DNA of 64,000 nt, taken from the NCBI RefSeq assembly GCF_900167525.1, contig NZ_FUZQ01000006.1:1-64000 (forward strand). Direction: 5' to 3'. The notes below the pieces were generated by a model. That model did not search any database, had not been told where the DNA came from, and saw only the letters and a list, made by a program, of their open reading frames with translations. A program made the translations under genes and the position numbers. Source of the DNA: Krasilnikoviella flava. Its GTDB lineage: Bacteria > Actinomycetota > Actinomycetes > Actinomycetales > Cellulomonadaceae. Each line of letters opens with the position of its first letter. Positions within the stretch are counted from its first letter, which is position 1. Shown here in pieces: positions 1 to 64,000 of the stretch.

Positions 1-122
1 ATGAACGCGTGGAACCCGACCGACCGGACCCCCTTGCGCCGCCGCGCGGCCTGCCGCAGGGACGTGTCGATCACGCCCCGCTCACGCACCGGTGCGGGCT
101 GGGAAAGAGTCGGGGCGCTCAT
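1..122 (-). CDS. carbohydrate ABC transporter permease (CUT1, second permease), N-terminal part
   Basis: Only the first 40 codons lie in the window; the rest continues past the left edge. The ATG at 122-120 overlaps the TGA stop of the upstream permease in an ATGA arrangement, which indicates translational coupling. The visible residues (MSAPTLSQPAPVRERGV...) are a hydrophilic, basic cytoplasmic tail, as is usual before the first membrane helix of MalG-type permeases. The identity rests mainly on position: a CUT1 importer needs two permeases, and the binding protein and first permease lie directly upstream. No membrane segment is visible, so the family call is an inference from operon order. 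Confidence 0.7.
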   Translation of the reverse strand, partial: MSAPTLSQPAPVRERGVIDTSLRQAARRRKGVRSVGFHAF

Positions 123-1081
123 CGGTTGTCTCCGGAGTAGTGGACCCAGGCGTTCGAGGTCTTGAACAGGATCGCGGTGATCACTCCCACGACCACGACC
201 AGGACCCACGCCATGGCCGAGGCGTACCCCATGTCGAACTGCGCGAAGCCCTTGATGTACAGGTACAGCGTGTAGAACAGCGTCGAGTCCGCCGGACCAC
301 CCGTGCCGCCGGAGATGATGAACGCCGACCCGAACACCTGGAACGCGCCGATCGTCTCCAGCAGCAGGTTGAAGAACAGCACCGGGGACAGCATCGGGAT
401 CGTGATCCGCCAGAACTTACGGATCGGGCCCGCACCATCGACCGCGGCCGCCTCGTACAGCTCGCCCGGGATCTGCTTCAACCCGGCCAGGAAGATCACC
501 ATCGGGGCGCCGAACGTCCACACCGCCAGCAGCACGAACATCGGCATCGTCTTGGACGGGTCACCCACCCAACCCCCGGCCGGCAGCCCGAACAGCTGCC
601 CGATCCGGTCCACGATCCCGTTGTCGATGAACATCGCCTTCCACACGATCGCGATCGACACCGAAGCACCGATCAACGAGGGCGCATAGAAGATCGACCG
701 GTACGCACCCTGACCCCGGTGCCTCATGTTCAACACCATCGCCACGGCCAACGCCGCCGCCAGCTTGATCGGCGTCCCGACCAGCACATAGATCGCCGTC
801 ACCCGCGCCGACGTCCAGAACCGCGGGTCCTCGAACAGCTTCGTGAAGTTCTCCAACCCCACCCACGACGGCGGCCGGAACAAGTCATAGTCCGTGAACG
901 CCAGATACAACGACGCCACCATCGGGAACGCCGTCAACACCACGAACCCCACCAACCACGGCGACAAGAACGCGAACCCCGCCCCGACGTCACGCCGGCG
1001 CGAGCGGCGCCCCCGCTCGGGGGGCGCAGGCCGCGCCCCCCGAGCGTCGTCGAGCGAGGTGTCAGAAGTCACGGCAGTCAC
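119..1081 (-). CDS. carbohydrate ABC transporter permease (CUT1, MalF/LacF-like)
   Basis: Predicted 320-residue inner-membrane permease of a sugar importer. After a basic tail of about 35 residues there are about six hydrophobic segments, the first beginning FAFLSPWLVGFVVL. The cytoplasmic EAA loop that contacts the ATPase is visible near residue 215-240 (EAAAVDGAG followed by FWRITIPMLSP). The GTG start at 1081 overlaps the stop codon of the binding protein (GTGA), so the two genes are translationally coupled; a second in-frame GTG lies three codons later. The partial second permease follows with the same kind of overlap. Substrate is not evident. No ATPase gene lies in the visible part of this operon. 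Confidence 0.9.
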   Translation of the reverse strand: MTAVTSDTSLDDARGARPAPPERGRRSRRRDVGAGFAFLSPWLVGFVVLTAFPMVASLYLAFTDYDLFRPPSWVGLENFTKLFEDPRFWTSARVTAIYVLVGTPIKLAAALAVAMVLNMRHRGQGAYRSIFYAPSLIGASVSIAIVWKAMFIDNGIVDRIGQLFGLPAGGWVGDPSKTMPMFVLLAVWTFGAPMVIFLAGLKQIPGELYEAAAVDGAGPIRKFWRITIPMLSPVLFFNLLLETIGAFQVFGSAFIISGGTGGPADSTLFYTLYLYIKGFAQFDMGYASAMAWVLVVVVGVITAILFKTSNAWVHYSGDNR

Positions 1082-2394
1082 GACTGCTTCACCGCGCCGT
1101 CCGCGAAGGAGAACCACTGCGTGACGAACTCGTCCACCGTGACGTTCCCGTACTGCAGCTCCTCGCCGAGGCGCTTGAACTCCGCCTCGATCTCGCCGAA
1201 GCCCTCGACCGGCACCGGGGCGGGCTCGGTGACGACGTCCGTGACGTCCTCCTCGTACTGGACGACCTGCTCGTCGACCGAGCCCGGCTCGACGTCCATC
1301 GCGTCGATCTGCGCCTGCACCGCCGGCACGCCCTTCGACGTACCGAAGATCTTCCCGACCTCCGGCTCGTTGATGAGGAAGTCGATCAGCGCCGCCGCGG
1401 CCTCCGGCTGCTCGGTCTGGGCCGACGCGGACAGCAGCATCGACGGCTTCCAGAACTGCGCCGGGCCGTTCTCTCCGGACGGGATCGGCAGCATCTGGAT
1501 GTCCTCGCCGGACTCGGCCACGTACCCCGCGAGGAAGTTGTCCCAGGTGGACTCGGAGGCGACCTGGTTGACGTGGAAGCCGCCGAGGGGCTCGAGCTGC
1601 TTGGTCTTCTGGATCGGGAAGATCGCCTCGGAGTCCCGCAGCCCCTGGCCCAGGTTCAGCCACTCGGTCAGCTGCGCCTCGTCGAAGTTGAGCTCGCCGT
1701 CCTCGCTGAACGGCTCCTCGCCCTGCTGGATGAGCCACTGCAGGAAGAACCAGAACGTGCCGGTGAAGTCCGTGCCGCCGTAGAGGGCCGGGTCCTCGCC
1801 GGCACCGGCCTCGGTGACCTCCTGGATCCACTCGCTGTAGTCGTCCCAGGTGTACCCCTCGGCCAGCGGCTCGACGCCCACCTTCTTGAGCAGGTCGGCG
1901 TTGTAGAACGTGGCGAGCGTGTTGGTGCTCGTCGGGACGCCGAACTGGCTGCCGTCGATCTGCCCGGAGGCCAGCAGCGAGTCGTCCACGCCGCCGGTGT
2001 CGAGGTTGACGCCGGACTGGCCGTCGAGGTCGAGGAGCTGACCCGTGGCGCCGTACTGGCGCAGGTAGGACAGGTCCATCTGGATCACGTCCGGCAGCGC
2101 ACCGCCGGCCGCCTCGGTGGCCCGGGAGGTCCAGTAGCCGTCCCAGTCCTGGAACTGGGTCTGCACCGTGATGTTGGGGTGCTTCTCCTCGAAGAGGTCC
2201 ACCGCCTCCTCGTACATCTCGGCTCGGGCCGGCTCGCCCCACCAGGCGAGAGAGATGGTGATGTCCTCGTCGGTGCTCACCTTCTCCGCGGAGCCGGGCT
2301 CCGCAGCGTCGGTCCCGCCACCGCAGGCGGTGAGGGTGAGGGCGACGGCGACCGTCGCCGCAGCCGCGCCGGCGGCCTTCCGCGTGATCCTCAT
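1078..2394 (-). CDS. extracellular sugar-binding lipoprotein of a CUT1 ABC importer
   Basis: A 438-residue family-1 solute-binding protein that captures a sugar outside the membrane and delivers it to the permeases encoded just downstream. The N-terminus is a lipoprotein signal: basic MRITRK, a hydrophobic stretch, then the lipobox LTAC with the acylated cysteine near residue 26. The mature part begins with a Gly/Asp/Ser-rich linker and the pattern ITISLAWWGEPARAEMYEEA typical of the family. Start chosen at ATG 2394 because GAGGAGG lies seven bases upstream. A promoter with an overlapping operator-like palindrome precedes it. The ligand cannot be read from sequence; the neighbourhood suggests a plant-derived oligosaccharide. 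Confidence 0.9.
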   Translation of the reverse strand: MRITRKAAGAAAATVAVALTLTACGGGTDAAEPGSAEKVSTDEDITISLAWWGEPARAEMYEEAVDLFEEKHPNITVQTQFQDWDGYWTSRATEAAGGALPDVIQMDLSYLRQYGATGQLLDLDGQSGVNLDTGGVDDSLLASGQIDGSQFGVPTSTNTLATFYNADLLKKVGVEPLAEGYTWDDYSEWIQEVTEAGAGEDPALYGGTDFTGTFWFFLQWLIQQGEEPFSEDGELNFDEAQLTEWLNLGQGLRDSEAIFPIQKTKQLEPLGGFHVNQVASESTWDNFLAGYVAESGEDIQMLPIPSGENGPAQFWKPSMLLSASAQTEQPEAAAALIDFLINEPEVGKIFGTSKGVPAVQAQIDAMDVEPGSVDEQVVQYEEDVTDVVTEPAPVPVEGFGEIEAEFKRLGEELQYGNVTVDEFVTQWFSFADGAVKQS

Positions 2395-2479
2395 GTGAGC
2401 CTCCTCGCTCGTCGATCGTCCACGATCGTCGGCAACGAGGACGCCCCGTTGACTCCTCGTTCCGCGCCGACTGAATCGA

Positions 2480-2508
2480 TAAAACACGTTTCGGTAAGCG
2501 TTGTCCAG
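2480..2508 (-). promoter_or_regulatory. promoter with LacI-type operator for the 2394-1 sugar importer operon
   Basis: The 347-base gap 2395-2741 has no gene. Reading leftward it holds TGGACA (2508-2503), a 17-base spacer and TTTTAT (2485-2480), a fair sigma-70-type promoter. An imperfect palindrome AACACGTTTCGGTAAGCGTT at 2484-2503 has a central CG and 12 of 20 symmetric positions, like LacI-family operators, and it fills the spacer. Repressor binding would therefore block RNA polymerase. The rest of the gap shows nothing clear apart from a hairpin at 2688-2704. No transcription data support this; it is read from sequence only. Confidence 0.5.
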
Positions 2509-2687
2509 CCCCGCGGTGCTCCGAGTCACATCACGATCTCGCAACGCGGCCGACGCGTCCCCGCGCGACCGTCGGCCCGCCGCCCTCGAAAGGGTGTCGC
2601 CCGGCCCGCCGGAGTGTGTTCGCTCACATCCGGCGGGCAGCCTACGTGGCGCTCCACCGCCAGGACGAACCCGCAGGCGAGGAGCGG

Positions 2688-2704
2688 CGCCCCGGTGCGG
2701 GGCG
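2688..2704 (-). terminator. possible terminator hairpin downstream of uxuB
   Basis: CGCCCCG, loop GTG, CGGGGCG forms a seven-base-pair GC stem 37 bases beyond the uxuB stop codon. There is no T-run after it, so a rho-independent role is uncertain, although actinobacterial terminators often lack one. A second inverted repeat, GCGGAGGTC/GACCTCCGC at 2735-2753, spans the uxuB stop codon itself. Confidence 0.3.
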
Positions 2705-2741
2705 AGGCGCCGGGTGGAGGTCCGGGGCCGCGGGGCGGAGG

Positions 2742-4280
2742 TCAGACCTCCGCGAGAGCCGGCACCTGGGCCAGCACCGCGTCCACCAGCCGGACGTCCG
2801 TGCCGACACCCTCCGGCAGCAGGCCGGGCAGGGCCAGCAGCGCCCGCGCGACGTCCGCGGGCGCCGCCGCGGCGGGATCGCCCCCGCCGGCCTCGGCCAC
2901 CACGCCGGCCAGCTCCTGCGCACGGGGGTCGTCCACCAGACGCCCCGCCGCCGCCTCGCGGCGCACCACCTCGCTCCACGCCGCCAGGCCGAACGCCGCG
3001 CCGGCCGGCACCGCGCCCGCCGCGAGGCGGTCCGCGACGATGCCGCCCCACCGGAACGGGATCTTCTGCGTGCCGTCCATCGAGACCTGCACCGTGGTGT
3101 GGCCCGTGGCCGGGTTCGCGAACCGCTCCAGCAGCGACTCCGCATACGCGCGCAGGTCGGCACCGTCCGGCGGCGTGAGGGTCGGCAGCGCGTCGGAGAG
3201 CATGAACGCGCGGGCCCGCTCGTGCAGCGCGGGGTCGGTCACGGCCTCCGCGAGGGTCGCGTGCCCCGCCAGGCGCCCGGCGTACGCGAGCAGGGAGTGC
3301 GTGCCGTTGAGCAGGCGCAGCTTGGCCTGCTCCCACGGCGCCACGTCGGCGGTGAACGTCGCCCCCGCCCGCTCCCAGGCCGGCCTCGGGCCGGCGAACC
3401 GGTCCTCGATCACCCACTGGCGGAACGGCTCGCCGACGACGAGCCCCTCGTCGCGGGCCCCGAGCTCGCGCTCCACCGCGTCCCGCTGGTCCGGCGTCGT
3501 GGCCGGCACGATCCGGTCGACCATCGAGCACGGGAACGCGACGTCAGTCGCCAGCCACGACCGCAGCCCGTCACCCTCCGCGCCGGGCAGGGCCGCGCCC
3601 ACGGCGTCGCCCACCAGCCGCTCCAGCACCCGCCCGTTGTCGACCATGTTGTCGCAGGTCAGCACCGTGATCGGGCGCCGCTCTCCCGCCGCCTGCGCCG
3701 CGCGCCAGCGGGCCGCGAGGCCGCGCACCAGCAGCCCGACCGCCGTCGTCCCCGGCACCACGTGCTCGCCGGGCACGGAGCCGGGCTCGCCCTCCGGCGT
3801 CGCTCCCCGCGCAGCCGCATGCTCGGCGGCGAGCGCCTCGAGGTCGGGGCGCACGCGCTCGACGTCGAGCCCGCCGTCCGCCCCCCGGGCGTAGCCCTTC
3901 TCCGTGACCGTCAGGGTCACGACGTGCGTCGTGGGCGCCGCGACCGTCGCCAGCACCCGCGCGGTCTCCTCGGCCGGCCAGGCGACGTCGAGCACCGCCC
4001 CCACCAGGTCCAGCCGTGTCTCGTGGGTGCCCGCGGTGAGTACGGAGTAGACCCCGCCCTGCGGGCGCAGCTGGTCGCGCACGGACGCCGAGCGCTGCGT
4101 GACGCCGAGGATGCCCCAGCGACCGTCGCCCGTGGCACGGGCGGCCAGCTCCGTGAACACGGCCTGGTGCGCCCGGTGGAACGCCCCGATGCCCAGGTGC
4201 ACGACGCCCACCTGGTCGGGCGTCACCGGCGGGTCGAGGTGCGCGGGGAGGGCGGAGCGGTGGAGTCGGTCAGTCGTCAC
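2742..4280 (-). CDS. uxuB: fructuronate reductase / mannonate oxidoreductase (mannitol dehydrogenase family)
   Basis: Predicted cytosolic NAD-dependent enzyme of 512 residues that reduces D-fructuronate to D-mannonate. The N-terminal part has the family nucleotide-binding start VVHLGIGAFHRAHQAVF; the catalytic Lys-x4-Asn-x2-His signature of the polyol dehydrogenase family is visible as KLRLLNGTHS, with Lys320, Asn325 and His328. GTG start at 4280 is supported by AAGGAAG seven bases upstream, and it overlaps the upstream permease by 11 bases. The family includes mannitol, altronate and arabinitol enzymes, so the fructuronate call depends on context: uxaC, uxuA and an alpha-glucuronidase lie just across the divergent lacI. 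It is the last gene of a five-gene transporter operon. Confidence 0.85.
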   Translation of the reverse strand: MTTDRLHRSALPAHLDPPVTPDQVGVVHLGIGAFHRAHQAVFTELAARATGDGRWGILGVTQRSASVRDQLRPQGGVYSVLTAGTHETRLDLVGAVLDVAWPAEETARVLATVAAPTTHVVTLTVTEKGYARGADGGLDVERVRPDLEALAAEHAAARGATPEGEPGSVPGEHVVPGTTAVGLLVRGLAARWRAAQAAGERRPITVLTCDNMVDNGRVLERLVGDAVGAALPGAEGDGLRSWLATDVAFPCSMVDRIVPATTPDQRDAVERELGARDEGLVVGEPFRQWVIEDRFAGPRPAWERAGATFTADVAPWEQAKLRLLNGTHSLLAYAGRLAGHATLAEAVTDPALHERARAFMLSDALPTLTPPDGADLRAYAESLLERFANPATGHTTVQVSMDGTQKIPFRWGGIVADRLAAGAVPAGAAFGLAAWSEVVRREAAAGRLVDDPRAQELAGVVAEAGGGDPAAAAPADVARALLALPGLLPEGVGTDVRLVDAVLAQVPALAEV

Positions 4281-5196
4281 GGGCTTCCTTCACTTGGGCG
4301 ACCAGCTGGGTCGGGTTCACGAATCTCAGGGCGGCCACGAGCATGACGAGCATCGTCGCCGTGTACATGACCGCCATGGCGGAGACGAGCTGGCGGGCCT
4401 CGCCGCCGCCCGCCGACGTCATGGCGCGGTAGATCGCCACGACGAGCGTGTCGGACTGCGGGCCCGACACGAGGAACGTCAGCTCGAACATCCCGACGGT
4501 CCGCACGAGCACCAGGATCGACGCGGCGAGGATGCCGGGAACCAGCAGCGGGGCCAGGATCCGGGTGAACACCTGCCGCATCCCCGCGCCGCACATGCGC
4601 GCCGCGGACTCGATCGCGGGGTTGATCTGCTCGATGAACGGCGTCATCGTCAGGATGACGAACGGCACCGACGGCACCAGGTTGACGAGGATCACCGCGA
4701 TCACCGACCGGCCGAGGCCGAAGGAATACATCACGGTGGCGAGCGGGATGCCGAACGTGATGGGCGGCATGAGGATCGGCAGCAGGAACAGCACGTTCAC
4801 CAGCCGCTTGCCGGGGAAGTTCCGCCGCGCCAGCAGGTACGCCGCCGGCACGCCGATCAGCACCGACAGCACGACGACGGCGAGCGCCACGCCCACGGTC
4901 ACGCCCACCACGTGCGTGAGGTCGAACCGGTCCCACGAGCTCGCGTACCACTCGGTGGTCCACTCGAGCGGCAGCCAGGTGTCGAACCACTGCCGCCCGA
5001 ACGAGTCGACCACCACGGCGACGATGATGCCGAGCAGGAACACGAGGAACGCGGCCATCCCGGCCCACACGAACCAGGTGGACGGCGACGCGGCCAACGA
5101 CCGCTCGCCCGGGGGCCGCCCCGCCGCGGCCCGCGCGCGGGGCGGCGAGCCCTGCGGCGCGTCCGACATCGTCGTCGGTGTCTCCAGCGCGCTCAT
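4270..5196 (-). CDS. ABC transporter permease (spermidine/putrescine/iron-type, PotC-like)
   Basis: A 308-residue inner-membrane permease and the second of the pair in this importer. A 40-residue cytoplasmic tail precedes six predicted helices, starting around WFVWAGMAAFLVFLLGIIVA; the binding-protein-dependent transport motif near residues 195-215 reads ESAARMCGAGMRQVFTRILAP. The ATG at 5196 overlaps the stop of the first permease (ATGA), and the gene overlaps uxuB by 11 bases, so all are likely translated together. The type is that of polyamine, phosphonate and ferric-ion importers rather than the CUT1 sugar type, yet it sits in a hexuronate operon, which suggests hexuronate or a similar anionic sugar as substrate. 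Confidence 0.88.
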   Translation of the reverse strand: MSALETPTTMSDAPQGSPPRARAAAGRPPGERSLAASPSTWFVWAGMAAFLVFLLGIIVAVVVDSFGRQWFDTWLPLEWTTEWYASSWDRFDLTHVVGVTVGVALAVVVLSVLIGVPAAYLLARRNFPGKRLVNVLFLLPILMPPITFGIPLATVMYSFGLGRSVIAVILVNLVPSVPFVILTMTPFIEQINPAIESAARMCGAGMRQVFTRILAPLLVPGILAASILVLVRTVGMFELTFLVSGPQSDTLVVAIYRAMTSAGGGEARQLVSAMAVMYTATMLVMLVAALRFVNPTQLVAQVKEARDD

Positions 5197-6119
5197 CCCT
5201 TGCCTCCCGTCGATCCCTTGTAGAGCAACGACCGCCAGGCGAGCACGACCGCGACGACGATCAGCTCGACGACGCCCATCATCAGGGCGATGGTCGAGGC
5301 CATCGCGTAGTCGTTCTGCTCGCCGAAGGCGCGGAACGCCATCAGCGACATCACGCGCGTAGAGCCCATCGCGTCGCCGACGAGGCGGGCGGACGGGAAC
5401 ACCGAGAACGCCAGCACGAACGTGAGGATGAACGTGGTGGCGAGGCCGGGCGCGAGCAGCGGCAGCGTGATGCGCCGGAACCGCTGCCACCACCCGGCGC
5501 CGAGCGTGCGGGCGGCCGAGTCCAGCGAGGGGTCGATGCCCGACAGGTAGCTCGACACCAGCAGGAACGCGAACGGGAAGCCGGTGATGATCAGCGAGAA
5601 CATCACGCCGGTGTAGTTGTTCACGAGCTGCACCGGCTGGTCGACCAGCCCCGTGGCGATCAGGAACCGGTTGAGCCAGCCCTGGCGCCCCGCGAAGATC
5701 AGCAGGCCCTGCGCGGTGAGCACCGTGCCGAGGGTGATCGGCAGCACCAGCACCGACGTCATGAACCGCTTGAAGCGGAACCTGCGACGCAGCACCATCG
5801 CCACGGGGATCGACGCGAGCACGTTGAACAACGCCGCCGGCAGCGCCAGGCGCATCGTGATCCAGATCGAGTCGAAGACGAACGGGTCGCGGAAGAACGC
5901 CACGTAGTTCGCCAGGATCCCGCCGCCCCACTGCTCCTGGGTGGCGACGCTCGGCTGGAAGGTGAGCCCGATCCCGTAGGAGAACGGGTACACGAACAGC
6001 GCGAGCGCGAAGACCAGCGCCGGGACCATGAGCCACAGCGACGAGTCGACGCCCCGCTCCGCCAGCCGGTGCCGCAGGCTCGCGGTGCTGCGCGCCGGGC
6101 GGTCGGCGACGGCGGTCAT
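5193..6119 (-). CDS. ABC transporter permease (spermidine/putrescine/iron-type, PotB-like)
   Basis: First permease of the importer, 308 residues, with about six membrane segments (for example WLMVPALVFALALFVYPFSY near residues 29-48). The EAA-like cytoplasmic loop reads DSAARTLGAGWWQRFRRITLPLLAP, here described in two parts because it spans about residues 190-215: a DSAARTLGAG half and an RITLPLLAP half. Its start ATG at 6119 overlaps the ATPase stop codon, and its own stop overlaps the next permease start. The strict ATGA chain shows a tightly coupled complex. Substrate is not known from sequence; the operon context with uxuB favours a uronate. Confidence 0.88.
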   Translation of the reverse strand: MTAVADRPARSTASLRHRLAERGVDSSLWLMVPALVFALALFVYPFSYGIGLTFQPSVATQEQWGGGILANYVAFFRDPFVFDSIWITMRLALPAALFNVLASIPVAMVLRRRFRFKRFMTSVLVLPITLGTVLTAQGLLIFAGRQGWLNRFLIATGLVDQPVQLVNNYTGVMFSLIITGFPFAFLLVSSYLSGIDPSLDSAARTLGAGWWQRFRRITLPLLAPGLATTFILTFVLAFSVFPSARLVGDAMGSTRVMSLMAFRAFGEQNDYAMASTIALMMGVVELIVVAVVLAWRSLLYKGSTGGKG

Positions 6120-7261
6120 GCCGCGGTCACCGCCTCCGCCCGGTCGGCTGCCGCCGACGCCGCCGAGAGCTCCGCCGGGAAGACGAGCACCCGGTCCGCG
6201 GCCGCGGTGAGGCGCACGACGTCGCCCACGGCGGGGGCGGTCGGCGTGCGTACGTGCAGGGTCGCGCCGTCCGCCGTCTGCACCACCACGGCGAACTCCC
6301 GCCCGTGGTACTCGACGACGGCGACGACTCCCTCGACAGCGTTCCCGTCGCGCGGCTCCCGGCCCCCGGCTAGCACCGTGAGGTCGTCCGGCCGCACGGC
6401 CACGCGGACGTCGTCGCCCTCGCCGACCTCGCCGACGGGCCGCCCCCGCAGGGTCAGCCCTCCGACCCGGACGGTCGCGCCGCCGTCCCCGCCGTCTCCG
6501 CCATCCATGAGGCCGCCCGCGAGGATGTTGCGGTAGCCCATGAAGTCCGCGACGTGCCAGTTGCGGGGATGGTCGTAGAGATCGTCGGGCGTGCCGATCT
6601 GCTGCACCCGGCCCTCGCGCAGCACGACGAGGCGGTCGGCCAGGGACAGCGCCTCCTCCTGGTCGTGCGTCACGTAGATCGTGGTGAGGCCCAGCTCCTG
6701 GTGCAGCCGGCGGATCTCGGTGCGCATGTCGAGCCGCAGCTTGGCGTCGAGGTTCGAGAGCGGCTCGTCCATGAGCACCAGCGACGGCTCCAGCACCACC
6801 GCGCGCGCGATCGCCACGCGCTGCTGCTGCCCGCCGGACAGCTGGCCCGGCAGCTTCTTCGCATGGTCCTCGAGCTTGACGAGCCCGATCGCCTCCGCGA
6901 CCCGCCGGGACACCTCCGCGCGGGGCAGGCCGCGCATCTGCAGCCCGAACGCGACGTTCTTCTCCACGGTGAGGTGCGGGAACAGCGCGTAGCTCTGGAA
7001 CACCATCCCGAAGCCGCGCTTCTCGCTGGGCACCGTGTCCACGCGGCGCCCGTCGAGCAGGATCTGCCCGTGGGTCAGCGGGAGCAGGCCCGCCAGGCAG
7101 TTGAGCGCCGTCGACTTGCCGCAGCCCGACGGGCCGAGCAGGGCGATGAACTCGCCCGCCCGGACCGTCAGGTCGAGGCCCGCCAGCGCCTGGTGGCCGC
7201 CGAAGCTGCGCCCGACGTCGCGCAGCTCCAACGACTCGAACGTGCCGGCCGTGATCGCCAT
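6116..7261 (-). CDS. ABC transporter ATPase (PotA/FbpC-like, with TOBE domain)
   Basis: A 381-residue cytoplasmic ATPase that energizes the importer encoded around it. Complete motifs are visible: Walker A GPSGCGKST at residues 43-51, Q-loop FQSYALFPHL near 88-97, signature LSGGQQQR at 141-148, Walker B LVLMDE at 161-166 and H-loop YVTHDQEEA after that. The C-terminal 120 residues form the TOBE-type regulatory domain typical of PotA, FbpC and MalK. Start ATG at 7261 lies only seven bases after the binding-protein gene, and the 3' end overlaps the first permease. It is one of only three ABC ATPase genes in the window and the only importer ATPase paired with its own sugar-catabolic genes. Confidence 0.92.
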   Translation of the reverse strand: MAITAGTFESLELRDVGRSFGGHQALAGLDLTVRAGEFIALLGPSGCGKSTALNCLAGLLPLTHGQILLDGRRVDTVPSEKRGFGMVFQSYALFPHLTVEKNVAFGLQMRGLPRAEVSRRVAEAIGLVKLEDHAKKLPGQLSGGQQQRVAIARAVVLEPSLVLMDEPLSNLDAKLRLDMRTEIRRLHQELGLTTIYVTHDQEEALSLADRLVVLREGRVQQIGTPDDLYDHPRNWHVADFMGYRNILAGGLMDGGDGGDGGATVRVGGLTLRGRPVGEVGEGDDVRVAVRPDDLTVLAGGREPRDGNAVEGVVAVVEYHGREFAVVVQTADGATLHVRTPTAPAVGDVVRLTAAADRVLVFPAELSAASAAADRAEAVTAA

Positions 7262-7268
7262 GGAGACC

Positions 7269-8507
7269 TCACTCCTCCGTGTACTTGCCGGCGCCGACCT
7301 CGCGGTCCCAGATGTCGAAGGCCTTGACCATCGCGTCCGGGGCGAGCGGCGTCGTGGACGGGGCCGACTCGATGAGGTCGTCGTACCAGTCGCGGCCGTA
7401 CTCCGCGATGGTGTCCTGCGACTCCTGCGGCGCCTTGTCGAGCGTGGCGCCCTCGACGGCGGGACCGGGGTAGAAGTAGCCGTGGTCGTAGGCCTTGGCG
7501 TTCTGCTCCGGCGTGAGGACGTCCTGCAGCAGCAGGAGGATCGCGGAGATCTTGTCCGCCGACTGACCCTTCGGGATCGCCGCGTAGTGCGCGTCCGTCA
7601 CCCAGGTGAAGTCGTCGAACGCGCCCGCCTCGAGCGTGTTCGGCAGCCGGCCGTCGGTGCGGGGCTCGATCTCCCAGCCCGTCGTCGTGGGGATCATGCT
7701 CCAGGTGCCGTCGCCGACGTTCGTCACGACCTGCCCCGTGCCGGTCGGGTAGTTGTCGACGTACTGGCCCAGCTCCTTGAGGTAGGCCCAGGTCTTGTCC
7801 CAGCCCTTCTCCGGGTCCTTCGGGTCCTTGTCGCCCAGGATGTAGGGCAGGCCCATGAGGAACGTGCGCCCCGGGCCGGAGTTCGCGGGACGGGCGTACC
7901 CGAACTTGCCCGGGTTCGCCTTCGCCCAGTCGAGCAGCTCCTGCGGGGTCGTCGGCGGGGCGGTCACGACCTTCGGGTCGTACTGCAGCAGCGGCCCGGA
8001 CGGGTAGTACGTGACGACGACGCCATAGCCCTCGGCGAGGTCCTGCATCGCCGCGGCGGGCTCGAGGTAGTTCGCCTGGTTCGACAGGCGGTCGCCGAAG
8101 TCGTCGACCACGGGCACCCACAGGTCCTGCGCGATGCCCGCGGACAGGCCGTCGTTGCCGGTCAGCACGAGGTCCACCGAGAGGTTCCCGGAGTCCACCT
8201 GCGGCTTGACGATGCCGGTGACGTCAGGGGCACCGCCGGTCTCCCAGGTGACCGACGAGATGACGTCGGGGTTCGCCTCGACGAACGCGTCGACCATCGG
8301 CTCCGTGAGCTTCTGGTTGCCCGCGACGTCGAGGATGTGGAGCTCGACGGGCTCCGACGGGGTGTCGGGGACGTCGGCCGCGTCGGTCACGGCGGGGCCG
8401 CTGCCGCCGCCGTCCGCGGCGGGCGGGGCGCAGGCGGCGAGCAGGAGCCCGAGGCCTGCGGCGCCGACGACGGCGACGGTGCCGGCGTGGGAGCGGGTGA
8501 GTCGCAT
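7269..8507 (-). CDS. extracellular substrate-binding lipoprotein of the uxuB-linked ABC importer
   Basis: A 412-residue solute-binding protein. The start MRLTRSHAG at 8507 follows GGAAGG; the signal ends in the lipobox LLAAC, so it is a membrane-anchored lipoprotein. The mature sequence resembles the ferric/polyamine-type binding proteins (for example a hinge region with the segment YGVVVTYYPSGPLLQYDP) rather than CUT1 sugar-binding proteins. It is the first structural gene after lacI in a run lacI, binding protein, ATPase, permeases, uxuB. Because the following catabolic gene handles fructuronate, glucuronate or an aldouronate is the likely ligand; this is inference and could be tested by ligand binding. 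Confidence 0.85.
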   Translation of the reverse strand: MRLTRSHAGTVAVVGAAGLGLLLAACAPPAADGGGSGPAVTDAADVPDTPSEPVELHILDVAGNQKLTEPMVDAFVEANPDVISSVTWETGGAPDVTGIVKPQVDSGNLSVDLVLTGNDGLSAGIAQDLWVPVVDDFGDRLSNQANYLEPAAAMQDLAEGYGVVVTYYPSGPLLQYDPKVVTAPPTTPQELLDWAKANPGKFGYARPANSGPGRTFLMGLPYILGDKDPKDPEKGWDKTWAYLKELGQYVDNYPTGTGQVVTNVGDGTWSMIPTTTGWEIEPRTDGRLPNTLEAGAFDDFTWVTDAHYAAIPKGQSADKISAILLLLQDVLTPEQNAKAYDHGYFYPGPAVEGATLDKAPQESQDTIAEYGRDWYDDLIESAPSTTPLAPDAMVKAFDIWDREVGAGKYTEE

Positions 8508-8522
8508 GACTACCTTCCTTCC

Positions 8523-8571
8523 CCCGGGCGACAGTGCCCGGGAACGGTGCCGCGGCGTCGACGTCGACGCC
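8523..8571. repeat. hairpin and 18-bp perfect palindrome between lacI and the importer operon
   Basis: CCCGGGC/GCCCGGG (8523-8529 and 8536-8542, six-base loop) and the perfect palindrome GGCGTCGACGTCGACGCC (8554-8571) fill the 88-base gap between lacI and the binding-protein gene. On the transcribed strand both can fold. They may attenuate transcription between regulator and transporter or act as a binding site; the sequence does not decide. Confidence 0.5.
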
Positions 8572-8595
8572 GGGGCGGGAGTGCCGGGGTGCACG

Positions 8596-9594
8596 TCATG
8601 CCGGCGGGACCCCGGTCGAATCACGGATCACGAGCTCTGCCGGCAGCCGGTGCCGGGCTCTCGCGAGGGCCTGGTCGTCGACGTGTCCGACGTCGAGCCA
8701 GGAGAGCAGGAGGTCGACGGCGCGACGTCCCAGCCCGGTGCGCGGCACCCGCACGGTGGTCAGCGCCGGGGAGACGAGCGTCGCCACGTCCACGTCGTCG
8801 TACCCGACGACGGAGATGTCCTGCGGCACGGAGACGCCCCGGCCGCGCAGGCGGTCGAGGATGCCGAGCGCCATGAGGTCGTTGAACGCGACGACGGCCG
8901 TCACGCCCTGCGCGACGGCGTGGTCGGCGGCCGCGAGGCCGCCCGAGAAGTAGGGCCGGAACGACCCGAGCTCGACGAGCGCGACGTCGCCCAGCCGCTC
9001 CGCCGCGGCCCGCAGGCCGTCGAGCCGGCGCGCGCCCGACCACGAGGACGCAGGGCCCGCGGCCACCCCCACGCGGCGGTGCCCCAGCGCGTGCAGGTGC
9101 CCGAGCACCTGGGCGATGCCGTCGGCGTCGTCGACCGCCACCGACGGCAGGTCGGCCATGTCGCGGCTGACCAGCACCACCGGCAGGTGCGCCACGGCCT
9201 TGCGCAGCACCTCGTCGTCCGACCGCGGCGAGGCGAGGACGATCCCGTCCACCCTCGCCGCGAACTGCGCGACGAGGCCGGGCTCCGCCGTCGGGTCTTC
9301 CTCGGAGTCGGCGACGAACACCGGGTAGCCGGCCGCCCGGGCGCGCGCCTGGACACCCTTCGTCACCGACGCGAAGTACGGGTTCTCGAGGTCCGGCACC
9401 AGGAGGCCCAGGGTGTGCGTGCGGCCGAGGCGCAGCCCGCGCGCCGTCGGGTTGGGCGTGTAGCCGAGCCGCTCGGCGGCCTCCAGCACCCGCTCCCGCG
9501 TGGTCGCCGAGACCTGCGTGGGCGCGGTGAGCGCCCGCGACACGGTCGACACGGAGACGCCGGCCAGCTGTGCCACGTCGTGCGCGTTCGCCAT
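8596..9594 (-). CDS. LacI-family transcriptional regulator of the hexuronate genes
   Basis: A 332-residue repressor. Residues 4-24 (AHDVAQLAGVSVSTVSRAL) are the LacI helix-turn-helix, followed by the hinge helix and a periplasmic-binding-like effector domain (LGLLVPDLENPYFASV at about 57-72, SVVGYDDVDVATLVSPALTTV near the C-terminus). Start ATG 9594 follows GGAGC. It lies between the leftward importer-uxuB operon and the rightward uxaC-uxuA genes, and two near-identical 15-base sites in the divergent intergenic region (9630-9644, 9709-9723) fit LacI operators. It probably represses both arms and itself, with a uronate or fructuronate-like inducer; the effector is inferred. Confidence 0.9.
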   Translation of the reverse strand: MANAHDVAQLAGVSVSTVSRALTAPTQVSATTRERVLEAAERLGYTPNPTARGLRLGRTHTLGLLVPDLENPYFASVTKGVQARARAAGYPVFVADSEEDPTAEPGLVAQFAARVDGIVLASPRSDDEVLRKAVAHLPVVLVSRDMADLPSVAVDDADGIAQVLGHLHALGHRRVGVAAGPASSWSGARRLDGLRAAAERLGDVALVELGSFRPYFSGGLAAADHAVAQGVTAVVAFNDLMALGILDRLRGRGVSVPQDISVVGYDDVDVATLVSPALTTVRVPRTGLGRRAVDLLLSWLDVGHVDDQALARARHRLPAELVIRDSTGVPPA

Positions 9595-9627
9595 CGGAGC
9601 TCCCCTCGTGCCGTCGGCCTGCCGGTC

Positions 9628-9723
9628 AGTCTGCAAACGATCCCGGGATGCGTCAAGACCCATCCGCAGGACGGGGGTTGCGCACCACGGCAGGCCCACG
9701 GCACGATGTCTGCAATCGATCCC
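9628..9723. promoter_or_regulatory. divergent promoters and twin LacI operators between lacI and uxaC
   Basis: Two copies of TCTGCAAWCGATCCC lie at 9630-9644 and 9709-9723, 79 bases apart and in the same orientation, each with the AANCGNT core of LacI-family sites. Leftward for lacI, TTGACG (9656-9651) and CAGACT (9633-9628) are 17 bases apart, and the first site covers the -10. Rightward for uxaC, TTGCGC (9678-9683) and CACGAT (9702-9707) are 18 bases apart, with the second site just downstream. The spacing would allow a looped repression complex. Confidence 0.6.
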
Positions 9724-9782
9724 AAGGCCACCCGTGACGTCGTCGTCGCGGGCCGACGGCCCGATCCGACGAGGAGACGCAC

Positions 9783-11201
9783 GTGGACGAGCGCTGGACC
9801 CTGCACCCCGACCGGGCACTGCCCGCCGACCCGACCACCCGGCCGCTGGCCCGGGAGATCTACGCCGCGGTGCGGGACCTGCCGATCGTCTCGATGCACG
9901 GCCACGTGCCCGTCGAGTGGTTCGCCGACGACGCGCCCTTCGGCGACCCGGCCCAGCTCGTCGTCGTGCCCGACCACTACCTCACGCGGATGCTGGTCTC
10001 CCAGGGCGAGACGCTGCCCCGGCTCGGCGTCGGCTCCACGGAGGACGAGGCGGCAGAGACCGACCCGCGGGAGATCTGGCGCCGCTTCTGCGCAGGCTGG
10101 AAGCACTTCCGCGGCACGCCCACCAGGTACTGGCTGGAGCACGTGCTGGTCGAGATCCTCGGCGTCACGCAGCGCCCGTCGGCCGAGACCGCCGACGCCC
10201 TGTACGACCAGGTCGCGGCCCGCCTCGCCGCGCAGGAGTTCCGCCCGCGCGCGCTGCTCGACGCCTTCAACATCGAGGCCATCGCCACGACCGACCCCGC
10301 GTGGGCCACCCTCGACGCGCACGCCAAGCTCGCCGCCGACGGCTACGGCGACCGCGTGCTGCCGACCTTCCGCCCCGACCCGCTGCTGCACGTCGACCGC
10401 ACGACCTGGCGCGACGACGTCGCGCGGCTCGGTGAGGCGGCCGGGGTCGACGTCACCACCTACGACCGCTACCTCGAGGCCCTGCGCGCGCAGCGCGAGC
10501 GATTCGTCGCCGCGGGCGCGCGGGCCACCGACCATGGCCACCTGTACGCCGACACGACGCCGCTGGACGACGCCGAGGCGCGCCGCATCCTCGACGCCGC
10601 GCTGGCCGGCACCGTGACGGCCGCCGAGGCGCAGGCGTTCAGCGGGCACATGCTGTTCCAGATGGCCGCGATGTCGGCGGAGGACGGCCTGGTCATGCAG
10701 CTGCACCCGGGCGTGCTGCGCGACCACGCGAGCGGCCCGTCCGCCGCGTTTGGCCCGGACAAGGGCTACGACATCCCGGTCGTCACCGAGTTCACGCACT
10801 CGCTCCGCCCGGTGCTCGACGCGTTCGGCCATCACCCGGGCTTCCGCATGATCGCCTTCACGGTGGACGAGGACGTGTACTCGCGCGAGCTCGCGCCGCT
10901 GGCCGGCGTCTACCCGGCGCTGCGCCTGGGCGCGCCGTGGTGGTTCCTCGACGCGCCCGACGCGATGCGGCGGTTCCGCGAGGCGGCCACCGAGACGGCC
11001 GGATTCAGCAACATGAGCGGCTTCGTGGACGACACCCGCGCGTTCTGCTCCATCCCCGCGCGGCACGACCTGGCCCGCCGCGTCGACGCCGGCTACCTGG
11101 CCCGCCTGGTGGCGGAGCACCGCCTCGACCTCGACGAGGCGCTCGACGTCGCCGCCGACCTGACCTACCGCCTGCCCCAGGCGGCCTACGCCCGCGCCTG
11201 A
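9783..11201 (+). CDS. uxaC: glucuronate isomerase
   Basis: Predicted cytosolic uronate isomerase of 472 residues (family norm about 470) that converts D-glucuronate to D-fructuronate, and D-galacturonate to D-tagaturonate. Family features visible are the metal-binding SMHGHVP near residue 37, the conserved WKHFRGTPTRYWLEH near 95-110, FSGHMLFQMAA, and the C-terminal NMSGFVDDTRAFCSIPARHD block. The GTG start at 9783 begins the enzyme with the typical LHPDRALPADP N-terminus. It is the first rightward gene, 38 bases before uxuA, and faces lacI across a region with two operators. With uxuA and uxuB it makes a complete glucuronate-to-KDG route. Confidence 0.93.
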   Translation: MDERWTLHPDRALPADPTTRPLAREIYAAVRDLPIVSMHGHVPVEWFADDAPFGDPAQLVVVPDHYLTRMLVSQGETLPRLGVGSTEDEAAETDPREIWRRFCAGWKHFRGTPTRYWLEHVLVEILGVTQRPSAETADALYDQVAARLAAQEFRPRALLDAFNIEAIATTDPAWATLDAHAKLAADGYGDRVLPTFRPDPLLHVDRTTWRDDVARLGEAAGVDVTTYDRYLEALRAQRERFVAAGARATDHGHLYADTTPLDDAEARRILDAALAGTVTAAEAQAFSGHMLFQMAAMSAEDGLVMQLHPGVLRDHASGPSAAFGPDKGYDIPVVTEFTHSLRPVLDAFGHHPGFRMIAFTVDEDVYSRELAPLAGVYPALRLGAPWWFLDAPDAMRRFREAATETAGFSNMSGFVDDTRAFCSIPARHDLARRVDAGYLARLVAEHRLDLDEALDVAADLTYRLPQAAYARA

Positions 11202-11239
11202 GCAGCCGTGCGGCACGGACGAGAGCAAGGAGTCACGCA

Positions 11240-12367
11240 GTGAAGATGGGTTTCCGCTGGTACGGCGAGGGCAACGACACGGTCACGCTGGACCACATCC
11301 GGCAGATCCCGGGCGTGGACACGGTCGTGTGGAGCCTGCACCACAAGCAGGCCGGCCAGGTGTGGGAGCAGGCGGAGATCGACGCCGAGGTGGCACGCAT
11401 CTCCGGGCTCTCCGACGAGGCCCGCGCCCGGGGCGTGACCCGCACCCTGGACGCCGAGGTGGTCGAATCGGTCAACGTGCATGAGTCGATCAAGCTGGGC
11501 CGCACGGTGCTGGGGCTAGGCCGTGACGAGGCGATCGAGAACTACGTGACCACGATCCGGCGCTTGGGCAGGGCCGGCGTGAAGGTCGTCTGCTACAACT
11601 TCATGCCCGTCTTCGACTGGCTGCGCACGGACCTGTGGCACCCGCTGCCCGACGGCTCCACCGCGCTGTACTTCGAGAAGGCGGTCGTGGACGAGATGAC
11701 GCCCGAGGGCCTCATCGCCGACATGGAGGCCGGCTCGCACGGCCTCACGCTGCCCGGCTGGGAGCCCGAGCGGCTGGCGGGCTTCACGGAGCTCAACGCG
11801 GCCTACGTCGGCGTCACGCACGAGGACATGTACGCCAACTACCGCTACTTCCTCGACGCCGTGATCCCCGCGTGCGAGGAGGCGGACGTGAAGCTGGGCG
11901 TGCACCCGGACGACCCGCCGTTCGACGTCTTCGGCTGGCCGCGCGTCGTCTCGACGCCCGACGACCTGCAGCGCGTGCTCGACCTGCACCCGAGCCCGAA
12001 CCACGGCCTCACGCTCTGCCTCGGGAGCTTCTCCGCCAACCCGGCGCAGGCGCCGCTCGCGGCCGACACCGTGCGCCGCTTCTCCGGCCGCATCCACTTC
12101 ACCCACGTGCGCAACATCAAGCACTTCCCGAACGGCGACTTCACCGAGGTGGGGCACCGGGCGTGCGAGGGCGACGTCGACACGACCGGCATCATGAAGG
12201 CCTACGCCGAGGCCGGGTACACGGGCTACGTGCGCCCCGACCACGGCCGCCACCTGTGGGACGAGAACACCACGAACAAGCCGCGGCCGGGCTACGGCCT
12301 GTACGACCGCGCGCTGGGCGTCCAGTACCTGCTCGGCGCGTGGGACGCGTTCCGCCACACCGCGTGA
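11240..12367 (+). CDS. uxuA: mannonate dehydratase
   Basis: Predicted cytosolic enzyme of 375 residues that dehydrates D-mannonate to 2-keto-3-deoxygluconate. The family start MGFRWYGEGNDTVTLDHIRQ-type sequence is plain (residues 3 onward), as are VVESVNVHESIKLG, VCYNFMPVFDWLRT and the metal site region HFTHVRNIKHFPNGDF. The GTG at 11240 is chosen because AGCAAGGAG ends seven bases upstream; an ATG two codons later is an alternative. It follows uxaC on the same strand in a likely operon. Its product KDG feeds kdgK and eda about 25 kb away in this window. Confidence 0.93.
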   Translation: MKMGFRWYGEGNDTVTLDHIRQIPGVDTVVWSLHHKQAGQVWEQAEIDAEVARISGLSDEARARGVTRTLDAEVVESVNVHESIKLGRTVLGLGRDEAIENYVTTIRRLGRAGVKVVCYNFMPVFDWLRTDLWHPLPDGSTALYFEKAVVDEMTPEGLIADMEAGSHGLTLPGWEPERLAGFTELNAAYVGVTHEDMYANYRYFLDAVIPACEEADVKLGVHPDDPPFDVFGWPRVVSTPDDLQRVLDLHPSPNHGLTLCLGSFSANPAQAPLAADTVRRFSGRIHFTHVRNIKHFPNGDFTEVGHRACEGDVDTTGIMKAYAEAGYTGYVRPDHGRHLWDENTTNKPRPGYGLYDRALGVQYLLGAWDAFRHTA

Positions 12368-12415
12368 TCCGTCCGTCGGCCGAGCCCGTCCAGACCCCGA
12401 CCGTGGTCGCGGCGG

Positions 12416-12443
12416 GCTCGACCGGCAGACCCGCCGGTTGAGC
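12416..12443. repeat. inverted repeat of the GGTTGAGC family between uxuA and aguA
   Basis: GCTCGACCGGC (12416-12426) pairs with GCCGGTTGAGC (12433-12443) with one mismatch and a six-base loop. The right part continues as GGTTGAGCTTGTCGAA, a variant of the sequence found four times at 47841-47934. The hairpin lies in the 104-base gap before aguA and could reduce readthrough or stabilise the uxaC-uxuA transcript end. Confidence 0.55.
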
Positions 12444-12471
12444 TTGTCGAACCCCGACCGAGAGGCCTGTC

Positions 12472-14616
12472 ATGACCGACGAGACGACGTCGTCCGAAAT
12501 CGTTGTCGAACCCGCACCGCACGCGGCCTGGCTGCCCGATTGCGCCCTGGCCGCCCCCGGGCGACGCCGCCTCGCGGTACGCGTTCCCGATGTGTCAGAG
12601 CCACGTGGCGGTATAGCCCCACCTGGCTCTGACAACTCCCGGGAGGTCGTGGCAACGCTGCAGGGTGAGGTCGAGCACGCGACGACGACGCACGGCGGCG
12701 CCGTCGTCGATCCCGACGCCTCCCCCGACCTCCTCCTCGCTCTGTCCCCCGAATGGTCGGCACCCGACGGGGGTACAGCCCCGTCCGGCGCCGACGACTC
12801 GTCGAGCGAGTTCCGGTTGGCGCGGGCGGGCGGCCGGGTCACGGTGACCGCGGCGACGGCGACGGCGCTGCTGCACGGGTGGTTCCACGTGGTGCGGCTC
12901 GGCGAGGCGGCGTTCGCCGGGCCGGACGCCGACGAGCGGCACGCCCCCGCCCTGACGCTGCGCGTGCTGGACCACTGGGACAACGTGGACGTGCACCCGG
13001 TGATGGGGCAGGTGGAGCGCGGATACTCCGGCGGCTCGATCTTCTACGCGGAGGGCCGCGTCCGCGACGACCTGTCCCGCGTCACGACCTACGCCCGGCT
13101 GCTGGCCGCGACGGGGATCGACCGGGTCTGCATCAACAACGTCAACGTGCACGCGCGCGAGGCCCGCCTGCTCACCGACGACCTGCCCGACGTCGCGCGG
13201 ATCGCCGCTGCCCTGCGGCCGTACGGTGTGCGCGCCCACCTCGCGGTGAGCTTCGCCGCGCCGATGACGCTCGGCGGGCTGCCGACGTCCGACCCGCTCG
13301 ACGACGACGTCCGCGCCTGGTGGCGAGCCGCCGCCGACCGCGTCTGGGCCACGATCCCGGACTTCGGCGGGTTCGTGGTCAAGGCCGACTCCGAGGGGCA
13401 GCCCGGCCCGTTCGCGTACGGGCGCGACCACGCGGACGGCGCCAACCTGCTGGCCGACGCCGTGGCGCCGCACGGCGGCGTCGTGCACTGGCGCGCGTTC
13501 GTCTACGACCACACGCAGGACTGGCGCGACCGTTCCACCGACCGTGCCCGGGCCGCGTACGACCACTTCGCACCGCTCGACGGCCGGTTCGCCGAGAACG
13601 TCGTGGTGCAGGTCAAGCACGGGCCGATGGACTTCCAGACCCGCGAGCCCGTCTCCCCCGTCCTCGCCGCGATGCCCCGCACCCGGCTCGCGCTCGAGCT
13701 GCAGGTGACCCAGGAGTACACCGGACAGCAGCGGCACGCCTGCTACCTCGCGCCCTGGTGGAGCGAGAACCTCGGCTTCCGGCCCAGCGGGGAGGGCGAC
13801 GGCGGCCCCGCGGTGCGCGACGTCGTCGCCGGGCGCGGCCCGGACCCCTCGGCCGCCGTCGCGACCGCTCGCGGCGGCGGGATCGCCGCCGTCGCGAACG
13901 TGGGCGACGACCGGTTCTGGACCGGGCACCCGCTGGCGCAGGCGAACCTGTACGCCTTCGGGCGGCTCGCGTGGGACCCGACCCTCGACCCGGCGGCGAT
14001 CCTCGACGAGTGGGTCGGGCTGACCTTCGCCGGGCCGGACGGCACGGTCGACGCGCGCGTCCGCGAGGTGCTGCACGCCGTGCTGGACGACTCGTGGCGC
14101 ACGTACGAGTCGTACACCGCGCCGCTCGGCGTCGGGTTCATGGTCCGCCCCGGCCACCACTACGGCCCCGACGTGGACGGGTACGAGTACACCCCGTGGG
14201 GCACCTATCACTTCGCCGACCGCGACGGCATCGGCGTGGACCGCACCCGGGCGACCGGGACGGGGTTCACCGGGCAGTACCCGGCGCCCTGGCGCGACGT
14301 GTACGAGGACCTCGCGACCTGCCCCGACGAGCTGGTGCTGTTCTTCCACCACGTGCCGTACTCGCACGTGCTGCACAGCGGGGTCACCGTCGTCCAGCAC
14401 GTCTACGACACCCACTTCGCGGGGGTGGAGCGGGTGCGCGACACGGTCGCGGCATGGGAGTCGCTCGCCGGGCTCGTCCCCGACGACGTCGACGCCCGCG
14501 TCCGCGAGCGCCTCGCGGAGCAGCTCCGCTCGGCCACCGAGTGGCGCGACCAGCTGAACACGTACTTCGTCCGCAAGTCCGGCGTCCCCGACGCCCACGG
14601 CCGCACGATCTACTGA
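12472..14616 (+). CDS. aguA: alpha-glucuronidase, GH67
   Basis: A 714-residue enzyme that removes (4-O-methyl)glucuronic acid from the non-reducing end of xylo-oligosaccharides. Family blocks are clear: VKADSEGQPGP with the predicted general acid Glu308, VHWRAFVYD near 338-347, GPMDFQTREP with Asp387 and LELQVTQEYTGQQ with Glu415. Asp387 and Glu415 are 28 residues apart, matching the catalytic pair known in characterised GH67 enzymes. There is no signal peptide, so it acts in the cytosol on imported aldouronates. The ATG follows GAGAGGCC. Unusually, the N-terminal domain contains two related palindromic DNA repeats read in frame (12593-12634, 12757-12794). It supplies glucuronate to uxaC just upstream. 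Confidence 0.95.
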   Translation: MTDETTSSEIVVEPAPHAAWLPDCALAAPGRRRLAVRVPDVSEPRGGIAPPGSDNSREVVATLQGEVEHATTTHGGAVVDPDASPDLLLALSPEWSAPDGGTAPSGADDSSSEFRLARAGGRVTVTAATATALLHGWFHVVRLGEAAFAGPDADERHAPALTLRVLDHWDNVDVHPVMGQVERGYSGGSIFYAEGRVRDDLSRVTTYARLLAATGIDRVCINNVNVHAREARLLTDDLPDVARIAAALRPYGVRAHLAVSFAAPMTLGGLPTSDPLDDDVRAWWRAAADRVWATIPDFGGFVVKADSEGQPGPFAYGRDHADGANLLADAVAPHGGVVHWRAFVYDHTQDWRDRSTDRARAAYDHFAPLDGRFAENVVVQVKHGPMDFQTREPVSPVLAAMPRTRLALELQVTQEYTGQQRHACYLAPWWSENLGFRPSGEGDGGPAVRDVVAGRGPDPSAAVATARGGGIAAVANVGDDRFWTGHPLAQANLYAFGRLAWDPTLDPAAILDEWVGLTFAGPDGTVDARVREVLHAVLDDSWRTYESYTAPLGVGFMVRPGHHYGPDVDGYEYTPWGTYHFADRDGIGVDRTRATGTGFTGQYPAPWRDVYEDLATCPDELVLFFHHVPYSHVLHSGVTVVQHVYDTHFAGVERVRDTVAAWESLAGLVPDDVDARVRERLAEQLRSATEWRDQLNTYFVRKSGVPDAHGRTIY
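12593..12634. repeat. palindromic repeat copy 1, in frame inside aguA
   Basis: TGTCAGAGCCACGTGG (12593-12608) and CCACCTGGCTCTGACA (12619-12634) form a 16-base stem with one mismatch and a ten-base loop containing GGTATAGCC. It encodes about EPRGGIAPPGSDNS of the alpha-glucuronidase. A hairpin this strong is unexpected in coding DNA and resembles an extragenic palindromic repeat that has entered the gene. Confidence 0.75.
12757..12794. repeat. palindromic repeat copy 2, in frame inside aguA
   Basis: TCGGCACCCGACGGGG (12757-12772) and CCCCGTCCGGCGCCGA (12779-12794) pair at 13 of 16 positions around a six-base loop. It encodes about APDGGTAPSGADDS, parallel to copy 1. Both copies share GGTAYAGCCCC at the centre, and stem positions differ in matched pairs, so the fold rather than the exact sequence seems conserved. 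Confidence 0.65.
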
Positions 14617-14621
14617 GGCGC

Positions 14622-14644
14622 GCGTCCCCCTCTGCGGGGGGCGC
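14622..14644. terminator. bidirectional terminator hairpin between aguA and the epoxide hydrolase
   Basis: GCGTCCCCC, loop TCTGC, GGGGGGCGC makes a nine-base-pair stem with one G-T pair. It lies in the 30-base gap between two genes that converge, so it probably ends both transcripts. No T-run follows. Confidence 0.55.
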
Positions 14645-14646
14645 CG

Positions 14647-15831
14647 TCATGATCCACGACCGCCGGCGGCCAGCACGGCAGCGAGGCCCGCCTGCAGGTC
14701 CTTGACGAAGTACTCGGGGACCTCCAGCGACGGGAAGTGGCCCCCGGCCTCGGGCTCCTCCCACCGGACGATCCGCCGGTACCGCTCCTGGGCCCAGGCA
14801 CGCGGGGTGCGCGACTCGATGTCACGGGGATACATGGTGATCGCCGACGGGACGTCGACCCGAAGCTCGGGGGCCAGCGAGCCGGGGCTCTCGTGGTAGA
14901 TGCGGGCCGCCGATGCCCCGGTCCGCGTCAGCCAGTACAGGGTGACGTCGTCGAGGATCCTGTCGCGGGAGATCGTCTCGAACGGGCTGTCCTCGGTGTC
15001 CGACCACTCGGCGAACTTGTCGAGGATCCAGGCGAGAAGCCCGACCGGTGAGTCGACGAGCGAGTAGCCGATGGTCTGCGGCCGGGTCGCCTGCTGCTTC
15101 GCGTAGGCCCGGTGGTGGAGCCAGAAGTCGCGGGTCTCCTCGGTCCGTCTGCGCTCGACCGCCGTCAGCCCGTCCGTCGTCACCCCGGGCGGCGCCAACG
15201 CGAACGTGGTGTGGATGCCCAGCACGTGCGCCGGGAACGTTCCGCCGAGGACCGCGGTGACGTTGCCTCCCCAGTCGCCGCCGTGGGCCGCGAACGTGCG
15301 GTAGCCGAGCCTCCCCATCAGCTCCACCCACGCGGCCGCGATCTTCTCGACCCCCCATCCGGTGCTGGCCGGCTTGTCGCTGTAACCGAACCCGGGCAGT
15401 GACGGGACGACGACGTGGAACGCCGGTGCGTCGGCGTCCTGTGGATCCGCCAGCTCGTCCACCACGTCGACGAACTCGGCGATGCTGCCCGGCCAGCCGT
15501 GGGTCAGGACCAGCGGGGTGGCGTCCGCGCGAGCGGACCGGCGGTGCAGGAAGTGGATCCCCAGACCGTCGATGGTCGTGCGGAACTGGCCGATCTGGTC
15601 GAGGCGCGCCTCGAACGACCGCCAGTCGTACCCGGTGCGCCAGTAGTCCACGACGTCGGCGAGGTCCGCGAGCGGGACGCCCTGGTCCCACCGGCGCGCG
15701 CCGGGCACGGCGCGGTCGACCGTCTCTGCCTCCGGCAGCCGGGCCGCGGCCAGTCGCGCCCGCAGGTCGTCGAGGTCGGCGTCGGTGGCGTGGGCCTCGA
15801 ATGCCTGCACGTCGTCGGTCGGGCGATCCAT
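14647..15831 (-). CDS. epoxide hydrolase (alpha/beta hydrolase with EHN N-terminal domain)
   Basis: Predicted 394-residue microsomal-type epoxide hydrolase that opens epoxides to diols. Residues about 1-95 form the N-terminal EHN domain; the alpha/beta hydrolase core has oxyanion motif HGWPGS at 111-116, nucleophile Asp186 in HGGDWGGN and the catalytic His365 in AGGHFPSLE. Start ATG 15831 is chosen for AGGAG eight bases upstream; a longer reading frame extends to 15906 but would run into the promoter. Divergent from a CGNR zinc-finger gene 92 bases away, which may regulate it. The physiological substrate is unknown, and the gene has no evident link to the sugar genes. Confidence 0.9.
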   Translation of the reverse strand: MDRPTDDVQAFEAHATDADLDDLRARLAAARLPEAETVDRAVPGARRWDQGVPLADLADVVDYWRTGYDWRSFEARLDQIGQFRTTIDGLGIHFLHRRSARADATPLVLTHGWPGSIAEFVDVVDELADPQDADAPAFHVVVPSLPGFGYSDKPASTGWGVEKIAAAWVELMGRLGYRTFAAHGGDWGGNVTAVLGGTFPAHVLGIHTTFALAPPGVTTDGLTAVERRRTEETRDFWLHHRAYAKQQATRPQTIGYSLVDSPVGLLAWILDKFAEWSDTEDSPFETISRDRILDDVTLYWLTRTGASAARIYHESPGSLAPELRVDVPSAITMYPRDIESRTPRAWAQERYRRIVRWEEPEAGGHFPSLEVPEYFVKDLQAGLAAVLAAGGRGS

Positions 15832-15877
15832 GAGCTGCTCCTGCCGGGTCGGCGAACGAGTGGAACCTGCATCGACG

Positions 15878-15913
15878 GTTCTAGCAGCCTCGAGGGCAAC
15901 CGGCAACTAGCTA
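15878..15913. promoter_or_regulatory. divergent promoters of epoxide hydrolase and CGNR regulator
   Basis: Leftward, TTGCCG (15906-15901), 17 bases, TAGAAC (15883-15878) is a good promoter for the hydrolase. Rightward, TAGCTA (15908-15913) lies ten bases before the ATG of the CGNR gene, which has no ribosome-binding site, so a leaderless transcript is likely. The two promoters overlap, which suits regulation of one by the product of the other. Confidence 0.45.
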
Positions 15914-15923
15914 TGGTGGTTCC

Positions 15924-16499
15924 ATGTCCGCCGAGTACCCCGACTTCCGTCTCGGCACGGTGCTGGCGACCAGCTTCACGGCGACCCTGACGGAACGTCG
16001 TGGCGACGCCGTCGAGCGCATCCCCACGGCGCACCGGCTCGTCGACTGGCTGGCGGTGAGCGGCCTCGCCGTGAGCTCCTGCACCACGGCCCAGCTCGAG
16101 CAGGCCCGGGAGCTGAGGGAGTCGATCCACGCCGCCGCGACAGCGGCCGCGCTCGGAGAACCGCTCCCCGCGCCCGCCCTCCGGGTCATCAACGACTGCA
16201 GCACCCGGGGACGTGCCGCCGCCGTCCTGACGCCCGAGGGCGAACGGCGATGGCGCCTGAGCTCGCCGTCCGCCGTCCAGGACGCCCTCGGCGTGATCGC
16301 CGCCGACGCGATCAGCATCGTCGCGGGCGAACGGGACGGACGGCTGGCCCTCTGCGCGTCGCCGACCTGCGAGGCGGCGTTCTTCGACACCAGCCGGAGC
16401 CGCACCCGACGATGGTGCGACATGAACACGTGCGGCAATCGTGAGAAGAAGGCGCGCTTCCACGCCGCCAGGCGGGCGAACCCCGGATCGGCGACGTAA
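15924..16499 (+). CDS. CGNR zinc-finger domain protein (putative regulator)
   Basis: A 191-residue protein. Residues about 8-110 match the ABATE-type stress-response domain, and the C-terminus is a CGNR zinc finger: Cys144, Cys149, Cys165 and Cys170, with the last in the diagnostic CGNREKKARFH. Family members are putative DNA-binding regulators in actinobacteria; target genes are rarely known. The ATG at 15924 has no clear Shine-Dalgarno sequence and may be leaderless. It is divergent from the epoxide hydrolase, and its convergent neighbour is GAPDH, whose stop codon is 28 bases beyond its own. Confidence 0.85.
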   Translation: MSAEYPDFRLGTVLATSFTATLTERRGDAVERIPTAHRLVDWLAVSGLAVSSCTTAQLEQARELRESIHAAATAAALGEPLPAPALRVINDCSTRGRAAAVLTPEGERRWRLSSPSAVQDALGVIAADAISIVAGERDGRLALCASPTCEAAFFDTSRSRTRRWCDMNTCGNREKKARFHAARRANPGSAT

Positions 16500-16527
16500 C
16501 CCCGCAGCCCGAGCCGGCGGAGGGCGG

Positions 16528-17526
16528 TCAGCCGGCGGCGAGCAGCTCCAGGGTGTCGACGACCCGGTGGGAGAAGCCACCCTCGTTGTCGTACCAGGCC
16601 ACGACCTTCACGTGCCGCCCGTCGACGCGGGTCAGCAGCGAGTCGAAGACCGCCGACGCCGGGTTCCCGACGATGTCCGAGGACACGAGCGGGTCCTCGG
16701 AGTACTCGAGCACCCCGGCCAGCGGGCCGGCCGCGGCCGCGCGGTAGGCGGCCAGCACGTCCTCGCGCGACACGTCGCGGGAGACGGTGGCGTTCAGCTC
16801 GACGATCGAGCCCACCGGCACCGGTACCCGGATCGAGTCGCCCGAGAGCTTCCCGGCCAGGCTCGGCAGCACCAGCCCGATCGCCTTGGCCGCCCCCGTC
16901 GTCGTCGGGACGATGTTCACCGCCGCGGCGCGGGCGCGCCGGGCGTCGCGGTGCGGCGCGTCCTGGAGGTTCTGCTCCTGGGTGTAGGCGTGCACGGTGG
17001 TCATGAACCCGTGCTCGATGCCGGCGACGTCGTCGAGCACCGACGCGAGGGGCGCGAGCGCGTTGGTGGTGCACGACGCGTTCGAGACGATCGTGTGCGT
17101 CGCCGGGTCGTAGGCCTCCGTGTTCACGCCCGGGGCGAGCGTCACGTCCGCGCCGGCGGACGGCGCGCTCACGAGCACCTTGCGCGCGCCGGCCTCGAGG
17201 TGGGCGCGCGCCGCGTCGGCGGAGGTGAACCGGCCGGTCGACTCCAGCACGACGTCGACGTCGAGCTCCTTCCAGGGCAGGTCGGCCGGGTCGCGCTCGG
17301 CGAGCACGGCGATCCGGTGGCCGTCGACGACGATGGCGCCGTCCTCAGCCGTCACCGGGCGGCCCAGCCGGCCCGCCGTGCTGTCGAAGGCGAGCAGGCG
17401 GGCGAGGGCCGCGGGCTCGGTGAGGTCGTTGACGGCGACGAGCTCCAGGTCGCTGTCGCGCTCCAGCAGCGCGCGCAGCACGTTGCGCCCGATGCGGCCG
17501 AACCCGTTGATGGCGATGCGAGTCAT
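16528..17526 (-). CDS. gap: glyceraldehyde-3-phosphate dehydrogenase, type I
   Basis: A 332-residue glycolytic enzyme that oxidises and phosphorylates glyceraldehyde-3-phosphate to 1,3-bisphosphoglycerate. Visible are the Rossmann start IAINGFGRIGRNVLRALL, the NAD-preferring Asp34 (VNDLTEP), catalytic Cys152 in SNASCTTN and His179 in TVHAYT, and the C-terminal WYDNEGGFSHRVVD. Start ATG 17526 follows GAGAGGA. It stands alone with its own 110-base upstream region, separate from the pgk-tpi cluster usual for the main gap gene, so it may be a second copy. Glyceraldehyde-3-phosphate is a product of Eda encoded later in the window, but a functional link is only an inference. Confidence 0.95.
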   Translation of the reverse strand: MTRIAINGFGRIGRNVLRALLERDSDLELVAVNDLTEPAALARLLAFDSTAGRLGRPVTAEDGAIVVDGHRIAVLAERDPADLPWKELDVDVVLESTGRFTSADAARAHLEAGARKVLVSAPSAGADVTLAPGVNTEAYDPATHTIVSNASCTTNALAPLASVLDDVAGIEHGFMTTVHAYTQEQNLQDAPHRDARRARAAAVNIVPTTTGAAKAIGLVLPSLAGKLSGDSIRVPVPVGSIVELNATVSRDVSREDVLAAYRAAAAGPLAGVLEYSEDPLVSSDIVGNPASAVFDSLLTRVDGRHVKVVAWYDNEGGFSHRVVDTLELLAAG

Positions 17527-17636
17527 GTGACGATCACGTCCTCTCGTGTCGTCGTCCAGGCTCGCTGCCGTCGCGTGGCCGGAACACCGGCGCGCACGCC
17601 ATGGTCCGCAAGGATCTCGCCACGCCGCCGGCCGGG

Positions 17637-18593
17637 TCACTCCCCCCGGGCGAAGGTCTGCCGGTACTCGCTGGGCGTGGTCCCGAGGATCCGCCGGAAG
17701 TGGCCGCGGAGGTTGGCGCCCGTGCCGAGCCCGACGTCGGCGGCGATCTGCTCGACGCTGCGCTCGGAGCGTTCGAGCAGCTCCCGCGCCACGTCGACGC
17801 GCGCACGCAGCACCCAGGCCATCGGCGTGTACCCGGTGTCGTCGGCGAACCGGCGCGAGAACGTCCGCGGCGAGACGGCGGCGTGCCGGGCGAGGACCTC
17901 GAGGGTCAGGTCGTCGGTCAGGTGGTGCAGCACCCACTCGCGCGTGGCAGCGAACCGCTCCCCCAGGGGCTCCGGCACGCTGCGGGGCACGTACTGCGCC
18001 TGGCCGCCGCTGCGGTAGGGCGCGGCGACCAGCCGGCGCGCGGCGTGGTTCGACGCCGCGACCCCGAGGTCGCCGCGCAGCAGGTGCAGGCACAGGTCGA
18101 TCCCGGAGGCCGCGCCCGCCGAGGTGAGCACGCTGCCCTCGTCGACGAACAGGACGTTCTCGTCCACGCGCACCTGCGGGTGCCTGGCCGCGAGCGCCCG
18201 CGTGTAGTGCCAGTGCGTGGTGGCGCGCCGACCGTCGAGCAGGCCCGTCGCGGCGAGCGCGAAGGCGCCGGTCGAGATGGCCGCCAGCCGGGCGCCACGG
18301 GCGTGCGCGGCCCGGAGCGCGTCGACGACGGCGGCCGGCGGGTCGTCGCGGTCCGGGAAGCGGTAGCCCGGGAGGAACACCGTGTCGGCCCAGGCCAGCG
18401 CCTCGAGGCCGTGCTCCAGGTGGTACGAGAGCCCGTCCCCGCCGGCGACCAGCCCGCGCGCCGCCGCACAGACGCGCACCTCGTAGGGCATGCTCGGGCG
18501 GGTCGTGAACACCTGCGAGGGGATGCCCACGTCGAGGGGCTTCGCGCCCTCGAGCACGAGGACGGCGACGCGGCGCTGACGCGGTTCCGGCAC
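17637..18593 (-). CDS. GlxA-family AraC-type regulator (DJ-1/PfpI domain plus HTH)
   Basis: A 318-residue regulator with a DJ-1/PfpI-like sensory domain (residues about 8-170, including ISTGAFALAATGLLDG and ATTHW) and a C-terminal AraC double helix-turn-helix (about 215-315: LTLEVLARHAAVSPRTFSRR and the ending GTTPSEYRQTF). The GTG start at 18593 gives the usual N-terminus RVAVLVLEGAKPLDVG. The serine hydrolase gene diverges from it 93 bases away and is a plausible target. Members of this family respond to diverse metabolites; the effector is not evident here. Confidence 0.88.
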   Translation of the reverse strand: MPEPRQRRVAVLVLEGAKPLDVGIPSQVFTTRPSMPYEVRVCAAARGLVAGGDGLSYHLEHGLEALAWADTVFLPGYRFPDRDDPPAAVVDALRAAHARGARLAAISTGAFALAATGLLDGRRATTHWHYTRALAARHPQVRVDENVLFVDEGSVLTSAGAASGIDLCLHLLRGDLGVAASNHAARRLVAAPYRSGGQAQYVPRSVPEPLGERFAATREWVLHHLTDDLTLEVLARHAAVSPRTFSRRFADDTGYTPMAWVLRARVDVARELLERSERSVEQIAADVGLGTGANLRGHFRRILGTTPSEYRQTFARGE

Positions 18594-18686
18594 GAGACGC
18601 AGGCTAGACGGCGCCCCGCCGGCGCGCGATCCCCACGCCGTCGCGCCACGCCTCCCCCCGCCCCACCCCTTCGAAGGAGAAGCCGC

Positions 18687-20114
18687 ATGACGCCCTCGAC
18701 CCCGGAACGGCAGGGGATCCCGACCGCCGCGGTGCTCGACCTGCTCGACGACCTCGAGCGCCCCGGCGTCGACCCGCACGGGCTCGTCGTCGCGCGGCAC
18801 GGCGTGCCGGTGGTCCGCGGCACGTGGGCGCCCTACCGGGAGGACCTGCCCGGCCTCGTCTACTCGGTGTCCAAGACGTTCACGGCGGTCGCGATCGGCC
18901 ACCTGGTCGCCGAGGGCCAGCTGACGGTCGACGACCCGGCCGGGAAGATCCTCGACCTGCCCGACCCCACCGGGATCACGGTGGGGCACCTGCTGACGAT
19001 GAACACCGGGCACACGGCGGAGCAGGTGGCCGAGATCGGGTTCGCGTCCCGGCGGCTGCTGGGCACCCGGCCCGAGCACGAGCCCGGCACGCACTTCGTG
19101 TACAACTCTCCGGCGTCGATGACGCTCTCGTCGATCGTCACCACGCTCACCGGCGAGCGCCTGACCGACTACCTGCGCCCGCGCGTGCTGGACCCGCTGG
19201 GCATCCGCGACCCCTGGTGGGTGCCGCACCACGACGGCGGGCTCGGGATCGAGCAGGGGTTCTCCGGCCTGCACCTGACCACCGACCATGTCGCCCGGCT
19301 CGCCGTCGCGATGGCCGCCGGCGGCCGGTACGACGGCGCCCAGGTGATCCCCGCCGCCTGGGTGGACGCGATGCAGCGGCCGTGGTCGGACAACGCCGAC
19401 TCGCCGGACGCGGCGCACGACTGGGCGCAGGGCTACGGGTACCAGGTGTGGCGCAGCCGCCGCGGCTTCCGCGCCGACGGCGCGTACGGGCAGTTCGGCC
19501 TCGCCCTGCCCGACCTCGGCCTGGCGATCGGCTACCGCGGCGCGACCCGCGCCACGCACGAGGTGCTCGACGCGTGCTGGCGGTTCGCCGACCGCGTCGC
19601 CGCTCGGGGGGCCGACGGCCCGCTCCGGCCGGACCCGGACGCCGTCGCGCGGCTCGGCTCCCGGCTCGCCGCCCTCGACTCCTGGCCGCCGCGCCTGGAA
19701 CCCGACCCCGAACCGACGCCGTCGGACGTCGTCTCCCCCGTCCCGTGGACGCTGCGCGGGCACGACGTCGGGTCGGGCACCTGGCAGGTGGACGTCGGCG
19801 GACGGCTCCTCGCCGTGACCGAGCACGCCTGGCGCACCCACGTCGTCCCGTGGCCGCACGCGGCCGCGGCGGGCGAGCCGTACGGGACGGGTTCGGTGAC
19901 CGACCCCGCGCTGGTGCTGGCGCTGCGGGCCCGGCCGGCCGGCGCCGGCGACGCCGTGGAGGTGCACGCCGTCGTGCCGACGTCGCCCCACCGGCTCGTG
20001 GCCCGCGGCACGCCCGGCGCGCGCCTCGACCTCGCCTGGACGACGACCCCGCTGTGGCGCCCCGGCCTGGACACCCTGGTCGTGCCGGCAGCCCTGGCGC
20101 GACCCGTGCGCTGA
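18687..20114 (+). CDS. serine hydrolase, beta-lactamase/class C family
   Basis: A 475-residue penicillin-binding-like hydrolase without an obvious signal peptide. The catalytic SxxK is SVSK with Ser60 and Lys63; the second motif has Tyr139 in HFVYNSPAS; LLTMNTGH near 103 is a further family block. Residues beyond about 340 form an extra C-terminal domain that is beta-rich in appearance, like the DUF3471-type extensions. Strong GAAGGAGA before ATG 18687. Such proteins act as esterases or peptidases rather than true beta-lactamases; the substrate is unknown. The gene is divergent from a GlxA-type regulator and is followed by a convergent two-component system. Confidence 0.88.
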   Translation: MTPSTPERQGIPTAAVLDLLDDLERPGVDPHGLVVARHGVPVVRGTWAPYREDLPGLVYSVSKTFTAVAIGHLVAEGQLTVDDPAGKILDLPDPTGITVGHLLTMNTGHTAEQVAEIGFASRRLLGTRPEHEPGTHFVYNSPASMTLSSIVTTLTGERLTDYLRPRVLDPLGIRDPWWVPHHDGGLGIEQGFSGLHLTTDHVARLAVAMAAGGRYDGAQVIPAAWVDAMQRPWSDNADSPDAAHDWAQGYGYQVWRSRRGFRADGAYGQFGLALPDLGLAIGYRGATRATHEVLDACWRFADRVAARGADGPLRPDPDAVARLGSRLAALDSWPPRLEPDPEPTPSDVVSPVPWTLRGHDVGSGTWQVDVGGRLLAVTEHAWRTHVVPWPHAAAAGEPYGTGSVTDPALVLALRARPAGAGDAVEVHAVVPTSPHRLVARGTPGARLDLAWTTTPLWRPGLDTLVVPAALARPVR

Positions 20115-20143
20115 CCCTCGCCTCCCGGGCCCGGCGCGTCGGG

Positions 20144-20818
20144 TCAGGAGGGCGCGCGCGTGCCGCGGGGCGTCACGAGCCCCGACTCGTAGGCGAGGAC
20201 GACGAGCTGGGCGCGGTCGCGCGCGCCCAGCTTGGTCATGGCGCGGCTCACGTGCGTCTTCGCCGTCAGCGGGCTGAGCACCATGCGCGCGGCGATCTCG
20301 TCGTTGGACAGGCCGTGGGCGACCAGCGCCACCACCTCCCGCTCCCGGGGAGTGAGCAGGTCGAGGCCGTCGGGGGCGATCGCGTCGGGCGGGCGGGCGA
20401 CGAACTCGCTGATCAGCCGGCGGGTGATCGCGGGCGACAGCAGCGCGTCGCCCCGGACCGCGGCGCGCACGGCCTCCAGGAGGTCGGCCGGCTCGGTGTC
20501 TTTCACGACGAACCCGCACGCCCCCGCCCGCAGCGCGGAGAACACGTACTCGTCGATGCCGTAGTTCGTCAGCATGACGACGTGCACCCCGGCGAGGTCG
20601 TCGTCCGCGGCGATCTCGCGGGTGGCGGCGATGCCGTCCAGCCCGGGCATCTGCACGTCCATGAGCACGACGTCGGGCCGCAGCTCCCGCGCCAGCCGCG
20701 CGCCGTCGTGCCCGTCCGCGCCCTCGGCGACCACCTCCACGTCGTCCTCCGCGTCGAGCAGCGCGCGGATGCCGGACCGGATGAGCGCCTGGTCGTCGAC
20801 CAGCACCACGCGGATCAC
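20144..20818 (-). CDS. response regulator, NarL/LuxR family
   Basis: A 224-residue DNA-binding response regulator. The receiver domain has Asp9/Asp10 in VLVDDQ, phosphoacceptor Asp54 in VLMDVQMPG, the MLTNYG Thr site and the VVKD Lys. The C-terminal LuxR helix-turn-helix spans about 155-215 (LTPREREVVALVAHGLSNDEIAARM). The GTG start overlaps the kinase stop codon (GTGA), so the pair is translationally coupled. A tandem 14-nt repeat array upstream of the neighbouring FAD-oxidase/ABC operon (21885-21936) is a possible binding site, which is inference. Confidence 0.93.
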   Translation of the reverse strand: MIRVVLVDDQALIRSGIRALLDAEDDVEVVAEGADGHDGARLARELRPDVVLMDVQMPGLDGIAATREIAADDDLAGVHVVMLTNYGIDEYVFSALRAGACGFVVKDTEPADLLEAVRAAVRGDALLSPAITRRLISEFVARPPDAIAPDGLDLLTPREREVVALVAHGLSNDEIAARMVLSPLTAKTHVSRAMTKLGARDRAQLVVLAYESGLVTPRGTRAPS

Positions 20819-21678
20819 GAGCGGGCCACCGTGTCCGGCGCGGCGTCGTGGGCCGCCGCACCGTCCGCGGCGGGCCGGGTCCCCAGGTCTGCCGCGCCGT
20901 CCGCGGCCGGCCGGGCGCCGGGCAGCGGGAGCGTCACGCGCACGCCGAAGCCGCCGGCGTCGCGCGGCGCGGCCCGCAGCGTGCCGCCGAGCGCGTCCAC
21001 GCGCTCGCGCATGCCGGTCAGGCCGTGGCCGGCCTGGGGCGGGCCCGCCGACCCGCGACCGTCGTCGTCCACCTCGAGCACGAGCTCGCGCGCCGCGAGG
21101 GCCACGCGCACGGTCGCCGTCGCGCCGGGGCCGCCGTGCCGGGCCACGTTGGTGAGCGCCTCCTGGACCACGCGGTACGCGGCCTCGTCGACCGCGGCGG
21201 GCAGCGTCCGGCGCGCCCCGGTGACGGTCACCGCGACGGGCACGCCGGCGCCCTCGGCGCGCTCGACGAGGGTGGTGAGCCGGTCGAGCCCGTTGCCGTT
21301 GGGCTCCCCGTCCCGGCGCAGCACGTCGAGGGTGGAGCGCAGCTCGCGCGCGGCGTCGGTGCTGGCCTCCTGGATCGCGAGGAGCGCCGGGGGCGGCTCC
21401 TCGCCCCGCTTGCGCGCGAGGTGGGCGGCGACGCCCGCCTGCACCTTGATCACGGAGATGCTGTGCGTCAGCGAGTCGTGCAGCTCCCGCGCGATACGCA
21501 GCCGCTCCTCGACCGCACGGCGCCGCGCCACCTCGTCGCGGGTGCGCTCGGCGTCCTCGGCCCGCTGCTCCACCTCGCGGACGTACGCGCGCCACTGGAG
21601 CACGGCCACGGCGGCGACGCCCAGCGAGACCAGCCAGCCCGCCGCAAGGACCCGTTCGCGTACCCGTGGGTCTCCCAT
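20815..21678 (-). CDS. sensor histidine kinase, HisKA_3 family
   Basis: A 287-residue kinase, short for its family, because it has only one membrane helix (about residues 10-28, VLAAGWLVSLGVAAVAVLQW) and no extracellular sensor. A coiled-coil linker (about 32-60) leads to the phosphoacceptor His67 in ELHDSLTHSISV, and the HATPase domain shows QEALTNVARHG, VDDDGRGSAG and GHGLTGMRERV. The C-terminus ends in an Ala/Asp-rich tail of about 35 residues with repeated RPAADGAA. Start ATG 21678 is the last plausible methionine before the helix. It pairs with the overlapping response regulator and diverges from the FAD oxidase gene. Confidence 0.9.
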   Translation of the reverse strand: MGDPRVRERVLAAGWLVSLGVAAVAVLQWRAYVREVEQRAEDAERTRDEVARRRAVEERLRIARELHDSLTHSISVIKVQAGVAAHLARKRGEEPPPALLAIQEASTDAARELRSTLDVLRRDGEPNGNGLDRLTTLVERAEGAGVPVAVTVTGARRTLPAAVDEAAYRVVQEALTNVARHGGPGATATVRVALAARELVLEVDDDGRGSAGPPQAGHGLTGMRERVDALGGTLRAAPRDAGGFGVRVTLPLPGARPAADGAADLGTRPAADGAAAHDAAPDTVARS

Positions 21679-21884
21679 CCCGGCAGCGTAGGGGCGCCCC
21701 GGACGCCGCCGCATCCGCCGGCGGGAGCGACCCTGACGTACTCCCGGCGCGGTACGTGGCGGCCCCGCGCCCGCCCGGCCCGGTAGCCGCAGGTGTCGCC
21801 GAGGGGTGGACGCGCCGGTGCGCCCCGCCGCGAAGGATCGGCAGCACGGGTCGACGAGACGGAGACCGCCGACGACGCGCACCA

Positions 21885-21936
21885 CGACGCAGCACCTCCG
21901 ACGCAGCAGTTCCGACGCAGCAGCGACGACGCACGA
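21885..21936 (+). repeat. four tandem 14-nt direct repeats before the FAD oxidase gene
   Basis: CGACGCAGCA occurs at 21885, 21899 and 21913, and CGACGCACGA at 21927, an exact 14-base period ending in the ribosome-binding site. The repeats lie in the 269-base divergent region between the two-component genes and the FAD oxidase operon. They could be regulator sites, perhaps for the neighbouring response regulator, or simple repeat expansion. Confidence 0.6.
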
Positions 21937-21947
21937 GGAGAACCGCC

Positions 21948-23303
21948 ATGAGCATCCAGACGCCCCGCACCGCGGCGCCCGCACCGGCCGGGATGGGCGA
22001 AGCCCTCGCCCCCGGCGACGACGGCTACGACGACGCCCGCCGCACCGTGTTCGCCACCGGCCGCCCGGCGCTGGTGGTGCGCCCGCACGACGAGGCGGAG
22101 GTGGCCGTCGCGGTGGCGCACGCCGCCCGCGAGGGGCTGGCCGTGTCGGTCCGGTCGGGCGGGCACGGGCTGACCGGCCGCGCGACGAACGACGGCGGGC
22201 TGGTGATCGACCTGCGCCACATGGACGCCGTGCAGGTGGTCGATCCGCACCGGCGCGTCGTGCGGGTCGGCGCCGGGGCGACGTGGGGCCGGGTCGCGGC
22301 GGCGCTCGCCCCGCACGGCCTGGCGATCACCGCTGGCGACACGGCGGGCGTCGGCGTCGGCGGCCTGACGCTCGGCGGCGGCATCGGCTGGATGGTGCGC
22401 CGGCACGGCCTGACCGTCGACAACCTGGTCGCCGCCCGGGTGGTGCTCGCCGACGGCCGGACCGTCGTCGCGAGCGCCGACGCGCACGCCGGGCTGTTCT
22501 GGGCGTTGCGGGGCGGGGGCGGGCTCGGCGTGGTGACGAGCCTCGACCTCGTCGCCGCGCGGGTGGGCGACGTGCTGTTCGGCAGCCTCACCTTCGCTGC
22601 GGACGACCTGGCGCGGCTCGTCGTCGGCTGGCGCGACCACCTGCGGGGCGCGGACGACGAGCTCAGCAGCACGCTGGTCCTCGCGCCGGCGGCCGGTGGG
22701 GGCCCTGCGTCGGCGACCGTGCTCGTGTGCGCGTCGCACGACGACCCGGCGGCAGCCGCGCGCTCGGTCGAGCCCCTGCGCCGGCTCGGCACCGTCGTCG
22801 CCGACACGGTGGCGACCGTGCCGTACGCGAGGACCCTCGCCGAGGGCGGGCACCACCCGCCGGGCGTACGGCTCGCCGCGCGGAACGTCGTCGTGCCGCG
22901 GCTCGACGACGACGTCGTCGCGGCCCTGGTCGCCGCGGTCGAGGGCGACCGGCCCACCATGGTCGGGGTGCGCGCGCTGGGCGGCGCCGTCTCGCGGGTG
23001 CTGCCGGACGAGACGGCCTTCGCCCACCGCGACGCCGAGGCGCTGGTGGTCGGCGGCGCGCTGGTGCCCCTGGACGCGCCCGGCGCTGTCGTCGAGGACG
23101 CGCTGGCCCGCTGGCGCGACGTCGCGGCGCACGGCTCGGGCGCGTACGTGAACTTCCAGGGCACCGCCACGGACGCCGACCTGCGCGCCGCGTACCCGCC
23201 CACGACGCTCGCGCGGCTGCGCGCCGTCGCCCGCGCCTACGACCCGGGCACCCTCGTCGCATGCCACCTCGGCGCCCCGCCCGTGGCGGGGGCCGGGGCA
23301 TGA
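21948..23303 (+). CDS. FAD-binding oxidoreductase (PCMH/BBE-type)
   Basis: A 451-residue flavoprotein. The N-terminal PCMH FAD domain contains VRSGGHGLTG with His73, the position of covalent 8-alpha-histidyl FAD attachment in 6-hydroxynicotine oxidase-like enzymes, and GLTLGGGIGWMVRRHGLT. The C-terminal YVNFQGTA corresponds to the berberine-bridge-type end. Start ATG 21948 follows ACGAGGAG. Its stop codon overlaps the start of the ABC ATPase gene (ATGA), so oxidase and exporter are coupled. Such oxidases often act in secondary metabolism or detoxification; the substrate here is unknown. Confidence 0.88.
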   Translation: MSIQTPRTAAPAPAGMGEALAPGDDGYDDARRTVFATGRPALVVRPHDEAEVAVAVAHAAREGLAVSVRSGGHGLTGRATNDGGLVIDLRHMDAVQVVDPHRRVVRVGAGATWGRVAAALAPHGLAITAGDTAGVGVGGLTLGGGIGWMVRRHGLTVDNLVAARVVLADGRTVVASADAHAGLFWALRGGGGLGVVTSLDLVAARVGDVLFGSLTFAADDLARLVVGWRDHLRGADDELSSTLVLAPAAGGGPASATVLVCASHDDPAAAARSVEPLRRLGTVVADTVATVPYARTLAEGGHHPPGVRLAARNVVVPRLDDDVVAALVAAVEGDRPTMVGVRALGGAVSRVLPDETAFAHRDAEALVVGGALVPLDAPGAVVEDALARWRDVAAHGSGAYVNFQGTATDADLRAAYPPTTLARLRAVARAYDPGTLVACHLGAPPVAGAGA

Positions 23304-24058
23304 GCGCCGCCTTCGAGGCCGAGGGCCTCGTCAAGCGGTTCGGCCGGACGACGGCGCTCGACGGCGTCGACCTCCACGCCGAGCGCGGGTCCGTGCTGGG
23401 CGTGCTCGGCCCGAACGGCGCCGGCAAGACCACGGCCATCTGCGTGCTCGCCACGCTGCTGCGGGCGGACGCGGGCCGGGCCGTCGTGGACGGGATCGAC
23501 GTGGGCCGGGACCCGGTAGGGGTGCGCCGCCGCATCGATCTCGCAGCCAGCCTGGTGGGCAGCCCGAGCATCCTCTTCCTCGACGAGCCCACCACCGGCC
23601 TCGACCCCGGCAAGCGCGAGGAGCTGTGGCAGACCATCCGCTCCCTCGCCGACGACGGCACCACCGTGCTGCTCACGACGCAGTACCTCGAGGAGGCCGA
23701 CGCGCTCGCCGACCGGATCACCGTGATCGACGAGGGCCGCGTCATCGCCCACGACACCCCGGCGGGGCTGAAGCAGCAGGCCGGCGGGCAGACGGTCGTC
23801 GTGCGGCCACGGGACCCTGCCATGACCGCGGCGGTGGCGGACGTCGTCGCGCGGGCGACGGGCGGCCCGGTCGCCCCGCCGCGGGGCGGCGTCGTCACCG
23901 CGTCCGTGGACGACGAGCGGCAGTTCGCCACCGTCGTGCGCGGGCTCGAGGAGGCCGGGCTCGCCGTCACGGAGCTCGCGCTGCGGCTGCCCAGCCTCGA
24001 CGAGGTCTTCCGCACCCTGACCGCCCGCCGCACCACCACGCCGCAGGAGGAGTCATGA
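23300..24058 (+). CDS. DrrA-like ABC transporter ATPase with internal deletion (no signature motif)
   Basis: A 252-residue ATPase, shorter than the usual 310-330 of daunorubicin-resistance-type proteins. Walker A GPNGAGKTT is at 37-45 and Walker B ILFLDEPTTGLD at 91-102, only 46 residues apart instead of about 110. At residues 75-84 the sequence runs GVRRRIDLAAS: the VRRRI that normally precedes the Q-loop is joined to the DLAAS that normally follows the signature. The Q-loop and LSGGM signature are therefore missing, an in-frame loss of roughly 60-70 residues between two RRR-coding stretches. The C-terminal DrrA domain is intact. The protein is probably unable to hydrolyse ATP normally; an assembly error is possible. 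Confidence 0.85.
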   Translation: MSAAFEAEGLVKRFGRTTALDGVDLHAERGSVLGVLGPNGAGKTTAICVLATLLRADAGRAVVDGIDVGRDPVGVRRRIDLAASLVGSPSILFLDEPTTGLDPGKREELWQTIRSLADDGTTVLLTTQYLEEADALADRITVIDEGRVIAHDTPAGLKQQAGGQTVVVRPRDPAMTAAVADVVARATGGPVAPPRGGVVTASVDDERQFATVVRGLEEAGLAVTELALRLPSLDEVFRTLTARRTTTPQEES

Positions 24059-24897
24059 CCGCCGCCACCGCACCTACCGCCACCGGCGAGACCCGGCTGC
24101 CTCCGGCCCCGCCGGCCCGGCAGGCCGCCGGTCGGCGCTGGCCGCTCGCCCGCCACAGCCTCACCCTGGCGCGCCGCAACCTCACGAAGACGCTGCGCAA
24201 CCCGGGCGAGCTGGCGGACGCCGTGATCCTGCCCGTCGTCTTCCTCGTGCTCTTCGTCTACCTGTTCGGCGGCGCGGTCGCCGGGTCGACTCAGGCGTAC
24301 CTGCAGTACCTGTTCCCCGGCATCCTCGTGCTCACGACCGTGCTCACGGGGCAGGTCGCCACGGGCCTGAGCATCGTGCAGGACATGAAGAAGGGCGTGT
24401 TCGACCGGTTCCGCAGCATGCCCGTGCCCCGCGCGTCGCTGCTGCTCGGGTCGGTGCTCGCCGACGCCGTGCGCTACGTCATCGCCCTCGTGGTCCTGTT
24501 CGCCGTCGGGTACGCCCTCGGCTTCCGCGTCGAGACGGGCCTCGTGCCCGCGCTCGCGGCGTGCGGGCTCGCGATCGTGCTCGGCTTCTCCCTCAGCTGG
24601 CTGACGGTGCTGGTGGCCGTGCTGCTGCGCAACGAGATCATGGTCTCGACCATCGGGTTCCTGCTGCCGTTCCCCCTGGTGTTCGGCACCGGCATGGCCG
24701 CCCCCGTCGAGACGATGCCGGGCTGGCTGCAGGCGTGGGCCGAGGTCAACCCGGTCAGCCGCGCGATCGACGCCGTCCAGGGCCTGCTGCTCGGCGGCCC
24801 GGTCGCGGGGCCGGCGACGGCGACGCTGCTGGCCAGCGGCATCTTTCTCGCCGTCTTCGGCACCGCGGCCGTGGTGGCCTACCGCCGCGTGGTCTGA
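24055..24897 (+). CDS. ABC-2 type permease (DrrB-like)
   Basis: A 280-residue membrane protein with six predicted helices (for example VILPVVFLVLFVYLFGGAV near 60-78) and the ABC-2 signature region near GTGMAAPVETMPGWLQAWAEV. It would form the membrane part of a drug or lipid exporter with the ATPase encoded just upstream; its ATG overlaps that gene's stop codon (ATGA). The permease itself looks complete, unlike its partner. A near-perfect 42-base palindrome 46 bases after the stop codon may end the transcript. Confidence 0.9.
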   Translation: MTAATAPTATGETRLPPAPPARQAAGRRWPLARHSLTLARRNLTKTLRNPGELADAVILPVVFLVLFVYLFGGAVAGSTQAYLQYLFPGILVLTTVLTGQVATGLSIVQDMKKGVFDRFRSMPVPRASLLLGSVLADAVRYVIALVVLFAVGYALGFRVETGLVPALAACGLAIVLGFSLSWLTVLVAVLLRNEIMVSTIGFLLPFPLVFGTGMAAPVETMPGWLQAWAEVNPVSRAIDAVQGLLLGGPVAGPATATLLASGIFLAVFGTAAVVAYRRVV

Positions 24898-24943
24898 CGA
24901 CCCTCCGTGGCAGCGGACCCTTGACCAGCGACGTCGCTGCCCG

Positions 24944-24985
24944 GGACACTGAGTTCGTCGAAGCGCTTCGACGGACTCGGTGTCC
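24944..24985. repeat. 42-bp near-perfect palindrome between the ABC exporter and GH5
   Basis: Two 21-base arms (24944-24964, 24965-24985) match at 19 of 21 positions with no loop; the centre reads GTCGAAGCGCTTCGAC. It lies between two rightward genes and could terminate the exporter transcript or form a cruciform. It contains the TCGAAG core that also appears in the 47841-47934 repeats. Confidence 0.65.
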
Positions 24986-25020
24986 CCGGAGCGCCATCCG
25001 TGCGCGACGAAGGGCACCCC

Positions 25021-26721
25021 GTGAGACTTCCCCGTCGGACCGCCGCCGCCCTCGCGGCCGGCCTCCTGTCCTCCCTGGCCGCGGCGCCGTCCGCCGCGGC
25101 CCACGACCCGCAGCCACCCGCCCGGCCGACGCCGGCACCCACCGCCGAGCAGACCGTCAAGGCGATGCAGCCGGGCTGGAACCTCGGCAACTCGTTCGAC
25201 GCCGTCGGCGCCGACGAGACGGCCTGGGGCAACCCGGTGGTGACGCGCGACCTGATCCGTGAGGTCGCGGACCAGGGCTTCAGGAGCATCCGCCTCCCCG
25301 TCACGTGGGGCCAGCACGAGGGCCCCGCACCGGACCACACCATCGACCCGGCCTTCCTCGACCGGGTGGAGCAGGTCGTCGACTGGGCGCTCGACGAGGA
25401 CCTGTACGTGCTGCTCAACGTGCACCACGACTCGTGGACATGGGCCCACGAGCTGCCGAGCCGGCCGGACGAGGTGACCGCGCAGTTCACCGCCACGTGG
25501 GAGCAGCTCGCCGACCGGTTCCGCGACGCCCCGCGCACCCTGACCTTCGAGAGCCTCAACGAGCCCCAGTTCGCCGGGGTGGACGACGCGCAGGGCGACG
25601 CGCTGCTGCACGACCTCAACGCCGCGTTCCACGACGTCGTGCGCTCCTCGGGCGGGAACAACGCGGACCGGCTCCTCGTGCTCCCGACCCTGCACACCAA
25701 CGCCGGCCAGGAGCGGCTCGACGCGCTCGACGCGACCCTCGCCGAGCTCGACGACCCGCAGCTCGCGGCCACGGTGCACTACTACGGCTACTGGCCGTTC
25801 AGCGTGAACGTCGCGGGCGGCACCCGGTTCGACGACGTCGCGCTGGCGGACATGACGGGCACGTTCGACCGCGTGCGCTCGACGTTCGTCGACCAGGGGG
25901 TGCCCGTCATCCTCGGCGAGTACGGGCTGCTCGGCTTCGACCGCCATACCGGCACGATCGAGCAGGGCGAGAAGCTGCGGTTCTTCGAGGAGCTCGGGCA
26001 CCAGGCGCGCAGCGCCGGCGTCACCACGATGCTGTGGGACAACGGCCAGCACCTCGGCCGCGCGTCGTTCTCCTGGAGCGACGACGCGCTGTGGCACCAG
26101 ATCTCGTCGAGCTGGCGCACCCGCTCCGGGACGGCGACGACCGACCAGATCTTCGTGCGCCCGGGCGAGAGGACGGCGCAGACGGTCACGCTCGAGCCGC
26201 ACGGCACCCGGTTCACCGGGCTGTGGCTCGAGGGGCGCCGGCTGCAGCCGCAGCGCGACTACGTCCTGGCGGGCACCGACCTCACGCTCACCACCGCGCT
26301 GCTCGACCGCCTGACCGACGAGGGCCGGTTCGGCGAGCAGGCCGAGCTCACCGCCCGGTTCTCCCGCGGCGTCCCGTGGACGATCGACGTCGTGGTCGCG
26401 GACACCCCGGTCCTCGGCGGCGCGACCGGCACCACCGACGCCTTCTCGATCCCCACCGACTTCCGCGGCGACCGGCTGGCCACCATGGAGGCGCGGTACG
26501 ACGACGGCACCAACGCCGGCCCGCACGGCTGGACGTCGTTCAAGGAGTTCGACGTCGCGTTCGCGCCCGAGGACGACGCGATCCTGCTGCGGCCGGCGTT
26601 CTTCGCCGAGGTCACCGACGGCGCGCCCGTGACGCTGACGTTCCACTTCTGGAGCGGCGACACCGTCGAGTACACGGTGACGAGGGACGGCGCGGCGGTC
26701 ATCGGCACCGCCGCGAGGTAG
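25021..26721 (+). CDS. secreted GH5 endoglucanase with CBM_X2 and CBM46-like domains
   Basis: A 566-residue exported cellulase or xyloglucanase. The signal peptide (about residues 1-30, ending APSAAAHD) is followed by a short Pro-rich linker and the GH5 domain (about 45-370): acid/base Glu181 in ESLNEPQF and nucleophile Glu300 in PVILGEYGLLG. From about 375 an Ig-like CBM_X2 module and then a CBM46-like module (WSGDTVEYTVTRDG at the end) match the trimodular arrangement of subfamily GH5_4 enzymes. The GTG at 25021 is preferred over a frame extension to 25000 because GAAGGG lies about seven bases before it. Its TAG stop codon lies within the repeat array that follows. It is the only clearly secreted glycosidase here. 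Confidence 0.92.
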   Translation: MRLPRRTAAALAAGLLSSLAAAPSAAAHDPQPPARPTPAPTAEQTVKAMQPGWNLGNSFDAVGADETAWGNPVVTRDLIREVADQGFRSIRLPVTWGQHEGPAPDHTIDPAFLDRVEQVVDWALDEDLYVLLNVHHDSWTWAHELPSRPDEVTAQFTATWEQLADRFRDAPRTLTFESLNEPQFAGVDDAQGDALLHDLNAAFHDVVRSSGGNNADRLLVLPTLHTNAGQERLDALDATLAELDDPQLAATVHYYGYWPFSVNVAGGTRFDDVALADMTGTFDRVRSTFVDQGVPVILGEYGLLGFDRHTGTIEQGEKLRFFEELGHQARSAGVTTMLWDNGQHLGRASFSWSDDALWHQISSSWRTRSGTATTDQIFVRPGERTAQTVTLEPHGTRFTGLWLEGRRLQPQRDYVLAGTDLTLTTALLDRLTDEGRFGEQAELTARFSRGVPWTIDVVVADTPVLGGATGTTDAFSIPTDFRGDRLATMEARYDDGTNAGPHGWTSFKEFDVAFAPEDDAILLRPAFFAEVTDGAPVTLTFHFWSGDTVEYTVTRDGAAVIGTAAR

Positions 26722-26835
26722 TTCAAGACTCGGCGAGGTAGTTCAGGTTCCCGCGAGGTAGTCGAAACTACCTCGCCGGGATCTGAACTACCTCGGCAGG
26801 TTTCGGACTACCTCGCGGGAACCTGGACCACCTCG
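26714..26835. repeat. palindromic array of six 20-nt units between GH5 and GH42
   Basis: Two 20-base units and one 22-base unit beginning CGAGGTAGT are followed by three 20-base units ending in the complement ACYACCTCG, so the whole 122 bases fold on themselves. For example CGAGGTAGTTCAGGTTCCCG pairs with CGGGAACCTGGACCACCTCG at 18 of 20 positions. The first TAG is the stop codon of the GH5 gene. It separates two converging genes and probably acts as a two-way terminator. A second array of the same kind lies at 36280-36407. Confidence 0.85.
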
Positions 26836-26843
26836 GTGGGCGC

Positions 26844-28907
26844 TCAGTCCTCGCGCAGGACGACGACGTCGGTGGGCTCGAGGTGCAGCGGGTCCCCCGC
26901 AGCGACCCGGCGGCCGGTGAGCAGGTCCGTGCCGGAGGCGTGCGCCGCCACGTCGACGCCGACGGCGGCGTGGTTGAGGACGAACGCCGTCCGGGCACCG
27001 TCGTCGCCCACCCGGACGGCGAGCTCCACGTCGTCGGCGTCGGCGTACGGGCCGACGAGCCCGTGCCGGGCGAGGACGCGGCGCACCACCCAGGCGACGC
27101 CGGCGTCGTCGAGCCCCGTCGCGACGTACCAGGCCTCGCCGGGCTCGCCGCCGCCCCCGCCGCGGCGGTGGCGGGTGACGGCGGGGGTGCCGGCGTAGAA
27201 CTCGGCCCCGTACGTGCCGACGACGTCGGCTCCCTGCGGCACGACGATCTCGAAGACGAGGCCGGCGTCGGAGACCAGATCGTCGCCGTCGCCGTCCTTC
27301 AGGGTGACCGGGTTGGCGACGCCCGGCTCGGCGGAGTCCGTCTCCTCGACGCGGAGGCCGAACAGGGGGCCGAGCGGGCCGGGGGCGTCCATGAGGAACG
27401 CGTTCGCGTCCTCGTCGGCGCGACCCGACCAGTACGACGCGAGCACCGACCCGCCGCGCGCGACCACGCCCTCCAGCCGGTCCGCGACGTCGCCCTTGAG
27501 CACGTGCAGCATCGGGGCGAGGACCACGTCGTACCGCGACAGGTCCGCCGTCGTGGCCACGACGTCCACCTGGGTGCCCGCCTGCCACAGCGCGCGGTAG
27601 TACGCGAGCACCGTGTCGACATAGCGCGCGTGCCGGTTGAAGCCGTCCGTCATCTCGGCGGCCCACCACGAGTCCCAGTCGAAGAGCAGGGCGACGCGGG
27701 CGGGCGTGCGCGCGCCGAGCACGGCGTCCCCGAGCGCGTCGAGCTCGGCCCCGAGCGCCGCGACCTCGCGGAACGCCCGGGTGTCCGTGCGGCCGGCGTG
27801 GTCGAGGACGGCGCCGTGGTACTTCTCGCAGGCGCCCTTGGACTGCCGCATCTGGAAGTACAGGACGGCGTCCGCGCCGTGCGCGACGGCCTGCCACGAC
27901 CACAGCCGCAGCACGCCGGGGCGCTTCACCGGATTGACGTCGCGCGAGGCCGTGATGGTGGGCGTCTGCTCCATGACCCAGAACGGCGCGCCGTCCTTGA
28001 GCCCCCGCATGACGTCGTGGGCCAGCGCCATGCGCGCGTGCTCGCGCTGCCCGGGCGGGTAGTTGTCCCACGACGCGAAGTCGAGGTCGGCGGCCCAGCG
28101 GTGGTAGTCGATCGGCCGGAACATGCCCATGAAGTTGGTGGTCACGGGCGTGGTGGCGTCGTGCTCCCGGATGCGCGCCTTCTCGTCGCGGAAGTTCGCG
28201 AGCATCGCGTCGGACATGAACCGCCGGTAGTCGAGCGTGATGCCCTGGAAGGCGGTGTGGTCGGGCCCGCGCCAGTGCTCGCTGAGCATGTTGGGCGGCA
28301 CGATCTGCTCCCAGTCGCTGAACGTGTGCGACCAGAACGCCGCGTTCCAGGCGTCGTTGAGCCGCGCCAGCGAGCCGTAGCGCTCCCGCAGCCAGACCCG
28401 GAAGCCGGCCGCGCACAGGTCGCACCAGCACCCGCCGTCGAACCCGCCGTACTCGTTGCCCACGTGCCACGCGACCAGGCCTGGGGTGCCCGCGTAGCGC
28501 TCAGCGACCCGGCCCGCGAGCTCTGCGGACAGGCGCCGGTAGACCGGCGAGCTGGGGCACGCGTTGTGCCGCTGCCCGAACACGTGCCGCCGGCCCTGGA
28601 AGTCCGTGCGCTCCACCTCGGGATGCCGGTGCGCGAGCCACGGCGGCAGCGCGCCGGTGGACGTCGCGAGCACGACGTCGCGCCCGCCCGCCACGGCGCG
28701 CTCGACGATCGCGTCGAGCTGGGCGAAGTCGTAGGTGTCCTCGTCGGGCTGCAACGTCGCCCAGGAGAAGACGTTGAGGGTCACTGTGTCGATCGACGCG
28801 AGGTCGAACGCCGCGTAGTCGGACTCCCACACCTCCCGCGGCCACTGCTCGGGGTTGTAGTCGCCGCCGTAGCGGATCCGGGTCGCGGCGGGCAGACGGG
28901 CTGACAT
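26844..28907 (-). CDS. beta-galactosidase, GH42
   Basis: A 687-residue GH42 enzyme that removes terminal beta-galactose (in some members alpha-arabinose) from oligosaccharides. The TIM barrel (about 1-400) begins RIRYGGDYNPEQWP; acid/base Glu152 is in HVGNEYGG and nucleophile Glu313 in WVMEQTP. The zinc-cluster cysteines are in NACPSS and CWCDLC. The trimerisation and C-terminal beta domains follow. ATG 28907 is chosen for GGAGGA upstream. No signal peptide, so it is cytosolic. It is the last gene of a six-gene run with an importer, GH39 and a DUF624 protein, 47 bases after the latter. Confidence 0.93.
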   Translation of the reverse strand: MSARLPAATRIRYGGDYNPEQWPREVWESDYAAFDLASIDTVTLNVFSWATLQPDEDTYDFAQLDAIVERAVAGGRDVVLATSTGALPPWLAHRHPEVERTDFQGRRHVFGQRHNACPSSPVYRRLSAELAGRVAERYAGTPGLVAWHVGNEYGGFDGGCWCDLCAAGFRVWLRERYGSLARLNDAWNAAFWSHTFSDWEQIVPPNMLSEHWRGPDHTAFQGITLDYRRFMSDAMLANFRDEKARIREHDATTPVTTNFMGMFRPIDYHRWAADLDFASWDNYPPGQREHARMALAHDVMRGLKDGAPFWVMEQTPTITASRDVNPVKRPGVLRLWSWQAVAHGADAVLYFQMRQSKGACEKYHGAVLDHAGRTDTRAFREVAALGAELDALGDAVLGARTPARVALLFDWDSWWAAEMTDGFNRHARYVDTVLAYYRALWQAGTQVDVVATTADLSRYDVVLAPMLHVLKGDVADRLEGVVARGGSVLASYWSGRADEDANAFLMDAPGPLGPLFGLRVEETDSAEPGVANPVTLKDGDGDDLVSDAGLVFEIVVPQGADVVGTYGAEFYAGTPAVTRHRRGGGGGEPGEAWYVATGLDDAGVAWVVRRVLARHGLVGPYADADDVELAVRVGDDGARTAFVLNHAAVGVDVAAHASGTDLLTGRRVAAGDPLHLEPTDVVVLRED

Positions 28908-28954
28908 CGGATGATCCTCCGGGGTTGGGGACGGTGCGCGGTCGCGGCGCGGGG

Positions 28955-29644
28955 TCAGGCGACGAACCGGTGCCGGACGTCGTCGAGCACGGGCTGCCCG
29001 GTCCGGAGCAGGAACGCGAGCCAGGCGGCGGCGACGACGGCGAGCACCACCTCGCCCGCCAGCCACACGACGCCGCCCGCCACCACGACGAGCGCGAGCA
29101 GGCCGACGGTGACGAGCGGCCGCCGCCCGAGGTAGTACACGGACAGCCGGGCCACGTCACGGGCCCGGAACGAGAAGAGCGACGCGAGGAGCAGCGCCTG
29201 CAGCGCCCAGAGCAGCACGGCGAGCCCGACGACGCCGAGCACGACGACGTACGCCACCGAGATGCCGGCGGTCTCGCGGTGCACGACGCACGTCGCGACG
29301 ACGCCGAGCGCCGCCGTCGCCGGGACCCACAGCCGCAGCACGTCGAGCCAGCCCAGCCGCAGCCCGCGCGCGAACGCCCGCCCCGGGGCGGGCTCGTCGG
29401 CGCCCGCTCGGGCGTGCAGGGCGAAGACGCCGGCGGACAGGAAGGGCGCCGCCGGCACGAGGCAGAGCGGGACCAGGAGGGCATTGCCCGTGGACCGGTC
29501 CAGGAGCGCGAGCAGCACGAGCGTCGGGACGTTTCCCAGCGCCACGAGCACCCCCACCACCAGGTACCAGTAGATCCGCGCGGTGACCCGGCCGAGGACG
29601 CCGTCACCGAATTCCCGGACCGACCCGCCGGCCCCCGCGGCCAT
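28955..29644 (-). CDS. DUF624 (YesL-family) membrane protein
   Basis: A 229-residue protein with about five or six hydrophobic segments, for example YLVVGVLVALGNVPTLVLLA near residues 27-46. YesL-family proteins are found beside LplB/YtcP-type oligosaccharide importers in Bacillus and actinobacteria, exactly as here; their function is not established, and a role in assembly or regulation of the importer is a guess. The ATG shares one base with the stop codon of the GH39 gene (TGATG), so translation is coupled. Confidence 0.82.
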   Translation of the reverse strand: MAAGAGGSVREFGDGVLGRVTARIYWYLVVGVLVALGNVPTLVLLALLDRSTGNALLVPLCLVPAAPFLSAGVFALHARAGADEPAPGRAFARGLRLGWLDVLRLWVPATAALGVVATCVVHRETAGISVAYVVVLGVVGLAVLLWALQALLLASLFSFRARDVARLSVYYLGRRPLVTVGLLALVVVAGGVVWLAGEVVLAVVAAAWLAFLLRTGQPVLDDVRHRFVA

Positions 29645-31191
29645 CACGCGACCTCGTGTCCCGGCCGGTGCCCGGGATCCCGGCCGAGGATGCGGGCGTC
29701 GTCCAGCCACGCCGGCGTCTCGTCGTGCACCGGGTCGATCTCGACCAGCGTCACCTCGTGCCGGGCGAGCGTGATGGCCAGGTCGACCCGGCCGTCCACG
29801 ACGTCGAGCGAGGTGTGCGAGCGCCCGGGGACGGACGCCTCGTGCAGGAGGTCGAGCTGCCGCGCGGTCGGGGACGCCGGGCGGCCGAGGTGCCGCCACG
29901 CGGTGACCGCGTTGCCCTCCTCGTCGTTCACGCGCGACCGGTGCACCGACGCGCGCCGGGCCGACGGGTCCGCGACGGGGATGCTGAGGCGCACCTCGTG
30001 CCGGCCGGGCTCGTCGGGCCCGGCCGTGCCGGCCACGGGCTGCCACGCGAGCACGGTGACGCGCCCCCGGTCGTCCCGCGTGACCAGGTGGTCCTCGCCG
30101 CGGTGCAGCAGCTGGTCGCCCATCCGCGCCATGAACGCGTACAGGTGGAAGACGGGCTTGCGCAGCTGCCGGTGCCCGAGCATCCCGAAACCGCCGTGGA
30201 AGATCGACGTCGGGACGTTCTCCTCCTCGAAGACGTCGCAGAACGTCCAGTAGGAGAAGGAGTCGACGAGGTCGCCACCCTCGGAGAGCACCGGCGCCAG
30301 GGCCGCCGCCTGGTAGGCGGTGTCGTGCACGGGGTTGTCCGGGCGGTAGCTGGTGCTGAACTCGGTGACGTGCGCGGGCACCCCCTCCAGGCGGGTGCCG
30401 GCCAGCAGCTTCGCCGGGGCGGCGAACTGGTCCAGCAGGTTCCGCGGGTGCCGCAGCGTCTGGTAGGTGCCGAACGGCACGTGCTGGGCCGGCCCGGTCG
30501 TGTACGCGTGGAACGACACGAAGTCGACCGGCACGTCGCGCGCCTCGACGAACTCGGCGAACGGCGCCCACCAGTCGTCCGCGCCGGGCGAGATCGCGGG
30601 CCCGCCTACCTGCAGGTCGGCGTCGACCTCCTTCACGGCCGCCGCCGTGACCTCGTAGAGCCGGAAGTAGGCCTCCTGCGACGCGCCCTGCCAGAAGACG
30701 TCGAGGTTCGGCTCGTTCCACACCTCGATCGGCCACCGCCGCACCTCGGCCAGGCCGTAGCGGTCGACCGCGTGCCGCACCACCGCCTGCACCAGTGCCG
30801 CCCACTCGCGGTGGTCGCGCGGCGGGGTGACGTTGCCCCTCCACCAGAACACCGTCTGGTCCCCCGACGCGAGGGCCGACGGCATGAACCCCAGCTCCAG
30901 GAACGGCCGGATGCCGAGCGCCAGCCACGAGTCGAGGATCTGGTCGGCGTAGGTGAAGGAGTACCGGGTGCCGCGGTGCCCGGCCGCGTCGTACGGGCGG
31001 TGGATCCCGACGTCGTCCGACAGGAGCCCGTGGCCCCGGAGGTACCGGAACCCGATCTCCTGCTGCACCACGGCGAGCGACTCCTGGTAGTCCCGGCGCA
31101 GCGCGAGGTTGAGGCGGCCCGTGCCGACGCACTGCCGCCACGCGTCGGAGAGCGTGGCGGCAGGCGCGTCGGGGACGACGACGGGGATCAG
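29644..31191 (-). CDS. beta-xylosidase, GH39, probable CTG start
   Basis: A cytosolic glycosidase that releases xylose from short xylo-oligosaccharides. Acid/base Glu160 is in IEVWNEPN and nucleophile Glu277 in HVTEFSTSY; these numbers equal those of the well-studied Thermoanaerobacterium GH39 xylosidase when translation starts at CTG 31191. Between the upstream stop codon (31197-31195) and GTG 31071 there is no ATG or GTG in frame, yet the intervening 40 codons (for example AWRQCVGTGRLNLALRRDYQ) are typical GH39 sequence. AGGAGG ends eight bases before the CTG. A start at ATC 31188 is possible; GTG 31071 would remove part of the barrel. 515 residues from CTG. Follows the importer binding protein. 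Confidence 0.88.
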   Translation of the reverse strand: MIPVVVPDAPAATLSDAWRQCVGTGRLNLALRRDYQESLAVVQQEIGFRYLRGHGLLSDDVGIHRPYDAAGHRGTRYSFTYADQILDSWLALGIRPFLELGFMPSALASGDQTVFWWRGNVTPPRDHREWAALVQAVVRHAVDRYGLAEVRRWPIEVWNEPNLDVFWQGASQEAYFRLYEVTAAAVKEVDADLQVGGPAISPGADDWWAPFAEFVEARDVPVDFVSFHAYTTGPAQHVPFGTYQTLRHPRNLLDQFAAPAKLLAGTRLEGVPAHVTEFSTSYRPDNPVHDTAYQAAALAPVLSEGGDLVDSFSYWTFCDVFEEENVPTSIFHGGFGMLGHRQLRKPVFHLYAFMARMGDQLLHRGEDHLVTRDDRGRVTVLAWQPVAGTAGPDEPGRHEVRLSIPVADPSARRASVHRSRVNDEEGNAVTAWRHLGRPASPTARQLDLLHEASVPGRSHTSLDVVDGRVDLAITLARHEVTLVEIDPVHDETPAWLDDARILGRDPGHRPGHEVA

Positions 31192-31194
31192 GGG

Positions 31195-32865
31195 TCAGCC
31201 CTCCTGCCGCGCCAGGGCGGTGTTGTAGGTGTCCACGAGCTGCGTCGCACCGAGACCGTCCATCTCGGTGACGTACGCGTCCCACTCGTCGAGCGAGCGC
31301 TGACCCGTGATGAACCCGGCGGTCGCAGCCTCGACGGCGTCCTTGAGCTGCGTGTCCAGCAGCGACGCCTGCTCCAGCTCCATCTCGTCGAGCCGAGCGG
31401 CCGGGGCGACCGGCAGGACCTCCTTGGACTCGAGCACGGCCCGCGTCCACTCCTTGACCTCGTCCGACATCACGGACTCCAGCAGGTCCTGCGACGAGCC
31501 GTTCGCCAGCAGGAACACCCCGTTGCTGTAGCCGAAGTCGGTGTTGAGCTTCTTGGGGGCGTCCGCGTTGATGGCGTTGTAGCCGATGTCGTCGTTCAGG
31601 GTGCGCACGCCGGAGCCGTCCTTGCTGTACGTCTCCCCGTCCACGCCCCACTGGGCGAACTCCATGCCCTCGTCGGAGTAGTACTGCCAGTCGATGTACT
31701 GCAGCAGCGCCTTGAAGTGCGGGTCCTCGGCCGCCTTGCTCGAGATCATCAGCCCGGAGGAGAGGCGGCTCGCCGGCAGGTTGCTGCCGGCCGGGCCACC
31801 GGGGATCGTGAGCAGCCGCACGTCGACGTCCTTCTTCGCGTCCGCGAGCGCCTGCCGGTAGACGGTGATCTCCTGCGTGTTGCTGGTGACCGCGGCCGAC
31901 TTGCCGGAGACGAACTTCTGCTTGGCCTGGTCGTCGGACTGCGTGATCTCCGGGTCCATGACACCGCTGTCGACCCAGCCGTGCAGGGTCGAGACCAGCT
32001 GCTTGTAGGCGTCGCTGGAGCCGTTGAAGACGAACTTCCCGGAGTCCTGGTCGTACCAGGTGTTGTTGTAGCCCCAGCCGCCGGCGGCGGCGTAGTTCGG
32101 CCCCATGGTGTTGAGCAGCGCGCCGTTCGTCTGGGTGTCCGTCCAGCGGTCGGAGAACGCGTAGTCGAGGCCGGGGTTGGCGTCCTGGACCTTCTTCAGG
32201 TCGTCGCCGAGCTCGTCCCAGGTGGCCGGGTCCTCGGTGATGCCCGCCTTGGACCACATCTGCTCGTTGACCATGACGGTGTACTGGACGTCGGGGATCT
32301 CACGGATGCCCGGCAGGATGTAGTACTTGCCGTCGTCCTGACGCAGGTTGTCGAACTCGGCCGTCAGGTCCCACTTCTCGATCTTCTCGCTGAGGTTCGG
32401 CATGTAGTCGAGGTAGTCCGACACGGGCAGGAGGGCACCGCCCGAGACGAACTGGGTCTCCTGGCCGGGGTACGTCACCGGCATGAGCTCGGACCCCTCG
32501 CCGGACCCGATGAGCAGCGCCTTCTTCTGGTCCCAGTCGGCCAGCGGGATGTCCGTGCGGTCGAACGTGACGTTCTGGTCGCTCTCGAGGTGCTGGAAGA
32601 TCGACCAGTCCTCCTTCACCGGGTAGTTCGGGTGGTCCCGGTACATCAACGAGAACTCGACGGGCTCCGTCGCCTTGAACGTCGTGCCCGCGGCGAAGTC
32701 GTCCATCGCGCCGACGGAGTGCTCGTCGTCGATGGTGACGGCGGCGCCTTCGGTGGCACCGTCGTCGTCACCGCTGCCGCCGTCGGTGCTGCACGCAGCG
32801 AGGCCCAGGGCCAGTGTCGTCAGCGACACGGCCGCGACGGCCGCGCGCATCCTGGTGTTCTTCAT
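31195..32865 (-). CDS. LplA-type oligosaccharide-binding lipoprotein
   Basis: A 556-residue solute-binding protein, longer than CUT1 proteins of the MalE type, as is typical of LplA/YtcQ-like members. Signal peptide MKNTRMRAAVAAVSLTTLAL with lipobox GLAAC, then an Asp/Gly-rich linker. The mature protein has PVEFSLMYRDHPNYPVKEDW and conserved VQYTVMVNEQMWSKAG. ATG 32865 follows GAGAGA. It lies third in the operon after both permeases and is followed by GH39, whose start is two to four bases past its stop. In Paenibacillus, importers of this architecture next to GH67 and xylanase genes carry aldouronates; that is the best guess for the ligand. Confidence 0.9.
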   Translation of the reverse strand: MKNTRMRAAVAAVSLTTLALGLAACSTDGGSGDDDGATEGAAVTIDDEHSVGAMDDFAAGTTFKATEPVEFSLMYRDHPNYPVKEDWSIFQHLESDQNVTFDRTDIPLADWDQKKALLIGSGEGSELMPVTYPGQETQFVSGGALLPVSDYLDYMPNLSEKIEKWDLTAEFDNLRQDDGKYYILPGIREIPDVQYTVMVNEQMWSKAGITEDPATWDELGDDLKKVQDANPGLDYAFSDRWTDTQTNGALLNTMGPNYAAAGGWGYNNTWYDQDSGKFVFNGSSDAYKQLVSTLHGWVDSGVMDPEITQSDDQAKQKFVSGKSAAVTSNTQEITVYRQALADAKKDVDVRLLTIPGGPAGSNLPASRLSSGLMISSKAAEDPHFKALLQYIDWQYYSDEGMEFAQWGVDGETYSKDGSGVRTLNDDIGYNAINADAPKKLNTDFGYSNGVFLLANGSSQDLLESVMSDEVKEWTRAVLESKEVLPVAPAARLDEMELEQASLLDTQLKDAVEAATAGFITGQRSLDEWDAYVTEMDGLGATQLVDTYNTALARQEG

Positions 32866-32945
32866 GTCTCTCCTCGTGTGTCGAGCGTCGTCGCTCTGGA
32901 GCGGGGACCTGCGTTGGGGGGAGCCTTGACCGGCGGCGGGCGCCG

Positions 32946-33869
32946 TCAGCCCTTGACGGACCCGAGCATCACGCCCGAGACGAAGTACCTCTGGATGAAG
33001 GGGTAGAAGCAGATGATCGGCAGCACGGTGAGCAGCATCGTCACCGACTGGATGTTGGCGCCGATCTGGATCGCGTCCGTGCCGGCGGCCGCCGCCGGCG
33101 AACCCGACGCCGCCGCGATGAGGTTCCGCAGGTAGACGGTGACCGGGAACAGCTCCTTCTGGTCCAGGTAGAGGAAGGAGTTGAACCAGGAGTTCCACAG
33201 GCCCACCGCGTAGAAGAGCGTCATCGTGGCGAGCACGGCCTTGGACAGCGGGAGCACGATGCGCCCGAAGATCCCGTAGGTGGTGAGGCCGTCGATCGCT
33301 GCGGCCTCTTCGAGGTCCCTCGGGAAGTTCTCGAAGAACGACTTCATGACGAGCAGGTTGAACACCGAGATCGCGCCGGGCAGCACGATCGCCCACATCG
33401 TGTTCCGCATCCCGAGGACGTCGGCGACGAGGATGTAGTTCGGGATCAGGCCGCCGCTGAAGAACATCGTGAAGACGGCGATCCCCACGAAGAATGTGCG
33501 CCCCTTGAGCTCCGGGCGGCTCAGCGCGTACGCGTAGGGAGTGGTGAGCACCATCGAGATGAGCGTGCCGACCACGGTGTACACGATCGTGTTCTTGTAG
33601 TTGACCCAGAACAGCGAGTCACCCATGACCACGCTGAACGTCTCGAGGTTGAACCCGCGCGGGAGGAGGTTGACCTCGCCCGCGGCGATGAAGCCCTCCG
33701 ACGAGAACGCCTTCGCGACGAGGTTGACGAACGGGTAGAGCGTCACCGCGCACACGATCAGCAGCACGACCACGTTGCCGATCTTGAAGGCCCGGTACCC
33801 GGGCGTGTCCTTGACCGTGGTCGGTTCCGTGCGGACGGCGGCGAGATCCGGGGTCGGGGTGTCGGTCAC
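32946..33869 (-). CDS. oligosaccharide ABC permease, YtcP-like (CUT1)
   Basis: A 307-residue permease with six predicted helices, beginning FKIGNVVVLLIVCAVTLYPF. The EAA loop reads LEEAAAIDGLTTYGIFGRIV and the C-terminal FIQRYFVSGVMLGSVKG ending is characteristic of YtcP-type proteins. GTG 33869 overlaps the stop codon of the first permease (GTGA); an adjacent GTG at 33872 is an alternative. It forms one importer with the LplB-like protein and the lipoprotein encoded around it. No ATPase gene is present in the operon. Confidence 0.9.
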   Translation of the reverse strand: MTDTPTPDLAAVRTEPTTVKDTPGYRAFKIGNVVVLLIVCAVTLYPFVNLVAKAFSSEGFIAAGEVNLLPRGFNLETFSVVMGDSLFWVNYKNTIVYTVVGTLISMVLTTPYAYALSRPELKGRTFFVGIAVFTMFFSGGLIPNYILVADVLGMRNTMWAIVLPGAISVFNLLVMKSFFENFPRDLEEAAAIDGLTTYGIFGRIVLPLSKAVLATMTLFYAVGLWNSWFNSFLYLDQKELFPVTVYLRNLIAAASGSPAAAAGTDAIQIGANIQSVTMLLTVLPIICFYPFIQRYFVSGVMLGSVKG

Positions 33870-34867
33870 CACAGCGAGGCTCCAACCATGCGGCGCGACG
33901 CGTAGTTCGCGGAGAGGACGAGGGCGAGCCCGATGAGGGCTTCGAAGAGGCCGATGGCCGTGCCGTACGAGAACTGGGCCGACTGGATGCCCACGCGGTA
34001 CAGATACGTGGAGATCACGTCGGCGGTGGAGTAGATCAGGGGGTTCTGCAGCAGCAGGACCTTCTCGAACCCGACCGCCATGAAGGAGCCGATGTTGAGG
34101 ATGAGGAGCACCATCATGGTCGGGCGGATCCCCGGCAGGGTGATGTGCCAGGTCTGCTGCCACCGGTTCGCGCCGTCGATCCGCGAGGCCTCGTAGAGCT
34201 GGTCGTCGACCGTGGTCAGGGCGGCGAGATAGAGGATGGTGCCCCACCCGACCGTCTGCCACACCTCCGAGCTCACGTAGATGCTCCGGAACCAGTCGGG
34301 CTGCTGCATGAAGGCGACGGGATCGCTGCCGAAGAGCCCCATGATCTGGTTCACGGTGCCGTTGACGGACGTGAGCTGCAGGACGAGGCCGGCCACGATG
34401 ACGATCGACATGAAGTGCGGCAGGTAGGAGATCGTCTGCACGATCTTCTTGAACCGGCGCGACCGTAGCTCGTTGAGCATGAGCGCCAGGATGATCGGCA
34501 GCGGGAAGCAGATGGCCAGCGTCAGCAGCCCGAGGACGACGGTGTTCCCGAACACCTGCCAGAACTGCTGGTTGTGGATGAACATGTCGAAGTAGTAGAA
34601 GCCGACCCACTCGTCGCCCAGCGGACTGCCGCCGGGCCGGAACCGGCGGAACGCGATGACGTTCCCGATCATCGGCACGTACTTGAAGACGACGAAGAAC
34701 AGCACCGGCAGGACGACGAACGAGTACAGCCGCCAGTCCTTGCGCAGCGCCTGCCGCCACGTGGTGCGCGCGCGTCCCACCCGCCGCGGCTCGTCCCGCG
34801 GTGGTGGCGACGGCGGTGCGTCGTCGCTCAGCGGCACGGTCGCCACCGTCCCTGCGCCCTGCGCCAT
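33866..34867 (-). CDS. oligosaccharide ABC permease, LplB-like (CUT1)
   Basis: A 333-residue permease with an N-terminal cytoplasmic tail of about 45 residues and six helices, the first LYSFVVLPVLFFVVFKYVPM. Family blocks FKYVPMIGNVIAFRRF, SYLPHFMSIVIVAGL and the EAA loop YEASRIDGANRWQQTWHITL are visible. It is the first gene of a six-gene operon (two permeases, binding protein, GH39, DUF624, GH42). The promoter at 34998-34969 and two palindromes downstream of it fit repression by the divergent LacI at 35259. Confidence 0.92.
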   Translation of the reverse strand: MAQGAGTVATVPLSDDAPPSPPPRDEPRRVGRARTTWRQALRKDWRLYSFVVLPVLFFVVFKYVPMIGNVIAFRRFRPGGSPLGDEWVGFYYFDMFIHNQQFWQVFGNTVVLGLLTLAICFPLPIILALMLNELRSRRFKKIVQTISYLPHFMSIVIVAGLVLQLTSVNGTVNQIMGLFGSDPVAFMQQPDWFRSIYVSSEVWQTVGWGTILYLAALTTVDDQLYEASRIDGANRWQQTWHITLPGIRPTMMVLLILNIGSFMAVGFEKVLLLQNPLIYSTADVISTYLYRVGIQSAQFSYGTAIGLFEALIGLALVLSANYASRRMVGASLW

Positions 34868-34928
34868 GGATCCCCCAGCCCGTCACGTCGTCGTGCGTCC
34901 CGACGGTCGCAACCTTGCGCCGTCAGTC

Positions 34929-34998
34929 CGAAAGTTTCGTCTTCGAAAACGTTCTCTAACTGCGGCTGAGAGTAGGGGCGCTTCGCGAGGACGGTCAA
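34929..34998 (-). promoter_or_regulatory. promoter and LacI operators of the GH39/GH42 importer operon
   Basis: The 391-base gap 34868-35258 has no gene. Leftward it holds TTGACC (34998-34993), an 18-base spacer and TACTCT (34974-34969). Just downstream of the expected start are GAAAACGTTCTC (34945-34956), a LacI-like palindrome with central CG, and the perfect 11-base palindrome CGAAAGTTTCG (34929-34939). Repression by the divergent LacI is likely. The remaining part of the gap, about 35000-35190, shows nothing clear. Confidence 0.6.
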
Positions 34999-35198
34999 GC
35001 ACCCCCGAGGTCACGGTCTGGTCACAGCGGTCCGATCCAGGCGCCTGCCGGGCGCATTTCTCCTGGTGTTCCGGGAATTCTCGCCTTCACGGTCCCCGTG
35101 CCGGACGACGTCCTGCCGCGCGCCCGGGCCGCCTGACAGCCTGGGTGAAGCACGCCCGCCGTGCCCTCCGGAGCCGTTCAGGTCGTGTACGGTCGAGC

Positions 35199-35209
35199 CG
35201 AAAGTTGCG
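35199..35209 (+). promoter_or_regulatory. possible autoregulatory operator before lacI at 35259
   Basis: CGAAAGTTGCG differs at one position from the palindrome CGAAAGTTTCG found at 34929-34939 on the importer side. It lies 50 bases before the regulator's start codon and is flanked on both sides by GGTCGAGC. It is a plausible site for autorepression. Confidence 0.4.
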
Positions 35210-35258
35210 GTCGAGCGTGCGGCACTCGCGCGCCGCCGCGACGTCGACAGGACGGACG

Positions 35259-36287
35259 ATGAGCGCCCCCACCTCCCGCGGCCCCGCACCGACGATCGCC
35301 GAGATCGCTCGGGAGCTCGGCGTGTCCGCACCCACCGTGTCCAAGGTGCTGAACGGCAGGACGGACGTCGCGCCGGCCACCCGCTCCCGGGTCGAGGCGG
35401 CGCTCGAGCAGCACCGCTACCGGCGGCGGCGCGCGGCGTCCCCGCCGCTCGGCGCCGGACTGGTCGACCTCGTCTTCCACCGGGTGGGCTCGGCGTGGTC
35501 CACGGAGATCATCCGCGGCGTCGAGGACGCGGCCGCCGCGGCGGGCGTCCGCGTGATCCTCTCCGAGCTGGGCGGCACGCACCGCACGCCCGGCGCGTGG
35601 CTCGAGACCACGCTCTCCCGCCCGCCCGAGGGCGTGCTGCTGGTCGCCGCCAGCCTGAGCGCCGCGCAGCGGCCACGCCTCACCACCCGCGGCATCCCGT
35701 TCGTCGTCATCGACACGGACGGCGAGCCCCCGCCCGACGTCCCCACGGTCGGCTCCGACAACTGGAACGGCGGCCTCGCCGCCACGCGCCACCTGCTGGA
35801 GCTGGGCCATCGCCGGGTGGCAGCCATCTCCGGCCCCGGGCACATGCTGTGCAGCCGCGCCCGGCTGGACGGCTACCGCACCGCCCTCGAGGAGGCGGGC
35901 GTCGCGTTCGACCCCGCGCTCGTACGGTCGGGGGACTTCGAGGTGGAGTCCGGCTACCGCTCCGGCCGCGAGCTGCTCGACCTGCCCGAGCGCCCCACCG
36001 CCGTCTTCGCCGGGTCGGACATGCAGGCGATCGGGCTGCTGCGGGCCGCGCAGGAGCGCGGGATCTCCGTGCCCGGCGACCTGTCCGTCGTCGGGTACGA
36101 CGACCTGCCCCTCGCGAACTGGACCACGCCCGCGCTCACGACCGTGCGCCAGCCGCTGCTCGAGATGGCGACCACCGCCACGCGGCTGCTGCTCGACCTC
36201 GCGCGCGGCGGGACGCCGATGGCGCGGCGGGTGAACCTCGCCACCGCGCTCGTCGTCCGCGAGTCCACCGCTCCCCCGCCGAGGTAG
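35259..36287 (+). CDS. LacI-family transcriptional regulator
   Basis: A 342-residue repressor. The helix-turn-helix is TIAEIARELGVSAPTVSKVL (about residues 12-31), followed by a ligand-binding domain (LVDLVFHRVGSAWSTEIIRG, AVFAGSDMQAIGLLRAAQE, SVVGYDDLPLANWTTPALTT). Start ATG 35259 follows AGGA at a seven-base spacing. It is divergent from the LplB/YtcP-GH39-GH42 operon and probably represses it, with a xylo-oligosaccharide or related sugar as inducer (inferred). The TAG stop codon lies in the first unit of a palindromic repeat array, as also happens at the end of the GH5 gene. Confidence 0.92.
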   Translation: MSAPTSRGPAPTIAEIARELGVSAPTVSKVLNGRTDVAPATRSRVEAALEQHRYRRRRAASPPLGAGLVDLVFHRVGSAWSTEIIRGVEDAAAAAGVRVILSELGGTHRTPGAWLETTLSRPPEGVLLVAASLSAAQRPRLTTRGIPFVVIDTDGEPPPDVPTVGSDNWNGGLAATRHLLELGHRRVAAISGPGHMLCSRARLDGYRTALEEAGVAFDPALVRSGDFEVESGYRSGRELLDLPERPTAVFAGSDMQAIGLLRAAQERGISVPGDLSVVGYDDLPLANWTTPALTTVRQPLLEMATTATRLLLDLARGGTPMARRVNLATALVVRESTAPPPR

Positions 36288-36407
36288 TCCGCACCCTCGC
36301 GAGGGAGTGCAGTTCTCGGCGAGGTAGTGCAGATCCCCGCGAGGTCGTGGACTGGACCACCATCTCGCGGGGATCTGCACTACTTCGCGGACCCTCGAAC
36401 TACCTCG
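36280..36407. repeat. palindromic array of six units between lacI and kdgK
   Basis: Three 20-base units starting CGAGGKAGT are followed by a 28-base central unit and two 20-base inverted units ending TACTTCG or CTACCTCG. CGAGGTAGTGCAGATCCCCG pairs with CGGGGATCTGCACTACTTCG at 19 of 20 positions. The first TAG is the stop codon of lacI. The array fills the gap between two converging genes and matches the array at 26714-26835 in unit length, consensus and position. Confidence 0.85.
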
Positions 36408-36411
36408 GCGC

Positions 36412-37518
36412 TCAGCGCTGGACGCGCGCGCTGCCGCCGCCGGCGAGCTTGGCGACCTCGGCGAGGGTCGCGGTCGTCGTGTCGCCCGGCGTGGTCATGG
36501 CCAGCGCGCCGTGGGCGGCGCCGTACTCGACGGCCTGCTGCAGCGAGTCCAGCTCCATGAGTCCGTAGGCGAGGCCGGAGGCGAAGGAGTCGCCGCCGCC
36601 CACGCGGTCGAAGATCTCCAGGTCGGCGCGGTGCGTGGCCTCGACGAAGCCCTCCGCGCGCGACCAGGCGATGGCGCCCCAGTCGTTCACGGACGCCGAC
36701 TTCACGCCGCGCAGCGTCGTGGCGATGACCTGGAAGTTCGGGTAGGCCTCGGCGGCCGTGCCGATCATGGCCCGGAAGGCGCCGGTGTCGAGGTCGGTGA
36801 GGTTCTCGTCCACGCCCTCGACCTCGAAGCCGAGCGACGCGGTGAAGTCCTCCTCGTTGCCGATCATGACGTCGACATGGTGGGCGAGGCGGCGGTTGAC
36901 CTCGCGCGCCCGCTCCACACCGCCGATGCCCTTCCACAGGGACGGGCGGAAGTTGAGGTCGTAGGACACGATCGTGCCGTGCTTCTTGGCCGCGGTCATG
37001 GCCGCCTCGGCGACGTCGGCGGACGACTCCGACAGCGCGGCGAAGATGCCGCCGGTGTGCAGCCAGCGCACGCCGGAGCCGAAGAGCTCGTCCCAGTCGA
37101 CGTCCTCGGGCTTCATCTGCGCGACGGCGGTGTTACCGCGGTCGCTGACGCCCACGGCGCCGCGCACGCCGAAGCCGCGCTCGGTGAAGTTGAGCCCGTT
37201 GCGCACGCTGCGGCCGATGCCGTCGTACTCGCGCCACTGCACCCAGGAGGTGTCGAGGCCGCCGGTGAGCATGAAGTCCTCGACGAGGCGGCCCACCTCG
37301 TTGTCGGCGAGCGCGGTGACGATCGCGCCGCGCAGGCCGAACGCGCGGCGCAGGCCGCGGGCCACGTTGTACTCGCCGCCGCCCTCCCAGACGTCGAACG
37401 AGCGGGTGGTGCGCACGCGGCGGTCGCCCGGGTCGAGGCGCAGCATGACCTCGCCGAGCGCGACGGCGTCGTACCGGCACTCGGCCGCGGGGCGGGTGGT
37501 GATCGAGGGGTTCGTCAT
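36412..37518 (-). CDS. kdgK: 2-keto-3-deoxygluconate kinase (PfkB family)
   Basis: A 368-residue sugar kinase predicted to phosphorylate KDG to KDPG. The PfkB N-terminal region reads YDAVALGEVMLRLDPGDRRV with the GGGEYNVARGL substrate-binding glycines, and the C-terminal signature is DRVGGGDSFASGLAYGL with catalytic Asp310. ATG 37518 follows AAGGAG. It lies 20 bases after eda, so the two form an operon that completes uronate breakdown. Fructokinase and tagatose kinase are in the same family; the adjacent KDPG aldolase gene is the main reason for the KDG call. Confidence 0.9.
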   Translation of the reverse strand: MTNPSITTRPAAECRYDAVALGEVMLRLDPGDRRVRTTRSFDVWEGGGEYNVARGLRRAFGLRGAIVTALADNEVGRLVEDFMLTGGLDTSWVQWREYDGIGRSVRNGLNFTERGFGVRGAVGVSDRGNTAVAQMKPEDVDWDELFGSGVRWLHTGGIFAALSESSADVAEAAMTAAKKHGTIVSYDLNFRPSLWKGIGGVERAREVNRRLAHHVDVMIGNEEDFTASLGFEVEGVDENLTDLDTGAFRAMIGTAAEAYPNFQVIATTLRGVKSASVNDWGAIAWSRAEGFVEATHRADLEIFDRVGGGDSFASGLAYGLMELDSLQQAVEYGAAHGALAMTTPGDTTTATLAEVAKLAGGGSARVQR

Positions 37519-37538
37519 GGTGTCTGCTCCTTGCGGGC

Positions 37539-38192
37539 TCAGGCGGTGGCGGCGAGGGCGACGGCGTCGGCGGTGCGGCGGGTGATCTCGGCCCAGTCGC
37601 CCTGGGCGACGAGGGACTTCTCGACCATCCACGACCCGCCCACGGCGAGCACGGGCGCCAGCCGGAGGTAGTCGCCGAGGTTCGCGGCACTCACGCCGCC
37701 GGTCGGCACGAACCGCAGGCCGGGGAACGGCGCGGAGAACGCCTTGATCGCGGCCGGGCCGCCGACGACCGAGGCGGGGAAGAGCTTGACGACGTCGATG
37801 CCGAGGTCGAGCGCGGCCATGATCTCGCTGGGCGTGGCGACACCGGGCAGGACCGGCACGCCGTGCTCCTGGGCCCGGCGCACGACGGCTGCCGACAGCC
37901 CGGGCGACACGATGTAACGCGCGCCGGCGTCGACGACGGCGTCGACCTGGTCGACGGTGGTGACCGTGCCGGCACCGACGACGACGTCGGTCTGGGTGCG
38001 CGCGACGGCGCGGATCGCGTCGATGCCGCCGGCGGTGCGCAGCGTGATCTCGGCGACGGGGAGGCCGCCGGCGACGAGCGCGTCGGCGAGGCGGGCGCCC
38101 TCGTCGGCGCCGTCGACCACGACGACGGGCACGAGGCGGTGGGCGCCGAGCGCGGCGACGACGTCGCCGGCCTGGGTCGAGGGGGAAGACAT
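37539..38192 (-). CDS. eda: KDPG/KHG aldolase
   Basis: A 217-residue class I aldolase that splits 2-keto-3-deoxy-6-phosphogluconate to pyruvate and glyceraldehyde-3-phosphate. Schiff-base Lys136 is in DVVKLFPA and the proton-transfer Glu48 in VAEITLRT; GAGTVTT and FVPTGGVS phosphate loops are present. The ATG at 38192 is 85 bases from the divergent IclR gene, with palindromic sites between them. It is the first gene of the eda-kdgK operon and the final step of both uronate routes in the window. Confidence 0.95.
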   Translation of the reverse strand: MSSPSTQAGDVVAALGAHRLVPVVVVDGADEGARLADALVAGGLPVAEITLRTAGGIDAIRAVARTQTDVVVGAGTVTTVDQVDAVVDAGARYIVSPGLSAAVVRRAQEHGVPVLPGVATPSEIMAALDLGIDVVKLFPASVVGGPAAIKAFSAPFPGLRFVPTGGVSAANLGDYLRLAPVLAVGGSWMVEKSLVAQGDWAEITRRTADAVALAATA

Positions 38193-38212
38193 CCGGGCTC
38201 CGTTTCGCTATG

Positions 38213-38240
38213 GTGAACGTCTGTTGTTCACTGCGGAACA
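38213..38240. promoter_or_regulatory. IclR operator between eda and iclR
   Basis: GTGAAC (38213-38218), seven bases, GTTCAC (38226-38231) is a perfect inverted repeat, and an overlapping TGTTC (38225-38229), six bases, GAACA (38236-38240) is another. Both lie in the 85-base divergent region. IclR-family proteins bind short GAAC/GTTC palindromes of this form, so the divergent IclR gene probably controls eda-kdgK and itself through this site. Confidence 0.65.
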
Positions 38241-38277
38241 CCTTAGCGGATCGGCTCCGTGCCGAGGAAGGACCTCG

Positions 38278-39018
38278 ATGACCGCCCCCAGCCCGCTCGG
38301 CAGCGTGGACAAGGCCCTGCTCACGCTCGACGCGCTCGCCCGCGCCGGTGCGGGCGGCGTCGCCCTCGCCGACCTCGCCGCCGAGGTGGGCGCCAACAAG
38401 TCCACCCTGCACCGCACCCTCGCCGCGCTGCGCCACCGCGGCTACGCGGACCAGCGGCCCGACGGCGCCTACACGCTGGGCCCCGCCGTCCTGTCGCTCG
38501 GCGCCGCCTACCTCGCCGAGGACAACCTGCCCGGCCTGCTGCGCCCCGCGCTGGAGGCGCTGCGCGACGAGGTCGACGAGCTCGTGCACCTCGGCACGCT
38601 CGCCGGGCAGGAGGTCGTCTACCTCGACAAGGTGGAGCCGCAGCGACCGCTGCGCGTGTGGTCCGCCGTCGGGCGGCGCATCCCCGTCGCGACGACGGCG
38701 CTGGGGCGGGCGATCCTGGCCGCGACCCCGGACGACCGGCCCGACACCGGCAAGGACGACACCCTGGGCGCGATCCTCGACGAGGCTCGCCGACGGGGGT
38801 ACGCCACCGAGACGGAGGAGAACGAGCCCGGCATCGCCTGCGTCGCCGTGGCGCTGGTCCGCGCGGGGCGCCCCGTCGCTGCCGTGAGCATCACCGCGCC
38901 CGTGGAACGGATGACGGGGCCCGCACGGGCGGAGCGGGTCACCGCGCTGCGCGACGTCCTGACGCGAGCCCTCCCGGTCGGGCTGAGCCTTCCGGCCGAA
39001 GTCTCCCGAGACGCCTAA
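38278..39018 (+). CDS. IclR-family transcriptional regulator (KdgR-like)
   Basis: A 246-residue regulator with an N-terminal winged helix (SVDKALLTLDALARAGAGGV and ANKSTLHRTLAALRHRGYAD, residues about 9-62) and a C-terminal IclR effector domain (LVHLGTLAGQEVVYLDKVEP, VATTALGRAILA). ATG 38278 follows GAGGAAGGA. Position opposite eda-kdgK suggests a KdgR-type role, with KDG or KDPG as effector; this is inference from context. The M81 and GH29 genes follow on the same strand 122 bases later and may belong to the same regulon. Confidence 0.9.
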   Translation: MTAPSPLGSVDKALLTLDALARAGAGGVALADLAAEVGANKSTLHRTLAALRHRGYADQRPDGAYTLGPAVLSLGAAYLAEDNLPGLLRPALEALRDEVDELVHLGTLAGQEVVYLDKVEPQRPLRVWSAVGRRIPVATTALGRAILAATPDDRPDTGKDDTLGAILDEARRRGYATETEENEPGIACVAVALVRAGRPVAAVSITAPVERMTGPARAERVTALRDVLTRALPVGLSLPAEVSRDA

Positions 39019-39140
39019 TCATCTGACGTATTCCCGATCAACGATCCGATCTCGACTGTCCATCCGGGCGTGTTCATGAGTACCCTCGCGACCGACGCCG
39101 ATACATCGGATCTCCACGCCCGACAGGAGCCCACACCGCC

Positions 39141-40733
39141 GTGCCCCCTCTCGCCTCCACCGTCTGGTCGCCCCCGCTCCCGCCCGTCGCGCGCGGCGGC
39201 CTCGCCCTGCCGCGCGTGGGCATCGCGGGGATCTCGATCGAGTCCTCCACGTTCTCGCCCCACGTGAGCGGCTGGGAGGCCTTCACCCTCCGCCGAGGCG
39301 CCGACCTGCGCGCCCGCTACCCCTTCCTCGCCGCGGGCACGGAGCGCGGCGCCGCCGCCGACTGGCTCCCGTTCCTGCACGGCCGGTCCCTGCCCGGAGG
39401 CGCGGTCGACCCCGAGGTCTACCGGTCGATGCGCGACGAGATCGTCGAGCTCATCCGCGCCGAGGTGTCGGCCCGAGGCCCGCTCGACGGGTTCTACCTC
39501 GACATCCACGGTGCGATGAGCGTCGTCGGTGCGACCGACGCCGAGGGCGACCTGGCGGCCGCGGTGCGCGAGGCGCTCGGCCCCGACACCCTCGTCTCGG
39601 CGTCCATGGACCTGCACGGCAACGTCTCGGCCGAGCTGTCCCGCGCCGTCGACCTCCTCACCTGCTACCGCATGGCGCCCCACGAGGACGAGGCGAACAC
39701 CCGCGAGCGGGCCGTGCACCACCTGCTCGAGCGGCTGCGCGGCCCGCACGGCGCCGACCCGGCCGGCCGGCGACCGTGGCAGGCGTGGGTGCAGGTGCCC
39801 GTGCTGCTGCCCGGCGAGAAGACGAGCACGCGCCTGGAGCCGGCGAAGAGCCTCTACGACCGGCTGCCCGCCGTCGAGGCGAAGGACGGCGTCCTCGACG
39901 CCGCGGTCTGGATCGGCTACGCGTGGGCCGACGAGCCCCGCTGCCAGGCCGCCGTCGTCGTCACGGGCGACGACCCCGACCTCGCCGCCGCCGAGGCCCG
40001 CGCGCTCGCGGAGGCGTTCTGGGCCGCGCGGGACGGCTTCGAGTTCGTCGCGCCCACGGGCACCTTCGGCGAGTGCCTGGACCTCGCGCTGGCGCGGCCG
40101 CACGACGCGCCACGCCCGTTCGTCGTCTCCGACTCCGGCGACAACCCCACGGCGGGCGGCGCCGGCGACGTCTCCTGGTCGCTCGGCGCCCTGCTCGACG
40201 ACGCCCGTTTCGCCGCCGACGACGGGCCCACGGTGATCCATGCGTCCGTGTTCGACCCCGCGGCGGTGGAAGCCGCGGTGCGCGCGGGCGTCGGGGGCCG
40301 GGTCGACGTCGAGGTCGGCGGGCACGTCGACGGCCGGGCCCGCGGCCCCGTGCAGATCGACGGCGAGGTCTTCTCGATCACGCCGGGGGACGCCGACGCC
40401 GGCACCGTGGTCGTGGTGCGACGCGGCGGCGTGCATGCGATCGTCACCGAGCGGCGCAAGCCGTACCACCACCTGCACGACTTCACGCGGCTGGGCCTGG
40501 ACCCGCACGGCGCGGACGTCGTCGTCGTGAAGATCGGCTACCTCGAGCCCGAGCTCTACGACCTGGCGGCCGACTGGCGCCTCGCGCTCACCCCCGGGGG
40601 CGTGGACCAGGACCTGCTGCGCCTGGGCCACCACCGGATCGAACGCCCGATGTACCCGTTCGACCCGGACATGCCCGACCCCGACCTGCGTCCCGTGCTA
40701 CGCCGGCGCGGCGAGCCCGAGCGCCGCGGCTGA
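39141..40733 (+). CDS. M81 family metallopeptidase (MlrC-like)
   Basis: A 530-residue protein of the microcystinase C family. Conserved blocks include GIAGISIESSTFSPH, the metal-site candidates DIHGAM and MDLHGN, CYRMAPHEDEANT, DSGDNPTAGGAGD and KPYHHLHDFTRLGLDP. GTG 39141 follows AGGAG. Family members cleave small peptides or amide bonds and are found in many soil bacteria beside sugar genes, where the true substrate is unknown. Here it precedes a GH29 fucosidase by 49 bases, so the two are probably cotranscribed. No signal peptide is seen, so it is likely cytosolic. Confidence 0.88.
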   Translation: MPPLASTVWSPPLPPVARGGLALPRVGIAGISIESSTFSPHVSGWEAFTLRRGADLRARYPFLAAGTERGAAADWLPFLHGRSLPGGAVDPEVYRSMRDEIVELIRAEVSARGPLDGFYLDIHGAMSVVGATDAEGDLAAAVREALGPDTLVSASMDLHGNVSAELSRAVDLLTCYRMAPHEDEANTRERAVHHLLERLRGPHGADPAGRRPWQAWVQVPVLLPGEKTSTRLEPAKSLYDRLPAVEAKDGVLDAAVWIGYAWADEPRCQAAVVVTGDDPDLAAAEARALAEAFWAARDGFEFVAPTGTFGECLDLALARPHDAPRPFVVSDSGDNPTAGGAGDVSWSLGALLDDARFAADDGPTVIHASVFDPAAVEAAVRAGVGGRVDVEVGGHVDGRARGPVQIDGEVFSITPGDADAGTVVVVRRGGVHAIVTERRKPYHHLHDFTRLGLDPHGADVVVVKIGYLEPELYDLAADWRLALTPGGVDQDLLRLGHHRIERPMYPFDPDMPDPDLRPVLRRRGEPERRG

Positions 40734-40782
40734 CCGCGGCAGCACCCGCGACCACGACGACCCCACCACCGAGGAGCCGACC

Positions 40783-42171
40783 GTGCTGAACTTCGAGGAG
40801 CGCACCGGGCCCGACCTGGGTGCCGACGCCCCCGCCTACCCCGACGCCGTCGTGCCCGACTGGTACCGCGACGCCAAGCTGGGCTTCTTCGTCCACTGGG
40901 GCGTCTACTCGGTGCCCGCGTGGGGCACCCCGCACGCCGAGGGGTCCGTGCCCGACGAGGACGCGTACGCCCACCACCAGTACGCCGAGTGGTACGCCAA
41001 CACCGTGCGCATCGACGGCAGCCCCACGCGCCGCCGGCACGAGGAGCGGTACGGCGTGGGCACGTCGTACGAGGACCTGGCCGACCTCTGGGACGTCACG
41101 GGGTTCGACGCCGACGCGCTCGTGGGCGACCTCGTCGCTGCCGGCGGGCGCTACGTCGTGCCGACCACCAAGCACCACGACGGCTTCTGCCTCTGGGACA
41201 CGACGACCACACCCTTCAACGCCGCACGTCGCGGCCCGGGCCGCGACCTGATCGCGGAGATCGCCCGCGCGACCCGGGATGCCGGGGCCCGCCTCGGCCT
41301 GTACTACTCCGGCGCGCTCGACTGGCACACCAGCGAGTACCCCCCGATCGAGTCGTCGACGGACCTGTTCCGGCTGCGTCGCGACGACGACGTCTTCGCC
41401 CGGTACGCCGCGGCGCAGCTGCGCGAGCTCGTGGACCGCTTCTCCCCCGACGTGCTGTGGAACGACATCGACTGGCCCGACGCCGGCAAGACGACCGCGC
41501 CGCACGGGCTGGCCGCGCTGCTGCGTGAGTACCTCGAGGCCGTGCCCGACGGCGTCGTCAACGACCGGTGGGGCGTGCCCTTCCACGGCTTCTGGACGCG
41601 CGAGTACTCCCACGTGCCCGAGACCCTGGCGCACCCGTGGGAGGCGACGCGGGGGCTGGGGTGGTCGTTCGGCTACAACGAGGCCGAGGGGCCGGAGCAC
41701 ACCATCGGCGAGCGCGAGCTGATCCACCTGCTCGTCGACGTCGTGAGCAAGAACGGCAACCTGCTGCTCAACGTCGGGCCGCGCGCGGACGGGTCGATCC
41801 CCGGCCTGCAGCGCGACCGCCTCGCGGCGCTCGGCCGCTGGCTCGGCGCGCACGGCGACGCGATCTACGGCACCCGGCCGTGGGTGCGCAGCGGCGACGT
41901 CCCGTCCGACCCCGTGACCGGCCGCCCCGACCCACGACGCAGCCCGGTCGCGTACACGAGCCGCGGCGACGAGGTGTTCGTGCACGTCCTGGAGCCCGGC
42001 AGCGGGCTGGTCGCACTGGCGCCCGAGCTCGCGGGCGCCGCCGACGTCACCTGGCTCGACGACGGAGCGTCGGCCGGGCGCGCGGGCGCGGACGGCGACG
42101 CCGCCAGGGACGTCGTCGTGCCAGCGCTGCGCCACGACGCGCACGTCGCGGTGCTGCGCGTGCGTCGCTGA
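40783..42171 (+). CDS. alpha-L-fucosidase, GH29
   Basis: A 462-residue GH29 enzyme, without signal peptide, that releases alpha-linked fucose, for example from xyloglucan or host glycans. Typical sequence includes WYRDAKLGFFVHWGVYSVPA, TKHHDGFCLWDT and VLWNDIDWP with Asp228 as the candidate nucleophile, then KNGNLLLNVGPRADGSI. The C-terminal 100 residues form a beta-sandwich. GTG 40783 follows GAGGAG. It follows the M81 gene and converges with a ROK repressor 46 bases away. No fucose-catabolic genes are visible, so the released sugar must be handled elsewhere. Confidence 0.92.
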   Translation: MLNFEERTGPDLGADAPAYPDAVVPDWYRDAKLGFFVHWGVYSVPAWGTPHAEGSVPDEDAYAHHQYAEWYANTVRIDGSPTRRRHEERYGVGTSYEDLADLWDVTGFDADALVGDLVAAGGRYVVPTTKHHDGFCLWDTTTTPFNAARRGPGRDLIAEIARATRDAGARLGLYYSGALDWHTSEYPPIESSTDLFRLRRDDDVFARYAAAQLRELVDRFSPDVLWNDIDWPDAGKTTAPHGLAALLREYLEAVPDGVVNDRWGVPFHGFWTREYSHVPETLAHPWEATRGLGWSFGYNEAEGPEHTIGERELIHLLVDVVSKNGNLLLNVGPRADGSIPGLQRDRLAALGRWLGAHGDAIYGTRPWVRSGDVPSDPVTGRPDPRRSPVAYTSRGDEVFVHVLEPGSGLVALAPELAGAADVTWLDDGASAGRAGADGDAARDVVVPALRHDAHVAVLRVRR

Positions 42172-42217
42172 CCGGGACCCGGACCCGCGATGTCCGTGGG
42201 GGCGGCGGGGCCTGGGG

Positions 42218-43402
42218 TCAGCCGCGCAGCAGGTAGGCGCCGGGGTCGGCGAGGACGTGCTGCACGACGAGGCGACCGGCGCCGATGACGCCCGCCTCGG
42301 GGCCGGTCGTGGCGCGCGTGATGACGAGGTTCTTGGTCACGAGCGGGTGGCAGCCTTCGTAGAGCTGGGAGCGCACGCTGGCCACGAACGGCTCCAGCGT
42401 GGACAGGGCGCCCCCGAGGAACACCGCGTCGGGGTTCACGAAGTTCACGACGGTGCACAGCACCTCGCCGAGGTGCCGGCCTGCCTCGCGCACGAGGGTC
42501 GTCGCCTCGGGCTCGGCGTCGCCCGCGCGGCGCACGACGTCGGCCGTCGTGCTGACGTCCACCCCGCGGTCGCGCAGCTGCCGCACGATCGCGGCACCGG
42601 AGGCGATCGTCTCGAGGCAGCCGAGCTTGCCGCAGGAGCAAGGGATCTCCCCGGCGGCACTCACGCGGGAGTGCGTGATGTCGCCGGCCGCCCCGGTCGC
42701 CCCGCGGTGCAGGCGGCCCGAGGCGATGAGGCCGCTGCCGATCCCGGAGCCGGCCTTCACGGTCACGGAGTGCTGGACCCGGCGAGGGTAGGAGAAGTGC
42801 TCGCCCAGCGCCATGAGGTTGACGTCGTTGTCGACGAGCACCGGCACCCCGGCGCGCTCGGCCAGCCACTCCCGCACGGGGAAGCCGTTCCAGCCGGGCA
42901 TGCGCGCCGGGGACTCGACGCGGCCGGTCTCGACGTCGACGGGGCCGGGCAGGCCCACCGCGAGCCCCCGGAGCGCGGATGCCGGCGCGAACGGCGTGGC
43001 CAGGTCGGCACCCTCGGCGAGGACGGCGGCGAGCGCGGTCTCCGGCCCGGCGGCGATCTCGACGGGGACCTCCCGGACCGCCTCGAGCCGGCCGGTGAGG
43101 CTCATGACCGCGATGCGGGCGTGCGTGCCCCCCAGGTCGGCGGCGAGCACGTGGCCGCCCTCGGGGCGCAGCCGCAGCAGCCGCGGGCGACGCCCGCCCC
43201 GGGACTCGCCCGCGCCGCCCTCGTCGAGCACGCCGGCGTCGATGAGCTCGGTGACGCGGGCGGAGACCGTGGACGGGGCCACGCCCAGCTCGCGCGCGAG
43301 GTCGGCCCGCGACGTCGCGACGCCGGCGGAGACCAGCGCGACGATCTGCGACGTCACGGGCGCGTCGGCGGCTGCCTGGGCGGGAGCGGGGTCGACGACC
43401 AT
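42218..43402 (-). CDS. ROK-family transcriptional repressor
   Basis: A 394-residue NagC/XylR-type regulator. The N-terminal winged helix (VTSQIVALVSAGVATSRADL, ARELGVAPSTVSARV, about residues 16-55) is followed by the ROK fold: AADLGGTHARIAVM, VDNDVNLMALGEH, and the zinc site CSCGKLGCLE. Start ATG 43402 is preferred over an upstream in-frame ATG at 43435 because GAAGGAA precedes it. It diverges from a CUT1 importer and ROK kinase; three related AAAGTT-type sites between them are likely operators. The inducing sugar is unknown. Confidence 0.92.
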   Translation of the reverse strand: MVVDPAPAQAAADAPVTSQIVALVSAGVATSRADLARELGVAPSTVSARVTELIDAGVLDEGGAGESRGGRRPRLLRLRPEGGHVLAADLGGTHARIAVMSLTGRLEAVREVPVEIAAGPETALAAVLAEGADLATPFAPASALRGLAVGLPGPVDVETGRVESPARMPGWNGFPVREWLAERAGVPVLVDNDVNLMALGEHFSYPRRVQHSVTVKAGSGIGSGLIASGRLHRGATGAAGDITHSRVSAAGEIPCSCGKLGCLETIASGAAIVRQLRDRGVDVSTTADVVRRAGDAEPEATTLVREAGRHLGEVLCTVVNFVNPDAVFLGGALSTLEPFVASVRSQLYEGCHPLVTKNLVITRATTGPEAGVIGAGRLVVQHVLADPGAYLLRG

Positions 43403-43773
43403 CGAGGTTCCTTCGCGATCGAACAAAGTTGACACGCCCCATCGTGGCTCACGAGCGGCGTCAGGACCAGCCGGTCACACGATCGGCTCGAACCTTGGAC
43501 GAGTTTACCGAACTAAGTTCGCAAACTTTGATTCGTGTGATGTGATGGGCCCACGTTCGACCGAACGAAGGCGGCAGCCCTCGGTCGGACACCCCCGGGG
43601 CCTCGGACGGCACCGCTCGGATCTCGACGAGGAGAAGACGCCCATGACGACACCGCGGACGCCCGACGACGACGGTCGGCACCCCGCGGCGTCGCCTCCC
43701 TAGCCCCACCTCGCTCCAGGGCGCGCGGCACCGACGCCCCGCCCCGCACAGCACCCACCAGAGAGGAACTCCC
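43403..43773. promoter_or_regulatory. divergent control region with three ROK operator-like sites
   Basis: This 371-base gap holds CGAACAAAGTTGAC (43420-43433), the near-perfect palindrome CGAACTAAGTTCG (43509-43521) and, overlapping its end, GCAAACTTTG (43521-43530), the last being CAAAGTTTGC on the other strand. All share a GAACWAAGTT-like core and probably bind the adjacent ROK repressor, controlling both it and the importer. A 19-codon reading frame with a good ribosome-binding site lies at 43644-43703. The remainder shows nothing clear. Confidence 0.55.
43644..43703 (+). CDS. possible 19-residue leader peptide before the importer operon
   Basis: ATG 43644 is preceded by GACGAGGAG at a good distance and opens a frame MTTPRTPDDDGRHPAASPP that ends at TAG 43703, 70 bases before the binding-protein gene. 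Nothing in the peptide suggests an attenuator (no run of one amino acid apart from three Asp). It may be a real short leader, an evolutionary remnant or chance; the ribosome-binding site is the only support. Confidence 0.3.
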   Translation: MTTPRTPDDDGRHPAASPP

Positions 43774-45030
43774 ATGCGCATGCGCACCCCCCTCCTCGCC
43801 GGCACCGCGGTCCTCGCGACCCTCGGCCTCGCGGCGTGCGGCTCCGGCTCCGGCTCGGGCGGCTCCGACGACGGCACGATCGTCTGGGACATGTGGTCCG
43901 GCAGCCAGTCCGACACGGACGCGCTCAACGAGACGCTCGCGATCGTCAAGAAGGAGAACCCGGACGTCGACGTCCGCCTCCAGACGGCCCCGTGGAACGA
44001 CTACTTCACGAAGCTCACGACCAACCTGTCGTCGGGCAACCTGGCCTGCATCACGTCGATGAACGGCCAGCGCCTGTCCACCTACGCCGACGCGTTCGAG
44101 CCCCTCACGGACGCCGACCTCGAGGCCGCCGGCCTCAGCAAGGACGACTTCGCCCCCGGCGCGCTCGACATCATGACGTACGACGGGAAGCTCCTCGGGG
44201 TGCCCTACGACGTCGCGACGATGCTCGTCTACTACAACAAGGACCTCATCGACGCGGCCGGCGCCCCGGAGCCGGCGACCGGCTGGTCGTTCGACGACTT
44301 CGAGGCGACAGCGAAGGGCGCCACGACGGACGCCAACGCCGGCTTCGCCGTCGGGCTGGGCGAGTTCCAGTGGATGGCCCTGCCGATCGCGCAGTCCGGC
44401 AAGCAGCCGGTGAGCGAGGACGGGGCGCTCGCCCTCACCGACCCCGCGTTCGTCGACGCCTCGGAGTGGTACGCCGGCCTCGTCACCGACCAGAAGGTCG
44501 CGCTGCCCGCGGCGTCCGCCTCCGACACCGGCTGGGGCGAGAACCAGTACTCGGGCGGCAACGCCGCGATGGCCGTGGACGGCACCTGGAACGCCGCGAC
44601 CTACCTGGCCAACGACGCCGGGTTCGAGGCCGGCATGGTCGAGCTGCCCACCGGCGAGAACGGCTCCACGAGCCTCGTCCTCGGCTCCGGGTACGGCATC
44701 GCGAAGGGCTGCGAGGACAAGGAGGCCGCGCTGCAGGTGCTCGGCTCGCTCGTCGGGAAGGACGCCCAGGACGCGATGGCGACCTCCGGCCGCAGCTACC
44801 CCGCGCGCGCCGAGTCGCAGCCGCTGTACTTCGAGTCGCTCGACGCGTCGGTCCGCGACGACGTCAAGGCCGCGTTCGACGCCGCGTTCGCCGACGTCGA
44901 GGGCCAGCGCTCCACCCAGAACTGGGACCAGGTCAACACCGCCCTGCAGCCCAACCTCGTGAGCGTCTACAACGGCCAGGCAGAGATGGCGGACGTCCTC
45001 GGCCAGACCCAGCAGCAGTTCGGCCAGTGA
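43774..45030 (+). CDS. sugar-binding lipoprotein of CUT1 ABC importer
   Basis: A 418-residue family-1 binding protein. Signal peptide MRMRTPLLAGTAVLATLGL with lipobox LAAC, then a Gly/Ser linker; the mature part starts GTIVWDMWSGSQSDTDALNE and contains AMAVDGTWNAATYLAND and a ligand-pocket segment NTALQPNLVSVYNG near the end. ATG 43774 follows AGAGAGGA. It is the first gene of an operon with two permeases and a ROK sugar kinase, opposite a ROK repressor. The kinase suggests a monosaccharide or a disaccharide that yields glucose or a similar hexose. Confidence 0.92.
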   Translation: MRMRTPLLAGTAVLATLGLAACGSGSGSGGSDDGTIVWDMWSGSQSDTDALNETLAIVKKENPDVDVRLQTAPWNDYFTKLTTNLSSGNLACITSMNGQRLSTYADAFEPLTDADLEAAGLSKDDFAPGALDIMTYDGKLLGVPYDVATMLVYYNKDLIDAAGAPEPATGWSFDDFEATAKGATTDANAGFAVGLGEFQWMALPIAQSGKQPVSEDGALALTDPAFVDASEWYAGLVTDQKVALPAASASDTGWGENQYSGGNAAMAVDGTWNAATYLANDAGFEAGMVELPTGENGSTSLVLGSGYGIAKGCEDKEAALQVLGSLVGKDAQDAMATSGRSYPARAESQPLYFESLDASVRDDVKAAFDAAFADVEGQRSTQNWDQVNTALQPNLVSVYNGQAEMADVLGQTQQQFGQ

Positions 45031-45055
45031 GCCGCACGAGAGGGGCCTCCTACCG

Positions 45056-45979
45056 ATGACCACGACCAGCACGGCCGGGACGCGGCGCTCCAGCCGCTCC
45101 CGGCTGAGCCGGGTCGAGTCCCGCCAGGCGCTGGGCTTCATGAGCCCGGCCCTGGTGGGCCTCGCCCTGTTCACCATCGTCCCCGTCGGGCTCTCGATCG
45201 TGATGAGCCTGTTCCACTGGCCCGCGTTCGGCGAGCGCAGCTTCGCCGGGCTCGGCAACTACGTCGCCCTGTTCACCCAGAACCCCGACTTCTGGCCGGC
45301 GCTGCGCAACTCCGCCGTCTTCGCCCTGCTGTACGTGCCGCTCAACCTCGTGGTGGCGCTGTCGCTCGCGCTCGCCCTCGGGCCGCGCATCCGCGGCCGG
45401 GCGGCGTTCCGGGTGCTGTTCTTCATCCCCGTCGTCACGCCGATCGTCGCGAACGCGCTCGTCTGGAAGATGCTGCTGCAGCCGCAGGGCCTGTTCAACG
45501 GCATCTCCGTGTCCGTGTTCGGCGTCGAGCTGCCCAACTTCCTCGCCGACCAGAACTGGGCGATGGTCATGGTCGTCGTCATGTCGGTGTGGCAGGGCAT
45601 GGGCTACAACATGCTCATCTTCTCGGCCGCGCTCGAGCAGCTACCGGCCCCCGTCGTCGAGGCGGCGCGGATCGACGGCGCCCAGGGGTGGCGCATGCTG
45701 CGCAGCGTCGTGCTGCCGATGCTGTCGCCGTCGATCTTCTTCGCCACGGTGATGACCGTCATCACGGCGCTCCAGGTCTTCGCCCAGCCCCAGCTGCTCA
45801 CCGGCGGCGGGCCCGGCAACTCGACCCTCCCCCTGGTGCAGTTCATCTACAACCAGGGATTCAAGTTCCAGGACCTCGGGCTCGCCGCGGCCGCGGCCTG
45901 GGTCCTGTTCGTGCTCATCATCGGGCTGACCGCGTTCCAGTTCCGGGCGCAGAAGAGGTGGGTGCACTATGAGCACTGA
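45056..45979 (+). CDS. CUT1 sugar ABC permease (MalF-like)
   Basis: A 307-residue permease with six predicted helices; the first is ALVGLALFTIVPVGLSIVMS. The EAA loop reads VVEAARIDGAQGWRMLRSVV. ATG 45056 follows GAGAGGGG and lies 25 bases after the binding-protein gene; the 3' end overlaps the second permease by 11 bases. It forms the channel with the product of the next gene. No ATPase is encoded nearby, so an ATPase shared between importers, as MsiK is in streptomycetes, probably powers it. Confidence 0.93.
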   Translation: MTTTSTAGTRRSSRSRLSRVESRQALGFMSPALVGLALFTIVPVGLSIVMSLFHWPAFGERSFAGLGNYVALFTQNPDFWPALRNSAVFALLYVPLNLVVALSLALALGPRIRGRAAFRVLFFIPVVTPIVANALVWKMLLQPQGLFNGISVSVFGVELPNFLADQNWAMVMVVVMSVWQGMGYNMLIFSAALEQLPAPVVEAARIDGAQGWRMLRSVVLPMLSPSIFFATVMTVITALQVFAQPQLLTGGGPGNSTLPLVQFIYNQGFKFQDLGLAAAAAWVLFVLIIGLTAFQFRAQKRWVHYEH

Positions 45980-46895
45980 CCGCACCGAGGTCCTCACGGC
46001 GCCGCCCCTCGCGGCGGCCGCCGACCCCGTCCCCGACGCCGGGCCCCGCCCGCGCCGCGACGGCTCCGGCACCGGCCGGGTCCGCCTCGTCCTCGCGCAC
46101 GTCGGCATCGTCCTGGCCGCAGCCCTCTTCGCGCTGCCGCTGGTGTACGCCTTCTTCTCCGCGCTCAAGCCGAACAACGAGATGTTCTCGATGCCGCCGA
46201 CGCTCGTGGGCTCGGAGGTGCGGTGGAGCAACTTCGCCGACGTCTTCGCCTACGGACCGTTCGCCACGTACATCGGCAACTCGTTCTTCGTCGCCGTGGC
46301 CGGCACGCTCGTGGTGCTCGCCGTCTCGACGACCGCCGGCTACGCCTTCGGACGCCTGCGGTGGAAGGGGCGAGACGTCGTCTTCGTCCTCTTCCTCGTG
46401 ACGCTCATGGTGCCCCAGGAGGTCCTGGTGGTGCCGATGTTCATCGTCATGCAGTGGTTCGGCTGGGTGGACTCGTACCAGTCGCTGATCTTCCCGTTCG
46501 CCTTCACGGCCTTCGGTACGTTCCTCATGCGCCAGTTCTTCCGGGGCATCCCGTTCGAGCTGGACGAGGCCGCCCGGGTCGACGGCGCGGGACCGTTCCG
46601 CACGTTCTGGCAGATCATCCTGCCGCTGGCCACGTCGGCCGTCGCCGTGCTCGCCGTCTTCACCTTCATGGCGTTCTGGAACAGCTACCTGTGGCCGCTC
46701 ATCACCGTGGTCGACTACCAGTCGCACGGCACGCTGCCCATCGGCCTGGCGACGTTCTCCGGCCAGAACGGTACCCGGTGGGACCTCCAGATGGCGGCAG
46801 CGATCATCTCGATGGTCCCGACGACGATCATCGTCATCGCCCTCCAGAAGCACCTGGTCAAGGGCATCGCCACCGCCGGCCTCGGGGGTCGCTGA
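45969..46895 (+). CDS. CUT1 sugar ABC permease (MalG-like)
   Basis: A 308-residue permease with a 40-residue N-terminal tail rich in Ala, Pro and Arg, and six helices beginning VRLVLAHVGIVLAAALFALP. The EAA loop reads ELDEAARVDGAGPFRTFWQI, and the C-terminus ends HLVKGIATAGLGGR. The start overlaps the preceding permease by 11 bases, and the stop TGA is followed directly by the GTG of the ROK kinase gene, so all four genes of the operon are tightly linked. Confidence 0.93.
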   Translation: MSTDRTEVLTAPPLAAAADPVPDAGPRPRRDGSGTGRVRLVLAHVGIVLAAALFALPLVYAFFSALKPNNEMFSMPPTLVGSEVRWSNFADVFAYGPFATYIGNSFFVAVAGTLVVLAVSTTAGYAFGRLRWKGRDVVFVLFLVTLMVPQEVLVVPMFIVMQWFGWVDSYQSLIFPFAFTAFGTFLMRQFFRGIPFELDEAARVDGAGPFRTFWQIILPLATSAVAVLAVFTFMAFWNSYLWPLITVVDYQSHGTLPIGLATFSGQNGTRWDLQMAAAIISMVPTTIIVIALQKHLVKGIATAGLGGR

Positions 46896-47849
46896 GTGGG
46901 CGGGCAGCACGGCACGCCGGACGGTGGCGGGCGAGACGTCGTCGCCGGCCTGGACATCGGTGGCACGGGCACGTCCGTCGTCCTGCTCGACGGCGAGCGC
47001 GTCGTCGCCCGCGAGCACGCCCCCACCCCCGCACGGGAGGGCGGTGGGGCCATGGCCGCCACGGCGGCGGGCCTCGTGCGGTCCGCGCTGGGCGCGACGC
47101 CCGGCGCGCGGCTGGTAGGCGCAGGAGTCGGCGCGGCGGGGGTGGTCGACGCCGCCACCGGCACCGTCGTGGCCGCGTCGGACTCGTTCCGGGACTGGGC
47201 CGGGTTCCCGCTCGCCGCGGAGCTGGGTGCGGACCTCGGAGTACCGGTGCAGGTCGAGAACGACGTGAACGCCTTCGCCCTCGGCGAGGCCCGCCTGGGG
47301 GCCGCCCGCGGCCTGGACGACGTCCTGGCGATCATGCTCGGCACCGGCGTCGGCGGCGCGTTCGTGCTCCGCGGCGAGCTGTACCGCGGTCCGAGCGGTG
47401 CTGCCGGCGAGATCGGCCACGTGACCGGGTTCGGCGACCTGGCGTGCACCTGCGGCGGCCACGGTCATCTCGAGACCCTCGCGTCCGGGCGGGCGGTCGC
47501 CCGCGCGTACGAGCGGGCCGCGGGCGTCGCCGTCCTCGGCGCGCGCCAGGTCGCCGACCACGCCCGGGCCGGCGACCCGCACGCCCGACGTGTGCTCGAC
47601 GCCGCCGCAGACGCCGTCGGCCGGGCGGCGGTGCTCGTCGCCACGCTGCTGGACGTCACGGACGTCGTGGTGGGCGGCGGGGTGGCCGGCGCCTGGGACC
47701 TCCTGGGTCCCGGGGTGGACGAGAGCGTGCTCCGCGAGCCCCCGGTCTCCGGCGCCGCCGTCCGTGTCCGGCCCTCGGCGCTGGGCCGCGACGCCGTCGC
47801 GCTGGGTGCCGCCTCGCTCGCGCCGGCGGCCGCCCCCGTCGCTGGTTGA
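46896..47849 (+). CDS. ROK-family sugar kinase (glucokinase-like)
   Basis: A 317-residue kinase that probably phosphorylates the sugar delivered by the preceding importer. The ATP motif DIGGTGTSVVLLDGERVV, substrate loop VENDVNAFALGEA, GTGVGGAF and the zinc/ROK signature CTCGGHGHLE are visible; there is no helix-turn-helix, which separates it from the ROK repressor at 42218. GTG 46896 directly follows the permease stop codon. The TGA stop codon lies within the first unit (GCTGGTTGAG) of a repeat array. Specificity among glucose, N-acetylglucosamine, fructose or allose cannot be read. Confidence 0.9.
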   Translation: MGGQHGTPDGGGRDVVAGLDIGGTGTSVVLLDGERVVAREHAPTPAREGGGAMAATAAGLVRSALGATPGARLVGAGVGAAGVVDAATGTVVAASDSFRDWAGFPLAAELGADLGVPVQVENDVNAFALGEARLGAARGLDDVLAIMLGTGVGGAFVLRGELYRGPSGAAGEIGHVTGFGDLACTCGGHGHLETLASGRAVARAYERAAGVAVLGARQVADHARAGDPHARRVLDAAADAVGRAAVLVATLLDVTDVVVGGGVAGAWDLLGPGVDESVLREPPVSGAAVRVRPSALGRDAVALGAASLAPAAAPVAG

Positions 47850-47934
47850 GCCTGTCGAAGCCGCTGGTCGAGCCTGTCGAGACCCGGTTTCGACCAGCTC
47901 GACCAACGGGCGTCTCGACAGGCTCGACCAGCGG
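47841..47934. repeat. GGTYGAGCCTGTCGA repeats with a 23-bp perfect stem
   Basis: Two direct copies of CTGGTYGAGCCTGTCGA (47842-47858, 47864-47880) are followed by two inverted versions. The arms 47861-47883 and 47912-47934 are exact reverse complements over 23 bases with a 28-base loop. The first copy contains the TGA stop codon of the ROK kinase. The array lies between converging genes and is likely a two-way terminator. Confidence 0.8.
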
Positions 47935-47943
47935 GAACGGACC

Positions 47944-48759
47944 TCAGCGCGCCAGCCAGCCCCCGTCGACGGGGATGACGGCGCCGTGCACGTAGTCCGA
48001 CGCGGGCGAGGCGAGGTACAGCACCGCGCCGGCGATGTCCTCCGGCGTGGCCCAACGGCCCGCGGGGATCCGGGCGAGGATCTCGGCGTTGCGCCCCTCG
48101 TCCGCCCGCAGGGCCCCGGTGTTCGCGGTGGCCACGTAGCCCGGCGCGACGGCGTTGACGTTGACGCCGCGGCCGGCCCACTCGTTGGCGAGGGCCTTCG
48201 TCAGGCCCGCGAGCGCCGACTTCGACGCCGTGTAGCCCGGCACGTTGACGCCGCCCTGGAAGCTCAGCATCGACGCGGTGCCGATGACCTTGCCGCCCCC
48301 GCGGGCCAGCATGGCGCGACCGACCTCGCGGGAGAGCGTCCACGCCGCGCGCAGGTTCACCTCGAGCACGTGGTCGAAGTCGGCGTCCGGGTGCTCGGCC
48401 GCCGGGGCGCGGCGGATGGTGCCGCCGTTGTTGACCAGCACGTCCACCTCGCGCTCCACCAGCGTCGCGGCGAGCGCGGCGACGGCGTCCCGGTCGGACA
48501 GGTCGGCGGCGACCGGGGTGAACCGGCGTCCGGCGGCCTCGACGGCCCGGCGGGCGTCCGAGTCGCCGTCCGGCATCGTCGTGCTCACGCCGATCACGTC
48601 GGCGCCGGCCCGGGCGAGGAGCGCCGCGATCGCGAGGCCGATGCCCTTGCTGGCGCCGGTCACGGCCGCGGTGCGCCCCTCGAGGCTGAACATCCGGGCG
48701 ACGGCGGGGTCGAGACCCGGGCCGGTAGCCGCGGGGCGGTCGGTGGTGCTGGTGCTCAC
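47944..48759 (-). CDS. kduD: 2-keto-3-deoxygluconate 5-dehydrogenase (SDR)
   Basis: A 271-residue short-chain dehydrogenase predicted to reduce 2,5-diketo-3-deoxygluconate to KDG with NAD(P)H. TGASKGIG at 34-41, NNGGT at 110-114 (the GG form seen in KduD rather than the usual NNAG), Ser163 region, and Tyr176/Lys180 in YTASK are visible; GWATPEDIAGAVLYLASPAS-type C-terminal sequence is typical (here with R before W). GTG 48759. It is the last gene of the TRAP-kduI-iclR-kduD operon. General SDRs are hard to assign alone; kduI in the same operon makes the call firm. Confidence 0.9.
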   Translation of the reverse strand: MSTSTTDRPAATGPGLDPAVARMFSLEGRTAAVTGASKGIGLAIAALLARAGADVIGVSTTMPDGDSDARRAVEAAGRRFTPVAADLSDRDAVAALAATLVEREVDVLVNNGGTIRRAPAAEHPDADFDHVLEVNLRAAWTLSREVGRAMLARGGGKVIGTASMLSFQGGVNVPGYTASKSALAGLTKALANEWAGRGVNVNAVAPGYVATANTGALRADEGRNAEILARIPAGRWATPEDIAGAVLYLASPASDYVHGAVIPVDGGWLAR

Positions 48760-48804
48760 GTGTGTCGTCCTTCGTCTGGCCCGGGGGTGGGCGGGCGCAC
48801 GGCC

Positions 48805-49554
48805 CTACCGGTCGCCCCCGAGCGCGTGGGTGATGTCGGCGGCCGTCTTGTGCAGGTCGCCGGCCATCGCGGCGAGCTGCTCCTCCGTGTGCTCGAGGGC
48901 GAGCGAGGAGATCGACAGGCCGTAGTTGGAGTGCCCGGAGTGGTCGCGGACGGCGGTACCGATGCAGACCACGCCGGGCACGTTCTCCTCGCGGTCGAAG
49001 GCGTACCCGTCGCGGCGGATGTCGTCGAGCTCCGCGCGCAGGTCGTCCAGCGTCGCGAGGCTGCGCGCGGTGCGCCGCGGCAGGCCGGCCCGGTTGACGA
49101 AGCGCTCGACGGCGTCGTCGTCGAGCCGCGCCAGGATGGACTTGCCGATCGCGGAGGTGTGCAGCGGGATCGACGCGCCGACGCGCGAGGGCATCCGGTA
49201 CGGCTTGTCCGAGTCCGTGCGGACGAGGTAGATGATCTCGTCGCCGCTGCGCACGCCCACGTGCACCGTGCACTGCACGCGGCGCACGAGGTCGTCCACG
49301 TACGGCTGGACGATCGTCGAGACGTCCACCCGGTCGTACGCCGCTCCGGCCAGGGACAGGATCTTCGGGCCGGGCACGTGCGTCCCGCCGTCGGCGACAC
49401 GGATGAAGTCGCGGTCGACGAGCGTGGCGAGGATGCGGTGCACCGTCGCCTTGGGCAGGTCCACCGCCGCCACGATCTCGCTGAAGCGCCCGTGCGTCAT
49501 CGCCGCCTCGAGCACCATCAGCGTCTTCTCGCTGGCCGTCGTCGCCTCGCTCAT
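48805..49554 (-). CDS. IclR-family transcriptional regulator
   Basis: A 249-residue regulator: winged helix (ASEKTLMVLEAAMTHGRFSE, LPKATVHRILATLVDRDFIR, residues about 7-55) and IclR ligand domain (CTVHVGVRSGDEIIYLVRTD, LHTSAIGKSILA, VCIGTAVRDHSG). It is encoded inside the operon it probably controls, 51 bases after kduI and 45 before kduD. The palindromic sites upstream of dctP (53457-53493) are likely targets, which would make it autoregulated. Effector unknown; a keto-deoxyuronate is plausible. Confidence 0.92.
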   Translation of the reverse strand: MSEATTASEKTLMVLEAAMTHGRFSEIVAAVDLPKATVHRILATLVDRDFIRVADGGTHVPGPKILSLAGAAYDRVDVSTIVQPYVDDLVRRVQCTVHVGVRSGDEIIYLVRTDSDKPYRMPSRVGASIPLHTSAIGKSILARLDDDAVERFVNRAGLPRRTARSLATLDDLRAELDDIRRDGYAFDREENVPGVVCIGTAVRDHSGHSNYGLSISSLALEHTEEQLAAMAGDLHKTAADITHALGGDR

Positions 49555-49605
49555 CGACCGTTCCTCCTCGTCCCTGCGCGTCCGCGCGTCGTCAGCGCAT
49601 CCTGG

Positions 49606-50457
49606 TCAGCGCATCGTGGCGACGTCGAAGCCGTCCATGTCGTCGAACGCCTGGTTCTCGCCGGCCATCGCCCACACGAAGGAGTATGCGGCGGTGCCGA
49701 CCCCCGAGTGCACCGACCAGCTCGGCGAGATGATCGCCTCCCGGTCCGCGACGACCATGTGCCGCGTCTCGGTGGGCTCCCCCAGCAGGTGCACGACCCG
49801 CGCCTCGGTCGGCAGGTCGAAGTACAGGTAGCACTCCGTGCGCCGGTCGTGGGTGTGCGCCGGCATGGTGTTCCACATGCTGCCGGGGTGCAGCGTCGTG
49901 ACACCCATGACCACCTGGCAGGACCGCACGCCGTTCTCGTGGATGTACTGGTTCAGCGTGCGCCGGTTGGACGTGACCTGGTCGCCCAGCTCGCGCACGG
50001 TGCCCTGACCGGGCTCCACGAGCGTGGTCGGGTAGGCGGTGTGCGCCGGCGCCGAGAACAGGTAGAACCGGGCCGGCCCGGCCTCCCCTGCTGCGGAGCC
50101 GGACACGTCGTCGGACGCGAGCACGACGTCGGCCGCCCCCCGCCCCACGTACAGGCACGCGCCGTGCGCGAGCCGGTGCGCGGTGCCGTCCACCGTGACC
50201 GTGCCCGGGCCACCGACGTTGACGATGCCGGCCTCGCGGTGGTCGAAGAACCGCTCCGAGCGGATCTCCGGATAGCCCGGCAGGGTCAGCGGCGCGGACA
50301 CCGGGCTGATGCCGCCCAGCACCACGCGGTCGTGGTGGGTGTAGACGGTGCGGATCTCGTCGTCGACGAACAGGTCGGGCACGAGATAGCGGTCGCGCAG
50401 GTCCTGGGTGGTCATGCCCGGGACCTGGTCCGGGGCGGTGGCGTAACGCTGTTCCAT
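49606..50457 (-). CDS. kduI: 5-keto-4-deoxyuronate isomerase
   Basis: A 283-residue cupin enzyme that isomerises 5-keto-4-deoxyuronate, formed from unsaturated uronates, to 2,5-diketo-3-deoxygluconate. Zinc ligands match the family: His201, His203 and Glu208 in AHTHDRRTE, and His250 in SWSVHSGVG. Length and start (MEQRYATAPDQVPGMTTQDL) are as in E. coli KduI. ATG 50457, 46 bases after dctM. Its substrate implies that a lyase and an unsaturated glucuronyl hydrolase (GH88/GH105) are encoded outside this window. Confidence 0.95.
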   Translation of the reverse strand: MEQRYATAPDQVPGMTTQDLRDRYLVPDLFVDDEIRTVYTHHDRVVLGGISPVSAPLTLPGYPEIRSERFFDHREAGIVNVGGPGTVTVDGTAHRLAHGACLYVGRGAADVVLASDDVSGSAAGEAGPARFYLFSAPAHTAYPTTLVEPGQGTVRELGDQVTSNRRTLNQYIHENGVRSCQVVMGVTTLHPGSMWNTMPAHTHDRRTECYLYFDLPTEARVVHLLGEPTETRHMVVADREAIISPSWSVHSGVGTAAYSFVWAMAGENQAFDDMDGFDVATMR

Positions 50458-50503
50458 GAAAACCTCCGAGTCGGTGGTGGACGGTGGCCGAGGTGCGGCC
50501 CGG

Positions 50504-51808
50504 TCAGGTGAGCCCGAGGAGTCCGGGCAGCCAGAGCGACAGCGCGGGCGTCATGGCCACTATGAGCAGCAGGAGCACCAGGCCGACGAAGAACGGCACG
50601 AGGCGGCGCATGACGCTCTCGATGGACATGCCGGACACCCGGGCCCCCACGAACAGGACGGGCCCGACGGGCGGGGTGATCGTGCCGATGGACAGCGCGA
50701 GCACCATGAAGATCCCGAAGTGCACGGGGTCCATGCCGAAGGCCGTGACCACGGGCAGGAAGATCGGCGCGAAGATCAGCACGGCCGGCGTCGGGTCCAT
50801 GAAGCACCCGATGATCAGCAGCATGACCACGATGAGCACGATGAGCACGTACGGGTTCGTGCTGACGGTCAGCAGGGCCTCGGTGACGAGCTGCGGGATC
50901 TGGGCGAACGACAGCACCCACGACATCACCCCGGACACGCCGACGAGGAACATGACGATCGCCGTCGTCCGGCCGGACTCGAGCAGGATCTCGCCCAGGT
51001 CGCGCACCTTGATCGAGCGGTACACGAACGACAGGGCCAACGAGTACAGGACGGCGATGCACGACGCCTCGGTGGGCGTGAAGACGCCCGCCAGGATGCC
51101 GCCGATGACGATGACGATCAGCAGGAGCGCGGGCACGGCCTGCCCGGCGACCCGGAGCCTCGCCGGCCCGGACAGCTTCTCGGTCACGCGCAGCTCGGGC
51201 CGCTTGCGTGCGTACAGGTGCACGATGACCATGCAGACCACGGCCCACAGGATGCCCGGCACGTACCCGGCGACGAACAGCGCCGCGACGGACGTGCTCG
51301 ACACGAGCGAGTACACGATCATCAGGTTGCTCGGCGGGATGATCATGCCGGACGGCGCGGACGCGATGTTGGTCGCGGCGGCGAAGTCCTTGGGGTAGCC
51401 CTCCTTGGCCTGCAGGGGACCCATGGTCGAACCGACGGCGGCGACCGCCGCCACGGCAGAGCCGGACACCGAGCCGAACATCGCGTTGGCCGCGACGTTG
51501 GTCTGGGCGAGCGACCCGGGGGCGCGGCCCACCAGCATCTTGGCGAAGTTGACGAGCCGCAGCGCGATCCCGCCGTTGTTCATGATCACGCCGGCGAGCA
51601 CGAAGAACGGGATCGCCAGCAGGGAGAAGTTGTTGACACCGCGGAACATCTGCTGCGCGGACGTGAGGAGCCCGTTCTCGAAGCCGAGCACGGTGATCGC
51701 GGCGAGCGCCGACGACGTGCCGACGGCCACCGAGATCGGGATCCCCAGTGCGAGGAGGGCGACGATCCCGACGATCAGGACCAGCCCGGCGATTGCTGCC
51801 ACCTCCAT
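50504..51808 (-). CDS. dctM: TRAP transporter large permease, DctM subunit
   Basis: A 434-residue membrane protein with about 12 hydrophobic segments, the Na+-driven channel of a tripartite (TRAP) importer. Family blocks include SLLAIPFFVLAGVIMNNGGI, SGSAVAAVAAVGSTMGPLQA and IGTITPPVGPVLFVGARVSG. ATG 51808 follows GAGGGGG; a longer frame from 51865 would overlap dctQ. It lies ten bases after dctQ. The operon with kduI and kduD suggests import of an unsaturated uronate or keto-deoxyuronate. Confidence 0.95.
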   Translation of the reverse strand: MEVAAIAGLVLIVGIVALLALGIPISVAVGTSSALAAITVLGFENGLLTSAQQMFRGVNNFSLLAIPFFVLAGVIMNNGGIALRLVNFAKMLVGRAPGSLAQTNVAANAMFGSVSGSAVAAVAAVGSTMGPLQAKEGYPKDFAAATNIASAPSGMIIPPSNLMIVYSLVSSTSVAALFVAGYVPGILWAVVCMVIVHLYARKRPELRVTEKLSGPARLRVAGQAVPALLLIVIVIGGILAGVFTPTEASCIAVLYSLALSFVYRSIKVRDLGEILLESGRTTAIVMFLVGVSGVMSWVLSFAQIPQLVTEALLTVSTNPYVLIVLIVVMLLIIGCFMDPTPAVLIFAPIFLPVVTAFGMDPVHFGIFMVLALSIGTITPPVGPVLFVGARVSGMSIESVMRRLVPFFVGLVLLLLIVAMTPALSLWLPGLLGLT

Positions 51809-51818
51809 GTGAGCCCCC

Positions 51819-52322
51819 TCAGACTGCGTCCGGCTCGCCGTCGGTCGTGGCGTCCTCGACGCCACGCACGACGGCCACCAGGTGGTAGACGGTGTAGAAG
51901 AGCACGAGCACGCCCGAGATCGGGAGCACCAGGTAGAGCCAGCCGACCATCAGGGGGAGGCTGGGGACGTCCTGCGACCAGGTGAGCAGGGCGAGCTGCC
52001 AGCCCCCGTAGACGAGCACCAGCGCCGCGAAGGCGAAAGTCACGACCTGGCCGAGCACGGCGGCCGCACGCTGCAGGTGCTCGGGCGCCCGGCGCACCAG
52101 GAAGTCGACGGCGATGTGGCCGCGCTCCCCGAACACGAGGGCGGTGCCGAAGAAGCTCAACCACACGAACAGGTACTTGGCGAGCTCCTCCGACCACACG
52201 CTGGGGGCCGACAGCACCTGCCGGGTGAAGACCTGCCACGCCACGACCAGCACGAGCGCCGCCAGGAGCAGCACGCACAGCCAGCGCAGCACGACGTCGA
52301 GGCCGTTCTTGACGCGCGTCAC
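51819..52322 (-). CDS. dctQ: TRAP transporter small permease, DctQ subunit
   Basis: A 167-residue protein with four predicted helices (first VVLRWLCVLLLAALVLVVAW) and the DctQ-type segment VWSEELAKYLFVWLSFFGTA. GTG 52322 overlaps the dctP stop codon (GTGA), so it is translated with the binding protein. It forms the membrane complex with DctM encoded next. Confidence 0.93.
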   Translation of the reverse strand: MTRVKNGLDVVLRWLCVLLLAALVLVVAWQVFTRQVLSAPSVWSEELAKYLFVWLSFFGTALVFGERGHIAVDFLVRRAPEHLQRAAAVLGQVVTFAFAALVLVYGGWQLALLTWSQDVPSLPLMVGWLYLVLPISGVLVLFYTVYHLVAVVRGVEDATTDGEPDAV

Positions 52323-53392
52323 CGGTCGCCCTCCGTCCGGCCCGCCATCTGCTCGGCCACCGCGCGGGTGCGGTCGTAGAGCTGGCGGGACGCGGGCGTC
52401 GTGAGCTTCTCGTCGAGCAACGGCGCGACGGCCTCCCGGAACGGCTCGACGTCCGGCGAGCTGAACTCGGCGCCGGCCTCCTCGGCGGCCTGCTGGCTGG
52501 AGACCATGACCTCGGTCGTGAGCCGGCTGGACTCGTCGTACGCCGCCTCGAGCTCCTCCAGGAACACGCCGCGGTCGGCCTCGGACATCGCGTCGAAGGT
52601 GGCCGGGTTGGTGATGAGGTAGTCCGGGATCATGAGGTGGTTCGTGTACGAGTAGTACGGGGCGACCTCGTCGTGCTTGAGGTTGCGGTAGATCGACTCG
52701 TTGTTCTCGCCGCCGTCGATGACGCCCGACTGGATGGCCGTGTACACCTCGCCCTGGCCCATGGGCGTGCCGACGCCGCCCATGAGGTCCATCATCCGGC
52801 TGTTGGTGTCGGTCTCCATGACGCGGATCTTGAGGCCGGCGAGGTCCGCGGGCGTCTCGATCGGGTGCGCCGAGGTGTACACGCTGCGCACCCCGGCCGA
52901 GAACCCGCCGAGCACGCGGATGTTCTGCTCCTCGAGCGAGGAGTACAGGTCGCCGGTGATCGCGGGGTCGTTGAGCACCGCCTCCTGGTGCGCCTGGGAG
53001 TCGTAGACGTACGGCATGTTCAGGGCCACGAAGTCCGCGTTGATGTTCTCCAGGAGCGACCCGGCGACGAGGGCGAGGTCGACCGCGCCGGACTGCACCA
53101 GCTCCACGGTGTCCTTCTGCGCCCCGAGCGTCTCGTTGGGATACACCTCCACCGAGTAGCGACCGTCGGTCCGCTCCGCGAGCCGCTCCCCCAGGCGGGT
53201 GAGCGCCACGGCCTCCGGCTGGTCGGCGTTCTGGTTGAAGGCCACCTTGAAGACCCGCTCCGCCTCGGGCGCTCCCGCACCCTCGGTCGCCCCGGCCCCT
53301 GCCGCGGCGGTCGTGAACCCTGCGCCGCAGGCGGTCAACACGACCGCCACGAGCGCTGCCGACCCTGCTGCGGCCAGCTGTCTGAGCCTCAT
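52319..53392 (-). CDS. dctP: TRAP transporter substrate-binding lipoprotein, DctP
   Basis: A 357-residue solute-binding protein with lipobox VLTAC near residue 22 and an Ala/Gly-rich linker. The DctP fold shows VYPNETLGAQKDTVELVQSG, the conserved Arg of the carboxylate site in KIRVMETDTN, and GGENNESIYRNLKHDEVA. The conserved arginine implies an acidic ligand, which fits uronates. First gene of a six-gene operon; upstream lie a perfect TTGACA hexamer and two GGAAC-type repeats. The ligand assignment is inferred from kduI and kduD. Confidence 0.93.
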   Translation of the reverse strand: MRLRQLAAAGSAALVAVVLTACGAGFTTAAAGAGATEGAGAPEAERVFKVAFNQNADQPEAVALTRLGERLAERTDGRYSVEVYPNETLGAQKDTVELVQSGAVDLALVAGSLLENINADFVALNMPYVYDSQAHQEAVLNDPAITGDLYSSLEEQNIRVLGGFSAGVRSVYTSAHPIETPADLAGLKIRVMETDTNSRMMDLMGGVGTPMGQGEVYTAIQSGVIDGGENNESIYRNLKHDEVAPYYSYTNHLMIPDYLITNPATFDAMSEADRGVFLEELEAAYDESSRLTTEVMVSSQQAAEEAGAEFSSPDVEPFREAVAPLLDEKLTTPASRQLYDRTRAVAEQMAGRTEGDR

Positions 53393-53456
53393 CGCCCCTC
53401 CTTCTGCTCCTCGTCGAGCGGGACATCCTTCGATGCCCTCGGTCTATCCATGGTCC

Positions 53457-53511
53457 GTCACACGGAACTCAGTTCTGTCATACGGAACCAGTTGCCGCTG
53501 TCGCCTGTCAA
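53457..53511 (-). promoter_or_regulatory. promoter region with two IclR-type sites before dctP
   Basis: GTCACACGGAACTCAGTT (53457-53474) and GTCATACGGAACCAGTT (53477-53493) are direct repeats 20 bases apart, and the first includes the near-perfect palindrome GAACTCAGTTC (53465-53475). A perfect TTGACA reads leftward at 53511-53506; the -10 is not clear. The sites would lie between the -35 and the transcription start, fitting repression by the IclR encoded in this operon. Confidence 0.55.
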
Positions 53512-53562
53512 GCTCCGGCCCGTCGGGAGCGGGGCCGGGCCCACCGCGGGCACGATGTCCTC

Positions 53563-54568
53563 ATGAGCATCCGCACCCCCCCTCGACGTCCTGTTCATCG
53601 GCGGCTCCGGCGTCATCAGCGCCGCGAGCGTCACCCGAGCCGTGGGCCTCGGTCACCGGGTCACGGTCCTCAACCGCGGCACGTCGACCACGCGGCCGCT
53701 GCCGCCGGAGGTGGAGACGCTCGTGGCGGACGTGACCGACGACGCCGCGGTCGACGCCGCCCTCGCGGGCCGGGACTTCGACGTGGTCGCGCAGTTCCGC
53801 GCGTTCCGCCCGGACCATGTGGCGCACGACGTCGAGCGCTTCACCGGCCGCGTCGGTCAGTACGTCTTCGTCTCCTCCGCCTCGGCCTACCAGACGCCGC
53901 CCGCTCGGCTGCCCGTCACCGAGTCCACGCCGCTGCGCAACCCGTTCTGGCAGTACTCCCGGGACAAGATCGCGGGCGAGGACGTGCTGGTCCGCGCCTG
54001 GCGGGACCGCGGGTTCCCCGCGACGATCGTGCGCCCGTCGCACACCTATGACCGCACGCTGCTGCCCACCATGGGCGGCTGGACCGACGTCGCACGGCTG
54101 CGCGCCGGGAAGCCCGTCGTCGTGCACGGCGACGGCACCTCGCTGTGGACGCTGACCCACACGGACGACTTCGCGGTCGGGTTCGTGGGCCTGCTCGGCC
54201 ACCCTGCCGCCGTGGGCGACACCTTCCAGATCATGGGCACGCACGCCCCGTCGTGGGACCAGGTCTACCGCTGGCTCGCCGCGGCCGCGGGCGTGGACGA
54301 GCCCGAGCTCGTCCACGTCGCCTCCGAGACGATCGCCCGCGTGCTCCCCGACGTGGGGCCGGGCCTGCTCGGCGACAAGGCGCACACGATGCTGTTCGAC
54401 TGCGCCAAGGTGCGCGCCCTGGTCCCCGAGCTCGGCACCACCGTCACCTACGACCAGGCCGCCGTCGAGCAGGTCGCCTGGTTCGACGCGCACCCCGAGG
54501 CGCAGCGGGTGGACGACGCCCTCGACGCCGCGTTCGACCGCCTGGTCGAGCACGCGCGGGCCGTCTGA
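53563..54568 (+). CDS. NAD-dependent epimerase/reductase with N-terminal frameshift
   Basis: A Rossmann-fold protein of the nucleoside-sugar epimerase type. The NAD-binding start DVLFIGGSGVISAASV lies in the frame of the main body, but that frame has a stop (TGA 53564-53566) and no ATG before GTG 53642. ATG 53563 opens MSIRTP and reaches the correct frame only if the run of seven C at 53576-53582 were six. Then MSIRTPLDVLFIGGSG would be a normal N-terminus. The rest (VLNRGTSTTRPLP, FVSSASAYQTP, WQYSRDKIAGED, IVRPSHTYD) is intact. Either sequencing error, a real mutation or a slippage-controlled gene; without repair the product from 53642 lacks the NAD loop. Confidence 0.75.
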
Positions 54569-54618
54569 GCCCCGGTCGTCCCGGCAGGCGGCGGGGCCCG
54601 CCCACGTACCCTGCCGGG

Positions 54619-55299
54619 GTGACCCGCTCCCCCGCCCCGCTCGTCCTGCTCGACCTCGACGGCACGCTCACCGACTCCGCGCCCGGCATCGTCGCGGGCA
54701 TCCGCCACGCGTACGGCGCGCTCGGACTGCCCGTGCCCGACGACGCCACGCTGCGCTCGTTCGTCGGCCCGCCCATCACCGCGTCGTTCCCCGCGCACGG
54801 CGTCCCGGCCGACCGGGTCGACGAGGCCGTCCGCGCCTACCGCGAGGTGTTCGCGGCGGGCGGCATGTACGACAACCGGGTGTTCGACGGCATCCCCGAG
54901 GTGCTGCGCGCCCTGCGGGCCGCCGGCTGCACGCTCGCCGTCGCGACCTCCAAGCCGGAGGTCTACGCGAAGCCCATCTGCGACCGGTTCGGGCTGACGG
55001 AGCTCGTCGACGACGTCTTCGGCGCCCCGCTCGACGGGGGCACCTCGACCAAGGCCGACGTCATCGCCAAGGCCCTCGCCGCCCTCGGCCGCACCTCCCC
55101 CGTGGTCCCGGCCGACGGCCCCGCGATCATGGTCGGCGACCGCGAGCACGACGTGCACGGCGCGGCCGAGCACGGCATCCGCTGCGTCGGGGTCACGTGG
55201 GGGTACGCCGCGCCCGGCGAGCTCGCGGACGCCGGCGCCGTCGCGCTCGTGGACGACGTCGCCGGCCTCACCGACGCCGTCCTCTCCCGCCTCGCCTGA
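54619..55299 (+). CDS. HAD-family phosphatase (phosphoglycolate phosphatase-like)
   Basis: A 226-residue hydrolase with HAD motif I LLDLDGTLTDS (nucleophile and acid Asp pair), motif II VATSK, motif III Lys in STKADVIAKAL and motif IV MVGDREHDVHGA. A four-helix cap follows motif I, so it is subfamily I, like phosphoglycolate phosphatase Gph. GTG 54619; no clear ribosome-binding site. It lies 50 bases after the epimerase gene on the same strand and may be cotranscribed. Substrate cannot be read from sequence. Confidence 0.9.
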   Translation: MTRSPAPLVLLDLDGTLTDSAPGIVAGIRHAYGALGLPVPDDATLRSFVGPPITASFPAHGVPADRVDEAVRAYREVFAAGGMYDNRVFDGIPEVLRALRAAGCTLAVATSKPEVYAKPICDRFGLTELVDDVFGAPLDGGTSTKADVIAKALAALGRTSPVVPADGPAIMVGDREHDVHGAAEHGIRCVGVTWGYAAPGELADAGAVALVDDVAGLTDAVLSRLA

Positions 55300-55314
55300 G
55301 AGGCGGGCCGCGAG

Positions 55315-56400
55315 TCAGTCGCGGAGCAGGGGCAGCAGCTGCTCGCCCTGGCGGCGGATCTCGTCCAGGTACGGGGTGTCCGAGAGCACGAAGTGCGTGA
55401 CGCCGAGGTCCTGGTAGCGGCGCAGCGACTTCGCGACGTCGGACGGCGAGCCCACCAGCCACGTGGTCCCGGCCCCGCCGCCCCCGGCACGCGCCGGGGC
55501 GGTGTACAGGTTCTCGTCGAGCACGTCGCCGCGCGCGGCGAGGTCGAGCAGTCGCTGCTGCCCCACGGCGACGGGCCGGTCCGCGGCCCGGTGGTCGGCG
55601 TCCCGGCGCCAGCCCTGCCGCCCCGACGACTCCGCGAGCTGCGCCACCTTCGCCTCGGCGTCGCGCCAGGCCTCGTCGGTCGTGTCGCGGACGAAGGTCG
55701 TGACGCGCAGCCCGAACTGCAGCGGCGCGAGCCCCCGGCCGACCCGCTCGCTCAGCGCGCGCAGCCGCTCGATCCGCTCGGCGACGCCGTCCAGCGGCTC
55801 GCCCCAGAAGAGCTGCACGTCCGCCTCGGCCGCCGCCACCTCCTCCGCCTCCGGCGACGCGCCGCCGAAGTAGAGCGTCGGGTGCGGGCGCGCGTCCCGG
55901 GCGACGGGCCGCAGCGGCAGCGTGGCGCCGGCGGCCCGGTAGTGCTCGCCGTCGAACGTCACGTCGTCCTGCGTCCACAGCCGGCGCACCAGCTGCAGGA
56001 ACTCGCGCGTGCGGGCGTACCTCGCCGCCCGGTCGGTGACGTCGTCGCCGTACTGCGCGACGCCGTCCTGCCCCGACACGATGTTGATCCGCACCCGGCC
56101 GCCCGTGAGGTGATCGAGGGTGGCGGCCGCCGACGCGAGGTGCGCGGGCTGCCAGTAGCCGGGCCGGATCGCGATCAGCGGGTTGAACGTCGTGGTGCGC
56201 GCGGCGAGAGCCGCCGCCACGGTGAACGTGTCGGGGCGGCCCCAGCCGGTGCCGAGCAGCGCGCCGTCCCAGCCGTGCTCCTCGAGGGCGAGCGCCTGCT
56301 CGGCGAGGGAGTCGAGGCTGTTGTGGTCCGCCGTCACGGAGTCGCCACGGTGCCCCGGCCGCGCCTGGTTGGGGATGTACCAGAGGACGTCGGCGCTCAT
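55315..56400 (-). CDS. SsuD-like FMN-dependent alkanesulfonate monooxygenase (LLM class)
   Basis: A 361-residue luciferase-like flavin monooxygenase that probably desulfonates organosulfur compounds to sulfite and aldehyde. Typical sequence: VLWYIPNQARPGHRGD, HGWDGALLGTG, FNPLIAIRPGYWQPAHLASA, LDHLTGGRVRINIVSGQD, and LYFGGASPEAEEVAA. ATG 56400 overlaps the stop codon of the second monooxygenase gene. It is the last gene of an operon with an SsuABC-like importer. A flavin reductase, needed to supply FMNH2, is not encoded in the operon. Confidence 0.88.
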   Translation of the reverse strand: MSADVLWYIPNQARPGHRGDSVTADHNSLDSLAEQALALEEHGWDGALLGTGWGRPDTFTVAAALAARTTTFNPLIAIRPGYWQPAHLASAAATLDHLTGGRVRINIVSGQDGVAQYGDDVTDRAARYARTREFLQLVRRLWTQDDVTFDGEHYRAAGATLPLRPVARDARPHPTLYFGGASPEAEEVAAAEADVQLFWGEPLDGVAERIERLRALSERVGRGLAPLQFGLRVTTFVRDTTDEAWRDAEAKVAQLAESSGRQGWRRDADHRAADRPVAVGQQRLLDLAARGDVLDENLYTAPARAGGGGAGTTWLVGSPSDVAKSLRRYQDLGVTHFVLSDTPYLDEIRRQGEQLLPLLRD

Positions 56401-57794
56401 GCCCCCACCCCCGCGAGCTCGGCCGTGGTCCGGGCCCCCGCCGTCGACGACGGGTACCGGCTCGCGGGCCGCTCGAGCCCGTAGTGCTCGCGCAGCGTGG
56501 TGCCCTCGTAGGCGGTGCGGAACAGCCCGCGCTCCTGCAGGATCGGCACGACGTGCCCCGTGAACTCCTCCAGTCCGCGCGGTAGCACGGCCGGCATGAC
56601 GTTGAAGCCGTCGGCGGCCTCTGCGTCGTACCACTCCTGCAGGGCGTCGGCGATCTGCTCGGGCGTGCCGGCCAGGGTGCGGTGCCCGCGCCCGCCGCCG
56701 AGGCGGCCGATGAGCTCGCGGACGGTCAACCGCTCGCGCCGCGCCAGCTCCACGATCAGCGTGTACCGGCTCTTGGCACCCTCGATCTCGTCCTCGTCGG
56801 GCAGGTCGGCGGGCAGCTGCCGGTCCAGCGGCAGGTCCTCGGGGTCGACGCGCAGGGTCGCGGCGAGCTGCCGGCGCGCGTACTCGGGCACGATGAGCTC
56901 GTCGAGCTCACGCTCGGCCGCGAGCGCCTCCGCCTCCGTGGACCCGAGGACGGGCACGATGCCGGGCAGGATCTTGACGCCCTGGGGGTCGCGCCCCGCT
57001 GCGACGGTCCGCGTCTTGAGGTCGGCGTAGAAGGCCCGGGCGTCGCCCAGGGTCTGGTGCGCCGTGAAGACGGCCTCGGCGTACCGCGCCGCGAGCGTCC
57101 TGCCGTCCTCGGACGACCCGGCCTGCACGATGAGCGGCCGCGCCTGGGGGCTGCGCGGGGTGGTGAGCGCGCCCGCGACGGAGAAGTGCTCGCCGACGTG
57201 CGCGGCCGGGTGGATCTTTCTCGCGTCCGCCCAGACGCCCTGCTCCTTGTCGCCGAGCACGGCGTCGTCGTCCCACGAGTCCCACAGCTTGTACGCGACG
57301 TCGAGGAACTCGGCCGCGCGCTGGTAGCGCACGGCGTGCGCGGGCTGGTCGTCGAGGCCGAAGTTGCGCGCGACGTCCGGGCCGGCCGTCGTCACGACGT
57401 TCCACCCGGCGCGCCCGCCCGAGACGATGTCGATGGAGGCGAACCGTCGCGCCAGGTTGTACGGCGAGTTGTAGGTGGTGGACGCCGTCGCGATGAGGCC
57501 GATCCGCTCGGTCGCGGCGGCGAGCGCGGTGAGCACGATCAGCGGGTCGAGCGACCCGGCGGGGCGGCGCCCGACGTCGCTGCGCAGGCCGGGGCCGTCG
57601 GCGAAGAAGACGGAGTCCAGCAGGCCGTCCTCCGCCGTGCGGGCGAGCCGCTGCAGATAGGCGAGGTCCGTGGACGTGTGGTCCGGCGAGCTCTCCGGCA
57701 GCCGCCACGACGCCTCGTGGTGGCCGGTGCTCATGAGGAACGCGTTGAGGTGGAAGCGGCCGGGCCGGTGCCCGGTGGCGGCGTCGCGGGTCAT
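56397..57794 (-). CDS. LLM flavin monooxygenase, NtaA/SnaA/DszA family
   Basis: A 465-residue luciferase-like monooxygenase. It begins FHLNAFLMSTGHHEASWRLP, typical of the NtaA/SnaA/DszA group, with SVFFADGPGLRSDVG, TASTTYNSPYNLARRFAS and GWNVVTTAGPDVARNFG following. ATG 57794 overlaps the stop codon of the ATPase gene, and its own stop overlaps the next monooxygenase start. DszA acts on dibenzothiophene sulfone and others on dimethyl sulfone or nitrilotriacetate; the SsuABC-like neighbours and the cysteine-rich leader favour a sulfur compound. Confidence 0.9.
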   Translation of the reverse strand: MTRDAATGHRPGRFHLNAFLMSTGHHEASWRLPESSPDHTSTDLAYLQRLARTAEDGLLDSVFFADGPGLRSDVGRRPAGSLDPLIVLTALAAATERIGLIATASTTYNSPYNLARRFASIDIVSGGRAGWNVVTTAGPDVARNFGLDDQPAHAVRYQRAAEFLDVAYKLWDSWDDDAVLGDKEQGVWADARKIHPAAHVGEHFSVAGALTTPRSPQARPLIVQAGSSEDGRTLAARYAEAVFTAHQTLGDARAFYADLKTRTVAAGRDPQGVKILPGIVPVLGSTEAEALAAERELDELIVPEYARRQLAATLRVDPEDLPLDRQLPADLPDEDEIEGAKSRYTLIVELARRERLTVRELIGRLGGGRGHRTLAGTPEQIADALQEWYDAEAADGFNVMPAVLPRGLEEFTGHVVPILQERGLFRTAYEGTTLREHYGLERPASRYPSSTAGARTTAELAGVGA

Positions 57795-58561
57795 GCGGTC
57801 ACGTCCTTCCGGTCGACGCCGAGGGCGTCGAGCAGCTCGGTGCGGATGGCGGCGAAGCGGGGGTCGGCGGCGTCGCGCGCGCCGCCCAGGTCGATGCGGC
57901 GCTCGACCGCGATGCGGCCGCGGTCGAGGACGACGACGCGGTCGGCGAGCACGATCGCCTCGTCGACGTCGTGGGTCACGAGCAGCACGGCCGGCCGGTG
58001 CCGGGCGTACAGGTCGCGCAGCAGCGTGTGCATGCGGATGCGGGTGAGGGCGTCCAGGGCCCCGAACGGCTCGTCCGCCAGCAGCAGCTGCGGCGAGCGC
58101 ACCAGCGACCGGGCCAGGGAGACCCGCTGCTGCTCGCCGCCGGACAGCTCGTTCGGCCACGCAAGTTCCCGACCGGCGAGACCGACCTCGGCCAGGGCGG
58201 CCCGGCCGGCGTCGCGCGCAGCACGCCGCGCGCCGCCGAGACCGAGGACGACGTTGTCCAGCACCCGCGCCCACGGCAGCAGCCGCGAGTCCTGGAACAC
58301 GACGGACACCTGGTCGGGCACGCGCACCTCACCGGTGCCCGCGACGCCGTGGTCGAGGCCCGCGAGCGCCCGCAGCAGCGTCGACTTGCCGGAGCCGCTC
58401 CGGCCCAGGATCGCGACGAACTCCCCCGCGCCGAGCTCCAGGTCGAGGTCGTCCAGCACCCGGTCCTCGCCGTACGCGCGCACGAGGCCGCGGACGGCGA
58501 CGGCGGGGGCGTCGGCGGGAACCTCGACGACGGCGGTCAGTCCTCCAGCGTGCGTCGCCAT
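57791..58561 (-). CDS. ssuB: sulfonate-type ABC transporter ATPase (SsuB-like)
   Basis: A 256-residue ATPase with Walker A GRSGSGKST at 53-61, Q-loop VVFQDSRLLPW near 87-97, signature LSGGEQQR at 139-146 and Walker B LLLADEP at 159-165, followed by the H-loop LLVTHDVDEA. The short length without a TOBE domain and the DSRLLPW segment are typical of SsuB/TauB proteins. ATG 58561 lies 25 bases inside the permease gene, and the stop codon overlaps the next gene. Nitrate and taurine transport ATPases are close relatives; the monooxygenases point to sulfonates. Confidence 0.9.
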   Translation of the reverse strand: MATHAGGLTAVVEVPADAPAVAVRGLVRAYGEDRVLDDLDLELGAGEFVAILGRSGSGKSTLLRALAGLDHGVAGTGEVRVPDQVSVVFQDSRLLPWARVLDNVVLGLGGARRAARDAGRAALAEVGLAGRELAWPNELSGGEQQRVSLARSLVRSPQLLLADEPFGALDALTRIRMHTLLRDLYARHRPAVLLVTHDVDEAIVLADRVVVLDRGRIAVERRIDLGGARDAADPRFAAIRTELLDALGVDRKDVTA

Positions 58562-59445
58562 GCGAGCGCCCTCCTCTGCAGCAGGCGGACGGCGGCGTCG
58601 GCACTGAAGCCGAGGACGCCGTAGACGACGAGGCCGACGATGATGACCTCGGTCTGGCCGTAGGTGCGGGCGAGCTCCATCATGTAGCCGATGCCCGCGG
58701 TGGCGTTGACCTGCTCGACGACGACCAGCGACAGCAGGGACCCGGTGACGGCGAACCGCAGGCCGAGCAGGAAGCCGGGCAGCGCGCCGGGCAGCACGAC
58801 GCGGCGCACGAATTGCGGCCGGCTCAGCCGCACGGTCTCGGCCAGCTCCACGTACCGGGAGTCGATCGAGCGCAGCCCGTTGTGCGTGTGCAGGTAGATC
58901 GGGATGAAGACGCCGAGCGCGATGGTGATGACCTTCATCGGCTCGCCGATGCCGAACCACAGGATGAGCAGGGGCAGCAGCGCGAGGTTCGGGATGGCGC
59001 GCTTGACCTGGATCGGGCCGTCGAGCAGCGCGTCGCCGACCCGGCTCAGCCCGGAGGCGAGCGCCAGCACGACGCCCGCCGCGACGCCCCAGGCCAGGCC
59101 CAGGGCCGCGCGGGTCAGCGAGACCCCCAGGTTCTCCTGCAGGTCGCCCTGGGCGATCAGGTCGCCGGCCGTCGTGACCACCGTCCACGGCGCGCTGAGC
59201 ACCCGCTGGTCGATGAGCCCCGAGGCGGAGCCGGCCACCCACACGCCGACCAGGACGGCGACGCCGACCAGCCCGGCCGCGGGGACCGGGCGGCCGAGCC
59301 CGAGCCGTCGTCCGGCGGGGCGGTCGTCGGGCCGGGGGCCGGGGCGGACGCCGGGCGGCCCGCCCGGGCGGCCCGGTGCCGGCTCCGTCGAGGTCCGGGC
59401 GCGGGGCACCGTGCCCGCCCGCGTCGCGGTGCCGAGCGCGGTCAC
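58537..59445 (-). CDS. ssuC: sulfonate-type ABC transporter permease (SsuC-like)
   Basis: A 302-residue permease with a long Pro/Arg-rich N-terminal tail (about 55 residues) and six helices, starting VPAAGLVGVAVLVGVWVAGS. The family loop SRYVELAETVRLSRPQFVRR and KRAIPNLALLPLLILWFGIG are characteristic of the SsuC/TauC/NrtB group. GTG 59445 overlaps the stop codon of the binding-protein gene (GTGA). It acts with the ATPase and binding protein on either side. Confidence 0.92.
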   Translation of the reverse strand: MTALGTATRAGTVPRARTSTEPAPGRPGGPPGVRPGPRPDDRPAGRRLGLGRPVPAAGLVGVAVLVGVWVAGSASGLIDQRVLSAPWTVVTTAGDLIAQGDLQENLGVSLTRAALGLAWGVAAGVVLALASGLSRVGDALLDGPIQVKRAIPNLALLPLLILWFGIGEPMKVITIALGVFIPIYLHTHNGLRSIDSRYVELAETVRLSRPQFVRRVVLPGALPGFLLGLRFAVTGSLLSLVVVEQVNATAGIGYMMELARTYGQTEVIIVGLVVYGVLGFSADAAVRLLQRRALAWRRTLED

Positions 59446-60557
59446 CGGCCCTCCTCCGCGGCGCGCTGCGCCTCGACGCCCGCCGTCTGCGCCGCGACGA
59501 ACCGCTGGTCGAACAGGTCGGCCGCGTCGAGCGGGTCCTCGCCGAGCTCCGTCGAGAGCAGGTCGATCGTGTCCTGCGTGCGCGCGATGCCCTCGGTGAG
59601 GTCGGCGGGGATGTCCGGCACCGCGGCGTGGTCGATGAGGTACTGGGCGTCCTCGTCGGTCAGCCCCTCGTGCTCGACGTAGTACCCCTGCTTCCACTCC
59701 TCGGGGTGCTCCGCGACCCACACCTTCGCCTTCGCCCACACCTCGACGTACTCGTGCAGGGCGGCGGCCTTGGCCGGGTCCTCGAGCACGGCCTTCGGCG
59801 CGTAGAGGTGTCCGGCGTCGTCCCGCAGACCGTGCCTGACCGACTGCGCGCCGTCCGCCTCGTACTTCGTGAGGTAGCGGAACAGCTGGGTGCCGCCGAG
59901 CGGCGCGACGTCCACCTCCCCCGCGGCCAGCGCCGTGGAGTACACGTCGCCGGTGCTGGGCAGCTCGACGAGCTCGACGTCGTCCTGGGTCAGCCCTGCC
60001 GCGCCCAACGCCTTGAGCACCAGCGCGCCCTGCGCCTGGCCGGGGCTGAACGCGATGCGCTTGCCGGCCAGGTCGTCGAGGGAACCCAGCGTCAGGCCGG
60101 GCCGCCCGGCCAGCTCGTAGACCGGGGCGTCCTGCCAGTTCTCGCGGTACTGGGTGGCGACGATCGACACCGGCACGCCCGTCCACGTGGCGTGGATGGG
60201 CGGGATCTCCGCGACCGCGCCGACGTCGAGCGACTCGGCGCGGAACGCCTCGATGGTCTGCGGCCCGCCCGACAGGTTGGCCCACTCCAGGTCGAACGAG
60301 AGGTCGTGCTCGATCTCGTCGCCGGCCAGCTCGAGCGCGACCTCGGTGGTCGGGTCGCCGACGACGAGCGTGGTGCCGTCGGGCACCGTGGACGGCAGGG
60401 GGTCGGAGGCGGCGAGCGTGCCGCCGGCGCCGTCGGCGGCGGCGTCGGCGGCGCAGCCGGCGGTGCCCAGCAGCGCGACGACGCCGACGGCGGCGGCCAC
60501 GGCGTGCCGGGCGGTCGGGCCGGCGAGCGCGGGACGGGTGAGGGTGGTTCGGGGCAT
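59442..60557 (-). CDS. ssuA: sulfonate-type ABC substrate-binding lipoprotein (SsuA-like)
   Basis: A 371-residue binding protein with lipobox LGTAGC near residue 35 and an Ala/Gly/Asp linker. The fold matches the NMT1/SsuA group (FDLEWANLSGGPQTIEAFRA, DVGAVAEIPPIHAT, FSPGQAQGALVLKAL). ATG 60557 follows GAGAGGA with six bases between. The 138-base stretch to the upstream leader peptide contains a hairpin just before the ribosome-binding site. As first structural gene of the operon it is the likely target of leader-peptide control by cysteine supply. Confidence 0.9.
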   Translation of the reverse strand: MPRTTLTRPALAGPTARHAVAAAVGVVALLGTAGCAADAAADGAGGTLAASDPLPSTVPDGTTLVVGDPTTEVALELAGDEIEHDLSFDLEWANLSGGPQTIEAFRAESLDVGAVAEIPPIHATWTGVPVSIVATQYRENWQDAPVYELAGRPGLTLGSLDDLAGKRIAFSPGQAQGALVLKALGAAGLTQDDVELVELPSTGDVYSTALAAGEVDVAPLGGTQLFRYLTKYEADGAQSVRHGLRDDAGHLYAPKAVLEDPAKAAALHEYVEVWAKAKVWVAEHPEEWKQGYYVEHEGLTDEDAQYLIDHAAVPDIPADLTEGIARTQDTIDLLSTELGEDPLDAADLFDQRFVAAQTAGVEAQRAAEEGR

Positions 60558-60573
60558 GACGGGTCCTCTCGGG

Positions 60574-60605
60574 GCGTGCGGGGGTACGCCACGTCACCCG
60601 CACGC
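60574..60605 (-). promoter_or_regulatory. hairpin next to the ssuA ribosome-binding site
   Basis: GCGTGCGGG (60605-60597 region on the transcribed strand) pairs exactly with CCCGCACGC over nine bases with a 14-base loop. The stem ends three bases before the GAGAGGA sequence (60570-60564) of ssuA. It could regulate translation or be the terminator-like element of an attenuator that starts with the upstream leader peptide. Confidence 0.45.
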
Positions 60606-60695
60606 ACGACGGCGGACGGGGCGGTGGTCTCGAGCGGGGTGGTGCCGGAGGCGCGGCTCAGCGACGACGGGCCGGCTGCTCAGCTCGCGGGTGGC

Positions 60696-60800
60696 TCAGC
60701 GACAGCGACGACAGGGCCGACAGCGCCGGCAGGCGCACGGCGCGGCGGGCCCCGCGGTGCGGGTGCCCGGGGACCGTAGTCCGTTCGCGTCGGCGTGCAT
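60696..60800 (-). CDS. cysteine-rich leader peptide of the sulfonate operon
   Basis: A 34-codon frame whose last third reads APCACRRCRPCRRCR: five Cys codons in 12 positions (residues 22, 24, 27, 30, 33), close to the stop codon. It lies 138 bases before ssuA on the same strand. Translation that stalls when Cys-tRNA is short would signal sulfur need, as known for Cys-containing leader peptides before sulfur genes in other actinobacteria. ATG 60800 lacks a ribosome-binding site, but TACCTT at 60812-60807 lies six bases before it, as expected of a leaderless transcript. The peptide is predicted only from sequence; Arg-rich GC sequence can give Cys codons by chance. Confidence 0.65.
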   Translation of the reverse strand: MHADANGLRSPGTRTAGPAAPCACRRCRPCRRCR

Positions 60801-60954
60801 GCGGGGAAGGTAGGCGCCTGGCAAGGCCTGCGCGAGAGATCGCCGGAAAGTCTCACGATGCGGACCCGCCGACCCCCGTCGGTGGGCGCCGTCAGGACGA
60901 GGACCCTGATGACCGGTTCCTGACGGCTCCTGACAGTACCGGGCGGGCACGACG

Positions 60955-60989
60955 AAGGCCCCGGACCCTGTGAGGGGGTCCGGGGCCTT
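60955..60989 (-). terminator. terminator of clpC
   Basis: AAGGCCCCGGACCC and its exact complement form a 14-base-pair stem around a seven-base loop, 33 bases after the clpC stop codon. This is the strongest classical hairpin in the window. Only a short TTCGTC follows, without a T-run. The adjacent 60813-60954 region shows no gene. Confidence 0.85.
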
Positions 60990-61021
60990 GTCGTCGACCG
61001 TCAGGTCAGTGGATCAGCGCG

Positions 61022-63589
<2,568 letters not shown>

Positions 63590-63806
63590 GTGCTGCTCCC
63601 TCACGAGCGGCGTTTCCTGCACCCCGTCGGTTGACGGCTACAGCCTGACCGCTACGACTCTATGCGCTCCCAACTCCCCGGCCCCCCTCGGTAAGCCCAT
63701 GTTCGCCAGGGGCGTGACGGCGTGCCGCGTTGCCACCCGCGGGAGGTGCGTCCACGCTCGGAGGAAGGCGGTCGTCGCCGCGGGGATCGCCACCGAGGGG
63801 GTACCG

Positions 63807-64000
63807 ATGGACGAGCTCGAGCAGCAGCCGGGAGCCACGGGCGGGGCGGGGCACGACGCGAGACCGCGGGCGTGGAACGGTGACGACGCGCGCCTGGCGC
63901 AGTTCTCCGGCGTCCTCGGCGAGGTGCACGACCCCCTGACCTGGGGGCTCGACCTGGAGGACGAGGCCCTCACCGGGCACTCGGACTCCGAGGACCCGAC
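63807..64000 (+). CDS. start of an unidentified gene, cut by the window edge
   Basis: ATG 63807 is preceded by GAGGGGG at a good distance and opens a frame of 64 codons that has no stop before the window ends. The peptide is acidic and hydrophilic (MDELEQQPGATGGAGHDARP at the start, LTWGLDLEDEALTGHSDSED near the edge). I recognise no family. It diverges from clpC; the 217 bases between them hold no other clear gene. Confidence is limited by the short visible part. Confidence 0.45.
   Translation, partial: MDELEQQPGATGGAGHDARPRAWNGDDARLAQFSGVLGEVHDPLTWGLDLEDEALTGHSDSEDP

Follow-up and report, generated by a model that had tools for sequence, protein, structure and literature searches.

The stretch of Krasilnikoviella flava DNA analysed here (the window, 64,000 nucleotides) contains five tightly packed genes with short overlaps on the minus strand, on which all features of leader and operon given below are located. 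Their order is an ssuA-like gene for a solute-binding lipoprotein (59442..60557; TIGR01728 with E 1.1e-23, below its cut-off, and PF09084 above cut-off), an ssuC-like permease gene (58537..59445) and an ssuB-like ATPase gene (57791..58561), both with best or near-best matches below the curated cut-off, a gene for an FMN-dependent monooxygenase of the NtaA/DmoA family (56397..57794; TIGR03860), which is the only match of the operon above an NCBIfam cut-off, and a gene for an SsuD-like alkanesulfonate monooxygenase (55315..56400; best hits NF001939 and TIGR03565, below cut-off). The gene starts are our own choice. An earlier reading of this DNA, made from the sequence alone (the sequence-only reading), had proposed an SsuABC-monooxygenase operon. 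The five genes are indeed present; since the Ssu and SsuD-like matches remain below the curated cut-offs and were assigned by best hit, sulfonate is a presumed substrate. The ssuA-like gene is preceded by the Shine-Dalgarno word GAGAGGA (60564..60570), which recurs in the nearest ortholog and in several others. On the other side of the intergenic region lies a putative clpC-like gene (61022-63622). Between this gene and the leader described below, a strong inverted repeat was seen by eye at 60948-60990 (aaggccccggaccc ... gggtccggggcctt). It is also present in the nearest ortholog and is probably the terminator of the upstream gene.

Ahead of ssuA we detected a Cys-rich leader peptide frame of 34 codons plus TGA (60696..60800). 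The translated peptide carries Cys at positions 22, 24, 27, 30 and 33, with C-x-x-C spacings among them, and then a single Arg, the last Cys codon being placed one codon ahead of the UGA. The Cys codons together with the final Arg codon (60699..60737) form the stretch at which stalling would be expected. A predicted -10 box, TACCTT, is found six bases 5′ of the ATG (60807..60812) and suggests a putative leaderless transcript. This spacing between box and ATG, the aspect of the start that was examined, is the one expected of an actinobacterial leaderless start. Direct reading of the sequence revealed no purine-rich Shine-Dalgarno stretch before the leader ATG. Hence the frame with five Cys in 12 positions just before its stop, the position of the box and the lack of a Shine-Dalgarno sequence are all as the sequence-only reading had described them. 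Both strands of the window together contain 290 frames of 10-60 codons that start with ATG, nested starts being taken one by one; of these, the leader is the only one with at least four Cys in 13 residues, and also the only one with TANNNT 5-9 bases 5′ of its ATG. Dinucleotide shuffling of 60558-61021 gave a frame with at least four Cys in 13 in 0 of 3000 cases; the Cys cluster is not a product of chance.

The nearest ortholog (genome G005, SsuA 90% identical) has the same upstream gene, a TACCTT box seven bases from the ATG and a leader of 35 codons, which retains four of the five Cys codons and has Arg in place of the other. Within the genus, SsuA orthologs at E <= 1e-40 are restricted to 2 of 18 genomes, the window's own counted, and at E <= 1e-60 orthologous SsuA was found in 38 of the 221 genomes of the family, distributed over 7 genera. 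One of these (L166) was left out, as its contig ends near the gene. A Cys-rich leader is located upstream of ssuA in 33 of the 37 testable orthologs, again from seven genera, counts which are not independent because the genomes are related; the sequence-only reading had named a lack of such conservation among the outcomes that would refute it, and it passes this test. In total 32 of the leaders come from the scan, and one (L158) was found by hand after the region had been extended and is absent from the 32-row spacer table used below. The leaders were first picked partly for their Cys content, and for this reason our main statistic is a strict rule compared with shuffles and reverse strands: [TC]ANNNT 6-8 bases before an ATG, 8-60 codons, at least two Cys in the last 16 and Cys as penultimate codon. 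This rule is passed by 29 of 37 regions but by none of the 37 reverse strands and none of the 1480 shuffles, so that a conserved Cys leader, in 29 cases with its start box, supports the earlier reading of a Cys leader ahead of the operon.

Four of the eight regions that fail the strict rule do have a leader: L002 carries an additional Arg codon, the start codon of L159 is GTG, and the box differs in L162 and L164. The other four are the orthologs without a leader in the scanned region (L141 and L146 of g8, L150 and L151 of g7). In L150 and L151 another gene appears directly upstream of ssuA, and L141 seems from its sequence to have a leaderless ssuA instead of a leader. L146 shows a start box and a frame beginning MTTTTPTVAPLRCR, with one Cys-Arg pair and no nearby stop, which runs to the ssuA start; it looks like a leader that lost its stop.

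All 32 tabulated leaders end with TGA, and in 30 of them exactly one residue follows the last Cys. Apart from the Cys tail, the peptides diverge between genera and have little in common; the number of Cys in the last 16 codons ranges from 2 to 6, with a spacing that is variable between genera. Over these last 16 codons the 32 leaders, a set chosen partly for Cys, have 101 Cys codons in the leader frame, compared with 20 and 13 in the two alternative frames. A divergent peptide with a fixed Cys tail is typical of a regulatory leader, not of a small protein with a function of its own. Changes at codon positions 1, 2 and 3 amount to 6, 2 and 3 between the two closest leaders (stop column included), and the variable sites of five Cellulosimicrobium-type leaders to 9, 6 and 13; neither set gives a clear sign of selection on the leader peptide.

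Comparable leaders were detected beyond the family. A leader was found in 20 of 56 named loci with SsuA relatives, a count that is not additive to that of the family since the two sets overlap (at least L031 = L002 and L061 = L003). Cys tails like that of the window are present at eight of these loci (Isoptericola, Cellulosimicrobium, one labelled Sphaerisporangium, Antribacter and Luteimicrobium), motif leaders such as TRRAHVDHGHVASAQC at nine (six Nonomuraea, one Sphaerisporangium MAG, Microtetraspora and Actinopolymorpha), and leaders ending in adjacent Cys at three (Rhodococcus phenolicus and two Saccharopolyspora). Orthologous operons can carry either leader type, because both were found at loci with SsuA relatives. 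In the remaining 36 named loci, including five proteobacterial ones and two with fewer than 300 bases upstream, no leader was found; Cys-rich frames in L069, L076, L080, L081, L083 and L085 and some short GTG/TTG frames at other named loci were judged by eye to lie in genes or to be due to chance and are uncounted. The locus L033 (QAPD01000033.1), titled Sphaerisporangium cinnabarinum ATCC 31213, carries the operon and a leader peptide identical to that of L142, a genome of the Cellulosimicrobium group, and for this reason its label looks wrong. Remote SsuA matches at E <= 0.001 were obtained in 29 of 58 relatives, with a convincing leader only at L002 and L003 among the 29 loci scanned, and the viral contigs contain no SsuA relative.

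The comparison with NCBIfam separates these leaders. Of six motif or adjacent-Cys peptides, five have a match to NF042934, NF042933 or NF042936, in each case below cut-off, and the sixth has none; four other leaders with Cys tails hit no family at E up to 10. The leader peptide of the window hits no family at E up to 1 and is not a member of NF042934, NF042933 or NF042936. In relatives, matches to NF042934 at E <= 0.05 are found in 22 of 58 genomes, 7 of them above cut-off, compared with 0 of 14 control genomes. The genome of the window contains one candidate leader of the motif type (NF042934 with 19.9 bits, below the cut-off of 27). This putative second leader (L095; G000:C2:309439-309492, minus strand) ends with LDVDFRRVASALCR and a stop (Ala-Leu-Cys-Arg-stop) and precedes a dicarboxylate/amino acid:cation symporter gene (best hits DctA and GltP, below cut-off). 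Four further genomes of the genus (L118, L121, L125 and L127) show this arrangement of motif leader and symporter, and cystine or a related amino acid would fit as the substrate of the symporter. Elsewhere in the order, reading of the neighbouring genes by eye, with L110, L112, L124, L129 and L130 excluded as their contigs end early, placed motif-type leaders ahead of a gene resembling the CysD subunit of sulfate adenylyltransferase (L109) and of genes resembling cysteine dioxygenase (L131 and L134). In one Mycolicibacterium and two Rhodococcus genomes, the frames that match the mycobacterial families have both the motif and runs of Cys. Two further searches of the window's own genome gave candidates that were rejected: of 10 words of the form Cys-Arg-x-Cys-Arg-stop, 8 were examined and only that of the window has an in-frame start within 250 bases, and the best match to NF042936 (E 0.1, below cut-off) lies inside a long frame.

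A second element is located near the predicted promoter. The sequence GCATCGTGAGACTTTCCGG (60843..60861) is identical or near-identical in the nearest ortholog, and inspection by eye found CATCGTGAGA-like or CATCGTG-like words at similar places upstream of leader promoters in several genera and, in g41, an inverse word resembling TCTCA.GAT (observed at L002, L147-L149, L152 and L153-L171). In some loci TTCC.GGAA-like dyads are present near this word. From its conservation and position, the element may be an operator or activator site, in which case the operon might have two layers of control.

Taken together, the frame probably acts in cis as a leader peptide through which the sulfonate operon senses cysteine. 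Cysteine sensing is further favoured by the presumed role of the operon in sulfur scavenging and by related leaders ahead of other genes in the genus. Against it stand the Cys codon that is missing in the nearest ortholog, codon-position changes without a clear sign of selection on the peptide, the 4 of 37 orthologs with no leader in the scanned region and the restriction of the ortholog to 2 of 18 genomes of the genus. What comparison of the sequences supports is a conserved leader with its start box, Cys codons beside the stop, a C-rich spacer and the lack of an intrinsic terminator; transcript start, translation, stalling, the direction of the response and the participation of Rho are what we infer. 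Transcription would most likely start at the leader ATG, with ribosomes loading on leaderless mRNA. As long as charged Cys-tRNA is plentiful, the ribosome would read to the UGA and leave, exposing a C-rich, G-poor spacer, and transcription would end ahead of ssuA, with Rho as the most likely agent. Under a shortage of cysteine, the ribosome would stall at the Cys codons beside the stop and Rho would be kept off. The transporter of the ssuABC type and the monooxygenases would then be made, and organosulfur would be mined.

The spacer between leader and ssuA (60558..60695), a candidate Rho entry region, is C-rich and G-poor with a C-over-G skew of 0.20. This bias is found in all 32 spacers of the table, each with a skew above 0.15 (median 0.31) and each higher than both the 150 bases before the leader and the first 300 bases of ssuA. 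Control regions upstream of other genes in five genomes (n = 152) have an overall median of 0.03, with genome medians of 0.00-0.08, compared with spacer medians of 0.24-0.34 in five genera. The spacer median of the genus is reached by none of the controls in three genera, by 2% in the genus of the window and by 12% in g11, in a comparison that covers 30 of the 32 spacers (g3 and g7 being without a genus control) and uses one control genome per genus. The spacer of the window itself is the mildest of the 32, and the comparison with 20 other upstream regions of the window showed three that are more skewed. Similar values were obtained for the spacers of motif-type leaders (median 0.28, 18 loci), of adjacent-Cys leaders (median 0.24, 12 loci) and of mycobacterial and rhodococcal leaders (0.18-0.36, eight computed, L201 left out). 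A T-run longer than three was found in none of the 32 spacers, and no terminator-like site at 60400-61100. A classical attenuator with an intrinsic terminator is unlikely on this sequence evidence. A C-over-G region without the U-runs of a terminator thus follows the leader, as in a Rho attenuator, and is indicative only; for the copper leader CruR, in the available part of its description, such a region served as an indicator that termination depends on Rho.

Within cysteine sensing, we rate Rho-dependent attenuation at somewhat less than an even chance. The competing possibility with the best standing is translational attenuation, where the same leader responds to the same cysteine signal but the stalled ribosome breaks a structure that hides the ssuA ribosome site, and transcription is not stopped. 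In M. smegmatis, translational attenuation is reportedly the mode of such leaders. The sequence-only reading had pointed to a nine-base-pair hairpin beside the ssuA ribosome site. This hairpin does exist (60574..60605), with the arms GCGUGCGGG (60597-60605) and CCCGCACGC (60574-60582) and a loop of 14 bases just 5′ of GAGAGGA, but it is not conserved in the nearest ortholog, where by eye only four contiguous pairs remain, and folding gave no stall-dependent switch. In these models the RNA 3′ of the ribosome was folded for nine sequences, with the ribosome placed at each Cys codon and at the stop. The accessibility of the ssuA ribosome site in the window stayed between 0.41 and 0.58 in all modelled states, and none of the nine sequences showed a change at this site specific for stalling at Cys rather than at the stop; this argues weakly against a translational switch, as folding of GC-rich RNA is unreliable. 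The accessibility of the start codon shifts in some sequences, in one of them from 0.14 to 0.65-0.70, but a ribosome at the stop has the same effect. In several relatives, those of the Cellulosimicrobium group, most of the ribosome site is paired in the models when no ribosome is present (accessibility 0.05-0.25), which speaks for a translational mechanism.

The leader region folds no better than its shuffles (z 0.20), and no common structure was found at the leader end, which again speaks against translational attenuation. For riboswitches and other RNA families, Rfam returned for 56000-64000 two sub-threshold matches, neither of them in leader or spacer. A hairpin with the stop codon in its loop appeared suggestive by eye and was rejected by shuffling (3 of 33 below 0.05). 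The spacers have folding z-scores of -3.5 to 2.5 (median -1.2); a few of them fold better than shuffles, but no common structure was seen. On balance we lean modestly towards Rho-dependent over translational attenuation, and to the latter we give a substantial but clearly minor probability. The lean is weakened because the skew of the window is the mildest and 3 of 20 window regions are higher, and the Rho part is argued against because papers citing Canestrari et al. (2020) refer to the M. smegmatis mode, in the parts available, as translational.

Another explanation, which we consider improbable, is that the nascent Cys-rich peptide senses a metal or the redox state, as CruR does for copper, and that charging of Cys-tRNA plays no role. 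The C-x-x-C spacings in the window leader would suit this, and CruR is, according to the available part of its description, a leader with CXXC that acts through Rho and a C-over-G region. However, number and spacing of the Cys vary between genera, unlike a fixed metal site, the operon serves sulfur and not metal, and the Cys codons adjoin the stop codon. That the Cys cluster is an accident of a GC-rich reading frame, with the operon controlled at its promoter only, is very improbable: a second frame of the same DNA gives Leu-Ser repeats, the codon positions that changed between the two most similar leaders give no preference to the Cys frame and the upstream element looks conserved, but shuffles at the locus (0 of 3000), shuffles and reverse strands among relatives (0 of 1480 and 0 of 37) and Cys tails in seven genera with different peptides all oppose it.

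Cys leaders have precedents in actinobacteria, in agreement with the statement of the sequence-only reading that they control sulfur genes in some of them. In the available part of Seliverstov et al. (2005; PMC1262725), Cys leaders were predicted in Mycobacterium, Propionibacterium acnes and Bifidobacterium longum, with Rho as the suggested agent where a terminator is lacking, on support which the authors called weak. Shell et al. (2015), as far as the accessible text goes, described leaderless, Cys-rich frames upstream of mycobacterial genes, one of which was occupied by ribosomes, and Canestrari et al. (2020) is cited, in partial texts, as demonstrating Cys-responsive (translation) attenuation in M. 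smegmatis. Further background came from the available parts of PMC4633059, PMC9094748, PMC9031893, PMC13236596, PMC8079986, PMC4833913 and PMC9426467. Our literature searches found no Cys leader ahead of an ssu operon, which does not prove that there is none in print. So far as these searches show, the operon, the bacterial family, the composition signature throughout the family and a leader missed by the NCBIfam models are new. These findings extend cysteine attenuation, known from mycobacteria, to sulfonate scavenging in another actinobacterial branch. They also show that leaders lacking the RR..D[LF] motif escape the sequence models now in use. A positional signature (box, start, penultimate Cys, stop and C-rich spacer) could find more leaders, and with the spacer bias the long-standing question of the mode of action of Cys leaders without a terminator becomes directly testable. 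As a wider and tentative proposal, rather doubtful as it stands, actinobacterial Cys leaders might be a single class irrespective of the RR..D[LF] motif and of the number of Cys, from one to many. The class would be characterized by leaderless start, Cys against the stop and C-over-G spacer, and in it a Cys-starved ribosome would block Rho. Each sulfur operon would then have its own Rho-gated cysteine sensor, including those now explained by translational attenuation.

With a short frame and Cys codons clustered near its stop ahead of a sulfur operon, the window leader probably belongs, as a new member, to a known functional class, and it lies outside the NCBIfam sequence families. It resembles the mycobacterial polycysteine leaderless short ORFs (the Ms4527A and Ms5788A families, NF042936 and NF042933) in its short frame of predicted leaderless type, in the Cys near the stop and in the association with sulfur genes, and the C-over-G spacer is likewise found for leaders of this type in one Mycolicibacterium and two Rhodococcus genomes. 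Its operon and bacterial family are different, the RR..D[LF]..V motif is absent, none of the models is matched, and folding showed no switch at the ribosome site. The leaders of Seliverstov et al. (2005; PMC1262725) also have Cys runs near the stop, no terminator and a suggested role of Rho; in the available part of that paper they precede cys/cbs genes and their C/U-rich motifs are called not conserved, whereas the window leader precedes an ssu operon and the spacer bias is found in 32 of 32 cases. NF042934, a putative leader peptide family (cis_reg_atten), precedes orthologous ssu operons of other actinobacteria, has the one match below cut-off in the window's own genome and often ends with Cys-Arg-UGA, but its members usually have one Cys and a conserved motif where the window leader has five Cys and no motif. 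TnaC is a Rho-coupled leader frame whose nascent peptide takes part in ligand sensing, and the same is described for CruR in the available part of its source. As in these leaders, a ribosome held at the leader end would keep Rho off a C-rich spacer, but for the window leader codon starvation, and not the nascent peptide, is the expected signal.
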